Under the pieces are notes generated by a model. That model was not told where the DNA came from and made no database searches. It saw only the letters and a program-made list of their open reading frames with translations. The position numbers and the translations under genes were made by a program. From contig JALVHV010000154.1 in the NCBI GenBank assembly GCA_027028845.1, positions 1 through 52,371 on the forward strand: 52,371 nt of DNA, read 5' to 3'. This DNA comes from Pyrodictiaceae archaeon (GTDB taxonomy: Archaea; Thermoproteota; Thermoprotei_A; Sulfolobales; Pyrodictiaceae). Within the stretch, counting starts at the first letter, position 1, and each line of letters starts with the position of its first letter. Positions 1-52,371 of the stretch are shown here, piece by piece.

Positions 1-328
1 GCAACGGGTAGTAGCTCCACTGTTCCTCTAGAACCTCTTTCTCTACATAGTCGTAGGTGGTGCCCCAGGGCTTCTCGACTTGCTCCCTGACCCTTTTCTT
101 GACCCTTACCTTCCTAGCCTCGTAGACCCTTAGGCTCACGACATCCTTGGCCGCCTTCGCGCCCGTGGAGAGGTAGAGCATCATTGCTAGTAGGCGCTTG
201 TTATCCGCCACCTCTGCGGCAAGGACCTCTACGTCTCCGAGCACGCTGGGTTTGCTGCCCAGCTCTCCTGCTCTCAGCCCCTTCCACAGAAGGAGGGAGA
301 GAAGCTCAGCCTAGGTGTTGTACCGCAT
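1..328 (-). pseudogene. Partial CDS running off the left edge, with an in-frame TAG at codon 6 (MRYNT*AELLSLLLWKGLRAGELGSKPSVLGDVEVLAAEVADNKRLLAMMLYLSTGAKAAKDVVSLRVYEARKV...); function unknown
   Basis: Read by hand from the minus strand: ATG at 328-326 preceded by AGGAGAGGGG (SD-like); TAG at 313-311; then open to base 1 with coding-like composition. Confidence 0.45.
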
Positions 329-526
329 ATCCCCTCTCCTCGGAGGGGCTCGGCCTCGGCTGTAGTCAGCACGGGACCCCATTACATTTATCCAGTATTT
401 GGCTAGGTTATCTATATTTACGGAGGTGATGGTGCCACTTGTCTATAAGAATGCTTCTTAAGCAGTGTCCAGGGTCTTCTTTTTAGCCGGGGTTGCTATC
501 CTAATTATAGTATTCGGGGTTCCTGG

Positions 527-868
527 TTGCCAACGGTTTCTATAAAGGTTATACCAGTTGGTGTTGGTACAAGCCTTTCCAGGTATATTGCGCGGGTCGT
601 TGCCCTGCTCGAGGAGAACGGGTATAAGCCCATTGTTACCCCTGATAATACTGTTGTCCAGGTACGTGACCTAAGCGAGATCGGGGTCATTGTTCGGAAA
701 ATTCACGACGAGCTCTATAGCATGGGTGTGACGAGGATAGTTACGTTAGTGACTATTGATGATAGGAGGGATAGGGAGGAGGAGCTGCCTCAGGAGAAGG
801 TTCAGAGAGTACTTCAGAAGCTTGAGGAGGAGAGGCAGAGAATACGAGAAGTTCATGGCGTGATGTAG
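527..868 (+). CDS. MTH1187/YkoF-type thiamine-binding family protein (DUF77)
   Basis: VSIKVIPVGVGTSLSRYIA...ITP..TVVQ pattern and C-terminal helix typical of the MTH1187 family; TTG start. Confidence 0.8.
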   Translation: MPTVSIKVIPVGVGTSLSRYIARVVALLEENGYKPIVTPDNTVVQVRDLSEIGVIVRKIHDELYSMGVTRIVTLVTIDDRRDREEELPQEKVQRVLQKLEEERQRIREVHGVM

Positions 869-913
869 CTCGTGGATTAGCGTGATTAATATCCCTCTGG
901 CTGAGGATTTTAT

Positions 914-2107
914 TTAATCACGTGGAATTATATAGTACTTGTCCCGGAATTTTATGAGGAGCGCATCTCTCCCCGGCCTAACATTACCCTCCAGTATGGT
1001 GTCTGAGCGCGGTAACTCTAGATAGTTGTAGGCGCCGCTGAGCTCTTGTACATGTACCCATCCAGGCTCGAGCGCTGTTACTACCACATTTGTTTTCTCT
1101 AGCTCTTTTGGCTCGCTGAGAACGCGCCACGCTTCTTCTACTCTGAGTCTGCGTAGTTTCTTAGTTCCCAGTGGTCTTAGTAGCACGTATCCTTTGTCTA
1201 TGTCTTCTACTCTTGCAAGCGAGCCCTTGTAGTCAACTAATGACCCAGGTGCGAAGAAGGGGAGCCGAACCGAGAGCGTGAGTCTTGTCACCTTTCTCCC
1301 GTCCCGGCGCTGCGTTATTAGCTTATGGCTCTCCTTGATAAGGGCGCCTAGTCTGCTCCTAAACCTATTGGCTATGACTCGGGCCGCGTTATGGTCTAGT
1401 AGGTTTATGTCAATGCCTTCGCGGAGCTCGCTAGTTGATATTATCGCGTCTTGTAGACCTGTATCAAGGCTTCCTAGTAGCTCTTCAACAGCTAGTCGTT
1501 CTTCTTCACCTAGTTTCCCATAATAGCTTCTAACCTGTATTATAGCTGATGGAGCCCCAGAGGCTTTTCTTAGACAGGTGGGGCATAACTGCTTCTTTAT
1601 TATGAGCCGCGTGACGTATGTCGCCGATCTTTCCTCTGTATCGCCTCTAAGCTTCCCAGTAACAGTGACTATTGCCTTACTATTCTCATAATCTATCTCT
1701 ACTCGGCTTACTCGATAGTACTCTGTATGCTCTGTCGGCTTAAATGCTGCTTGGAACACGAGAGCTATAACATCCTCAATCCTGCCGGGAGAGGGGTACC
1801 AGTTTCCTTGGAACTTATAGCTCCCGCAACGAGGACATATTGTTACTGTTATCTCGCTTGGCGCCTTGCCAAGACCATAAAGTTCTAGATAGCACTCTGG
1901 GCATAAACGCCCGTCAACCAAGTATTGTACTTCTCTACCGCATCTTATACAGAGCGGCAATGGCAAGCACCGCGACTTAGATTTAGGAGTCCCCAAGTTA
2001 CCGAGTAATGATTGCGCAGTACTTACCCCCTTATATTGGCGCCTGGGCTCTAATCTAGGAACTATGCAGGGGATGTCACGTTTTAGTATAAAATATGGGG
2101 TTGTCAT
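914..2107 (-). CDS. Archaeal NMD3-family protein (N-terminal zinc-binding CxxC repeats); true start probably downstream of the listed one
   Basis: CIRCGREVQYLVDGRLCPECYLELYG and CPRCGSYKF / CPTCLRK zinc motifs. Confidence 0.75.
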   Translation of the reverse strand: MTTPYFILKRDIPCIVPRLEPRRQYKGVSTAQSLLGNLGTPKSKSRCLPLPLCIRCGREVQYLVDGRLCPECYLELYGLGKAPSEITVTICPRCGSYKFQGNWYPSPGRIEDVIALVFQAAFKPTEHTEYYRVSRVEIDYENSKAIVTVTGKLRGDTEERSATYVTRLIIKKQLCPTCLRKASGAPSAIIQVRSYYGKLGEEERLAVEELLGSLDTGLQDAIISTSELREGIDINLLDHNAARVIANRFRSRLGALIKESHKLITQRRDGRKVTRLTLSVRLPFFAPGSLVDYKGSLARVEDIDKGYVLLRPLGTKKLRRLRVEEAWRVLSEPKELEKTNVVVTALEPGWVHVQELSGAYNYLELPRSDTILEGNVRPGRDALLIKFRDKYYIIPRD

Positions 2108-2132
2108 AATACTTATTAGTGGGGCTATATGC

Positions 2133-3683
2133 TTGGTTGCCGAGTGCCCTGTTGTTATTAGGGCGCCGAGAATCTATACATCGTTTCGCCCAACTAGGTT
2201 TGCTGAGGCCATTACTGTGCTTGGCGACTATGTTATCTATGCTGGCGACGTTACCGAGGCTGCGAGAATAGGTAGGAGTCTTGCACAATCCATCGGCTGT
2301 GGTAGACCACGCGTAATGGAGTTCGATGGTATCGGTGTTCCTGGGTTTGTTGATGCGCATCTCCACGTACAGGGCATAGGTGTTTACAAGTACTCTATTA
2401 AGCTAAACGATGTTGAGAGTCTTGATGAGATGTTGAGACGTGTTGCACAGGGCGCTAAGAGATTTAATGGCTGGGTTATTGGGCGTGGCTGGGACCAGGA
2501 CAAGCTTGGGACATGGCCTACTAGGTTCGACCTTGACGAGGTTGTCCCCGACAAACCCGTCGTGCTTATGCGTGTGTGTGGCCACGCAGCTGTCCTGAAT
2601 ACACGTGCTATGGAGATTCTTGGGTATCTCGGAATCGATTCCCCCCTAGTTGATAGGGGGTGTAATGGTGAGCCTACTGGGATAGTATATGAGGAGCTTG
2701 CTGAGCGGGCTTATCATGAAGCTGTTCGTAGTCTTGATGCGCTTAGGCTAGTTGTCGAGGGTATGAACGAGATTATTCGGAACGGGGTAACGATGGCCGG
2801 CGCTATGGATGTTGAGGAGCATGCGCTGAGGGGCCTGCTAATGGCCTGGCATAGTGGGTTAATGGCTCCGAGGCTACGTGTTTATCTGTCTAGAGGTCTT
2901 TTCGAGAAACTCTACGAGGCTGGCTTCGTTCCCTCGTTTGGTGGTACGCGTTTCCGCATAACGGGCATAAAGATATACATGGATGGCAGCCTCGGAGCCA
3001 GGACCGCATGGCTTCGCCAGCCCTATAGCGACGATGAGCATAACTTTGGGAGACAGCTGCTAAGAGCAGAGGAGGTCTATTCCCTAGCTAAGAAGGCTAA
3101 GGAGTGGCGATTAGACGTTGCCGCCCATGCTATAGGCGATGCAGCGATTCTCGAGGCCCTCCGCGGCTACGAGATGGCTGGTTGCAGATGTCGTATAGAG
3201 CACGCTAGTCTTGCACCAAGGGACATTATTGAGAAGCTAGCTGCACTTGGTGTGAGAGTTGCTGCGCAGCCCAGGTTCCTAATTAGCGACTGGTGGGCTG
3301 CCGATAGGCTTGGAGCTGAGAGAGCTAGGTGGCTTTACCCCTTCCGCACCATGCTCTCCAAGGGAGTACTGCTTGGCTTTTCTAGCGATGCCCCCGTGGA
3401 GCCCATTAACCCGCTTGAGGGTGTATATGCGGCTGTTACGCGGGGAGCACTACTAGCTTATAGCAGTGACGAGGCACTTGATGTTGAGACAGCGTTGCAC
3501 CTCTATACTACTGGCTCGGCCCAAGTGCTCGGTGAACCAAGGGCCGGGTGCCTTGAGCCAGGCTGTTACGGCGACATAGTGTTCCTCTCAGACGATCCCC
3601 TGGGTGTTGATGCAGAGTATTTGCCAAGGATACAAGTTAATGCAACAATAGTTGGTGGTGAACTCGTCTGGGAGAGAAAGTGA
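2133..3683 (+). CDS. Amidohydrolase family 3 (YtcJ-like) metal-dependent hydrolase
   Basis: GFVDAHLHVQG, GWVIGRGWDQDKL, KIYMDGSLGARTAWL, CRIEHAS, GFSSDAPVEPINPL motifs; TATAAAAT at 2087-2094 argues for the TTG at 2133 rather than the listed 2064 start. Confidence 0.85.
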   Translation: MVAECPVVIRAPRIYTSFRPTRFAEAITVLGDYVIYAGDVTEAARIGRSLAQSIGCGRPRVMEFDGIGVPGFVDAHLHVQGIGVYKYSIKLNDVESLDEMLRRVAQGAKRFNGWVIGRGWDQDKLGTWPTRFDLDEVVPDKPVVLMRVCGHAAVLNTRAMEILGYLGIDSPLVDRGCNGEPTGIVYEELAERAYHEAVRSLDALRLVVEGMNEIIRNGVTMAGAMDVEEHALRGLLMAWHSGLMAPRLRVYLSRGLFEKLYEAGFVPSFGGTRFRITGIKIYMDGSLGARTAWLRQPYSDDEHNFGRQLLRAEEVYSLAKKAKEWRLDVAAHAIGDAAILEALRGYEMAGCRCRIEHASLAPRDIIEKLAALGVRVAAQPRFLISDWWAADRLGAERARWLYPFRTMLSKGVLLGFSSDAPVEPINPLEGVYAAVTRGALLAYSSDEALDVETALHLYTTGSAQVLGEPRAGCLEPGCYGDIVFLSDDPLGVDAEYLPRIQVNATIVGGELVWERK

Positions 3684-4567
3684 GACAACTCAATGCTTGT
3701 AAGGCTTTTGCACACGCCTGCGGCATGGCCGTGGTAGTTGACGCGGCTATCCCTAGGCCCGGGCTATCTAGCTTCGAGAAGCCCCGTAGGGACCTAGACC
3801 CCTTAGGTTTTGCCGCGCTAGCGCCGTTGGCTTACGAGGCTTGTCTCTGCAGCTGCAGAGACGGCATGAGGGCTGCTCACGAGAGCCGCAGTGATTGGTG
3901 CGGGTGCTGGTTTCGCGCGGTACGGTCTATGCGTAGGTGGGGGAATCCTGGACTAGGCTCCCTACTTCTTCTATCCCTACAAGCTGCTGGTCTTGGGTAC
4001 TCCTACGAGAAGCTGGGGAAGCCAGGCTTAGAGCACGTTATGGGTGCTACGAGAACTCTGCTAAGACTGTGTGGGCCTAGGGGGGCTAAGTACTTCTATG
4101 ATGCGTTGTACATGCTTAGGCCTAGCTATCTTGGTCGATTATCCTGGGCTGGGTTACCGGATGCATCGCAGAAACAAGTCTCTATCAGCATAGGGCTCGA
4201 CAGCCTTGCAGAGATGGCGTCTCTGTACGACGTTGTTCTACGCGATGCTGCTAGGCTAATGGAGTTCAGCCTCGGCGTAGCCTTACCTGTACTAAGGGAG
4301 ACACAGTGCCTAGCCGCGGGAGTCGAGAAAACAACATATCTACTTGCATGGATGCTGGACGACTTCTTACTGAAGAGGAAAAAGGGAAGAAGTTACAAGG
4401 AGTTATGGCTACAAGCCTACCAGGGAGATGAGAGAGCTGTTAGGAGGCTCTATGAGGAACTAGGCGAGACAGGCCCCGGTGCTGTAGCTGATATAGTTGT
4501 TAACGCGCTAGCACGCCGCTTATTCGAGTCCTTGGTTATAGGTGACTCGGTTACCCTTCTCTGCTAG
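3680..4567 (+). CDS. CitG/MdcB-like triphosphoribosyl-dephospho-CoA synthase family protein
   Basis: NPGLGSLLLLSLQAA, YDALYMLRPSYLG, SLAEMASLYDVV, TTYLLAWMLDDFLLKRKKG pattern characteristic of the CitG family. Confidence 0.6.
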   Translation: MRQLNACKAFAHACGMAVVVDAAIPRPGLSSFEKPRRDLDPLGFAALAPLAYEACLCSCRDGMRAAHESRSDWCGCWFRAVRSMRRWGNPGLGSLLLLSLQAAGLGYSYEKLGKPGLEHVMGATRTLLRLCGPRGAKYFYDALYMLRPSYLGRLSWAGLPDASQKQVSISIGLDSLAEMASLYDVVLRDAARLMEFSLGVALPVLRETQCLAAGVEKTTYLLAWMLDDFLLKRKKGRSYKELWLQAYQGDERAVRRLYEELGETGPGAVADIVVNALARRLFESLVIGDSVTLLC

Positions 4568-7500
4568 TCCTTATGACCCCTTTCTCTAGGACGAGGAATA
4601 GCTTGTAGATAGCCTTGGCCATTAGTGATGCTGCTTCGCGGAAGGCTTCCTCGAGGACGTTTATGTCTCTACGGGTCTTCGCCCGTGTTACTTTCTCAAG
4701 CGCTTTCCTAATACCTGGCTCTAGGTAAGTGAGAATTGGTGTATCGCCTAGTTTCTCGCTTGCTAGCTGCGCTACATCAACTAGTAGTCCCTCTGCCTCG
4801 GCGCCACGAAGAACCATTACCCCGCTATAGCTGGCCGATAGTAGTCTTAGCAGTAAGTTGCGCTGCTCGCTACCATAATAGCCTATACGCATCTTCCTGC
4901 TAAGGAGCTTGTCTAGGTGACTTAGAACGAGCTGGGATATCTTTGAGGAGGTATCTAGTGATAAAGGTGCTGAGAGACTCGCTGTCTCTACCTTGTCTCC
5001 ATCGTAGCTTGCGAGCGCTGTTACCACGTAGCTGCCCTTCTCGGTGCTTAGGGTCTCGTATAGTGCGTATATCGCTGCTAGCCCGTGTCTTGGACTCGGC
5101 CTGGGATACTCTATCTCGAGGCCTTTGATCCTTGTCCTTAGGCTACCCGCGAGGATACGCGCAACTCTCGCTGCTAGCTGTGTCGCTTGCCGCAATGATA
5201 CTTCGCCTCTCATGAGCCTCAGTGCTGACACAGGGTCTATTGCTGCCACAAGAGGGATGCCGATGCCGGGAAGCCTCGCCTCCTCAACGTCACGTGCAAC
5301 GCCTAGCCAATCTATCCTAGCTAGCAGGCCAGCTGCCTCCCTCTCCCATAGGTGGATCAGCTTCATGGAACCCGCGCTAACAACGCGATAAGATAAGAGA
5401 CCTAGGGGTATAGCGTACTCCTTGCTGAGCCTCAAATACACTATGAGAACTGCTAGTCCGAGCCTTATATCCTCGGCAGAGATATCGCCTGGCGCCTCGA
5501 ATACATAGCCATATGTATAGTCGCGGTACCTTCCAGCAACGGGTGCATTGAGCTCTATGGATGCCATCTCATGGTATACCCTTACCGAGCCACGGGAAGA
5601 CGAGAGTCTTGGACGGCGACTCTCAACTAGCCACTCAACGTCAACGGGCTCCTCTACCAGCTCTCCGAAGCCATTTAATGGTGCTTGAACGTTTAGTAGT
5701 ACGTAGGTCCCTATCCTTCCATAGCGCAAGTCATCGCTAAACGATGGACGTTCCCCCCATGCTTTCTTTACATCCTCGTAGCGATAGTAGGCCCGGGTAA
5801 GCCATTCATGCTCCTCAATAGCCTCCTCCGGGTACTCCTCATATACTCGGAGCGCTCGTGGCTCAATGCGTACAACAAGAGCCTCTGTCATAGCATCATA
5901 GACGCCGGGCTGATACTTCTCTACAGCATCTCGGTGAGAAACCTCCTCGCCACGAAGCAGCTTTTCCTCACCGCGTCGAATCAATACCTTGCGATAACCA
6001 TAGGGCGGGCCATGCTCGTAAAAACCTATGTCGTTCCAGAATCTTCTCCCTTTATCGCTGAGACCTAGCCGCTCGCCAGCAAGGGTAGAATATGTCTCTA
6101 CGAGGCGGAAACGCTCAAGTGCTTCTACCTCGTCTCTTCCTAGCTGTACTCCCCGTAGCAGCTTCCATAGAGCTCTGAATATGGCTGCATAAGTGTTCTC
6201 CGGGTTAATGTAGAGCTTCTCTAGGTGAAGGCTTACCCACTCTCTTAGAGCAGAGCTACCTGCCTCGAGAAGCTTTCTGTCCCAGAGACCAGACGGGATA
6301 ATCACTGTCTCAGAGACTCCTACGTCTTTGCGCCTACCCTTTCTACCCTCTCTCTGCATATACTCGCGTAGGTCTATTGGTAGACCAACGTGGACTACTC
6401 GGTTTACATTACCGATGTCTATTCCTTGGGCAAGAGTCCTCACAGTTATTATCATCTGTATCTTTCCGCTACGTGCCTCGTCCTCTATGCGCTCCCTAAG
6501 GCTCTTCGAGACAAGGTGGTGATGTACTCTCACCTTCTCCCTCTTACTTGGCGGGAGGCGCTCGAGAAGCGAGCGGTATAGTTTCTCCGCCATCCTTATG
6601 CTCCGCGTAAATACTAGTGTAACCATACCCTCCTCCGCCGACTCAAGGATGGCACGAAGTACCTCAACATGATCCATTCCCGGCCTTGGAGGCCTAAGAC
6701 CTATGGCCTCGAGTGCTTCATAGATCTCGTAGATGTGCTCGCGAAACTCTTCCTCGTCATAAGCTAAGTCGAGTATCCATTTAGCCCTCGACGCTATTAT
6801 ACTCGAGTACGCCTTTATGTAATTGAGGAGAGCATCAACACCCTTACCAAGCACTATTATGGTGCGATTAGGCGTCTTGAACGGCTTACCTTGTATGATC
6901 CTTGTCTCTCTGCCAGTAATTTTTGTCAAGAGCGATGCTAGTTCATCTGGGTTACCAAGTGTCGCGGACAATATTACCACGCGTGGAGGCCCCGCAGCCA
7001 CATACTTGGAAATTATATCCAGCATTGCTAGTATGAGGTGCGCGCTACGAGGACCATAGAAGTCTAGCTCGTCTACCACTACCAGGTCTATGCTTGCCAG
7101 GAAATCCTCCAAGATTGCCCGGTTGGGCGCAAGAGCCATTCTTTTTAAATCTGCTAACAAGAAGGCAGGGTTAGTTACCACTAGACGTGCAGCAGCAAGC
7201 TCCTTTAGTAGCTTATCACCTTGCTTTTTCCCGAGACTTGGCCTATCAACTCTGATAACCTTCCCCCTACCTGTTCCCTCGTAGTAGCTCTCAAGCCTCT
7301 TGATCTGGTCTGCTGCAAGCGCCAGAGTCGGGTAAATAGCGAGCACGCGCCAATTATTTCGAAGAGCAGCAAGGGCCCATGCCTCGGTCTTCCCGGACCC
7401 GGTACGCGCTGTCAGTATCACGTTGTATCCTTTCTCGAGGGCATGGAGCGTCTCAAACTGGTGACGGTAGAGACGGAAACTTGCCTTCTCGTGACCTGCC

Positions 7501-7637
7501 AGCTCCGGCACTACCTCGGAGAACGTTGTATCGACCTGCTCGGGTTCTTCGCCTTCTTCCTCCCAGAATACGACCTCGTAGCCTAGCGCCCTTAGGCTTG
7601 CTATAGTCCTACTAGCTCCCTTCGTGGATCGAGCCAC
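4551..7637 (-). CDS. Large SF2 DEAD/DEAH-like helicase with long uncharacterised C-terminal region
   Basis: Motif I ARTGSGKTEAW, motif II VVVDELDFYG, motif III LSATLGNP, motif VI QREGRKGRR. Confidence 0.85.
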   Translation of the reverse strand: MARSTKGASRTIASLRALGYEVVFWEEEGEEPEQVDTTFSEVVPELAGHEKASFRLYRHQFETLHALEKGYNVILTARTGSGKTEAWALAALRNNWRVLAIYPTLALAADQIKRLESYYEGTGRGKVIRVDRPSLGKKQGDKLLKELAAARLVVTNPAFLLADLKRMALAPNRAILEDFLASIDLVVVDELDFYGPRSAHLILAMLDIISKYVAAGPPRVVILSATLGNPDELASLLTKITGRETRIIQGKPFKTPNRTIIVLGKGVDALLNYIKAYSSIIASRAKWILDLAYDEEEFREHIYEIYEALEAIGLRPPRPGMDHVEVLRAILESAEEGMVTLVFTRSIRMAEKLYRSLLERLPPSKREKVRVHHHLVSKSLRERIEDEARSGKIQMIITVRTLAQGIDIGNVNRVVHVGLPIDLREYMQREGRKGRRKDVGVSETVIIPSGLWDRKLLEAGSSALREWVSLHLEKLYINPENTYAAIFRALWKLLRGVQLGRDEVEALERFRLVETYSTLAGERLGLSDKGRRFWNDIGFYEHGPPYGYRKVLIRRGEEKLLRGEEVSHRDAVEKYQPGVYDAMTEALVVRIEPRALRVYEEYPEEAIEEHEWLTRAYYRYEDVKKAWGERPSFSDDLRYGRIGTYVLLNVQAPLNGFGELVEEPVDVEWLVESRRPRLSSSRGSVRVYHEMASIELNAPVAGRYRDYTYGYVFEAPGDISAEDIRLGLAVLIVYLRLSKEYAIPLGLLSYRVVSAGSMKLIHLWEREAAGLLARIDWLGVARDVEEARLPGIGIPLVAAIDPVSALRLMRGEVSLRQATQLAARVARILAGSLRTRIKGLEIEYPRPSPRHGLAAIYALYETLSTEKGSYVVTALASYDGDKVETASLSAPLSLDTSSKISQLVLSHLDKLLSRKMRIGYYGSEQRNLLLRLLSASYSGVMVLRGAEAEGLLVDVAQLASEKLGDTPILTYLEPGIRKALEKVTRAKTRRDINVLEEAFREAASLMAKAIYKLFLVLEKGVIRTSREG

Positions 7638-7729
7638 CCTCTACTACCCTACAAAGTTTCTAGAAAGGGGGTGGATAGATAACAGCCACGAGGAGCGAGA
7701 GGCCTCGTGGCGCAGAGTGGCTGGTAAGG

Positions 7730-8443
7730 ATGATTGCCTGCCCTATGCTAAGCGGCGGCAAGGATAGCATGTATGCTTTGCACTGGGCTGTTCTCCATGG
7801 GTTTAGGCTTTGTTGCGCCCTAACACTTGAGCCGTCTCGTGGCTGGGATAGCTTGTTATTCCATTACCCGTATACAGGGCTGGTTAAGCTACAGGCACAA
7901 GCGCTTCGGCTAAGACTCGTAAGGCTCCGAGCGGGGAGAGACGAGGAGGCTGCACTTGTAAATGTGTTTAGAGAAGCACGGCTTCGTGGCTGCGAAGCAA
8001 TTGTATCCGGTGCGTTGCTTAGTGATTATCAGAGGCTTAGGTTTGCCTCCGCTGCCGAGGAGGCTGGGCTGAGGATATTTACTCCTCTCTGGCGCATCAA
8101 CCAGGAGGAGTATATGAGAAGCCTTGTGAGAGACGGTTTCAAGGTAATGGTGGTTAGCGTGCAAGCGTATGGCTTACCGAGCTGGATTGTTGGCCGAGTC
8201 CTTGACGAGGACTTGGTTGAGGATATAATAGCTCGTGCCAAGCGCTACGGATTCAACCCAGCCTTTGAAGGGGGAGAAGCCGAGACCTTAGTCCTTGATG
8301 CTCCACTTTTCAGAGAGGAGCTTAGAGTCGAGGGCCAGGTTGTTAGGCTGGGCCCAGATCATTATTTCTATGAAATCAAGCGTGCATGGCTTGTCCCAAA
8401 GACCTTTACGGGTAAGGGTTCTCAAGAGCCCGCAGAGAGTTAA
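7730..8443 (+). CDS. Diphthine--ammonia ligase-like / MJ0570-related PP-loop ATPase (Dph6 family)
   Basis: PMLSGGKDSMYALHWA PP-loop; GGEAETLVLDAPLF signature. Confidence 0.88.
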   Translation: MIACPMLSGGKDSMYALHWAVLHGFRLCCALTLEPSRGWDSLLFHYPYTGLVKLQAQALRLRLVRLRAGRDEEAALVNVFREARLRGCEAIVSGALLSDYQRLRFASAAEEAGLRIFTPLWRINQEEYMRSLVRDGFKVMVVSVQAYGLPSWIVGRVLDEDLVEDIIARAKRYGFNPAFEGGEAETLVLDAPLFREELRVEGQVVRLGPDHYFYEIKRAWLVPKTFTGKGSQEPAES

Positions 8444-8950
8444 CTGGAACCGTCGCCAGGAGTAAAGCAGCGCTATTGGCTGGAGAATCGGGATAACCGT
8501 ACTAATTACAAAGGGTTTTAGCGAGGTAATTGATGCAGGTAGTTCTCTCGCCACCTCCTCCACGCTTATACCTGTTCTCGCAGCGATCCTTTCTGTTACA
8601 TTAAGCAACCAATAATTCATAGAGGCGGCGACGAGAGGGGCTATGAACGGGGCCGCGAGAACAGCAGCTATAGCACTAAGAGGTTTGAAAGGCGGCCGTG
8701 TCGATCCTACTTTGTATTCATGGATAAGTATTAGTGTTACAGAGTAGTAAGACTTTATGAGCGGATAAATGGAAGAGGCAACAATCCCCGAGTATATAAC
8801 CCATAGGGATAAGAGCGGGGCGAGGCCCTTTTCCCCGCCGTAGGAGTACAGGTAGAGCACTATGAGTACAAAAAGAAGAGCAGCAACGAAACTAACAGCA
8901 TTAGAGATTGAGCGGCTTATATATAGAGGCTTCTTAGGAGTACCCTTCAC
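8288..8950 (-). CDS. Hypothetical multi-pass membrane protein
   Basis: Several hydrophobic segments (SFVAALLFVLIVLYLYSY, VIYSGIVASSIYPLI, AIAAVLAAPFIAPLVAA, VISTVIPILQPIALLY); 3' end overlaps the Dph6 gene antisense. Confidence 0.55.
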   Translation of the reverse strand: MKGTPKKPLYISRSISNAVSFVAALLFVLIVLYLYSYGGEKGLAPLLSLWVIYSGIVASSIYPLIKSYYSVTLILIHEYKVGSTRPPFKPLSAIAAVLAAPFIAPLVAASMNYWLLNVTERIAARTGISVEEVARELPASITSLKPFVISTVIPILQPIALLYSWRRFQLTLCGLLRTLTRKGLWDKPCTLDFIEIMIWAQPNNLALDSKLLSEKWSIKD

Positions 8951-8962
8951 GGCTTCTATGCC

Positions 8963-9211
8963 TCAGTCGTTGCTGCACTTAGACTCTGTGTAGTCCCTGT
9001 ATATCTCTGCTCTTAGCTCCGATATCTTATCCCTAAGCCTAACAACCAGGCTATACAAAGAATAGACAGTACCCTTGCTTGGCGGCTCGTCTCGTGAACT
9101 GCTCTTAGCTATTTCTCCTACCTCCCTCTCTATGTAGTCTAGGATACTCATGCTCTCGTCTATTAAGCGAAAAACATTATCCTTAGCCATGGCTACCCAC
9201 CTTACTAGCAA
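8963..9211 (-). CDS. Small hypothetical helical protein
   Basis: 82-aa ORF in the same direction as its neighbours, charged heptad-like sequence. Confidence 0.45.
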   Translation of the reverse strand: MLVRWVAMAKDNVFRLIDESMSILDYIEREVGEIAKSSSRDEPPSKGTVYSLYSLVVRLRDKISELRAEIYRDYTESKCSND

Positions 9212-9225
9212 ATCGTTAGAGGCTG

Positions 9226-10014
9226 CTAGGCTGGCTCTACTAAAGTAGCTGGCTTAGAGACCTTTACGTGCTCCATGTGGAGAGCAAGTGCCTCTAATAA
9301 CGGCTTTATTAGGCGATCAATTGTGTCAAATACTTTCTTGTGAAGCGATTCATAGGTCTCCTCCTCGGAGTAGAGAGCTCCGCGCTCAACACCCTTGGGA
9401 ACGCTCGACTCAACTACTAGTACTGATGCTGCGTGAAGCTTCCGAACCATGGATACTGTGAATAACGTGGCTGTACCCATATCCATTGCTGCCGCTATCC
9501 TGCTATACGTCTTTATATAGTTCTCCATGAAGCCGCCGTTTAGGTAGAACGTGTCCACGCTCCATACAATTCCTGTAAACGTCTTGACATCGTGTATCTC
9601 AAGCGATTGTTGTACGTGGTGAAAGAGCTCGTGGCTCGGTATCGCGGGCACCTCTAAGGGTGCATACGCCTTAGAGACTCCATCTCCCTTTATAGCACCA
9701 GTAGCGAGAATTACACTACCTATCTCTATCCTTGGCAACAGAGCCGTAGCAGTATCAAGATACAGCACAACATCGGTACCTAGCCGGGCTAGCTCTTCAA
9801 GCAATATAGCAAGCGCCGAGGGCCCAATGGGATGAAGAACCACCGTTATACGCGATTTATGGAAATCACCAGTAGCTACTCGGAACCCGGGCCTACCGGT
9901 ACGCTCAACAACATCGTTTAAGTAACTAAGGGCCCCCTCATAGACCTCCTCAAGACTTGTTACAAGAGCATGGCTTGATACATCGCCTTTGCTCGTCTTC
10001 GTGAATATTTGCAT
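9226..10014 (-). CDS. Uridine/purine nucleoside phosphorylase family protein
   Basis: GFRVATGDFHKSRITVVLHPIGPSALAILLEELARLGTDVVLYLDTA...VILATGAIKGDGVSKAYAP motif set. Confidence 0.85.
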   Translation of the reverse strand: MQIFTKTSKGDVSSHALVTSLEEVYEGALSYLNDVVERTGRPGFRVATGDFHKSRITVVLHPIGPSALAILLEELARLGTDVVLYLDTATALLPRIEIGSVILATGAIKGDGVSKAYAPLEVPAIPSHELFHHVQQSLEIHDVKTFTGIVWSVDTFYLNGGFMENYIKTYSRIAAAMDMGTATLFTVSMVRKLHAASVLVVESSVPKGVERGALYSEEETYESLHKKVFDTIDRLIKPLLEALALHMEHVKVSKPATLVEPA

Positions 10015-10295
10015 AAGTACCGTCCCCGCCCAGACGAGGCTCCGAGCTAGAACGGGTTAATGTTTCCTAGACATAATTAGGGCTATCCCCGAGCCTCGTA
10101 GGGGTCTCTGAAACTATGTTGCTCGAGCATTATAAGGCTTCAGCCCCTTCAGGATGGTGATGAGCGATATCTAGTGCTGGGCAGGGAATCTGGTACTTCC
10201 TAGCGATAAATTTAGCAATATGAGTTTCTCAAGACCCCGGGGGGTAACTCTTAAAGGCTATAAATATGACCCCCCCTAAAAGCGGAGGTGGTTCT

Positions 10296-10691
10296 ATGGA
10301 AGCAGCGACACTAAGAAACATGGAGACTTTGGCGCTAAGCAGGGAGCCAAAGGTATACGGTCGCCATGTTTACGGTAATCTATACGAGTGCGACGCTAAT
10401 ATCCTTAGAGACGAGGAGAAGCTTAGGGAGATAGTTATTGAGGCAGCAAAAATAGGGAACATGACCTTACTAGATGTTAAGAGCTGGAAGATAGGAGAAG
10501 GTGTTAGCGTAGTAGCGATAGTCCTTGAGAGCCACATAACTATTCACACTTGGCCAGAGTACCGCTTCGCTACAGTCGATGTCTATAGCTGCGGCAAGCA
10601 CACCGACCCCGACAACGCCTTCAACTATATTGTGAAGGCTCTCGGAGCTAGGCGGATAGAGAGAGGAGTGACTTCGAGAAACCTGGAATAG
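10296..10691 (+). CDS. AdoMetDC-family pyruvoyl enzyme (S-adenosylmethionine or crenarchaeal arginine decarboxylase proenzyme)
   Basis: [24 protein letters not shown] contains the ESH self-cleavage site; GGAGGTG SD before the ATG at 10296 (listed start 10266 is likely too long). Confidence 0.88.
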
Positions 10692-10735
10692 GAACCGCCC
10701 CTGGACCGCCCATTATTTTTAAAAATAAGACCGCT

Positions 10736-11743
10736 TCACCAAGCCCTGCCCAAACGCTTATTACACCTGTTTCTCACATCCCCGAGAACCTCCATTGCTT
10801 TCTCAGAAGCCTCTGGGCCGAGGAATAGGTGTTCACTGCCATCAATTACTAACCGGCCCTCAGATACCAGTGTCTCGACTCTTGCAAGCGGGGTCAACAT
10901 ATAGGGCGATGCTAGCTCCAAGGGCCCCATCCATGAGGGGGGCTCACTTACATCGTAGACAGCTATGTGTGCCCTTACTCCCTTGTCTAGGGGGATATAG
11001 TCTCTGTTAACTACTCTATGCGCGTCTCTGACTAGTGACAAGAGGCCCTGGGCGCGATATTTTCGCATAATCTGTGAAGGTGTAACAAAGGGATAAACAG
11101 GCGCAACAATGCCTTCCCCTTTGCATCCAAAAGGTACTATGAGCCAGTTATCGCAACGAATACTACACTTATTCTCTATTGTACACTTAATGCCCCCTAC
11201 TGGAATCTCGCTAAGCATGGGCTTAGTAACAGCAACTCCGAGAACAATCTGACTACCTGCGTCCTGCTCTAGCCTTGGCGAGTCTTTTAGCTCGCTAGCA
11301 TTCTCTACTAGCGCTAGGACTGCACCAACGAGTCCAGCTTCCTTTAGAGCGCGCGCCACAGCACCTGCATGAGGGCTTAGTGCAATGACTCGTGTATATC
11401 CAGCTAGGCTCATCTCGTAGAAAGCCATAAGCGAGGAGTAGTAAGCCTCTTCTTCGTTCATCTCCCTAATGCATTCTAAGATACTCTTATCGGGCAGGCC
11501 ATCCCCGTCTATGTAGTCTCTAAGTATATAGGTTTCCGGATAGACTGTTACTGCGCCAAAACCGGGGTAAACTAATCTCCCGTGACCGCCTAGGACAAGC
11601 TCAGCTAGTTGCGCCTCCTCTGGTGGCTCGCCGACACCGATATGACTGATAACGCCATCTGATACTCTTACATACCCGGGCCCAATTATGCCGCCATTAC
11701 TATCAACTATATGGACATCAACAAAGAGAGTAGCTATGCCCAT
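10736..11743 (-). CDS. Amidohydrolase-fold protein lacking the HxH metal site (predicted pseudoenzyme)
   Basis: N-terminal DVHIVDSNGGIIGPGYVRVSDGVISHIG and YPGFGAVTVYPE where active family members have PGFVNAHTH. Confidence 0.55.
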   Translation of the reverse strand: MGIATLFVDVHIVDSNGGIIGPGYVRVSDGVISHIGVGEPPEEAQLAELVLGGHGRLVYPGFGAVTVYPETYILRDYIDGDGLPDKSILECIREMNEEEAYYSSLMAFYEMSLAGYTRVIALSPHAGAVARALKEAGLVGAVLALVENASELKDSPRLEQDAGSQIVLGVAVTKPMLSEIPVGGIKCTIENKCSIRCDNWLIVPFGCKGEGIVAPVYPFVTPSQIMRKYRAQGLLSLVRDAHRVVNRDYIPLDKGVRAHIAVYDVSEPPSWMGPLELASPYMLTPLARVETLVSEGRLVIDGSEHLFLGPEASEKAMEVLGDVRNRCNKRLGRAW

Positions 11744-11805
11744 ACGCGCCTCGCTCCCCGCAACCAGTAGTTACCGTTAATGGACCAAGAGGAAGTACGC
11801 CTGGT

Positions 11806-12021
11806 TCATGTTTCTGTACATGCCCAGTCACTAATAATCATAACTTTATCGGGGCCGCAGAGAGCCATACAAGCTAGGCAGACAAGACACCTCGACGGCT
11901 CGGTTTTGACACCATCATTGGTCACTATTAGTGCTTCCACTGGGCAAACATCGCTACATTCATCTGGATCGAGCTGCTTCAGTATTTTTATGTCTTTAGC
12001 AACTATAGAGCAACGCGACAA
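11806..12021 (-). CDS. Ferredoxin-like [4Fe-4S] protein
   Basis: CSDVCPVEAL and CLVCLACMALCGP; the first motif lacks part of the usual CxxCxxC set, so one complete cluster is likely. Confidence 0.75.
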   Translation of the reverse strand: MSRCSIVAKDIKILKQLDPDECSDVCPVEALIVTNDGVKTEPSRCLVCLACMALCGPDKVMIISDWACTET

Positions 12022-12064
12022 TAATCATACTCCTCGGGATTCTCTATGCTTACTAAGACATAGA

Positions 12065-12144
12065 TGTGTACCCGAGGTCGGACCCGGCGCCATATCGCCC
12101 CGAGGCCGGGGCTCATCTCGTCCGCCGGGCCACCACCCCTGGTA
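12065..12144 (-). ncRNA. Candidate H/ACA-type guide sRNA
   Basis: Minus-strand RNA UACCAGGGGUGGUGG-CCCGGCG-GACGAGAUGA-GCCCCG-GCCU-CGGGGC-GAUAUGG-CGCCGGG-UCCGACCUCGGGUACACA: 7-bp and 6-bp stems around an internal loop with GAUGA opposite GAU, lower stem UACC/GGUA, ACA 15 nt after the upper stem; TTTAACTA at 12072+93..100 (i.e. 12165-12172, minus) fits a TSS near 12144. Confidence 0.5.
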
Positions 12145-12163
12145 ATCATCGACTGTATCACTC

Positions 12164-12991
12164 CTAGTTAAAGACTTGGCTCGTTGAGAGAACACGGTCT
12201 CTGATCAGTTTGACTAAATGCATGTATAGATCGGAGTCACAGAAGAACAAGCTCTCTATGCAGATCGGTGTGATAACCACTTTTCCTTCAAGAAGCATTG
12301 CTACATCATTGTCTCCTTGAGTGCTGACTGGGGTACCGATTATCCTGTAATAGGTTTCGTTATTTGTGCTTTTTACGGGCTTAGCTAGTTGCTTGAAGCG
12401 TAGCTTCGCTGGCTTAGCAATAGCTATCTCTCTTGTTCTTATAGAGCGTGGGAAGTTAACGCTGAGAGCTTTAACTTGGTGAGGTAACTCCTTATTGAGC
12501 ACGAGGCTTGCTAGGCCACGTATAATCTTCTTAATAAAAATGCCGTGGCTCTTCACAAGTAGTTCAAAATCTTCCATGCTCCTGGTGTCCGCCGAGAATG
12601 CTATCCCAGGGACATCGTTCAGCGCTGCATGCATGATAGCACCTATTGTTGCCGACGCTAGTATTGATTGTAGGCTAGTATTATCCCCCATATTTATTCC
12701 GGAAAGAACTATGCTAGGTTTGCTCTCGCTGAGCGCTATGTAGACTGCATCGGCTGGTAGGCCATCAATTACTAGTGCATCTATGTTTCCCCAAAGAGTT
12801 ACTCGTCTCGCTTTGATGGGCTTATGGAGTGTCATTCCATGTCCACAAGCGCTCCGCGAGGCCTCGGGCACAATTATCTTTACTTCTCCTAGATCATGCA
12901 CAGCCTCGTATAGTAGGCGGAGCCCCGGGCTATCAGCTCCATCATCGTTTGTTAGTAGTATTCTTGCACGGGGGTAGCCTAGTTCTACCAT
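12164..12991 (-). CDS. surE: 5'/3'-nucleotidase SurE
   Basis: RILLTNDDGADSPGLRLL and PEASRSACGHGMTLHKPI signatures; SGINMGDNT. Confidence 0.95.
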   Translation of the reverse strand: MVELGYPRARILLTNDDGADSPGLRLLYEAVHDLGEVKIIVPEASRSACGHGMTLHKPIKARRVTLWGNIDALVIDGLPADAVYIALSESKPSIVLSGINMGDNTSLQSILASATIGAIMHAALNDVPGIAFSADTRSMEDFELLVKSHGIFIKKIIRGLASLVLNKELPHQVKALSVNFPRSIRTREIAIAKPAKLRFKQLAKPVKSTNNETYYRIIGTPVSTQGDNDVAMLLEGKVVITPICIESLFFCDSDLYMHLVKLIRDRVLSTSQVFN

Positions 12992-14075
12992 TCCTTCTTA
13001 CCTCTATTACCTTGCTTGGAGATAGCTCGCCAAGCTCTATTATCTTGTGCAGGTCGATTTCGAGGTCTAGCTCTGTATATATGCCTGCATCGTTTAGGCG
13101 ACGATGCGCCTCCTCAAGACTGGTAGTATTTCTAACCAAGCGTGCTGGTAAAGAGAGCTCGTAGACAGGCTCGGCCTCAAGTATAACTGCACACGTCTTA
13201 TAGATATCCACGCTAACAATACGAGTACCGCCGCGTATACGGTGCTCACCGAAGTATCCACGAAAGCCTAGGATAGGTATTCGCCCAGCCTCTGTATGAA
13301 TATAACTTGTTATCTCTTCTAGCACTTGTAGCTCCTTTCTATTGATACCCCTACTCCATATAAGCGCGCCTCGCCGTGCTAAGCCAGCTATTATGCGTAG
13401 GAGTTCTTCCTCACTAAGCTCTCCATCAGCGCCAAGACCCTGGACCAGGAGCTTGGTATCAAGTCCTGTACTCACGGCTGCTGCGAGGCCTAGGGAATCG
13501 CCAAGAGGGCTCCATAGGTTCTCTTCGCATCCCTGGGCTAGTACGTCTCCTCCAACATCAACTGCTAGTATCGCTTCGCATCCATGGATACTGGCTACCT
13601 CTTCTATACCCCTACGTATACCGATCTCGCCGCCCCAGCCATCGAGTATATAGACCGGGGTGGCCGCTGCACTAAGCCTAGCTGCCTTGCACACAGTTGG
13701 TGTAAAGACTCGTGCGCAGCGCTCGGCTAAGCACTCATACCTAGCTAGCGCGGTGTAGCTCAGCATCTCTACCCCTATGAATGATTCAAGTTCGATTGGT
13801 CCCGGACAAGGGTCCTTGACGTATCTCTCCCAGGGAAGAGCAAGTATCACCGCCCTAGCATTCTCCGAGGAAGCTATCCTCGCATAGAGAAGAGCTGTTG
13901 CTACATCCCCTCCGCCACCAGTTGATAATACTAGTACACAGCGAGGATTACGTCCATAGATGTCCTCGAGGAACCCCAACAATGCTCGCCGAGATAGAGC
14001 TGTAGGGAGGGTGAAGGGGAACTCTTTTACTTTACAGCAGTGTTTCCAAGTATAGGTGGCTGGCCTAGTAAACAT
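12942..14075 (-). CDS. DUF1152 family protein
   Basis: LSTGGGGDVATALLYARIA and AVDVGGDVLAQGCEENLWSPLGDSLGLAAA typical of DUF1152. Confidence 0.75.
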   Translation of the reverse strand: MFTRPATYTWKHCCKVKEFPFTLPTALSRRALLGFLEDIYGRNPRCVLVLSTGGGGDVATALLYARIASSENARAVILALPWERYVKDPCPGPIELESFIGVEMLSYTALARYECLAERCARVFTPTVCKAARLSAAATPVYILDGWGGEIGIRRGIEEVASIHGCEAILAVDVGGDVLAQGCEENLWSPLGDSLGLAAAVSTGLDTKLLVQGLGADGELSEEELLRIIAGLARRGALIWSRGINRKELQVLEEITSYIHTEAGRIPILGFRGYFGEHRIRGGTRIVSVDIYKTCAVILEAEPVYELSLPARLVRNTTSLEEAHRRLNDAGIYTELDLEIDLHKIIELGELSPSKVIEVRRNGRTRLPPCKNTTNKR

Positions 14076-14083
14076 CTACCTGG

Positions 14084-15481
14084 GTGCATATGTCCTTGGG
14101 CAAGCTGTTTGGAACCGACGGGGTGCGCGGAGTATTAAACAAGGAGCTTACACCATCTCTAGCCCTTAAGCTAGGCATGGCAATTGCTTCACATTATGGC
14201 GAGGGTATTCGCGTACTAGTTGGCCGCGATGGAAGGGCCGGCGGCGAGATGATAATGAACGCCGTAATAGCTGGTCTCCTCTCCGGCGGCGCTGAGGTCT
14301 ATAAGGCCGGGGCAGAGGGATATGCACCTACTCCCGCTATACAATACGCTGTAAAGGAACGTGGCTATGATGTCGGCGTCATTGTTACTGCTAGTCATAA
14401 TCCACCGGAGTACAATGGGATAAAGGTGATAAGTTCCCTAGGTATAGAAATTGATAGAGAAACTGAGAAGAAGATTGAGCAAATATATTTCGAGGAACGC
14501 TTCCGCCTAACACCCTGGACAAGAATACGCGATAAAGTACGCATAGACGATGAAGTGCTAGGCACTTATATTCGTGGAGTGATTGAGAAAGTTGATAAAA
14601 ACCTTATACGTTCTCGCGGCTTCCGTGTACTAGTTGATTGCGCCAATAACGTTGCCTCACTTACGACGCCAGAGATTCTAAGAATACTCGGAGTCAAAGC
14701 TTATACACTGGCTTGTAATATATCGACACAGCCCTATAGAGAGCCTGAGCCCACACCTAGCTCGCTAAGAGAAGCAGCTAACGTGGTTAAAACACTGGGA
14801 CTAGACCTAGGAGTCGGGCACGACGGCGACGGAGATAGAGCCATATTTATCGATGAGAAAGGCGAGGTGTGGTGGGGGGATCGCACAGGAGCGTTACTCT
14901 CAAGGTACATAGCTGAGCACAAACTGACACAACATGTGCCCAGAGTCATATACACGGCTGTTTCTAGTAGCCGGCTAGTAGAAGAATATCTAAGGGAAGT
15001 TGGCGTAGAGGTTCGTTGGACCCCCGTAGGTTCAATAAACATAGCTTATAGCCTGCTCGAGAACGGTGGCATTGCCGGCTTTGAGGAGAACGGTGGATTC
15101 CTATATCCTCCTCACCTCCTAGCACGCGATGGCGGCATGACGCTCGCACTCTTCCTCGAGATGATGGCCCGTGAGAAGAAGACCGCATCAGAGCTATTCA
15201 ACGAGCTCCCGAGATACTATGCGGTTAAGACAAAGATACCTATGCCTAGGGATAAGGCGCTAGAGGTAGTAAAGGCATTAATAAACGAGTATAAATCAAG
15301 GGGCGCACGAGTAGTAACGGTTGACGGCATCCGGGTCGACGAGGAGGACTACTGGTTCCTAGTGAGGCCAAGCGGCACAGAACCCGTGCTTAGAATAATG
15401 GTTGAAGCAAGGACCCCGGAGAAAGCTAGACAATTAGCCGAGGAGCTGGCTGAGAAGGCTCGGAGGCTGGGTACGGCATGA
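14084..15481 (+). CDS. glmM: Phosphoglucosamine mutase / phosphomannomutase family
   Basis: [53 protein letters not shown]. Confidence 0.93.
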
Positions 15482-15909
15482 AGTACCGGTTCATGGATCT
15501 GGCGGCGTGCCCTATGTGTAAGCATTTTCCTTTGGAGCTATACGTTATCGAGGAAAGAGTGTATCCGGAGCGGGAGGAACAGATTAAGGAGCTGCTGAAG
15601 AAGTATAAGCCGCCCCTCTGCGAGCTCTATTGTTATCGTTTGCAAACACCCATAGGAAAGAAGATAGAAGAGGTAGACGGCAATACTCCTTGTGAGGAGT
15701 GCTTAAAGATAGAAGTGGTTACCGGCGTACTCTACTGCCCCAATTGCAAAAGATGGTATCCTATAATAGACGAGATACCACGAATGCTCCCTGATAATCT
15801 ACGGAAAAAGGAAGAGGATCTAAAATTCCTTAGGAGATATCAGGACAAGTTACCTGAGAAGATACTGAGGGAAGGAAAGCCCTGGAACCTGAGCGATGAG
15901 AAGAAATAA
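15478..15909 (+). CDS. Trm112-like zinc-binding protein
   Basis: [16 protein letters not shown]..., [31 protein letters not shown] overlap with glmM. Confidence 0.85.
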
Positions 15910-15938
15910 CACAAAAACACTCACGACACTGCTAAGTA

Positions 15939-16097
15939 CTACTTATACACGACTATTACTAGTCTTCCGCGCCACTCACTCATTTCTATTTTTACCTTGT
16001 CCCCCTCGCGCCATCGAATATTAGCTACTAGCTCGTCTGGTAGGCGTATTAAGTAACCCTTCTCATCGCGTTCGACTAGACCTTCATAGGTTGTCAC
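15939..16097 (-). CDS. 52-aa AbrB/SpoVT-like swapped-hairpin DNA-binding protein (not in the supplied ORF track)
   Basis: Hand translation: GTG start at 16097, TAG at 15939-15941: MTTYEGLVERDEKGYLIRLPDELVANIRWREGDKVKIEMSEWRGRLVIVVYK, matching the E.G.I.LP.El...l.eGDkv.i pattern. Confidence 0.65.
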   Translation of the reverse strand: MTTYEGLVERDEKGYLIRLPDELVANIRWREGDKVKIEMSEWRGRLVIVVYK

Positions 16098-16146
16098 GGC
16101 TTGTCTCCCCGGGCTCTGCGAAAAGGTTAGGAATAGTGTAAAAATC

Positions 16147-16575
16147 TTAGCGGTTTAGGGATTGCCTTTTTCGCGGGATAATTATCTCGACTATTTTGTT
16201 TGGTCTGATGCTGTACTTTATGTTAGATGGGTCGGCATCAGGCGGTAGTGGTATCTCGTGCTCATACTCGTGGAATACTACGTCTTCTCCGATCATGGTT
16301 CCGTAAATATCGCTGAATCTTACCTCTTTCTCTAGGGAGGCTCTTATGATGAGTTTATCCTCTGTGGCTTTTATCTCGAGTGATGAAGTATCCGCTCCTG
16401 CTAGGTCAACTAATACTACGTAGGCGTCGGGGCGCTGGTATATTGTATAGAGGGGCCTCATGCTTCCCTGCTGGAATAGGCTCATACTGGTTGCTTCTTC
16501 GAAGCTCCTCTCTATTTCCTCCATTATTTTCCTATGTATTTTCTCTATCCTTCTCCTAATTTCCTCGAAGCTCAT
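16147..16575 (-). CDS. hsp20: Small heat shock protein Hsp20/alpha-crystallin
   Basis: YQRPDAYVVLVDLAGADTSSLEIKATEDKLIIRA...IPLPPDADPSNIKYSIRPNKIVEIIIPRK. Confidence 0.9.
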   Translation of the reverse strand: MSFEEIRRRIEKIHRKIMEEIERSFEEATSMSLFQQGSMRPLYTIYQRPDAYVVLVDLAGADTSSLEIKATEDKLIIRASLEKEVRFSDIYGTMIGEDVVFHEYEHEIPLPPDADPSNIKYSIRPNKIVEIIIPRKRQSLNR

Positions 16576-16598
16576 GGTAACGCACCCCTGCTATCTGC

Positions 16599-17366
16599 TT
16601 ATGCGTAGAGAAGCGGGCTTGGTCCTCCCATCTCGGCCATAGCCTCTTTAGTCTTCTTCATGAGTCCTCTCATTCTTACACGAATCATCTCTGCTTGTTC
16701 AAGCAGTTTCTTGACATCGATTTCGGTGCCGATTGCTTTTGACAATACTGTTAGTACGCTAGCTGCTGCTTCCGGGTCTGGGAACTCTACATAGGCATCT
16801 GCCAAGAGTACTATGTTGGTGACTCTTTTCCTTATGGCCTGCTTTAGTATGAGTGCGTAAGGTCCTACAAGGTACCCGCTGCTGAATACCTCTATGCCTA
16901 GTTTAGAGGCCAATTCCTTTGCTTTTTCATTGCTTGCTATCCAGTATACATGTGGCTTATCCATGTTTATCCTGTTGGGCGATGCTATCCCGACTATGGA
17001 TACTATGTAGTCTACGCCCTTACGTATAGCATAGTCTATTAGTAACCTGGCCAAGAGCGGGATAACACCCGCTGGTACTGGGGTCTCAGCCGTAAGTGCC
17101 ATTATATTGTCCTTAGCGTAAATTCGGAGAGGAGGCCGGACTTCGCCCTTCGATATAACAGCTACAGGTGGCATAAGTGCCTCGATATCTATACCAGCAA
17201 CCTCCTGTAGCCCCATGCTCTCAACGATATGATTCGCAGATATTACACCCACTAGCCCGGTATCTGGCAAGCCCAGGACGAAGAAGCTTGGCTTACGTAG
17301 CTCGAATTCAACGTACTCCATTAGGGTTAATCCGTCGAGGCTTTCCTCATATACTATCCCAGCCAA
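16599..17366 (-). CDS. PAC2 family (proteasome assembly chaperone-like) protein
   Basis: LGLPDTGLVGVISANHIVESMGLQEVAGI...GIASPNR. Confidence 0.85.
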   Translation of the reverse strand: MAGIVYEESLDGLTLMEYVEFELRKPSFFVLGLPDTGLVGVISANHIVESMGLQEVAGIDIEALMPPVAVISKGEVRPPLRIYAKDNIMALTAETPVPAGVIPLLARLLIDYAIRKGVDYIVSIVGIASPNRINMDKPHVYWIASNEKAKELASKLGIEVFSSGYLVGPYALILKQAIRKRVTNIVLLADAYVEFPDPEAAASVLTVLSKAIGTEIDVKKLLEQAEMIRVRMRGLMKKTKEAMAEMGGPSPLLYA

Positions 17367-17693
17367 AGATTATCTCCAGGATAGTATTCTTGTACAGTCT
17401 CGGGTAGAAATAGCCTTGTACGCAAACAGTCCTTAAAACACTAGGTTTGTCTTAAACAAGGCACGAGTGGAGAGGAAATATCCGGGCTGTTTCTCCTCAG
17501 TATTTCCAAGCCAGGACTGGCTACTTGTCAGGCTGGTACTACCCTTGATAGAAGTGGTTTCGGCCAGGCTAGGTACTACTAGAGTAAAGCGACTCAGCTA
17601 AACCATGTTAATCCCCAGCTTAATTTACAAATCTATTTCCAGGTAATTGTTCCTAAACGTGTTTTAAACCCCCGGGTATGCATAGAGTACTGC

Positions 17694-18068
17694 GTGGTGG
17701 CCGGTTTGGCCGATGTAATAATAGTATCAAGAGATGACGATGCGGCAGCATGGTTCAAGGAGAATAAAATATTCATTAATATTAGATGGATTCAGATAGA
17801 GGACGAAGTAGAGTGGTTTCTAGACGAAAGCTTCATACACGAATATATAGAACATGTACTTGGTCTTGGGCATCAGCGAGCTGTCTTTGTAGAGAAGGTA
17901 TTGAGAGAGACTCTTTACAGCGAGTGGTATGGCCAGAACCCACTTAACCTATTATACGGTAGGAGTATGAATACTAGCACGATGCCTAGTAAAGAATCCT
18001 TACAGACTGCGCATGAGGGACTCCCCCGACTTTTATCACGGCATCCGGGTGTACTAGCCCCTTCTTAA
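17694..18068 (+). CDS. Hypothetical small putative zincin (HEYIEH) protein
   Basis: FIHEYIEHVLGLGHQRAVFVE; GTTTTAAAC TATA-like element about 25 nt upstream of the GTG start (leaderless-type). Confidence 0.5.
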   Translation: MVAGLADVIIVSRDDDAAAWFKENKIFINIRWIQIEDEVEWFLDESFIHEYIEHVLGLGHQRAVFVEKVLRETLYSEWYGQNPLNLLYGRSMNTSTMPSKESLQTAHEGLPRLLSRHPGVLAPS

Positions 18069-18312
18069 TAGCTGCATTTACAGTATTCTCTCCTACAAGG
18101 TTCAGTATTGTTGCCTCCTCTGCCCGCTCCATAGCAACACTTAATGGCACTAAAATGCCCTCATAGAAGTTCCTATCTACGTGAAGTACTAGTTTCCCGC
18201 TCCTAAACACTTTCCCTAAGAGCTCGCTATCACATATAGCTATTAGCTTCTCTCCTTGTGTCTCATAGATCTTCATATATACCATTGGTTCCTCAGACAT
18301 GTTTCCTGCCAT
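17986..18312 (-). CDS. DUF424 family protein
   Basis: MKIYETQGEKLIAICDSELLGKVFRSGKL..., GLVHPDAVIKVGGVPHAQ. Confidence 0.85.
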   Translation of the reverse strand: MAGNMSEEPMVYMKIYETQGEKLIAICDSELLGKVFRSGKLVLHVDRNFYEGILVPLSVAMERAEEATILNLVGENTVNAAIKKGLVHPDAVIKVGGVPHAQSVRILY

Positions 18313-18384
18313 GAGTCTAGGTGCAGGCGAGCCATCTATAAATATTAGTCTTTAAGCGCCTTGACAAGCTAGGAGGGAGCAGAG

Positions 18385-18831
18385 ATGAGCGCTAAGCGCG
18401 ACGACGCGGTAAAGCTTCTATACGACTATGATTACCTACTTAAGCGTCTCTATGAGCGCTTACCAGCAAGAGGTGCTAAGGCGTCTCGGTTCGAGCTACC
18501 GAGGCTTATAGTGGAGCGTGTTGGCAACAAGACTATCATAAGGAACTTTAAGCAGATAGCAGATGTTATGCGACGCGATCCCAGAATCGTTATGAGGTAT
18601 CTGCTACGTGAACTAGGCGCGAGTGGCAACTACGATGAAGAGAACGGTATGCTTACCATTAACGTGAAGGTATCAACTGCTACTCTCAATAACTTGTTAC
18701 AAAGATTCGTAAAGACCTACGTGATATGCCCAACATGTGGGGCGCCGGATACAAGGCTTGAGAAGAGAGGAAAAGCGTGGGTACTAGTATGCGAGGCATG
18801 TGGCGCTGAACAACCAGTTCCGCCACTCTAG
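18385..18831 (+). CDS. Translation initiation factor aIF2 beta subunit
   Basis: RNFKQIADVMRRDPRIVMRYLLRELGASG and C-terminal CPTCGAPDT...CEACGA zinc ribbon. Confidence 0.93.
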   Translation: MSAKRDDAVKLLYDYDYLLKRLYERLPARGAKASRFELPRLIVERVGNKTIIRNFKQIADVMRRDPRIVMRYLLRELGASGNYDEENGMLTINVKVSTATLNNLLQRFVKTYVICPTCGAPDTRLEKRGKAWVLVCEACGAEQPVPPL

Positions 18832-18861
18832 GATAGCGCTATTTTTCGGTTAGGTAGATAA

Positions 18862-19728
18862 GTGAGTTCATTACTAAACTTATCTATAGGTGCTGGATAT
18901 TATCTAGATAAGACATTTACTAGAATGCTATATAGAGTACCTACCGAGGGGTTGCAAGGGGGCTGCTGGGAAGTACTTGGTGAAGCCATGGTGCTAGGAA
19001 TTTTCACTACGAAGCTGCTTAGGCGAAGAATAGATCCCGGGAGACTACCAGTCCACGTCGCTATTATACCTGATGGTAATAGGCGCTGGGCCCGTCAACA
19101 CGGGTTGCCTGTGTACATGGGGCATTATAGGGGCTATGAGGTTGCTAGGAGGACTCTTGATTATCTCTGGGATCTCGGGGTTGACTATGTTACTTTCTAT
19201 GCTCTTTCCCGGGAGAATTGTACCCGTAGGCCCCGGGACGAGCTAGCTGCTATTCATAAACTGTTGTCGCATGCTGTTGACGACTTGCTTGCTGATAAGA
19301 GGGTAAGGGAGGGACGTGTACGCGTATACTTCGTTGGGGATTTCTCGCTGCTACCAGACTGGCTCGTTGATAGGATTAACTACATCAACGAGGTCACTGC
19401 TAGTAACTCTCCCCACGTACTAGCAGTGGCTACGTGCTACGGTGGGAGATGGGAGATAGTAGATACTGTTAACAAGCTGCTTACTACACAGGCAATGAGC
19501 AGTGTTGATGAGAACGAGTTCAGGAAACTCATGCCCCTTGGCTGGCTCCCCGAGCCAGACCTCTTGATACGAACCGGAGGAGAGCTACGCCTCAGCGGGT
19601 TCCTCCTATACCACGTAGCATACACAGAGCTGTACTTCACTAGAAAGCTTTGGCCAGACTTCGACGAGGCAGAACTATACCGAGCAATCATTTCTTATCA
19701 GAAGCGCGAGAGGAGGTTTGGGCGATAA
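18862..19728 (+). CDS. uppS: Polyprenyl diphosphate synthase (cis-prenyltransferase)
   Basis: IPDGNRRWARQHGLPVYMGHYRGYEVA..., LLIRTGGELRLSGFLLYHVAYTELYF. Confidence 0.92.
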   Translation: MSSLLNLSIGAGYYLDKTFTRMLYRVPTEGLQGGCWEVLGEAMVLGIFTTKLLRRRIDPGRLPVHVAIIPDGNRRWARQHGLPVYMGHYRGYEVARRTLDYLWDLGVDYVTFYALSRENCTRRPRDELAAIHKLLSHAVDDLLADKRVREGRVRVYFVGDFSLLPDWLVDRINYINEVTASNSPHVLAVATCYGGRWEIVDTVNKLLTTQAMSSVDENEFRKLMPLGWLPEPDLLIRTGGELRLSGFLLYHVAYTELYFTRKLWPDFDEAELYRAIISYQKRERRFGR

Positions 19729-20788
19729 GCCTCTCAAGGGATTTGGCTCCTCTCCACACCACGGCTACCACAACAACCGATACTATCGCGTAAAGGCCGA
19801 ACCCGCTAGACGCGAGGGCCTGCATGAATTCTGATATAGACATAGTCTCCATTTGTTGAAGAGCAGAGGCAACTGTATCCAGTAGGACTACCGCCACGAT
19901 GACGAGGGTCAAGGCGACTATTTCGCGATAGAGTCTGAGCTTGCCAGAGACAAACTTGGAGGCTGCGTGACCCAGTATAGCTATGCTCGCAGAGAAGCCT
20001 ATGAGGCTTGTAACGTTACGGACAAGGCTTGCTAGTAGCTGGGGAGTCAACGTTGTATGAGAATGCAGCTGTGACACGATGAGCACTATTGCTATTAGTG
20101 CTGTAACGCCTGCTGTGGAGTAGGCTACTATGGTTACTGGTGTCTCTGTTAAGGCTTGTATTATTCTCTCTTCCATATCGAAGCCCCTAACCATCATAGC
20201 CAGGCCCGCGATTAAGAGACCGACAAGAATTGCTTGGCGAAGCATGCCTAGGAGGGCTAGGGAGGAGAATACTACGAGTACTATGCCGGGTACGCCGAGA
20301 AATAGGCGGGAGAAGCGAGGCTCCGTTAGCGCCTTCTGTATGTATCTTATGAGGAGCATATAGGTTTCCTCAACACCCCTATGCTGCTTTACTATTATTC
20401 GCCTAACAGCGATTATGGGTACTATGGAGGATATGGCTGGGAGAAGTGACTCGTCCTCCGAGCCATCAGTGACAACAACCACTCCATCCGGGTTGTACTC
20501 TGCTACTAGTTTTTCAAGCTGATTACGAGCCTCTATTACCGCGTCAACACCGCCAAGCTCGCTACCAGTAATTACTGCCGGCTCTGCATCGTAGCCCTTT
20601 AGCCTCATTTCATCAGCTATCTTTATTGCTGCAAAAAGCGTGTTAGCATCAGAGTCTTCGGGGTCGTAGAGAGCAAAACGGGTAGCCGCCTCTAGAACCG
20701 CTGCTCTACCAACTATGGGTGTCTTTATCCCTGCACGGCCAAGGTCATTGTCTATATCTATAGCTACTACTAGGACCCTCTTAGTCAT
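19688..20788 (-). CDS. DUF373 family membrane protein
   Basis: VLVVAIDIDNDLGRAGIKTPIVGR..., ITGSELGGVDAVIEARNQL, VVVTDGSEDESLLPAIS; C-terminal TM segments. Confidence 0.85.
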   Translation of the reverse strand: MTKRVLVVAIDIDNDLGRAGIKTPIVGRAAVLEAATRFALYDPEDSDANTLFAAIKIADEMRLKGYDAEPAVITGSELGGVDAVIEARNQLEKLVAEYNPDGVVVVTDGSEDESLLPAISSIVPIIAVRRIIVKQHRGVEETYMLLIRYIQKALTEPRFSRLFLGVPGIVLVVFSSLALLGMLRQAILVGLLIAGLAMMVRGFDMEERIIQALTETPVTIVAYSTAGVTALIAIVLIVSQLHSHTTLTPQLLASLVRNVTSLIGFSASIAILGHAASKFVSGKLRLYREIVALTLVIVAVVLLDTVASALQQMETMSISEFMQALASSGFGLYAIVSVVVVAVVWRGAKSLERLIAQTSSRASDKK

Positions 20789-21687
20789 TCTGATTCTTCC
20801 TCGAGTTCATCGGGGCTCGTAGCATAGAGTAGCCGCAGTTCCTCGAGAGTTAATGGCTCACCCTTCTTTAGTTTCTCCTCTATCCTACGCTTCTTCTCCT
20901 CATAGATTTGAAGGGCTTTCTCCTTCTCTTGGCCGAGCCGAAGCTCCTTGAGCCTCTCGCTAAGCTCTCTGAGCTCCTGCACCTTTCTATTTATCTCCTC
21001 TCGTAGCGCCTCTATCTTCGCTGACAAGTCTTCAAGCTGCTTAGTTATGTTATCTATTTGTGGACTAATCTCGTCTAGCTGAGAACGTAGTGCACTAATT
21101 CTCTCATCAAGCTTGCTTATCCTCTCACTAACGCTCCTTATCTCCTGGCCTATGCTCCTAATCTGGAGCCTCAGGCCATAAAGCTCGGCGCGTTTCTCTG
21201 TGAGTTCTTGCAGGTACTTCCTAGCCTCCATCGCTTTCTGGAGAAGGGCTTCGAGACGAACTATTTCATCTATTATCTCCTTCTCTTCTTCTGGCGTGAG
21301 AACGCTAGTTTGTTGACGCCATTCGAGCTCTTCTATTCTTCTACGGATAGCATTAATGCTCTTTCTAGCCAGAGGCCTATACTCAGCCGCAACTCGTTTC
21401 TGCTCCTCTATCTCGTTTACAACGCTTCTAAGTTTCTCGAGTATTTCGCGACGCTGCTGCCTAAGGCTTCTCACCTGCTCAACAAGCTTCTTTCTTTCCT
21501 CACGGAGCTTCTTTATCTCCTCACGGAGCTGCCTAGCCCTCTCTATTAACTTTCTTCTCTGTTGACGCAGCCTACGAGCATCATCTATTAGGGCGTAGCG
21601 TTGCTCTTTAAGCCTCTTTATCTCCTCACGGAGCTGTGTCATCTTGTCAAGTATCTCTTTCTCTTCTATCTCGACGGGCTTGCTCAA
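20785..21687 (-). CDS. Coiled-coil protein (archaeal COG1340-like)
   Basis: Continuous charged heptads over 300 aa; ATGA overlap with the DUF373 gene. Confidence 0.75.
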   Translation of the reverse strand: MSKPVEIEEKEILDKMTQLREEIKRLKEQRYALIDDARRLRQQRRKLIERARQLREEIKKLREERKKLVEQVRSLRQQRREILEKLRSVVNEIEEQKRVAAEYRPLARKSINAIRRRIEELEWRQQTSVLTPEEEKEIIDEIVRLEALLQKAMEARKYLQELTEKRAELYGLRLQIRSIGQEIRSVSERISKLDERISALRSQLDEISPQIDNITKQLEDLSAKIEALREEINRKVQELRELSERLKELRLGQEKEKALQIYEEKKRRIEEKLKKGEPLTLEELRLLYATSPDELEEESE

Positions 21688-21784
21688 GGTATTCCAACCC
21701 GGTTATTGCTAGGGGGTTAGGCTAGGCGGCCTACTAGCTACGCATCTCTTGGGCCGTGAGATGCTTAGTTGTTACTGGGTCTAT

Positions 21785-22222
21785 TTATCCCTCTTCTCTC
21801 CTACTTAGCATGTAGAGTTTTCTACGAAGAGTTGTTGACCGCGACCCAGCTAGTACCTCGAGAACTATGTCTTGGAGCTCGTCCTTGCTAAGGCTAAGAG
21901 AGAGATCGTGGAATCTTCTCTGCCTGACAGCGATCTCCACCGCTACTAGGTGGTAGCAAGGCATTGCTGTCTCGCCATTTACTACGCGTATGGTGAAGTG
22001 AGGACAACTGCAATAAGTTCCTCGTATTACTAGATAGTCGCTCTCTCTGCCCATTACTACCCATAGCTCGAGAGGGGCTTGCGAGATCTTGATAACCTTG
22101 AGTTCTCCTACAACACTTTTAGCGGAGGATGGCGGCACCTCACTCATTTTCAGTATATTCTCTCTTAGCACCCGTAAGATCGAATTCCTTACAGGGCGGG
22201 GTTCTTTTTCGTTCTCCTGCAT
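21785..22222 (-). CDS. SWIM zinc-finger domain protein
   Basis: CSCPHFTIRVVNGETAMPCYHLVAV = CxCx(n)CxH SWIM motif. Confidence 0.75.
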   Translation of the reverse strand: MQENEKEPRPVRNSILRVLRENILKMSEVPPSSAKSVVGELKVIKISQAPLELWVVMGRESDYLVIRGTYCSCPHFTIRVVNGETAMPCYHLVAVEIAVRQRRFHDLSLSLSKDELQDIVLEVLAGSRSTTLRRKLYMLSRREEG

Positions 22223-22974
22223 CTGAGTATCCTCGCCTCATCACTATAGCCAACTACTACTTGGTTGACGAGGCCGCCAAAAAACCCGTGCTCGATTACC
22301 CCGGGCACCTTCTTAAGTTCCTCTATGAAGTCCTTAAGAGAGTATGTATCCCAGGGCCATGAATCTATTATCAAGCCATAGTTATCGCTTATTGCTGGAC
22401 CGTCCCTACACCTGCACTCATCTCTAAGAGACGCTCTTACTCCCATTGACTCAAGAACGGCTAGCACGGCATCAGCTGCGATAGGAACAACTTCTATTGG
22501 TAAAGGCTTATTGTGCTCTCCCAGCCTGTGCGCTAGCTTGGATTCATCAATAACTATGACAACATCTCGGCTATTGTAGGCTAATATCTTCTCTCTTGTA
22601 AGTGCAGCGCCTCTTCCCTTTATGATACCGCAGTCCCCCTTCTCACTAATTGCTACTTCATCGGCTCCATCAAAGTACAAGTCTAGGCCATTCCTTGGTG
22701 GATAAAGACTCGGCTTAAGGCCGAGGCGGCGCAGGGTGAAGAATGTGTCAAGGCTTGAAACATAGATGTCTTTTTCCATTAATAGCTGCTTATGCTTCTC
22801 ATCGGAGAGCAAGTACTCGAGGACAAGCTTAACTGTTGATCCGGTCCCAACGCCGAGACGGCTTAGCCTTGGCAAGCGCTCAGCTATTAGTGTGGCTGCC
22901 TTCTGGGCAGCTATTTGTTTAGCTTTGCTCGGTGCAGTCAAGGACTCTGCCCCGTAAATCATACCACGTGGCAT
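22189..22974 (-). CDS. rpiA: Ribose-5-phosphate isomerase A
   Basis: LGVGTGSTVKLVLEYL, DLYFDGADEV, KGRGAALTREKI, VVIDESKL. Confidence 0.93.
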   Translation of the reverse strand: MPRGMIYGAESLTAPSKAKQIAAQKAATLIAERLPRLSRLGVGTGSTVKLVLEYLLSDEKHKQLLMEKDIYVSSLDTFFTLRRLGLKPSLYPPRNGLDLYFDGADEVAISEKGDCGIIKGRGAALTREKILAYNSRDVVIVIDESKLAHRLGEHNKPLPIEVVPIAADAVLAVLESMGVRASLRDECRCRDGPAISDNYGLIIDSWPWDTYSLKDFIEELKKVPGVIEHGFFGGLVNQVVVGYSDEARILRCRRTKKNPAL

Positions 22975-24244
22975 CTATTATTTCGGCATCGCACCATTCA
23001 CCAGGCCTAGCGCTATGCTCGGGGAGAATTACTGGCATGTAATTAAATAGTTTCGCATCGAGTCCTCCTCTTTCACCGCGTGAGACAACCAGGACTCTGG
23101 CACGTGACCCTATGTAGCGTTTGTGCTCCTCTAGCCCGATACGCATAATTACTTTGCCAAGTATCTTTGAGCGCTGCTTCTTTACAGGATCCGGTACCTG
23201 TGGGAGTCCTGCTGCTACTGTCCGGGGCCTAGGAGTATACTGGGCTAGGTGTACACGCTCAAACCTAAGCTCCTCTACGAGTCTCACGGTGTTCATGAAT
23301 GCTTCTTCGTCCTCGCCTGGATGTCCAACTATTATATCAGTGGCTATCATGACCCCGGGTACCTTTGCCCTGATTTCTCTCACTATGGATTTGTACTCGT
23401 CCACGCTATATCTCCGCTTCATTATCCTTAGTACATTGTCGTCGCCGCTTTGTACTGGTAGATGGACAAACTTGAAGAACCGGGGGTGACGAAGAGCCTC
23501 TATGAAATCGTCAATAATAGGCTCGACTTGGTCAGGGCTCATCATGCCTATTCTTACCATGAAGTTGCCAGGTAGCTCTGCTATCTCGTGCATTAGCTCT
23601 GGTAATAGTCTTCGCCCAGCGATATCAATCCCATAAACTGCTACGTCTTGGCCAGTGAGCCTAATCTCTACAACACCTCTTCTCACTAGTTGCCTTATAA
23701 GCTCGATTACTTGGTCCATCGGCCTACTGTATACACGGCGTCTAGCAAGCTTCGTTATACAGAAGGAACAATCGCCTAGACAGCCGTCGGCGAGCGGTAT
23801 CTCTGCTATACGTCCCCTCTGCATGGCCCTCGGGTCTGGCGTAAAGAGGGTCTTCGGAGTACTTGGCTCCTCTAATAAGTCGATACCTTTCGCTATGGCC
23901 TCGACTACGCGGTGAGCATTGTATGTCGATACTAGTACTGCATGCGGAGCCAGCTTCTTAACTTTATATGGCTGCGCTGTCGCCATGCATCCCGCAACTA
24001 TTAATTTCTTACCATGTCTCTCCACGTAATCGCTGAGTACGCGTATTCTCTTGGTCATCTTTTCCTCTGTATCTAGGCGAACAGTGCAAGTATTTATAAT
24101 AACCACATCGGCTTTTTCAAGCTCATTAACTACCTCGTAGCCATGCTTTGCCAGTGCTGTCTTCATAAGGGCTGTATCAGCGAAGTTAAGAGCACACCCA
24201 TATGTCTCTATGTACACTCTTTCCTTAATGCTCATGCATAGCAC
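22919..24244 (-). CDS. MiaB-like tRNA methylthiotransferase (archaeal e-MtaB type, t6A37)
   Basis: YIETYGCALNFADT, IINTCTVR, DGCLGDCSFCITKLARR radical-SAM CxxxCxxC, C-terminal TRAM-like region. Confidence 0.92.
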   Translation of the reverse strand: MLCMSIKERVYIETYGCALNFADTALMKTALAKHGYEVVNELEKADVVIINTCTVRLDTEEKMTKRIRVLSDYVERHGKKLIVAGCMATAQPYKVKKLAPHAVLVSTYNAHRVVEAIAKGIDLLEEPSTPKTLFTPDPRAMQRGRIAEIPLADGCLGDCSFCITKLARRRVYSRPMDQVIELIRQLVRRGVVEIRLTGQDVAVYGIDIAGRRLLPELMHEIAELPGNFMVRIGMMSPDQVEPIIDDFIEALRHPRFFKFVHLPVQSGDDNVLRIMKRRYSVDEYKSIVREIRAKVPGVMIATDIIVGHPGEDEEAFMNTVRLVEELRFERVHLAQYTPRPRTVAAGLPQVPDPVKKQRSKILGKVIMRIGLEEHKRYIGSRARVLVVSRGERGGLDAKLFNYMPVILPEHSARPGEWCDAEIIDATWYDLRGRVLDCTEQS

Positions 24245-24278
24245 CCGGCCACGATGACACTAATCCTTATCTTCCTCC

Positions 24279-24908
24279 ATGCCTTCGGTTATTCTCGGGG
24301 ATAAAGTGAAGCATGAACACATTATCTTGTACCTTGCACTACTCCTTGTTTTAGCTATTATAGCTACGAGCCTTATTTACTTTAACATGCGTAGACATAG
24401 GGCTGCATCATTGCCTTTACTAACTATCGTGGAAAACAAACCTAAGCTGATAAACATAGACTCGCCAACAATAAGGAATGGATCATTAATACCTGTTCGT
24501 TACACATGCGATGGAGCAGCCATTTCGCCACCCCTAATAATAAGTAATATACCTCCTAATGTACGGGAACTAGTACTGGTAATGTATGACCCAGATGCAC
24601 CTGGAGGCGTATTTTATCACTGGCTCCTCTACGATATACCAGCCTCAGCAAAGGTGATTATACCAGAGGCGCTACCACCTTTACCAATAATTAAGAGCCT
24701 TGGAGCCCAGGGAGTAAATAGCTATGGCAGAATAGGGTACGGGCCGCCTTGTCCACCACGTGGGAGTAAACATCGCTACGTATTCCTAGTATTAGGACTT
24801 GACGCGGAAATACAGCTCCCGCCGGCCATGAAACCCAAAGAGCTTTTCAAAGCCATAGCAGGACATGTTGTAACCTATGGCGTTCTCTACGGTGTTTATG
24901 AGCGTTAG
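24279..24908 (+). CDS. PEBP / YbhB-YbcL family protein with N-terminal TM anchor
   Basis: IPVRYTCDGAAISPPLIISNIPPNVRELVLVMYDPDAPGG.FYHWLLYDIP...YGPPCPPRGSKHRYVF. Confidence 0.92.
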   Translation: MPSVILGDKVKHEHIILYLALLLVLAIIATSLIYFNMRRHRAASLPLLTIVENKPKLINIDSPTIRNGSLIPVRYTCDGAAISPPLIISNIPPNVRELVLVMYDPDAPGGVFYHWLLYDIPASAKVIIPEALPPLPIIKSLGAQGVNSYGRIGYGPPCPPRGSKHRYVFLVLGLDAEIQLPPAMKPKELFKAIAGHVVTYGVLYGVYER

Positions 24909-25228
24909 CCTCCAGAAGCAGGCGGTAATATCACTAGTTCATCTCCATCTTTTACCTCTGCGCTGAGACTAGTTTCCTTTCCATTTAAGACGAATAGTAC
25001 ATCAAGTCCTCTTCTTGATAAATCTTCAACCAGTTTTCCTAGGCGAGGATACTTCTCGAACAAGTGCTTCAATACATCACTTAGTTTTACACCCTCGTCA
25101 ATTTCGAGGATTAGCTCGCTTGCACCACCTACTGCCTCCCTTAGCAGCGATACAAGCTTTACTCGTATACGTGGCATAGCATCGCTACCCCACACTATCC
25201 CGTGTAGGTATACTTGGTGGAATAACAC
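24905..25228 (-). CDS. MoaD/ThiS/SAMP-like ubiquitin-fold protein ending in GG
   Basis: MPRIRVKLVSLLREAVG...FVLNGKETSLSAEVKDGDELVILPPASGG; true start likely the internal Met. Confidence 0.88.
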   Translation of the reverse strand: MLFHQVYLHGIVWGSDAMPRIRVKLVSLLREAVGGASELILEIDEGVKLSDVLKHLFEKYPRLGKLVEDLSRRGLDVLFVLNGKETSLSAEVKDGDELVILPPASGG

Positions 25229-25252
25229 GCTTTATTAAGTAACGCAGCTAGC

Positions 25253-25603
25253 CTAGGAGAAGACGATAAGAGGCCTTCGTTGAATAATAGCTAGTCCTAT
25301 CTTTCGCCGTGCACTGTAGAGCAGACGCCACAAAGCACCCCTTGACACACCCATTAACTTGGCAGCCTCTTCTTGTGTCCGTCCCTCAAGATATACTAGG
25401 CGATAGGCCTCAACCTCTTCCGGGTATAGTATAACAGGTTCCTTCTCCGAGACACTGCTAGAGTCATTACCCACTGGGACGAACACGGTCTCTCTACCGC
25501 TCATAGGAGGAAGCCATGGAGGTTTCTCAGCTATCCAGCATCCGCGTCTCTGCCGCATGCGGCGACGACGAGGCAAGATACTCAGCCTTGCAGGAACAAA
25601 CAA
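25253..25603 (-). CDS. DUF134-family HTH regulator (sigma-70 region 4-like)
   Basis: LYPEEVEAYRLVYLEGRTQEEAAKLMGVSRGALWRLLYSARRKI. Confidence 0.75.
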   Translation of the reverse strand: MFVPARLSILPRRRRMRQRRGCWIAEKPPWLPPMSGRETVFVPVGNDSSSVSEKEPVILYPEEVEAYRLVYLEGRTQEEAAKLMGVSRGALWRLLYSARRKIGLAIIQRRPLIVFS

Positions 25604-25624
25604 GGATCTCTAGGCAGGCTTTAT

Positions 25625-25690
25625 CAGTTTTTCTTGCAAATCTAAAAGCATGAAGTAATGAGCTGCTCATCGAAAAACTGGTTGATGAGC
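25625..25690 (-). promoter_or_regulatory. H-type pseudoknot candidate / inverted-repeat operator cluster upstream of the DUF134 gene
   Basis: Minus strand: GCTCATC-AAC-CAGTTTTTC-GATGAGC-31 nt-GAAAAACTG; two perfect interleaved stems of 7 and 9 bp. Confidence 0.5.
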
Positions 25691-25950
25691 TAGGGAGGGG
25701 ATCGTTTACTTAGTATTCTTTTGAGCTCCTCTATTCTTGCCTCAACCTCTTCTAGTTCCTCTTTTATGCTTTTGAGCTCGTCCTCTAGATACTTCTTATA
25801 CTGTTCTAGGAATTGTAGCTCATCCTCTGGGCTCGGCGGATAGTATGGCGGATAATATGGTGGTAGAAGTGGTGGATAGGGATAGTATACTGGTATGTAG
25901 AGTGTAGGTGGCCATCTTAGCCTTCTAGGCCACCATTGGGCGTAGTACAT
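25690..25950 (-). CDS. Y/P-rich protein with C-terminal coiled coil (DUF5320-like C-terminal half)
   Basis: MYYAQWWPRRLRWPP...YYPPYYPPSPEDELQFLEQYKKYLEDELKSIKEELEEVEARIEELKRIL; ATG at 25950 after the upstream ORF stops at 25970, so shorter than the listed 25690..26106. Confidence 0.6.
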   Translation of the reverse strand: MYYAQWWPRRLRWPPTLYIPVYYPYPPLLPPYYPPYYPPSPEDELQFLEQYKKYLEDELKSIKEELEEVEARIEELKRILSKRSPP

Positions 25951-25969
25951 TGTTTCACCACTCAGCGGG

Positions 25970-26221
25970 TCACCAATATGGCGGGTATACCGGGTAGTAA
26001 GGGTAGCGAGGCCAGTACGGGTAATAGGGTACTGGGTACCGATATAGGCCCCAGTAAATCCAGCCAGGTATGCCGTAAAGCCGCCAGCAAGCGCCTCGTC
26101 CTCCAAATAGCCATCCTGGTCTTAGCCATGGCGGTAGGTAGCTGAATGGACCATTTCCTGGCCAGGGTCCACTCCATCCCGCTCTCCATCCCCAGCCTTT
26201 ACCTCTCCAGCCCCATGCCAT
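25970..26221 (-). CDS. G/W/Y/P-rich protein (DUF5320-like N-terminal half)
   Basis: MAWGWRGKGWGWRAGWSGPWPGNGPFSYLPPW...GRGACWRLYG...; same strand, directly upstream of the coiled-coil ORF. Confidence 0.55.
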   Translation of the reverse strand: MAWGWRGKGWGWRAGWSGPWPGNGPFSYLPPWLRPGWLFGGRGACWRLYGIPGWIYWGLYRYPVPYYPYWPRYPYYPVYPPYW

Positions 26222-26315
26222 GCATTATCACCTCTCTCCTCGTCTCCATCCCTAGTAGTACTAAGAACAGGGGCCAATAAGGTTTGTGCGATATTATGGA
26301 ACAGAATATAGAGAC

Positions 26316-27155
26316 TTATTTACAAGCGAAAATGTGTACAGGTGATCGCTTGGCAACATACTCTAACACGCTACCCGGTTTACCACCGATAACGACGAGT
26401 CCTACCTTCATCTTATCTACGAGCTCAACAATAACCTTATGAGGACGCCCACTAAGAACCTCGTACCGCACAGAAACATCGCCACTGATGGAGCGGGCTA
26501 GCCTAGCTAATCGCTCCTTCGCATAAGAGGGGTCCTCGCCATCCTCTACTACATGAACCATTACTAGCTCTCCCTTGCTTCGCTTGGCAAGCTCTACGCC
26601 ACATGAAAGAACAGAGTCGAGATACTCATCGAACTCCACGGCCGCAAGGATCGGTAAACCTGAGAAGGGGTTTGGCGGCATCGCTAGCTCAACCTTTTCT
26701 CCTTTCCTGCGCTTATAAGGCTTAGAGACCAGAACAGACCTAGTTGTTACACGGAGGAGTTCTTCAACAGTACTACCCATTAATAGCTCCCTGAGCCAGC
26801 CATGCCCCCTAGATGCAACAACAATATAGTCAACACTAAGCTTCTCTGCCTCTTCTGCAAGCTTCTTAGCAGGAACAGCTGGCCCAAGGACCTTGAAATC
26901 TACTAGAAAGCCCTCTGACTCAAGAAATCGCGAATATTCCTCTAGCTTCTCCAATGCTTCTCTCCTTAGCTCTGATAATAACTTATCAACAGCGAATCCA
27001 GCTACATGCTCTACAAGCTCAAGCGGAATCACATAAACAAGGCTAAGCCTCTTAGTCTCGATACTCTTAAGGCTTACAAGCCACTTGATAAGGCTATCAC
27101 TTACCTTAGATAAGTCAACACCTACAAGGGCATGCTCAAACAATAACTCTAGCAC
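26316..27155 (-). CDS. Tandem universal stress protein (UspA) domain protein
   Basis: Two Usp repeats: HALVGVDLSKVSDSLIKWL...DYIVVASRGHGWLRELLMGSTVEELLR and ILAAVEFDEYLDSVLSCGVEL...GLVVIGGKPGSVLEYVAKRSPVHIF. Confidence 0.9.
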   Translation of the reverse strand: MLELLFEHALVGVDLSKVSDSLIKWLVSLKSIETKRLSLVYVIPLELVEHVAGFAVDKLLSELRREALEKLEEYSRFLESEGFLVDFKVLGPAVPAKKLAEEAEKLSVDYIVVASRGHGWLRELLMGSTVEELLRVTTRSVLVSKPYKRRKGEKVELAMPPNPFSGLPILAAVEFDEYLDSVLSCGVELAKRSKGELVMVHVVEDGEDPSYAKERLARLARSISGDVSVRYEVLSGRPHKVIVELVDKMKVGLVVIGGKPGSVLEYVAKRSPVHIFACK

Positions 27156-27247
27156 CTAGTTTCCTAGTAAGGCCTTAGACAAGAAAATAGTATTCGGCCT
27201 ACAATGCTAAGTGAGAGAAGCAAGTTAACAATACAGAGGAATTATTG

Positions 27248-27334
27248 TGGCGCCGGGGGCGGGATTTGAACCCGCGCGGCCGTGCGGCCACCGGCTCTCA
27301 AGGCCGGCCCCTTAGACCGCTCGGGCACCCCGGC
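27248..27334 (-). tRNA. tRNA-Ser (anticodon UGA), class II long variable arm, CCA encoded
   Basis: Minus strand GCCGGGGTGCCCGAGCGGTCTAAGGGGCCGGCCTTGAGAGCCGGTGGCCGCACGGCCGCGCGGGTTCAAATCCCGCCCCCGGCGCCA; 7-bp acceptor, loop CTTGAGA; TATA-like ATTATATGG about 25 nt upstream. Confidence 0.96.
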
Positions 27335-27467
27335 GCCCAGGAGAAGCCGCTGACCCATATAATAGTGGAGCAATGGATAGGTTGTAAATAAGACTCACTC
27401 ATATGAAGGGGCTAAAACATGGTACTATTCTATTCACTATTCTTCTGTAGCTATAGTACTTACTTAG

Positions 27468-27776
27468 TTACCTAAGCCTTATTTCTATGTAGACGTCCTC
27501 GGGTACACGAACTCTCATTATTTGTCTCATAACTCTTTCATCAGCATCTACTATAACTAGCCTTTTATGTATTCTTAGCTCCCACTTATCCCACTTTTTG
27601 GATCCTTCGCCATGGGGTAATCTTAGTGTCGGTACTATAAGGCGCTTTGTAGGAAGCGGAATCGGGCCTCTCATCCTAACGCCTGCTTTCTGAGCTATCT
27701 TCTTTATCTGGTCTACAACCATGTTTAAGTTATCAACGTTTGTGCTCCATAGCCTTATCTCTGCACGCTGCACCAT
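27468..27776 (-). CDS. rps10: 30S ribosomal protein S10
   Basis: [24 protein letters not shown]...[39 protein letters not shown]; start set to the internal ATG ([10 protein letters not shown]) from RBS/TATA geometry. Confidence 0.95.
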
Positions 27777-28007
27777 GGCTCTTATCTCCTCCCCTTCAAC
27801 TATCATCGGCCCGGGGATTATTAAAGCCTTAACAACTTTCTATTATACTTCAGCAATTAATAGTCCCAAACCAAAGGAATAGAATATATGTAATAAGTAG
27901 CGAGAGTCTATAGAAACGAGTTAGCTGATTATGTATTATGTAAAAATTGTCTATGCTTAAGCACCTCTGTGCCGCGAAGAGAAGAGTAGTGAGAAAGTAA
28001 TTCCTCG

Positions 28008-29336
28008 TTACTTCTTTCTTATCTCTACCTTTGCTGGCTTGACATCTATTACTACGCCGATGCCTATGGTCTTGCCCATGTCTCTCATCGCGAAGCGGCC
28101 TAGTGGTGGGAATTCGCTGTACTTCTCTATGACCATCGGCTTGATTGGCTTGAACTTCACTATAGCAGCATCGCCCATCTTTAGGAACTGTGGGTTCTTC
28201 TCTACTACTTGGCCCGTTCTTGGGTCTAGTTTCGCTTGTATTTCTACTATTCTTGCCGCTATGCTTGCTGTGTGTGCATGTATGACTGGTGTGTAGCCCA
28301 CTGTTATAGCGCTTGGATGCCATATTACGAAGATTCTTGCTGTGAACTCGTCTGCCACTGTTGGTGGATTGTCTAGGTGGCCTACTACGTCTCCACGCTT
28401 TACATCCTTCTTGGAGACGCCTCTCACGTTGAAACCTATGTTGTCACCGGGCTCTGCTTGCTGTAGTGGCTGGTGATGCATCTCTATGCTGCGGACCTCG
28501 CCTACCACGCCTGGTGGCATGAATACTACCTTGTCACCGACTCTGAGTACACCGGTCTCTACACGGCCTACTGGTACTGTGCCTACTCCAGGTATTACAT
28601 AGACGTTCTGTATCGGTATCCTCAGTGGCTTGTCTACAGGCTTCTTTGGTGGCTTGATGTAGTTGTCGAGCGCCTCTACTAGGGTCGGGCCATTGTACCA
28701 TGGCATGTTGGGGCTGCGCTCTATTAGGTTCTCACCTGTCCAGGCAGATACAGGTATGAATGGTATCTCGTCAACCTTGTAACCAAGGCCCTTCATGAAC
28801 TTCTTTAGTACCGCTACTATTTGCTCATACCTCTGCTTGCTGTAAGGTGGCTCTGTTGCATCCATCTTGTTGACAGCGACAATTATCTGGTCAATACCCA
28901 TTGTCTTTGCGAGTATTAGGTGCTCACGAGTCTGGCCCTCGGCGCTCATACCGGCCTCGAATTCACCCTTCCTCGCCGACACCACTAGTATTGCTGCGTC
29001 TGCTTGGCTAGCGCCAGTAATCATGTTCTTTACGAAGTCTCTGTGACCAGGAGCATCTATGATTGTAAAGTAGTACTTCTTAGTCTCGAACTTGACGAAG
29101 CTTAGGTCTATTGTTACACCGCGCTCCCTCTCCTCTTTTAGCTTGTCTAGTAGCCACGCGTACTTGAAGGACTCCTTACCCTTCTTCTTCGCCTCCTCCT
29201 CCAGCATCTTGATAGTCTTCTCGTCAACGAATCCCAGACGGAATAGTAGGTGGCCTACTAGCGTGCTCTTACCGTGGTCAACGTGCCCTATCACTACGAG
29301 GTTAAGGTGCGGCTTCTGCTGACTCATATTCTTCAC
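28008..29336 (-). CDS. tuf: Translation elongation factor 1-alpha
   Basis: [50 protein letters not shown]. Confidence 0.98.
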
Positions 29337-29428
29337 CCAGACCCCTTTCCTTCTTGCCGGAGAAGTGCTTCTATAAAGCGAGTCTTATAAAGGTTTAGTA
29401 AACAATAGATACAAGGCGATATATGAGG

Positions 29429-30031
29429 CTATCTTGAGCTTAGAGCTATTCTCTCTATCTCCTCCTTCCTTCTAACAGCATAGCTTCGTGTATCACCATG
29501 AGCAGCAGCGATGATCTCATCAGCTAAGCACTCCTCTATTGGCTTTGGGTTATTGAATGCACACATCCTCGCACCATCAGCTAGGTGCTTTAGTGCGACA
29601 TCGACTCTACGCTGCGGCGCTACGTCAACGGACACAAAATACGTTATACCACCATACATTATTCGTGTAACGTCTTCGCGCGGTGCAGCATTCTCTATCG
29701 CGCGGACGAGGACTTGTAGCGGGTTCTCTCCTGTTCTTACATATATTAGCTCGAATGCTTGTCTAACAATATTGTACGCTAGATGCTTCTTGCCCATGTT
29801 ACGCCCAGGATGCATCAGCCTGTTAATGAGTCTCTCAACTATGGGTACCTCTGACTTGCCGAAACGTCTGTGCTCGTGCCTACCACCAGTGTGAGGGAGC
29901 CACACTGGTTTTAGCGAGATATACCGCTTAAGGCTTGGATCACGTATCTCTATGCCCTCAAAGCTCCACTTACCAAACAGCTTTATGTTCCTAGGGTCTA
30001 GTCCTGGAACCTGCTCCTGGAGCTCGCTCAT
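29429..30031 (-). CDS. rps7: 30S ribosomal protein S7
   Basis: [66 protein letters not shown]. Confidence 0.97.
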
Positions 30032-30144
30032 ACCGCGTACCCTCCCAGGGGGCTACACGAGAGCCCGGGAATAAATTTAGGTCTCGCTTACACCTCCAAC
30101 ACTAGAGAAAATAAAGGTATACAGAGAATAAGACTAGCAAGGGC

Positions 30145-30630
30145 TTGAGGAGGAGCAGAGAATTGCCTCCACCAAAGGGCTCAGATATCCTACTAGAAGC
30201 ACGTAACGTTACAGCTATGATTACTCCGAGCGTCCCTAATATACCTGTTATAGTCCTTGAGCTAGAGGATGGTAGAGAATTCACATTGTACAATGTACCA
30301 TTCGAGATAGTTGAAGCACTAAACAAGATCGAGAGACAGAAAGATGAACCCTCCCTACCTGGTATGAGGGAAACAGTATTTGATATACTAATTGATATGA
30401 GGAACTTCTTTGAGGAACTAGGAAAGAGGCTAGAATACGTCGTAATAGACGAGATAGACTATAATACCTACCTATATACGGCAAAAGCTAGTTTTAATCT
30501 AGGAGGAATATACATGATGAGAAGAATGGTGCCGAGCCATGCAATATTCCTAGCAAGATTATTTGATAAGCCTATTTATGTATCCAAGAGGCTTGTTGAT
30601 GAACAAGAATCCTTCGAGAACGAGGAATGA
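30145..30630 (+). CDS. DUF151 (bifunctional nuclease-like) family protein
   Basis: PVIVLELEDGREFTLYNVPFEIVEALNKI... VVIDEIDYNTYLYTAKASFNLGG...RMVPSHAIFLARLFDKPIYV. Confidence 0.8.
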   Translation: MRRSRELPPPKGSDILLEARNVTAMITPSVPNIPVIVLELEDGREFTLYNVPFEIVEALNKIERQKDEPSLPGMRETVFDILIDMRNFFEELGKRLEYVVIDEIDYNTYLYTAKASFNLGGIYMMRRMVPSHAIFLARLFDKPIYVSKRLVDEQESFENEE

Positions 30631-30669
30631 ATTACTTAATAGATAGGAATAATAACTATTTGTACCGTT

Positions 30670-31113
30670 TCATCGCTGTGGCTTCTGCTTTTTGCCCTCT
30701 AGTATAGCTTTTAATGATACACCATTAACTGTTACAACCTTATAACGTACACCAGGAATGTCACCCATTGATCGTCCGCGCGGACCACCAATACCCTCAA
30801 TGAGTACCTCGTCGTGCTCATCTACTACGAGGAGGCCACCATCGCCTGGCACGAAGGCTGTGACCACGCGTCCATTCTTCACTAGTTGTACCCTTACACA
30901 TTTTCGTACGGCTGAATTAGGCTGGCGCGCCTCTACACCTACCTTCTCAAGAACTATCCCACGAGCCATTGGCGCTCCTTCAAGGGGGTCGTACTTCTTC
31001 TTTAGGCCCAGCATGCGTATCTTGAACTCTCTTTGGCTCCAGCGGAATTTTAGTCTCTTACGCTTAAGCTTACGCGCTGCGAAGAACCCATTTGGCGACT
31101 TCTTGCCCGCCAA
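30670..31113 (-). CDS. rps12: 30S ribosomal protein S12
   Basis: [46 protein letters not shown]. Confidence 0.97.
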
Positions 31114-31169
31114 GACTAGGGCACCTCTTCTTTGTCCTACCCAGTAGCCTGTTACGTAGAGGGAGGGGC

Positions 31170-31601
31170 TTATCTTATTTTTACCTCGTCTATATCGTGG
31201 TATCTCTTTAAGACTATGCGAGCTATAGCTACCTTTTTGCCTCCCTTGCCGATCGCTTTACCCTTATCAGCCGGATCAACTACTACATAAAGTATGTTCC
31301 TGCCATTACGCTTTACTAGCCTGATATTGAGTATTCGTGCCGGCGAGAATATGTTCTTAACTAGGTCCTCTAACGTGTCAGCATACTCTATTACTTCGAT
31401 TTCCTTGCCGAGGAGACGACGGAGCCTATTAATATTGGAGCCTCTACGCCCAATAGCCTTACCTGCGTCACCGGGCCTAACTATGAATATTACACGGTTA
31501 TTCTCATCGTCAATAATGCAATCGCGTGCTACTGCACCTGTTAGGTCCTGGAGCAACGCCATATATCTCATTTCTTCAGCTGTTAGCTTTATGTTAGCCA
31601 A
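31170..31601 (-). CDS. nusA: Archaeal NusA-like KH-domain transcription factor
   Basis: [48 protein letters not shown]..., second [16 protein letters not shown]. Confidence 0.93.
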
Positions 31602-31637
31602 ACCCGTTCACACACCTCCGTTCACATCTAGATTTGT

Positions 31638-31972
31638 TCACGCTTCTTGAGACTGTACAGCCTCTATGAGGTCAATTATACGGGAGTTTCCGGGATCTAG
31701 GATAGCTAGGCTTGCAACTGTAAATGGTTTTCCGCAAACAGCTCCCAGCTCAAGGCTTGTACCAGGATAGACATACACTGGTATATTGCTGAGCCTAGCA
31801 TAGTAGATTATGTCGTCGCGTATCTCGGGCGGAGCATTCTCCGCAACAATCACTGCCTTTGCCTTACCGAGCTTAACTAGTTTCAATGTCTTCCTCGAAC
31901 CTAGAATAACTTTGCCAGTCTTTAGTGCATTCACCAATTCCTTCTCAATATCACCGACCTGAACCGTGCTCA

Positions 31973-31973
<1 letters not shown>
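31638..31973 (-). CDS. rpl30e: 50S ribosomal protein L30e
   Basis: [73 protein letters not shown]. Confidence 0.95.
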
Positions 31974-35886
<3,913 letters not shown>

Positions 35887-35910
35887 AAGTAATCACCTCA
35901 TAGATTTTTA

Positions 35911-38900
35911 TCATGGCTTCCATTCATACTTCGGAGCAAGTCTCAGCCTAGGCATTACGCACATGGACATGAGTTCTTGTAGCAGTAGTTTGAACGCGTA
36001 GGGAACGACTACTGCTGATATCTTGCCATTCTCGCCATGTATCGGGCATATGTATTTCCGCTTGTTTCTATCAAACCACGCTATGTGACCACAGAGCTCA
36101 CAGACGTACATGACGTACTTGTCGCTACTTTCTAGCATCCTTTCCCGCAGGAGCATAGCTGCTCCGTGGCCTACGAGACAGTCGCGCTCCATTTCACCGA
36201 ATCGTAGACCACCCTCCCTTGCACGTCCCTCCGTTGGCTGCCTCGTTAGTATCTGAATGGGGCCCCTGGCTCTCGCATGCATCTTGTCAGCAACCATGTG
36301 GTGTAGCTTCTGATAATAGACTACTCCAATTAGTATTGGGTTGCGCAGCATCTCGCCAGTCCTACCATCATACATTAGCTCGGTTCCGTCGGGAGCATAG
36401 CCTGCTTTGAGTAGCTCTATCTTAAGGTTCTCTATTGGCTCCTTTGCAAAGGGGGTGCCATCAACGAATCTGGCGTATATTGCAGCATATTTGCCCGCTA
36501 TCGTTTCAAATAACTGTCCGAGAGTCATTCTTGAAGGGAATGCGTGCGGGTTTATGATTATGTCAGGTGTTATTCCGTCCTCCGTGAAAGGCATGTCGTA
36601 CTGAGGTATTAAGAGGCCTATGACACCTTTCTGGCCATGGCGCGAAGCAAACTTGTCGCCGAGTTCCGGTATTCTCTGGTCTCTTACTCGTACCTTGACT
36701 AGCTTGAAGCCCTCAACGTTCTCTGTCAGTATTACTGTATCAACGAAGCCCTTCTCACCATGCCTCATGGTGACCGAGGTGTCGCGGCGCCTAACAGATA
36801 CTGTTCCAAACTCTCTATATTCTTCCATGAAACGCGGCGGACTAGTCTTACCTATCAGTACTTCACCGCCCTTTACCTCTACCTCTGGGCTCACAATACC
36901 ATCAGCATCGAGCTTTCTGTACATCTCGGGGGGTTTCGAGCCCTCGACACTCGGCTCTGGCACCTCTATGCGGTCGCTTAGACCGCCAGAGTATCGTCTC
37001 TCCTCCGTAGCGTATAGTCTAAAGAACGTTGAGCGAGCCAAGCCCCGTTCAACGGAGGACTTATTCATTATTATTGCGTCCTCTATGTTGTAGCCAGTGA
37101 AGGACATCACTGCTATTACAACGTTTTGGCCAGCAGGTCTCTCGTTGAACCCTATTACGTCGAGCATTCTTGTCTGTACGAGTGGTTTCTCAGGATAGTG
37201 TAGGAGGTGACCCCTAGTATCAACTCTTATTTGGTAATTAGCGGCGTAGAGACCTAGTGCCTGCTTAGCCATGGCTGCTTGATAGGTGTTACGTGGAGAC
37301 TGGTTGTGCTCAGCATAAGGTATCGTAGCAGCTGTAACGCTCATTATAGCTGCGGGCCATATCTCCATGTGTGTATGTTCCTTAGTTATGTCTTGCGGAT
37401 TTAACGCAATATAGGTGTTTTCTTCCTCCTCTGCGTCAAGCATCTCAACAATACCGTTTCTAAGCAGATCGCTGAAGCGCCATTCTCCGCGCCTTAGTTT
37501 CTCGGCATGCTCTGGCCTATACACTAGTTTACCATCTTCAACGACGAATACGGGGCGCAGGAGACGACCGGGATCTGTGTTAATGTGAACCTCGTTGATA
37601 TGCTCAGTCTTGTAATGAGCTACATTTATGTACGGTGAGAGTTTGCCTTGGCGACGGAGCTTGCGTATAGTGTATACTAGTTCCTCGCCCTTAGGGTGAT
37701 ATCCTATTAGCCTACCATTTAGGAACACCTTGCTCCATGCCATTAGCTCTGGAGGGTAATACCCTGCCTTGCGTACCTCATTGAATATCTCTACGGCGTC
37801 TCGGACGCCCATGCTGTAGAGTAGTTTTTCTACTTCACTTTCATCCGCGCCAGGTGATACGTAGGCCATTAATGCAAGGTTCTTTACTAGGCCACAGTTA
37901 GGGCCTTCGGGTGTTTCGAATGGGCATATCCTGCCCCACTGTGTTCCGTGGACATCGCGTGCCTCGAAGTGTGGCTGGCTCCTGCTTAGCTGTGATACCA
38001 CACGCCTAAGATGGCTAAGCATTGAGAGCCAATTAGTTCTGTCAAGTAGCTGGCTTACACCAGTTCTTTGGCCAGGCCAGTTACCTGTAGCTAGTGCCTC
38101 GCGTATACGGTTGGTAACTATATCGGATCTTATTAGCATCCTAGCTGTTATTCTACGTCCACGCGCGCGCAAGCGTTCTAGCTGCTGTCTAATGTCGTAT
38201 ATAAGCGTCCTCATAGCTATCCTGAATACCATTGCTATGAGGTCGCCTGCTAAGAGGACACGCTTGTTCGCATAATGGTCCTTGTCGTCCTCGGGTCTCC
38301 GTCCAAGCACGTACTCGAGGAGCTTAGCAGCCATTTGACCAAGGAAGAGTGCCTTGCGTAGCCTATCCTGTGGAGAGGTGCCGATATGTGGTAAGAGTAT
38401 GGTGTCAAGGACTCTTTCTGCTACGCGTATTCTCTGTTCTCGAGGCTTACCTATACCTTCTCTAAACCTACTACCTATGTAGTCAAGTGCATCCTCTACC
38501 GTGTTTATTGCCCTAGCTTGCTCAAGGGATGGAATAAGCATTTGCTGTAACTGTGGATCAGGCGAAACTGCTAATACTATATCTCTATCGCTCTCCAGGC
38601 CAAGGGCCCTCATAAGGACTACGAATGGTATCTTGCTCAATGCCCTGCTCATTGATACATGAAGTGTACCGTCCTTGTGCATATCGAGTATAAGTTGGTA
38701 CCTTACACCAGCGTGGGATGATATAACCTTGGCTGTGTAAACCGCGCTACCAGTACCCGCTCGTGCTTTGCCAACTAGGATTCTGTTTAGTGCCTGGTCT
38801 TCTTGCATCACAACGACTCTTTCGGATCCATTTATTATGAAATAACCTCCCGGATCCTTGGGATCCTCGCCAGCCTCCACAAGCCTTCTTTCGCACTCCT

Positions 38901-39333
38901 CTCTGTCACCGCCCTCGTAGAAGCACTTAGCTAGCGGATCCGCCTTTGAGCGTAGCATTATTGGGAGAAAGCCGAGAATTACCTCCTCCGGTTCCTGCTC
39001 TACACCGTTCTCTACTACGACTACTTTCGCCTTGATTGGCGCTGCGTATGTTAGGTCACGTATTCTACACTCCATTGGGGTTACTGGATGTTCTCCCCCA
39101 TCACTCTCAATTACCATTGGCTCGCCTAGCTCAACATCAACTATCCTTATCTCATAGTACCTTCGAGGAGTCGCAACACGCCCAAACTCTTTCACAATCT
39201 GTTTGAGCTCCTTCTCGACAAATCTATTAAAGGAATCAATGTGCTGTCTCACTAGGCCATACTCATCTATAAATGCCTTCATAACCACCCATCTATCCTC
39301 AACAGAGGGAAAAGCCTCAGAGGAAGCAGCCAA
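35911..39333 (-). CDS. rpoB: DNA-directed RNA polymerase subunit B
   Basis: RDVHGTQWGRICPFETPEGPNCGLVKNLALMA; GDKFASRHGQKGVIG; MERDCLVGHGAAMLLRERML. Confidence 0.98.
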   Translation of the reverse strand: MAASSEAFPSVEDRWVVMKAFIDEYGLVRQHIDSFNRFVEKELKQIVKEFGRVATPRRYYEIRIVDVELGEPMVIESDGGEHPVTPMECRIRDLTYAAPIKAKVVVVENGVEQEPEEVILGFLPIMLRSKADPLAKCFYEGGDREECERRLVEAGEDPKDPGGYFIINGSERVVVMQEDQALNRILVGKARAGTGSAVYTAKVISSHAGVRYQLILDMHKDGTLHVSMSRALSKIPFVVLMRALGLESDRDIVLAVSPDPQLQQMLIPSLEQARAINTVEDALDYIGSRFREGIGKPREQRIRVAERVLDTILLPHIGTSPQDRLRKALFLGQMAAKLLEYVLGRRPEDDKDHYANKRVLLAGDLIAMVFRIAMRTLIYDIRQQLERLRARGRRITARMLIRSDIVTNRIREALATGNWPGQRTGVSQLLDRTNWLSMLSHLRRVVSQLSRSQPHFEARDVHGTQWGRICPFETPEGPNCGLVKNLALMAYVSPGADESEVEKLLYSMGVRDAVEIFNEVRKAGYYPPELMAWSKVFLNGRLIGYHPKGEELVYTIRKLRRQGKLSPYINVAHYKTEHINEVHINTDPGRLLRPVFVVEDGKLVYRPEHAEKLRRGEWRFSDLLRNGIVEMLDAEEEENTYIALNPQDITKEHTHMEIWPAAIMSVTAATIPYAEHNQSPRNTYQAAMAKQALGLYAANYQIRVDTRGHLLHYPEKPLVQTRMLDVIGFNERPAGQNVVIAVMSFTGYNIEDAIIMNKSSVERGLARSTFFRLYATEERRYSGGLSDRIEVPEPSVEGSKPPEMYRKLDADGIVSPEVEVKGGEVLIGKTSPPRFMEEYREFGTVSVRRRDTSVTMRHGEKGFVDTVILTENVEGFKLVKVRVRDQRIPELGDKFASRHGQKGVIGLLIPQYDMPFTEDGITPDIIINPHAFPSRMTLGQLFETIAGKYAAIYARFVDGTPFAKEPIENLKIELLKAGYAPDGTELMYDGRTGEMLRNPILIGVVYYQKLHHMVADKMHARARGPIQILTRQPTEGRAREGGLRFGEMERDCLVGHGAAMLLRERMLESSDKYVMYVCELCGHIAWFDRNKRKYICPIHGENGKISAVVVPYAFKLLLQELMSMCVMPRLRLAPKYEWKP

Positions 39334-39375
39334 GACACACCATCACCTCATGTAAGCATGCCTGCTCATACAAAC

Positions 39376-39645
39376 TTAGTACCCAACCACGTAGCGATAA
39401 ACAACTATTTCTCCAGCGGTAGGACTCTTACGATAAATCCTAACTATGTCCCCGGGCTTAGCTCCTATTTCGCGGGCAACCGGATCGGTTACCCGCAACC
39501 AGGGCAACTGCTCCGGCCGAATATTGAGTTCCCGTAGTATACGGATAGCCTCATCTGGCGGAACTATCTCGTGCCGAGGAACAAGCTCGTGCTCAAGTAT
39601 GTTGAATTTCTTCTTCTGTTTAGCCACTACTCTCCCCCTATACAA
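39376..39645 (-). CDS. rpoH: DNA-directed RNA polymerase subunit H
   Basis: [65 protein letters not shown]. Confidence 0.96.
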
Positions 39646-39703
39646 CAGAGGCTGCTCGTTCTTACTAACTTAATATGCGTTAATACAAATCTAGTAGATT
39701 TTC

Positions 39704-39892
39704 TTACCGGAGCCTTTTTCTGTTCACCTTTTTATTCATCCAGGAATATCGGCGAAGCCTCCTACTACGCCCGTAACCGCATGCAGCACAATAACCCTTA
39801 GCAACGTTGTAGGCATGTCTTCCACATCTTGGGCACCGTATATGCGTATAGTTCTTGCTCATTTTGCCAAAGGACGGTGTTCCCTTAGACAC
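39704..39892 (-). CDS. rpl37e: 50S ribosomal protein L37e
   Basis: [49 protein letters not shown]. Confidence 0.95.
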
Positions 39893-39914
39893 CCTACATC
39901 ACCTCATTCACTTA

Positions 39915-40142
39915 TTATGCTTGTGCTGGCGATATGAGAAGCACTGTGTCTCCGCGTATCACTATTGTGCCTAGTTTACGGGTGTGCCCATCCTCGAAGA
40001 TCTCTTCTGCATCTTCTAGCACTATGTTGAGGTGCTGGTCATAACTTTTTAGTTTTCCTCTTACCTCATTGGCTCCTCGCAGTTTAACTAACACGACGTT
40101 TCCTATATTTTCTGATAGGATTTTGTGCGTTGTTTCAGCCAT
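39915..40142 (-). CDS. Sm-like (LSm) archaeal protein
   Basis: [48 protein letters not shown]...[13 protein letters not shown]; start trimmed to the conserved N-terminus. Confidence 0.92.
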
Positions 40143-40240
40143 ACCGCTGCCCCCAGCACACGTGGAGGCAGTGCCTAGGGATTTATAGGGCATTCCCTCT
40201 TCACACCGGTAGCCAGGGATACTATCCGGCCTCAGTGGTG

Positions 40241-40729
40241 ACACATGTGCGTAGATGGATAATATCTAAGAAAGATAAGAAAAGGCTCATTGAAACAATT
40301 AAATCGCTCTATGGAGTAGAACTCGTAACTAAGAGCGATAAGGTCGAAGTAGTAGTTGAAAATGATATAAAATTATTTATGGTTAATAATATGCCTGCGT
40401 TCATAGAGATTGAGAGAAAAATAGTACCTCATCTGAAGTTTCTCCTTAGGAACGGTTACGACTGGTTGCCATCAATAGTTGTTGATCAAGGAGCTGTAAT
40501 GCCGATTGCGCGTGGCGCTGACCTCATGAGACCCGGGATAGTCCGGATTAGCCGCGATTTCGATAAGGGTGATATAGTGGTTATTGTTGAGCCTAGTAAG
40601 TTATTGCCATTAGCCGTACATGAGGCTCTCTATAGCAGCGCCGAGATAGAGGAAATGAATAAGGGCAAAGTTACGCGAAGTCTTCATCACCTACGAGATA
40701 AATATTGGAGACTCGCTGAAAATCTCTAA
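40241..40729 (+). CDS. PUA-domain RNA-binding protein (archaeal MCT-1-like)
   Basis: [44 protein letters not shown] signature; start trimmed to near [15 protein letters not shown]. Confidence 0.75.
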
Positions 40730-42672
40730 GCTATACCCGTCAAGTACAGAGATCCTAGCACGCTAGGAGTGTATACTCTTATATCGGGTCCTAGACCTAG
40801 ATTCTCGGCTCTTCTCCTTATAGTCTCGGCTAGGTTAAGTATTGATTGCGGCTCTCCGTGATTTAGTACAATGTTCTTAGGCTTCGGCTTCATATTAGCA
40901 AGAAATGCTAGTAGTTGTCTTCGGTCTGAGTGGCCAGAGAATCCTTCAATATACTTTACCTCCATGTTGATTTTTACTAGTTCTAGCCTACCATCCTCAC
41001 CTATCATTGTTACCTCTCTTTCCCCGTCAAGTATGCGTCTTCCTAGAGTGCCCTTAGCTTGGTAGCCAACGAATACTAGCGAGTTCTTAGGATCCGATGC
41101 TAGGAGTCTAAGATATTCTACGGATGGTCCGCCATTCAGCATACCGGATGTCGCTACTATTACTGCAGGCTCTTTTGATTTAGCGATATCCTCTCTCATT
41201 TGCTTATTCTTTACCTTTTCCATGTTCTCGTGGTAGAACGGATTAGCGCCTTGGAGTATTTTGGAGCGTATCTTTGAGGATAGGAGTTCAGGATAGGAGA
41301 GATGTATCGCCGTTACCTCGGGTATACTTCCATCAATATATACCTTGACGTCTGGCAATAATTTTCTGTTAAAGGCATCAGTTAATACTAGTAGTATTTC
41401 TTGCGATCTGCCGATAGCCATCGCTGGTATTAGTACTTTCCCTCCTCTGGCTATTGTGCGACTAATAACGCTAATAAGTTCAAGTTCGGCCATGTCTCTT
41501 CTGGGCTGATCTCTATCCCCGTAAGTGCTCTCCATGATTAAGGTCTCTACGCGGGGAAACTCATAGTCCGCCTTGTCTAGAAGCCTTGTTCTTCCAAACT
41601 TAAAGTCCCCCGTATAAACTATGTTGTGAAGCCCCTCACCGATATGGAGATGCGCCATAGCTGAGCCGAGAATATGGCCCGCATTATAGAAGGTTAGCTT
41701 TATGTCAGGAGCGATATCAGTTACTTCTCCATAGTCCAAGGTTATCGTATGCAATAACATCTTCTTCACTTCAAGCTGCGTATATGGAGGCTTCCTATGA
41801 CTCCTATGCATTATATCAAGTAGATCAAGCAGTTGTAGAATCATTAAGTCACGTGTGGGCTTGGTTACATAAACTGGGCCGCGGTACCCGTATTTAAACA
41901 AGTAAGGCACGAGACCTACATGGTCTAGATGCGCGTGAGTCACGACAACTGCGTCTAGTTCTTCGAGCCTGAGCTGGTCTATATCAAGGCGCGGAAACAT
42001 TCTATAATCGTTGAACCCTGGGTTAAGGCCCACATCAAGAAGTACTTTACTCTCACTGGTCTCTACAAGTATAGCAGATCTACCAACCTCCATGAAGCCA
42101 CCTAATGCTGTTACCCGTACATATCTGTTCTCTAGTATTACTCCTCTATGTATGCGCTCTCCCGCTGCTCGTAGGAAGTTTAATCGGTAACTACTTTGCT
42201 CAAGTGTATAATGCAGTATCTTGTTAACTGTATCGAGCTCCCTTGGATCAACGGGTGGTACCCTAACCGCAGTTAGTCTCCACCCAGTCTCGGCAAGGAC
42301 CTTGTTATATATGGAGCGGCTTTTTCCATACACTAAGCCTATTTTCTCAGCCTTTACAATAACCTCGCCCAAGACGTCATCGAATTCTATGCCCTTAATT
42401 CCTGCCTCAGCTGGCACCAATTGCCTTATGAGTTCCTCAGTCTCCTTCTTACTCTTCCTAACCGATGGATCTGTTCGAATCACTATTCGTTTCTTTAGCT
42501 TTTTGGCAATATCCTTGGCTACATCAGGGTGTTTTGCTATGATATCAGGGTTCTTAATATATATTGCTATTTCAGGGCCTTCGAACTCTATTCTGGTTAC
42601 TTGCACATTTCGAGGAGTTAGTTGTGCTAGTATTAGTCCTACTATATTCTTTAACTCACTTCTTTTATACAA
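40726..42672 (-). CDS. fttA: KH-MBL-beta-CASP ribonuclease aCPSF1 / transcription termination factor FttA
   Basis: VTHAHLDHVGLVPYL, GHILGSAMAHLHIGEG, VIVATSGMLNGGPSVEYL, SGHSDRRQLLAFL; N-terminal KH region. Confidence 0.95.
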   Translation of the reverse strand: MYKRSELKNIVGLILAQLTPRNVQVTRIEFEGPEIAIYIKNPDIIAKHPDVAKDIAKKLKKRIVIRTDPSVRKSKKETEELIRQLVPAEAGIKGIEFDDVLGEVIVKAEKIGLVYGKSRSIYNKVLAETGWRLTAVRVPPVDPRELDTVNKILHYTLEQSSYRLNFLRAAGERIHRGVILENRYVRVTALGGFMEVGRSAILVETSESKVLLDVGLNPGFNDYRMFPRLDIDQLRLEELDAVVVTHAHLDHVGLVPYLFKYGYRGPVYVTKPTRDLMILQLLDLLDIMHRSHRKPPYTQLEVKKMLLHTITLDYGEVTDIAPDIKLTFYNAGHILGSAMAHLHIGEGLHNIVYTGDFKFGRTRLLDKADYEFPRVETLIMESTYGDRDQPRRDMAELELISVISRTIARGGKVLIPAMAIGRSQEILLVLTDAFNRKLLPDVKVYIDGSIPEVTAIHLSYPELLSSKIRSKILQGANPFYHENMEKVKNKQMREDIAKSKEPAVIVATSGMLNGGPSVEYLRLLASDPKNSLVFVGYQAKGTLGRRILDGEREVTMIGEDGRLELVKINMEVKYIEGFSGHSDRRQLLAFLANMKPKPKNIVLNHGEPQSILNLAETIRRRAENLGLGPDIRVYTPSVLGSLYLTGIA

Positions 42673-43031
42673 TTTTTAACACCTCTAGGGCAAGTAATCA
42701 TAATAACGTATTCTGAAGTTAGCGATTGTTTTATACGTGAGAGTTTTCATATTCGCAATAATGATGCTTAGACATGAATTGCATCCTCTCATCAAGGCTG
42801 AATCTTTTGTGCAATAATTTATCCCTGAGAGATATACTAGGCACAAGCATAGATAATTAACGTAACAATCACTGAAAACCGGGACTCAGCCACACATGAC
42901 CAAATAATTATCCTTTTTGTTCGTTTAAGGTAATATATGATATTGTTTACTCTACGTCTCCAACACTATGAACTAGCGTTCATCAACTCTTTTTAAAGTT
43001 TTTGATAAACTTGACTGTTACTTGTTCCGCT

Positions 43032-43694
43032 TTAGACCTTACTTTTCAATATATCTTCGAGCTCGAAGCTATACTCCCTGAAGAAGTCCCTACCTATTAC
43101 TACGACATTGACCCCATTACCTGTGAAAGCGTCCCTCTTTATCGAGGAGGCTACAGCTCTCTTTGCGAGATCAACTGCTTCCTCAATGCTCAAGTCCTCC
43201 TTATATTGATCTTCTACAACACCGATTGCCGTAGGTGAACCAGAGCCCGTCACTACGTACTTCTCTTCAGTTACTCCGCCATACCAATCAATGCTATATA
43301 ATCGTGGCGCAGTATCATAGCCGCCTAGTAGTAATTGGACTATATAGGGATAGAATCTGGACGAATGCAGTATTGTTGCAAGAAGTTGGGCAGCTGCTTG
43401 TACACTCATGCGTTTTTTATTAATTAGCATATAGTGCTGAACCTCGAGGGAAAGCCACTCCGCTAGTGTCTGGGCGTCTGCTACAAGCCCTGCTGTCGTC
43501 ATAGCCATATAGTCTGATATTTTGATTATCTTTCTCGTACGCTTGTGCGCGACATAATACCCTGCTGTAGCTCTCCTATCTGCCGCCAACACTACAAAGT
43601 CGCGAAAGCGTAGCCCGACTGTCGTCGTGCCTGTCTTCCTAAGTACCTCCTCTATGCCATGCTGGCTCGGCAGCCGCGTATTAGCAGGCATCAA
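43032..43694 (-). CDS. psmB: Proteasome beta subunit, catalytically competent
   Basis: RKTG|TTTVGLRFRDFVVLAADRRATAGYYVAHKRTRKI: Thr1, Asp17, Lys33 all present. Confidence 0.95.
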   Translation of the reverse strand: MMPANTRLPSQHGIEEVLRKTGTTTVGLRFRDFVVLAADRRATAGYYVAHKRTRKIIKISDYMAMTTAGLVADAQTLAEWLSLEVQHYMLINKKRMSVQAAAQLLATILHSSRFYPYIVQLLLGGYDTAPRLYSIDWYGGVTEEKYVVTGSGSPTAIGVVEDQYKEDLSIEEAVDLAKRAVASSIKRDAFTGNGVNVVVIGRDFFREYSFELEDILKSKV

Positions 43695-43740
43695 TGTTTT
43701 CAGCCATGTAGGGCTCTAGTTTGCGGAGTCACTTATAAAC

Positions 43741-44856
43741 ATGTATACAGTTACTAAAATAGTGACTCTTAGTGATGGGTACGCTTGCCGCAAGGGTGTA
43801 GACACAGCCTTGCTTCATCATATAATGCTTCCTCAACACGTCATTGTAGGCAATGGAGCTATTAAGTCTCTATCTAGCGTAGTTACTGATGTGAAAGAGC
43901 ACCCCACAGTCGCTATAATAGCTGGGCCTAACGTGTGGAAAAAATACTCTGACGCATTCTTAGAGTCATTAGGCAGAGTAAGGGAGTACAGCGTGTTTAC
44001 TGCGAGGACGCCTTCTAGGGATTTTGCTGAGAAATTGGCGGCAGAGGTAGCTGAATATCGACCAGATGTTGTTATAGGCTTTGGTGGAGGCAAGTCGATA
44101 GACTTAGCAAAATACGTTGCATATAAGACCGGGAAGGTCATGATTAGTGTGCCGACGAGTCCCTCTCACGACGGCATTGTATCGCCTTTCGTCTCGTTGA
44201 AGGGACTTAATAGACCTTATTCTATTAGGGTTAGAACACCCTATGCCATTATAGCTGATATAGATATTATAGCGGATGCTCCGAAGCGTCTCGTTAGGGC
44301 TGGTGCTGGCGACTTAATTGCTAAGCTTACTGCCGTACGTGATTGGAAGCTTGCACACCGGCTTAAAGGCGAGTACTATGGAGAGTATGCAGCAAAGCTT
44401 GCTCTTCTCTCAGCTCGTCACATAATCGAGTATGCAGGCGAGATAGGGCGCGGAAGCAAAGAGGCTATAAGGATACTCGTTGAAGGGCTTGTGAGCAGCG
44501 GTGTTGCCATGTGTATAGCTGGCTCTACTAGGCCTGCGAGTGGATCAGAGCACTTATTCAGTCATGCTCTTGATGTACTGTATCCGGGAAGAGCTCTCCA
44601 CGGGGAACAAGTGGCCCTTGGGACTATAATGATGATGTACCTCCATGGAGGCGACTGGAGAAGAGTTAAAAGCACCGTTGAGAAAATAGGGATACCAGTC
44701 AGGGCTAAGGATTACGGCATACCGGATCACATAATCATAGAAGCTCTTACAATAGCGCATAAGATTAGACCAGAGAGATATACTATTCTCGGCGAGACAG
44801 GGCTTACCAGAAAGGCGGCTGAGCAACTAGCAAGGATAACCGGAGTTATAGACTAA
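43741..44856 (+). CDS. egsA: sn-glycerol-1-phosphate dehydrogenase
   Basis: VIGFGGGKSIDLAKYVAYKTGKVMISVPTSPSHDGIVSPFVSL; SGSEHLFSHALD...HGEQVALGT. Confidence 0.95.
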   Translation: MYTVTKIVTLSDGYACRKGVDTALLHHIMLPQHVIVGNGAIKSLSSVVTDVKEHPTVAIIAGPNVWKKYSDAFLESLGRVREYSVFTARTPSRDFAEKLAAEVAEYRPDVVIGFGGGKSIDLAKYVAYKTGKVMISVPTSPSHDGIVSPFVSLKGLNRPYSIRVRTPYAIIADIDIIADAPKRLVRAGAGDLIAKLTAVRDWKLAHRLKGEYYGEYAAKLALLSARHIIEYAGEIGRGSKEAIRILVEGLVSSGVAMCIAGSTRPASGSEHLFSHALDVLYPGRALHGEQVALGTIMMMYLHGGDWRRVKSTVEKIGIPVRAKDYGIPDHIIIEALTIAHKIRPERYTILGETGLTRKAAEQLARITGVID

Positions 44857-44884
44857 TACTATGGCCATATTGCTGAACTACCCT

Positions 44885-45685
44885 CTATCTAATTAGGTAC
44901 TTATCAAGGGTACTCAACACTCCTAGCTTAAATGAGCGCGGGCTTAGCGTGCCAGCGTCTAGGCCTCTGGCTATCTTTTTGGACAACTTGTCGGCATAGT
45001 ATGTTGGGCAAGGTAGTTTTGATGGACTCTTCTCAAGCATCGACGATATTACTCTATATGCATCATCTAGAGAGATATGTGCACCCGGGCTTACATATAT
45101 CGGACTCTTATCTCTACACTTGGGTATAACTGCATAAGCTAGTACCAGATCGCTTCTTTTCTTATCAATTAATTCCCCAATAACGCATGGAAAGTCGCGA
45201 CACGACTCTCTACTTTTGATTATTTTTAGTACTCCATAAAGCTTCTTCTTAGCGACGCCTATTGATGGCTTAGCTAACGCGAGGCCAATATGTGTTGCTA
45301 TACCAGCGTATCTTGGATGCGATACCCCGTGTCCATCAACTACTATTACGTCATAGGATTGATGTTTAAGCCCTTGTATGGCTGTATAAAATAGAGCTGC
45401 CTCTCTGAATGCCAAAAGGCCTGGAATGTATTCTAGCTTGGGCTCACCTATGGAGACGCTATACTCTATGAGGCCACAATTACTTATGTCAACAAGGGCG
45501 GCTATTGCTACACCACCATATCTCTTAGAATACGCTGCATCAAGACCCAGTGCGGTTCTCGGGGTTCTTGATAACCTGGCTTTAATGCTAGATAGTGCTT
45601 TTTCTGATATTTTCTTTTGAATATGGATAAGCGTATCTATGTTGAGACTGTGCTTCTGCGTGAATATTTCGCCTCCATCCCACAA
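44885..45685 (-). CDS. nfi: Endonuclease V
   Basis: ALGLDAAYS, YIPGLLAFREAALF, DVIVVDGHGVSHPRYAGIATHIGLAL, SIGVAKKKLYG. Confidence 0.93.
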   Translation of the reverse strand: MWDGGEIFTQKHSLNIDTLIHIQKKISEKALSSIKARLSRTPRTALGLDAAYSKRYGGVAIAALVDISNCGLIEYSVSIGEPKLEYIPGLLAFREAALFYTAIQGLKHQSYDVIVVDGHGVSHPRYAGIATHIGLALAKPSIGVAKKKLYGVLKIIKSRESCRDFPCVIGELIDKKRSDLVLAYAVIPKCRDKSPIYVSPGAHISLDDAYRVISSMLEKSPSKLPCPTYYADKLSKKIARGLDAGTLSPRSFKLGVLSTLDKYLIR

Positions 45686-45773
45686 TTAAAGTAAATTTAA
45701 TTCGGTGCATCCTTATTTTAGGTTTTGTTTATCATATAGTACGCAGAGAATGAAAAGAGCTAATTATTACGCA

Positions 45774-46394
45774 CTAAAAGAGCTTTATTGATTCCTCCTT
45801 AGCCTTTACCCTATCATCTTCACGCACTATTACTAAGATATCTATACCATCACCCGATAACGCGTCTCGTTCTATAGCTGCTCTTATGGAATCAATAACC
45901 ATTTTCTTTGCATCCTCTACTCCCATATCTCTGCTATACCGTGTTTCTAGGACACCTATTGCTATGGGTGCACCCGATCCAAGAGCTGCAAAGTCGTCCT
46001 CAATAAGTGAGCCAAGAGGGTCCATTACGTATAGTTTTGGCTCTCCTTCCAGATCTATTCCACCTATCAAAACCTCCGAGAAGAATGGGAAATATTTATA
46101 AGAATACAGTATTGTTGCTAATAGCTTAGCTGCTGCTCTAATACTTATACGTTTGCCAACTACTAGATTGTAATAATCAATGTTTGCTTTTAGCATCTTT
46201 GTTATAGCCTGAATATCTGCAAATAACCCAGCAAGCGCCATACCGAGATAATCAGTTATCTTATAGACCTTCTTACCAGCTTTACTTGCTACATAGCCAC
46301 CATAACTAACACGTCTCTCAGCACCGAGAATTACAAAGTCTTTTCCTCTAACACCTACTGCTGTTGCGCCTATACCGTATTCGTGATAGCTCAT
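45774..46394 (-). CDS. psmB: Proteasome beta-type subunit, predicted non-catalytic (Thr1 replaced)
   Basis: GIG|ATAVGVRGKDFVILGAERRVSYGGYVASKAGKK aligned to TTTVG...: Thr1->Ala, Asp17->Glu, Lys33 kept. Confidence 0.88.
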   Translation of the reverse strand: MSYHEYGIGATAVGVRGKDFVILGAERRVSYGGYVASKAGKKVYKITDYLGMALAGLFADIQAITKMLKANIDYYNLVVGKRISIRAAAKLLATILYSYKYFPFFSEVLIGGIDLEGEPKLYVMDPLGSLIEDDFAALGSGAPIAIGVLETRYSRDMGVEDAKKMVIDSIRAAIERDALSGDGIDILVIVREDDRVKAKEESIKLF

Positions 46395-46580
46395 AATTCT
46401 CTTGCCCCAAGGCTAGTCCTAGCCTAATATTCAGTATAAATATGATTTTGCCTAAACAACAAATGCTATCCTCTTTTCTACAGAGGAATAGTTTCAACGG
46501 AGACACAGCCAAGGAATAGAACACCTATCTCTATTAGCTTTTATCAAAAGAAAGCATAATGACTAATTGCAGGGAGATAA

Positions 46581-47093
46581 TTGTTATTGACAAGATACAT
46601 AAGGAAGTGCCCCTACTGCGGATCAAGTAATGTGGTCGTAGATTATAATAGAGGGATTGTCGTTTGCAGGGACTGTGGAACAGTAATAGATGATACTGTA
46701 TACGATTATACTGCTGCTAACATGCAAGTGTACAAAGGAGCCAGAACCAGCATCGAGAGACGTTATACCATTACAGAAACAGAGCTAATAAACTTCAACT
46801 TTAATAAGCTAGTTCTATCAACAAAACTTTCAAAAAAACTTAGGGAAACTAACCCTCATTACTTAGCTAAGCTAACCTCAATCCTCATGTATGAAAATGA
46901 ATTATTAAACAATGAGTGCTTGACAACACTTGTTCGCCGACTAAATGGTAATCTAAAGGTCTTAGCGATAGAGATAGCTAAGTCCATTAAACAAGGAGAG
47001 TATCCATTAATATCATATTATTCTCGGAAATACAATGTATCGAGAAGCAGGATAAAAAGAGTAGTTAGAAACGTGCTGAAATGCATAGATTAA
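46581..47093 (+). CDS. TFB-like Zn-ribbon protein without cyclin folds, C-terminal HTH-like
   Basis: RKCPYCGSSNVVVDYNRGIVVCRDCGTVIDDTVYDY ribbon; C-term YPLISYYSRKYNVSRSRIKRVVRNVLK. Confidence 0.65.
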   Translation: MLLTRYIRKCPYCGSSNVVVDYNRGIVVCRDCGTVIDDTVYDYTAANMQVYKGARTSIERRYTITETELINFNFNKLVLSTKLSKKLRETNPHYLAKLTSILMYENELLNNECLTTLVRRLNGNLKVLAIEIAKSIKQGEYPLISYYSRKYNVSRSRIKRVVRNVLKCID

Positions 47094-47174
47094 TCTCCAA
47101 AATAATATTACCATCGCAATACTATAGACACTATTATAGGGTGAACTCCAAGTAAGCCCTACGAGGAGCCTACT

Positions 47175-48296
47175 ATGCAGAAAGAAGGCATACAAGAACT
47201 TCCTTGGATAGAAAGACATAAGAATGCTCAAAAGCTCATAAGCACTGTCTTAGCCCTTAGACGCATACATGTATATACGTCTGATGAGATTGTGAGAATA
47301 GTTGGGGATCGATACCGCAAAATTAGGAAAAGAAAACCGGGTTTATATGGAAAAAAAGAACTTGAACTAAAGCGCTTAGAAGTCGTATTTAATGTGGTGC
47401 ATTCTAGGCTACGAGAAATAGCTAAACTCCCTAATCTGGAGGAGATGAGTGATTTTCACCGAGCACTTGTGGAGAACTTTGTGGGAACAAGCTATGAGAA
47501 TTCACTTAGAAAGGTACGGAGAGCCCTTAAACTTATACGTGAGTTCTGGAACGAGTATAAATTACTGATACTATCAGCGCAAGATTCGAGAGAAGCGAGC
47601 CGTTATAGAAGGGAAGGGAGTGGGCGTATACTTTCCGTTGTTCGCCGCCTTAAAAGAGACCTTGAAGTTCTGCGCAAAGTTCACCAAGAACTACTTCACA
47701 CCCATATTATATCTGAGGGGTTACCAGTAGTTGTTGTAGCGGGTATACCTAGTTCTGGTAAATCAACACTAGTTAGGCATTTATCGACAGCAAAACCAGA
47801 AGTAGCTCCATATCCCTTTACAACTAAGAGCATAATAGTTGGGAAAACAAGGCACGAAGGAATAGAATTCTATATAGTTGATACTCCGGGTATTTTAGAG
47901 AGGCCGCGATCAAAGCAGAATGAAATAGAGAGGAAAGCCCTTGCAGCCATAAGCTCGCTCCCTGATATTATTCTATATTTATTTGACCCATCGGATGAAA
48001 GAGTGCAAGACATAGACGAACAAATAGCATTATTAAGAGATATATATGATAATATAGTTAGGAAACGCGATATAGGACTTATAATAGCATTCAATAAAAC
48101 CGACATAGCAAATATTAGTGATGCTCTAATAAGAGTCTCAGAAAGTATCCAAGACATACTCGCTTCGAAACATATCTGCATAGACCAGATTATTCCGATT
48201 TCCGCGCTAACTGGCAAGAATATAGATAGCCTTATGAGAGCCATTCATCTATGCCTACGAAGAGTCACACCATGGCTCTTCATAGATAATGTATAA
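47175..48296 (+). CDS. NOG1-family GTP-binding protein
   Basis: VVVVAGIPSSGKSTLVRHLSTAKPEVAPYPFTTKSIIVG, DTPGILERP, NKTD. Confidence 0.93.
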   Translation: MQKEGIQELPWIERHKNAQKLISTVLALRRIHVYTSDEIVRIVGDRYRKIRKRKPGLYGKKELELKRLEVVFNVVHSRLREIAKLPNLEEMSDFHRALVENFVGTSYENSLRKVRRALKLIREFWNEYKLLILSAQDSREASRYRREGSGRILSVVRRLKRDLEVLRKVHQELLHTHIISEGLPVVVVAGIPSSGKSTLVRHLSTAKPEVAPYPFTTKSIIVGKTRHEGIEFYIVDTPGILERPRSKQNEIERKALAAISSLPDIILYLFDPSDERVQDIDEQIALLRDIYDNIVRKRDIGLIIAFNKTDIANISDALIRVSESIQDILASKHICIDQIIPISALTGKNIDSLMRAIHLCLRRVTPWLFIDNV

Positions 48297-48307
48297 ACCT
48301 AATTCAA

Positions 48308-49381
48308 TTATCTTCGAAAACAAATTCCCTTAACCCCGATAATGAATGGCTTATTTAACTCGCCTCCTTCAATGAACTCTATCCTGGCATTGGGAATTAG
48401 TTGTTCGAGTATCTTTACGTTTGTCCATGCATGCATTGTGAGTTTAGAGCCGCCTAGTATGGATTCGCCACAAGCAAGAGCTGCATATACAAGCACCATA
48501 TCAGAAGCATGTCTGTCAAGCGCCTTACCCGTAACAAGATCTTCGTAAAGTCGCTGGGCTGCCTCCTGTCCAACTACCTCTGCACGCTTTCCCTTGGCTC
48601 CAAGCGAGTCGCCACCGAGTATAGAGTTCCTAGTATAGGCCCAGACGACAATACCGCTACCTGGGCCCAAGTGAGGGTCACGGCTCGGCTCATACCACTC
48701 AGTATCTATCCTTATGGGTATACTGCCCAGCTTGTTACGCAAATACTCCTCGGCGCTACGAGCTTGTCTCTCTGCAACATGCCTCGGGAGCCGAACTGCG
48801 TGGGAAAGCCCTTCAATAGCTCTAATCTCTCCTCTCTCCTTTAGGCTAACACTTCTTAACATGCGTGGAGGGTTAGGTACATTAACCACCACTATTCCGC
48901 CGCCACGAGGATAATGTCCCCTCCTCCTTACCACGATATCTATGCTAAACCCGAATTTTTCAAGGAGCCGAGAAAATACGAACCGCATATAGTCTATCGG
49001 TGGGCTCCACGGTACATCAGTTCCACCACGTATCTCGACACTAATGGGTCCAGGAGCAAATGCCATAACAGGTAGAATAGCTTGCATAACCAGCGTTACA
49101 CTACCCGCTGTACCTATATTAAACCTAAAAGTACCGCTCCGGATACTTCCCGGCCTAAACACTATCTCTGTCGAGCCTAGATGAAGCCCATCTACCTTTG
49201 CACCAGATAGCTCAGCAACTGCCCGAACAGAAACCATATGTTGTCTTTGTAGACCTGGGCGGGGACGCTTAGCCCTAATATTGATTATCCTTATCTCTCT
49301 GCCAAGCAGAGCTGCAAGGGCAAGCGAGGTGCGCAGTATTTGTCCACCACCCTCACCAATACTACCATCTATCACTATCAA
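48308..49381 (-). CDS. rtcA: RNA 3'-terminal phosphate cyclase
   Basis: IDGSIGEGGGQILRTSLALAALLGREIRIINIRAKRPRPGLQRQH; HASDMVLVYAAL. Confidence 0.95.
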   Translation of the reverse strand: MIVIDGSIGEGGGQILRTSLALAALLGREIRIINIRAKRPRPGLQRQHMVSVRAVAELSGAKVDGLHLGSTEIVFRPGSIRSGTFRFNIGTAGSVTLVMQAILPVMAFAPGPISVEIRGGTDVPWSPPIDYMRFVFSRLLEKFGFSIDIVVRRRGHYPRGGGIVVVNVPNPPRMLRSVSLKERGEIRAIEGLSHAVRLPRHVAERQARSAEEYLRNKLGSIPIRIDTEWYEPSRDPHLGPGSGIVVWAYTRNSILGGDSLGAKGKRAEVVGQEAAQRLYEDLVTGKALDRHASDMVLVYAALACGESILGGSKLTMHAWTNVKILEQLIPNARIEFIEGGELNKPFIIGVKGICFRR

Positions 49382-49397
49382 CTCTGGTCACCTCCTA

Positions 49398-49928
49398 CTA
49401 GTCTTTCATAGCTATCCTTTGTATACGCTCAACACCCCTTATAGAATCAATATAGCTAGAAACACTCGGAGGAACTAGTCTTCTCCACTCATCATTACCA
49501 CTAAGCATGAGGTTGCGTACATGGGTTGCACTATATTCGTCTCTGCTAAAGCTAGGGGGCTCGATAATCCTGTAGCCGTATTCACTAAATAATCTAACTA
49601 CCAATGGATTACGCGAGAACACTACCTGGAACCTAGGCACAAGCAACTCTATGTAACGTGGCCACACAAAGTTCATAGCAATATCTTGTACCGGTACCAA
49701 GTAGACCCGGGAAACATCGATACCAGCATCACGGAGAGCAAGGCGAAGCATCTCTATACGCTCTCCTGCTGTAAAGGGATTCTTAATAGTATGGCTTTCC
49801 TGAGCGGATCCAATAACTATGATAAGCTCATCAACATGCCTCATGCACCACTTTATAACCTCTATGTGGCCCCAGTGAGGAGGCTGGAAGCGCCCAACAA
49901 AGAGGCCGCGTCGAACTATGAGCGTCAC
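49398..49928 (-). CDS. Nicotinamide-nucleotide adenylyltransferase
   Basis: RGLFVGRFQPPHWGHIEVIKWC...IVIGSAQESHTIKNPFTAGERIEML. Confidence 0.95.
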   Translation of the reverse strand: MTLIVRRGLFVGRFQPPHWGHIEVIKWCMRHVDELIIVIGSAQESHTIKNPFTAGERIEMLRLALRDAGIDVSRVYLVPVQDIAMNFVWPRYIELLVPRFQVVFSRNPLVVRLFSEYGYRIIEPPSFSRDEYSATHVRNLMLSGNDEWRRLVPPSVSSYIDSIRGVERIQRIAMKD

Positions 49929-50961
49929 TAATCAGCACCAAGAAGACGAGGAGACATTGCCTCAAAAAAACTTCACCGAAGAGCTAGCCATCCTGCGCAA
50001 AGCACTAACAAAGGTTATAGAGAGAAATGCAGAGAAAGCAAAGAGAATAACCGCAAGGTATGGCTGGATACATGTACACCAAGCAGCAAGATACATTGAA
50101 CTCTTATCCATGGATGATCTAGAAAAAATCCTAGAGACAAAGCCTCTTAAAACAATACGTACTAACACGCTACTAACCACTAGGGATAGGCTAATTGAGA
50201 GACTAGAAGCTAAGGGGCTCTTAGTAAAAGAGTATAAACCAACACCCTATGGCATCATCGTTGAACATACACCTATACCAATAGGCGCGCTACATGAGTA
50301 CATGCTAGGGCTCTATACAATACAGGGCCCAGCCTCAATGCTGGCAGTACTAGCACAGGAACCGGAACAGGCCAACAGGGTACTTGACATGTGCGCCGGT
50401 GCTGGTATAAAAACAACACAAATAGCACAACACAATAACCGTGCAAAAATAATTGCGCTAGACATAAATAATAGGAAACTATTGGCTCTTAAGAATAATC
50501 TAAGCCGCTTACACGTGGATAACGTAGTAGCGATAAACATGGATGCCCGAGAGGCCCCCAAGCTGGGAAAATTCGACTCAATACTACTTGACGCGCCATG
50601 TAGCGGGGAAGGCCTAATACCGTACCCTGCTAAGACTAGGCCACGCACTATAGACGACATACTCACACGAGTCCATCTCCAACTTCAACTACTAGATGCA
50701 GCCCTTAGCACAGCTAGGAGGAGCGCAATAATAATCTACACGACTTGTAGCATGAGCTTCGAGGAAAACGAGTACGTTATCGACACACTGCTTAAGAAAC
50801 GGGGAGACTTCGAGATAGAGCAACCACGCATACCAGGAGAGCCCGGAAGAACAAGCTATGCTGGCTTAAGAACAGACCCCTCCCTAGCTAGGTGTAGACG
50901 CCTCTTCCCACACATACATCGCACAGAGGGCTTCACGATATGCAAACTAAGAAAAACATAG
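49918..50961 (+). CDS. NSUN/NOL1-NOP2-Sun family RNA m5C methyltransferase
   Basis: VLDMCAGAGIKTTQIAQ, SILLDAPCSGEG, IIYTTCSMSFEENE. Confidence 0.93.
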   Translation: MSVTNQHQEDEETLPQKNFTEELAILRKALTKVIERNAEKAKRITARYGWIHVHQAARYIELLSMDDLEKILETKPLKTIRTNTLLTTRDRLIERLEAKGLLVKEYKPTPYGIIVEHTPIPIGALHEYMLGLYTIQGPASMLAVLAQEPEQANRVLDMCAGAGIKTTQIAQHNNRAKIIALDINNRKLLALKNNLSRLHVDNVVAINMDAREAPKLGKFDSILLDAPCSGEGLIPYPAKTRPRTIDDILTRVHLQLQLLDAALSTARRSAIIIYTTCSMSFEENEYVIDTLLKKRGDFEIEQPRIPGEPGRTSYAGLRTDPSLARCRRLFPHIHRTEGFTICKLRKT

Positions 50962-51491
50962 AGTACAAGCACTGTAATAAGAAGACAAAGGTATCGCTGA
51001 GCAAGTTTATCAGCGAGTGCCTAGGACTTAGCCTAGAAGAGCTCCTAAGAGACAAAGAGCTTGTATGCAGAGAGAAAGAACGCAGCATAGACATATATGT
51101 GGCGAGGAAAAACCTAGTTGAAGAACTCTCCACGATGCAGAACAAGGGACTAACACCCTTCACTGTGGGCATACACGTAGTAAGACTTAGAGGAGAAAAG
51201 TTAGTGCCATTACTTGGTCTTGCAGCCATAATACGTTTAGAGAACAAAATACCGCCGCCGAGGGGATACGTCGTCATTAATACTCGTGCTGAGAAGTTAT
51301 TCCTCTACGGTAGAGATGTATTCGGCGAAAACGTGGCAGAGGTAAGGACACCAGAATGTAAGGAGAACTATGTACTAGTTCTAAACCAGCTACATGACCC
51401 CCTAGGCTGGGGACGATTACTAAGACGCCAAAACACTATTTATATTCAAAACATCATTGATGCTGGCTGGTACCTTAGAAGCGGGGTGTAG
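50940..51491 (+). CDS. NIP7/PUA-like RNA-binding protein (tentative)
   Basis: RAEKLFLYGRDVFGENVAEVRTPECKENYVLVLNQLHDPLGWGRLL; overlaps the end of the NSUN gene. Confidence 0.5.
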   Translation: MQTKKNIEYKHCNKKTKVSLSKFISECLGLSLEELLRDKELVCREKERSIDIYVARKNLVEELSTMQNKGLTPFTVGIHVVRLRGEKLVPLLGLAAIIRLENKIPPPRGYVVINTRAEKLFLYGRDVFGENVAEVRTPECKENYVLVLNQLHDPLGWGRLLRRQNTIYIQNIIDAGWYLRSGV

Positions 51492-51496
51492 CGCGC

Positions 51497-52282
51497 TTGC
51501 CGCTAAACGATGGCGACTTCGTACTAGTGGAATATACTCTTAGGGTAAAAGATACAGGAAAACTCGTAGACACTACGAGCGAGGAGGAGGCTAAGAAAGA
51601 AGGAACCTACGATCCGAGAGAACGATACGGACCAAGACTCGTCATAGTAGGCGAGGGCAGACTATTACCGGGGCTAGAGAAAGCACTAAAGGAGCTAGAC
51701 GAAGGCCAGGAGAAAACCATAGAAATACCGCCCGAGGACGCCTTCGGCAAACGAGACCCATCTAAGATAAAAATCATGCATCGCAACGCCTTCCTAAAAA
51801 GCGGGGTAGTACCGGAACCAGGTAAAGTAGTTGAAATAAACGGCCAATTAGCAGTAATAAGAAGTGTAACAGGAGGACGAGTAGTAGTCGACTTCAACCA
51901 TCCACTAGCAGGAAGAACCATTGAGGCAAAAATCAAAGTGGTAAAAGTACTCAAAGCACCTGAGGAAAAGCTATTACACCTCGTTCTGAGAAGACTACCG
52001 CCATCAATCAAGGAGGATGACGTGAAGATAGAGTATACACCAGAGGAGAAGAAAGCACGAGTAATTATGAACGAGAAAGCCCTCGGAATACAAGACCTAC
52101 AGGTAGCCAAGCGCATAGTGGTTCTAGAGGCCGCGAAATATCTAAAAGACGAAGTAAAGGAAATAGAGTTTGTAGAGACGGTGAAACTAGAGACTAAGAA
52201 ACAAGAAGAGAAAACCGAGCAAGAGCAAGGAGGTAAACAAACAAGTACAGAGACACCACAAGCAGAGACAACAAATGCTTAG
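51497..52282 (+). CDS. FKBP-type peptidyl-prolyl cis-trans isomerase (SlyD-like)
   Basis: GDFVLVEYTLRVKDTGKLVDTTSEEEA...GEGRLLPGLEKALKELDEGQEKTIEIPPEDAFGKRDPSKIKI...FNHPLAGRTI. Confidence 0.95.
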   Translation: MPLNDGDFVLVEYTLRVKDTGKLVDTTSEEEAKKEGTYDPRERYGPRLVIVGEGRLLPGLEKALKELDEGQEKTIEIPPEDAFGKRDPSKIKIMHRNAFLKSGVVPEPGKVVEINGQLAVIRSVTGGRVVVDFNHPLAGRTIEAKIKVVKVLKAPEEKLLHLVLRRLPPSIKEDDVKIEYTPEEKKARVIMNEKALGIQDLQVAKRIVVLEAAKYLKDEVKEIEFVETVKLETKKQEEKTEQEQGGKQTSTETPQAETTNA

Positions 52283-52371
52283 AGCTAAAGGCTTCACAGA
52301 CACATGTACTCATCACTTCGGATATTCATAACTCTTTTAACATCACTGCAACTTTGCTTCAAAAAATTCAC

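Follow-up and report, generated by a model that had tools for sequence, protein, structure and literature searches.

A small RNA (sRNA) gene adjoins surE in archaea of the Pyrodictiaceae. In the window, which is the whole stretch of 52,371 nucleotides analyzed here, the copy lies on the minus strand, flanked by surE and a small ferredoxin-like open reading frame (ORF). The element is a local GC island (GC content of 0.63 versus about 0.45 in the surroundings) containing only overlapping, spurious ORFs, in agreement with a preliminary description of a GC-rich island outside coding sequence. All stems and loops, the UACC/GGUA pairing, the ACA, and the TATA-like box named in that description are present on the minus strand where it placed them. 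The features of the locus are as follows.

12164-12991, minus strand: surE, flanking the sRNA element
12172-12165, minus strand: TATA-like box TTTAACTA, within the 3' end of surE; an A/T peak in most relatives
12065-12143, minus strand: H/ACA-like sRNA gene, core transcript; a sharp-edged conserved block in 16 genomes, with a fold z score of -3.6
5' end near 12143 and 3' end at or just past the ACA box, minus strand: predicted ends of the sRNA
12131-12139, minus strand: 5' guide arm GGGGUGGUG, invariant in 16 Pyrodictiaceae, with nine of nine Watson-Crick pairs with tRNA-Ala
12130, minus strand: G closing the upper stem as a G·U pair with U12082, layer 1 of 10 (from the alignment)
12123-12129, minus strand: 5' strand of the upper stem, CCCGGCG; 99% of alignment cells paired, two pairs changed on both sides
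12121-12122, minus strand: GA facing GG (12091-12090) at the canonical H/ACA K-turn position (from the alignment)
12113-12117, minus strand: GAUGA, contributing a GAU bulge and GA to the 5' side of an apical K-turn-like motif, invariant in 13 genomes
12097-12112, minus strand: apical stem-loop GCCCCG...CGGGGC, variable in sequence, with the stem kept, including a C-G to G-C change
12095-12096, minus strand: GA completing the apical K-turn-like motif on its 3' side, invariant in 13 genomes
12083-12089, minus strand: 3' strand of the upper stem, CGCCGGG (from pair counts in the alignment)
12076-12081, minus strand: 3' guide arm CCGACC, pairing with G69, G68, C67, and, past an A·C66 mismatch, G65 and G64 (from the register test)
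12074-12078, minus strand: ACCUC, 3' strand of the lower stem formed with GGGGU (12139-12135) in the free RNA; 98.8% of alignment cells paired
12065-12067, minus strand: ACA box, 14 nt after the closing U12082
11806-12021, minus strand: small ferredoxin-like ORF, on the other flank of the sRNA element

Only the minus strand folds better than expected by chance: its 80-nt fold has a minimum free energy of -47.5 kcal/mol (z = -3.6), matched by none of 200 dinucleotide shuffles, whereas the plus-strand fold of the same 80 nt is ordinary (z = -0.95). The apical stem is formed by GCCCCG (12112-12107) and CGGGGC (12102-12097) of the minus strand. The GAUGA described earlier is found at 12117-12113, and the element facing it, previously taken as GAU, is entered here as GA (12096-12095). 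A further possible pairing joins CCUCGGG (12077-12071) to a CCCGAGG that shortly precedes the ferredoxin-like ORF (12077-12032, minus strand); a similar CCCGAGG occurs in genome G004, and most other relatives are without it.

A BLASTN search of 20 Pyrodictiaceae genomes with window positions 12050-12165 matched the element in 15 (E ≤ 1e-3), and a covariance model confirmed a 16th copy, in G015. Every Pyrodictiaceae genome of at least 78% completeness carries the element; no copy was detected in G010, G012, G017, and G019, whose assemblies are 61 to 77% complete. The conserved block runs from GGGG to the ACA box, and the flanking DNA is unrelated among relatives. Among 229 genomes of the class, the covariance model adds only G028, G038, and G047, all in one other family of the order, and surE is absent from the surroundings of the two homologues checked in this second family. 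A weak hit in G090 (L110) from the same search is a false positive, overlapping a tRNA gene on the opposite strand. No Rfam family matches at gathering score, with only chance matches at E > 3; membership of a catalogued Rfam family is not a defining feature of an archaeal H/ACA guide sRNA. By sequence comparison, the element is a real H/ACA-like sRNA family without an Rfam entry, shared by the Pyrodictiaceae with a second family of the order.

In most Pyrodictiaceae genomes, the sRNA is encoded downstream of surE and in the same orientation. No surE gene adjoins it in G006 to G009 (surE being without a match or on another contig), indicating that the sRNA is an independent gene. A guide was sought downstream of surE in G019 and none was seen. 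An A/T-rich peak at a near-constant position in most relatives, 33 to 42 nt upstream of GGTGGTGG, has a mean A/T content of 0.72, against 0.4 to 0.5 around it in the alignment of relatives. The TATA-like box proposed earlier at 12165-12172 is therefore present as part of a positionally conserved A/T box, which supports the sRNA having its own promoter.

The stems of guides usually covary. In this family, the upper stem CCCGGCG/CGCCGGG and the lower stem GGGGU/ACCUC are paired in 99% of alignment cells, and compensatory changes among relatives affect both sides of two upper-stem pairs and one apical-stem pair (C-G to G-C). Covariation is positive but thin, as most stem positions never vary. The guide interpretation proposed in the preliminary description withstood comparison with relatives, among which the element is conserved. 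Its lower stem UACC/GGUA exists but is specific to the closest relatives, the conserved stem being GGGGU/ACCUC.

Two GA tandems lie above the upper stem. GA/GA beside the stem, the canonical K-turn place and L7Ae site some 10 layers above the pocket, occurs in genus g8, G013, G018, G015, G038, and G047; the window and most members have GA/GG there and carry the apical GAU-GA/GA instead. In G038 and G047 (L107 1501-1588 and L109 1501-1588), canonical and apical tandems are both present, an apparent intermediate between the two Pyrodictiaceae arrangements as judged from the aligned sequences. The stem comprises 10 layers when the closing G·U pair and both tandem positions are included. The closing pair is G·U in 15 of 16 aligned Pyrodictiaceae and A·G in G006. 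The ACA box follows 14 nt after the G·U pair and 15 nt after the Watson-Crick stem, the latter being the spacing originally reported. ACA occurs at this offset in 11 of 13 genomes outside genus g8 and in G038 and G047; in the alignment, the box is absent in genus g8 and G028. Productive archaeal guides have 10 layers and an ACA spacing of 14 to 15 nt (PMC4652768).

The sRNA combines a hairpin with an internal pseudouridylation pocket, seen in both fold and alignment, an ACA box whose distance of 14 or 15 nt lies within the 14 to 16 nt expected between the pocket-closing stem and an ACA (ANA) box, compensatory changes among relatives, and a bipartite complementarity that leaves U70 and C71 of pre-tRNA-Ala unpaired, with a weak 3' arm containing one A·C mismatch. 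Identity as an H/ACA-type guide is largely supported by sequence features, namely, the fold, the ACA spacing of 14 to 15 nt, the GA tandems, the invariant arms, and the upstream A/T box. The cbf5 genes of Hyperthermus, Pyrodictium, and Pyrolobus are discussed in PMC2738675.

The guide type proposed earlier is supported, but its pocket register and target are not. The pocket exists, with a register one nucleotide away from that first given, since G12130·U12082 closes the 10-layer stem according to the published rule (PMC4652768); the arms are GGGGUGGUG and CCG(ACC) rather than GGUGGUGG and UCCGA. When the 16S and 23S rRNAs of four relatives were scanned for the target deduced from the first register, UCGGA-U-N-CCACC, nothing matched, even with G-U pairs allowed. 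Several registers were tried, the 10-layer register being the one fixed beforehand by the published rule, and 2,414 U sites were scanned in the tRNA loci, 16S and 23S rRNAs, RNase P RNA, and signal recognition particle (SRP) RNA of G014. The top target is U70 of all three tRNA-Ala isoacceptors, with a score of 37.5 compared with 25.6 for the best other site, so a tRNA complement, previously raised only as an alternative, gives the best fit. Shuffled arms reach 37.5 in 3 of 1,000 cases, making complementarity alone only moderately significant. RNase P and SRP RNAs of G014 gave no competitive match. The 23S site CGG-U-U-UGCUAC, among the best rRNA matches, was ruled out as expected by chance.

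Pairing involves 5'-GGCCGG-U70-C71-CACCA-CCCC-3' of pre-tRNA-Ala, with CCGACC below the pocket and the 5' arm above it. The 5' arm forms Watson-Crick pairs at all nine positions with C72-A73-C74-C75-A76-CCCC in every tRNA-Ala of the guide-bearing genomes examined (-17.7 kcal/mol). Pairing of the 3' arm, CCG(A)CC, covers G69-G68-C67 and resumes at G65-G64 past a single A·C66 mismatch, which makes this duplex weak (-4.4 kcal/mol) and places it above the -6 kcal/mol cutoff used in PMC4652768. The pocket thereby holds U70 and C71 without partners, at a distance of 14 nt above the ACA box. The tRNA-Ala and rRNA genes are absent from the metagenome-assembled genome (MAG) containing the window, and its target is taken from the same-genus relatives G001 to G004.

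GGUG and CCG, invariant in both families, face C72-C75 and C67-G69, respectively, the one exception in CCG being G001. This genome has CCA for CCG (a CCAACC arm) and hence a second 3'-arm mismatch; the compensatory U67 predicted for it was not found, and its tRNA-Ala keeps C67. In G006, both arms are kept despite the change of the closing pair to A·G, as expected if the closing layer makes no contact with the target. The guides of G038 and G028 place a C opposite A76 and do not pair with the trailer.

The trailer of tRNA-Ala is conserved together with the guide. Among tRNA-Ala genes fetched from other genomes, with only readable trailers counted, CCCC directly follows CCA in 34 of 34 Pyrodictiaceae tRNA-Ala genes versus 3 of 77 other tRNAs (Fisher P = 2e-25, a value that overstates independence, as the tRNA-Ala genes are related). 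A single genome can carry these genes at as many as three separate loci. All 32 distinct trailer sequences have C at positions +1 to +4, and the sequence is random from +6 on. In the second family, where the guide lacks GGGG, CCCC follows none of six tRNA-Ala genes; it also follows neither of the two tRNA-Ala genes of G010 and G019, in which no guide was found. G012 and G017, both incomplete assemblies, have CCCC trailers but yielded no guide. The tRNA-Ala(UGC) of G019 (L161, G019:C37:10474-10550) has the trailer CACCCC rather than CCCC, in an incomplete genome where the guide was not found. The tRNA-Ala(CGC) of G005 (L198, G005:C1:495901-496170) has masked bases from position 70, and its unreadable trailer was not counted. 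The leaders of Pyrodictiaceae tRNA-Ala (-7 to -1) are G-rich, with a final U in 30 of 31, and could form pairs with A73-C74-C75; in G014, the leaders of other tRNAs are similar. Pairing between leader and trailer could be a further source of trailer conservation, although conservation of the leader is far lower.

These sequence comparisons suggest that the sRNA is probably an H/ACA guide for pseudouridylation of U70, the alanine identity base, on pre-tRNA-Ala. The fuller reading, in which a dedicated guide of the Pyrodictiaceae converts U70 of the universal G3·U70 pair to pseudouridine and recognizes only the precursor through a CCCC trailer that has coevolved with the guide in all three isoacceptors, is modestly favored. 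The single-hairpin RNA would assemble with Cbf5, Nop10, Gar1, and L7Ae, and the resulting sRNP should pseudouridylate U70 while tRNA-Ala remains a precursor; in the 10-layer register, U70 of the G3·U70 pair would be the nucleotide isomerized. The CCCC trailer is probably a foothold from which the guide, acting ahead of trailer removal, opens the acceptor stem. The analysis demonstrates the conserved RNA, its fold, its complementarity to pre-tRNA-Ala, and the trailer conserved alongside it; we infer expression of the sRNA, RNP assembly, and U70 modification, together with any effect on aminoacylation.

The main rival to pocket-type guidance is antisense pairing, either as the mode of action itself or as a first contact that gives way to the pocket form by strand exchange. 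Through its 5' half, GGGGGUGGUGGCCCGGC, an antisense hairpin RNA would bind the trailer and 3' end of pre-tRNA-Ala to control 3' processing, charging, or folding of the precursor, its H/ACA appearance being secondary. The 5' half is indeed contiguously antisense, with 16 of 17 Watson-Crick pairs and the sole mismatch at U70 (4 of 2,000 shuffles reach 16), so the pairing need not be of the pocket type. Antisense action would also explain the near-invariant upper stem CCCGGC in two families, and contiguous pairing is preferred by RNAcofold at 37°C in a protein-free calculation; at 85°C, however, the same protein-free approach leaves the upper stem intact, with GGGGUGGUG paired to the end of the tRNA. 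The invariant mismatch, moreover, lands exactly on U70, and neither the conserved CCG of the 3' arm, the ACA at 14 nt, nor the GA tandems serve any role in plain antisense pairing. A purely antisense hairpin is therefore considered unlikely.

Guidance toward a different RNA would retain the H/ACA identity. If the target were an mRNA or another sRNA, the tRNA-Ala match would be coincidental, arising because the arms are rich in G and the trailers in C, and the arms are indeed G-rich and equaled by the 3 in 1,000 shuffles given above; nevertheless, the near restriction of CCCC to tRNA-Ala genes and its absence where the guide lacks GGGG render this improbable. A conventional rRNA guide is likewise improbable. 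Its best candidate target, the U of GUCGGC-U-CUUCCCAUCCUGG in domain V of 23S rRNA (about Escherichia coli U2511), gives the top 23S match with long arms in all relatives tested, and the equivalent site is a pseudouridine in eukaryotes. However, 28 of 300 shuffled arms equal this match, a mismatch lies beside the target U, the register breaks the 10-layer rule, and the second family does not keep the arms beyond CCG. The site was ruled out as no better than shuffles, and the 9-layer core fits no rRNA site, even with G-U pairs. That the element is no functional RNA, but a chance fold or the read-through end of surE, is scarcely credible: the evidence comes from sequence alone, but conservation reaches far beyond that of the flanks, the element exists without a nearby surE in G006 to G009, and its stems show compensatory changes.

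The G3-U70 pair was the first tRNA identity element to be discovered. It is the main alanine determinant, and the alanine identity set in a review has no archaeal entry (PMC9976931). No report of Ψ70 was found in the literature searched, in a search that was not exhaustive. Pseudouridylation of U70 by this sRNA would link the alanine code of hyperthermophiles with RNA-guided modification and give a function to the sequence of a tRNA 3' trailer. Ψ70 could stabilize the wobble pair, tune recognition by alanyl-tRNA synthetase (AlaRS), or act as a precursor checkpoint. The prediction concerns a single nucleotide and is directly testable in cultivable strains (Pyrolobus and Pyrodictium).

The sRNA shares with the archaeal H/ACA sRNAs of Pyrococcus (Pab/Pf) a pocketed hairpin, a 10-layer stem ending in GA pairs, an ACA 14 to 15 nt below the closing pair, and a short lower stem. 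Unlike those guides, it is predicted to target a tRNA acceptor end plus trailer, its 9- and 6-nt arms extend into the lower stem, its K-turn position is altered, and its upper stem is nearly invariant. The Pyrobaculum sRNAs sR201 to sR210 are likewise crenarchaeal single hairpins with a weak or missing lower stem and a variable ACA/NCA box, and sR207 also has a longer stem model (PMC4652768); they belong to another archaeal order and are compared by description only. That an archaeal H/ACA RNA can act on a pre-tRNA has a published precedent in Sso1, which guides Ψ35 formation in pre-tRNA-Tyr of Sulfolobales (PMC4652768, PMC7991803). Sso1 differs from the present sRNA in its tRNA, site, and arms, and its Ψ35 lies in the anticodon, where the guide replaces the missing enzyme aPus7.
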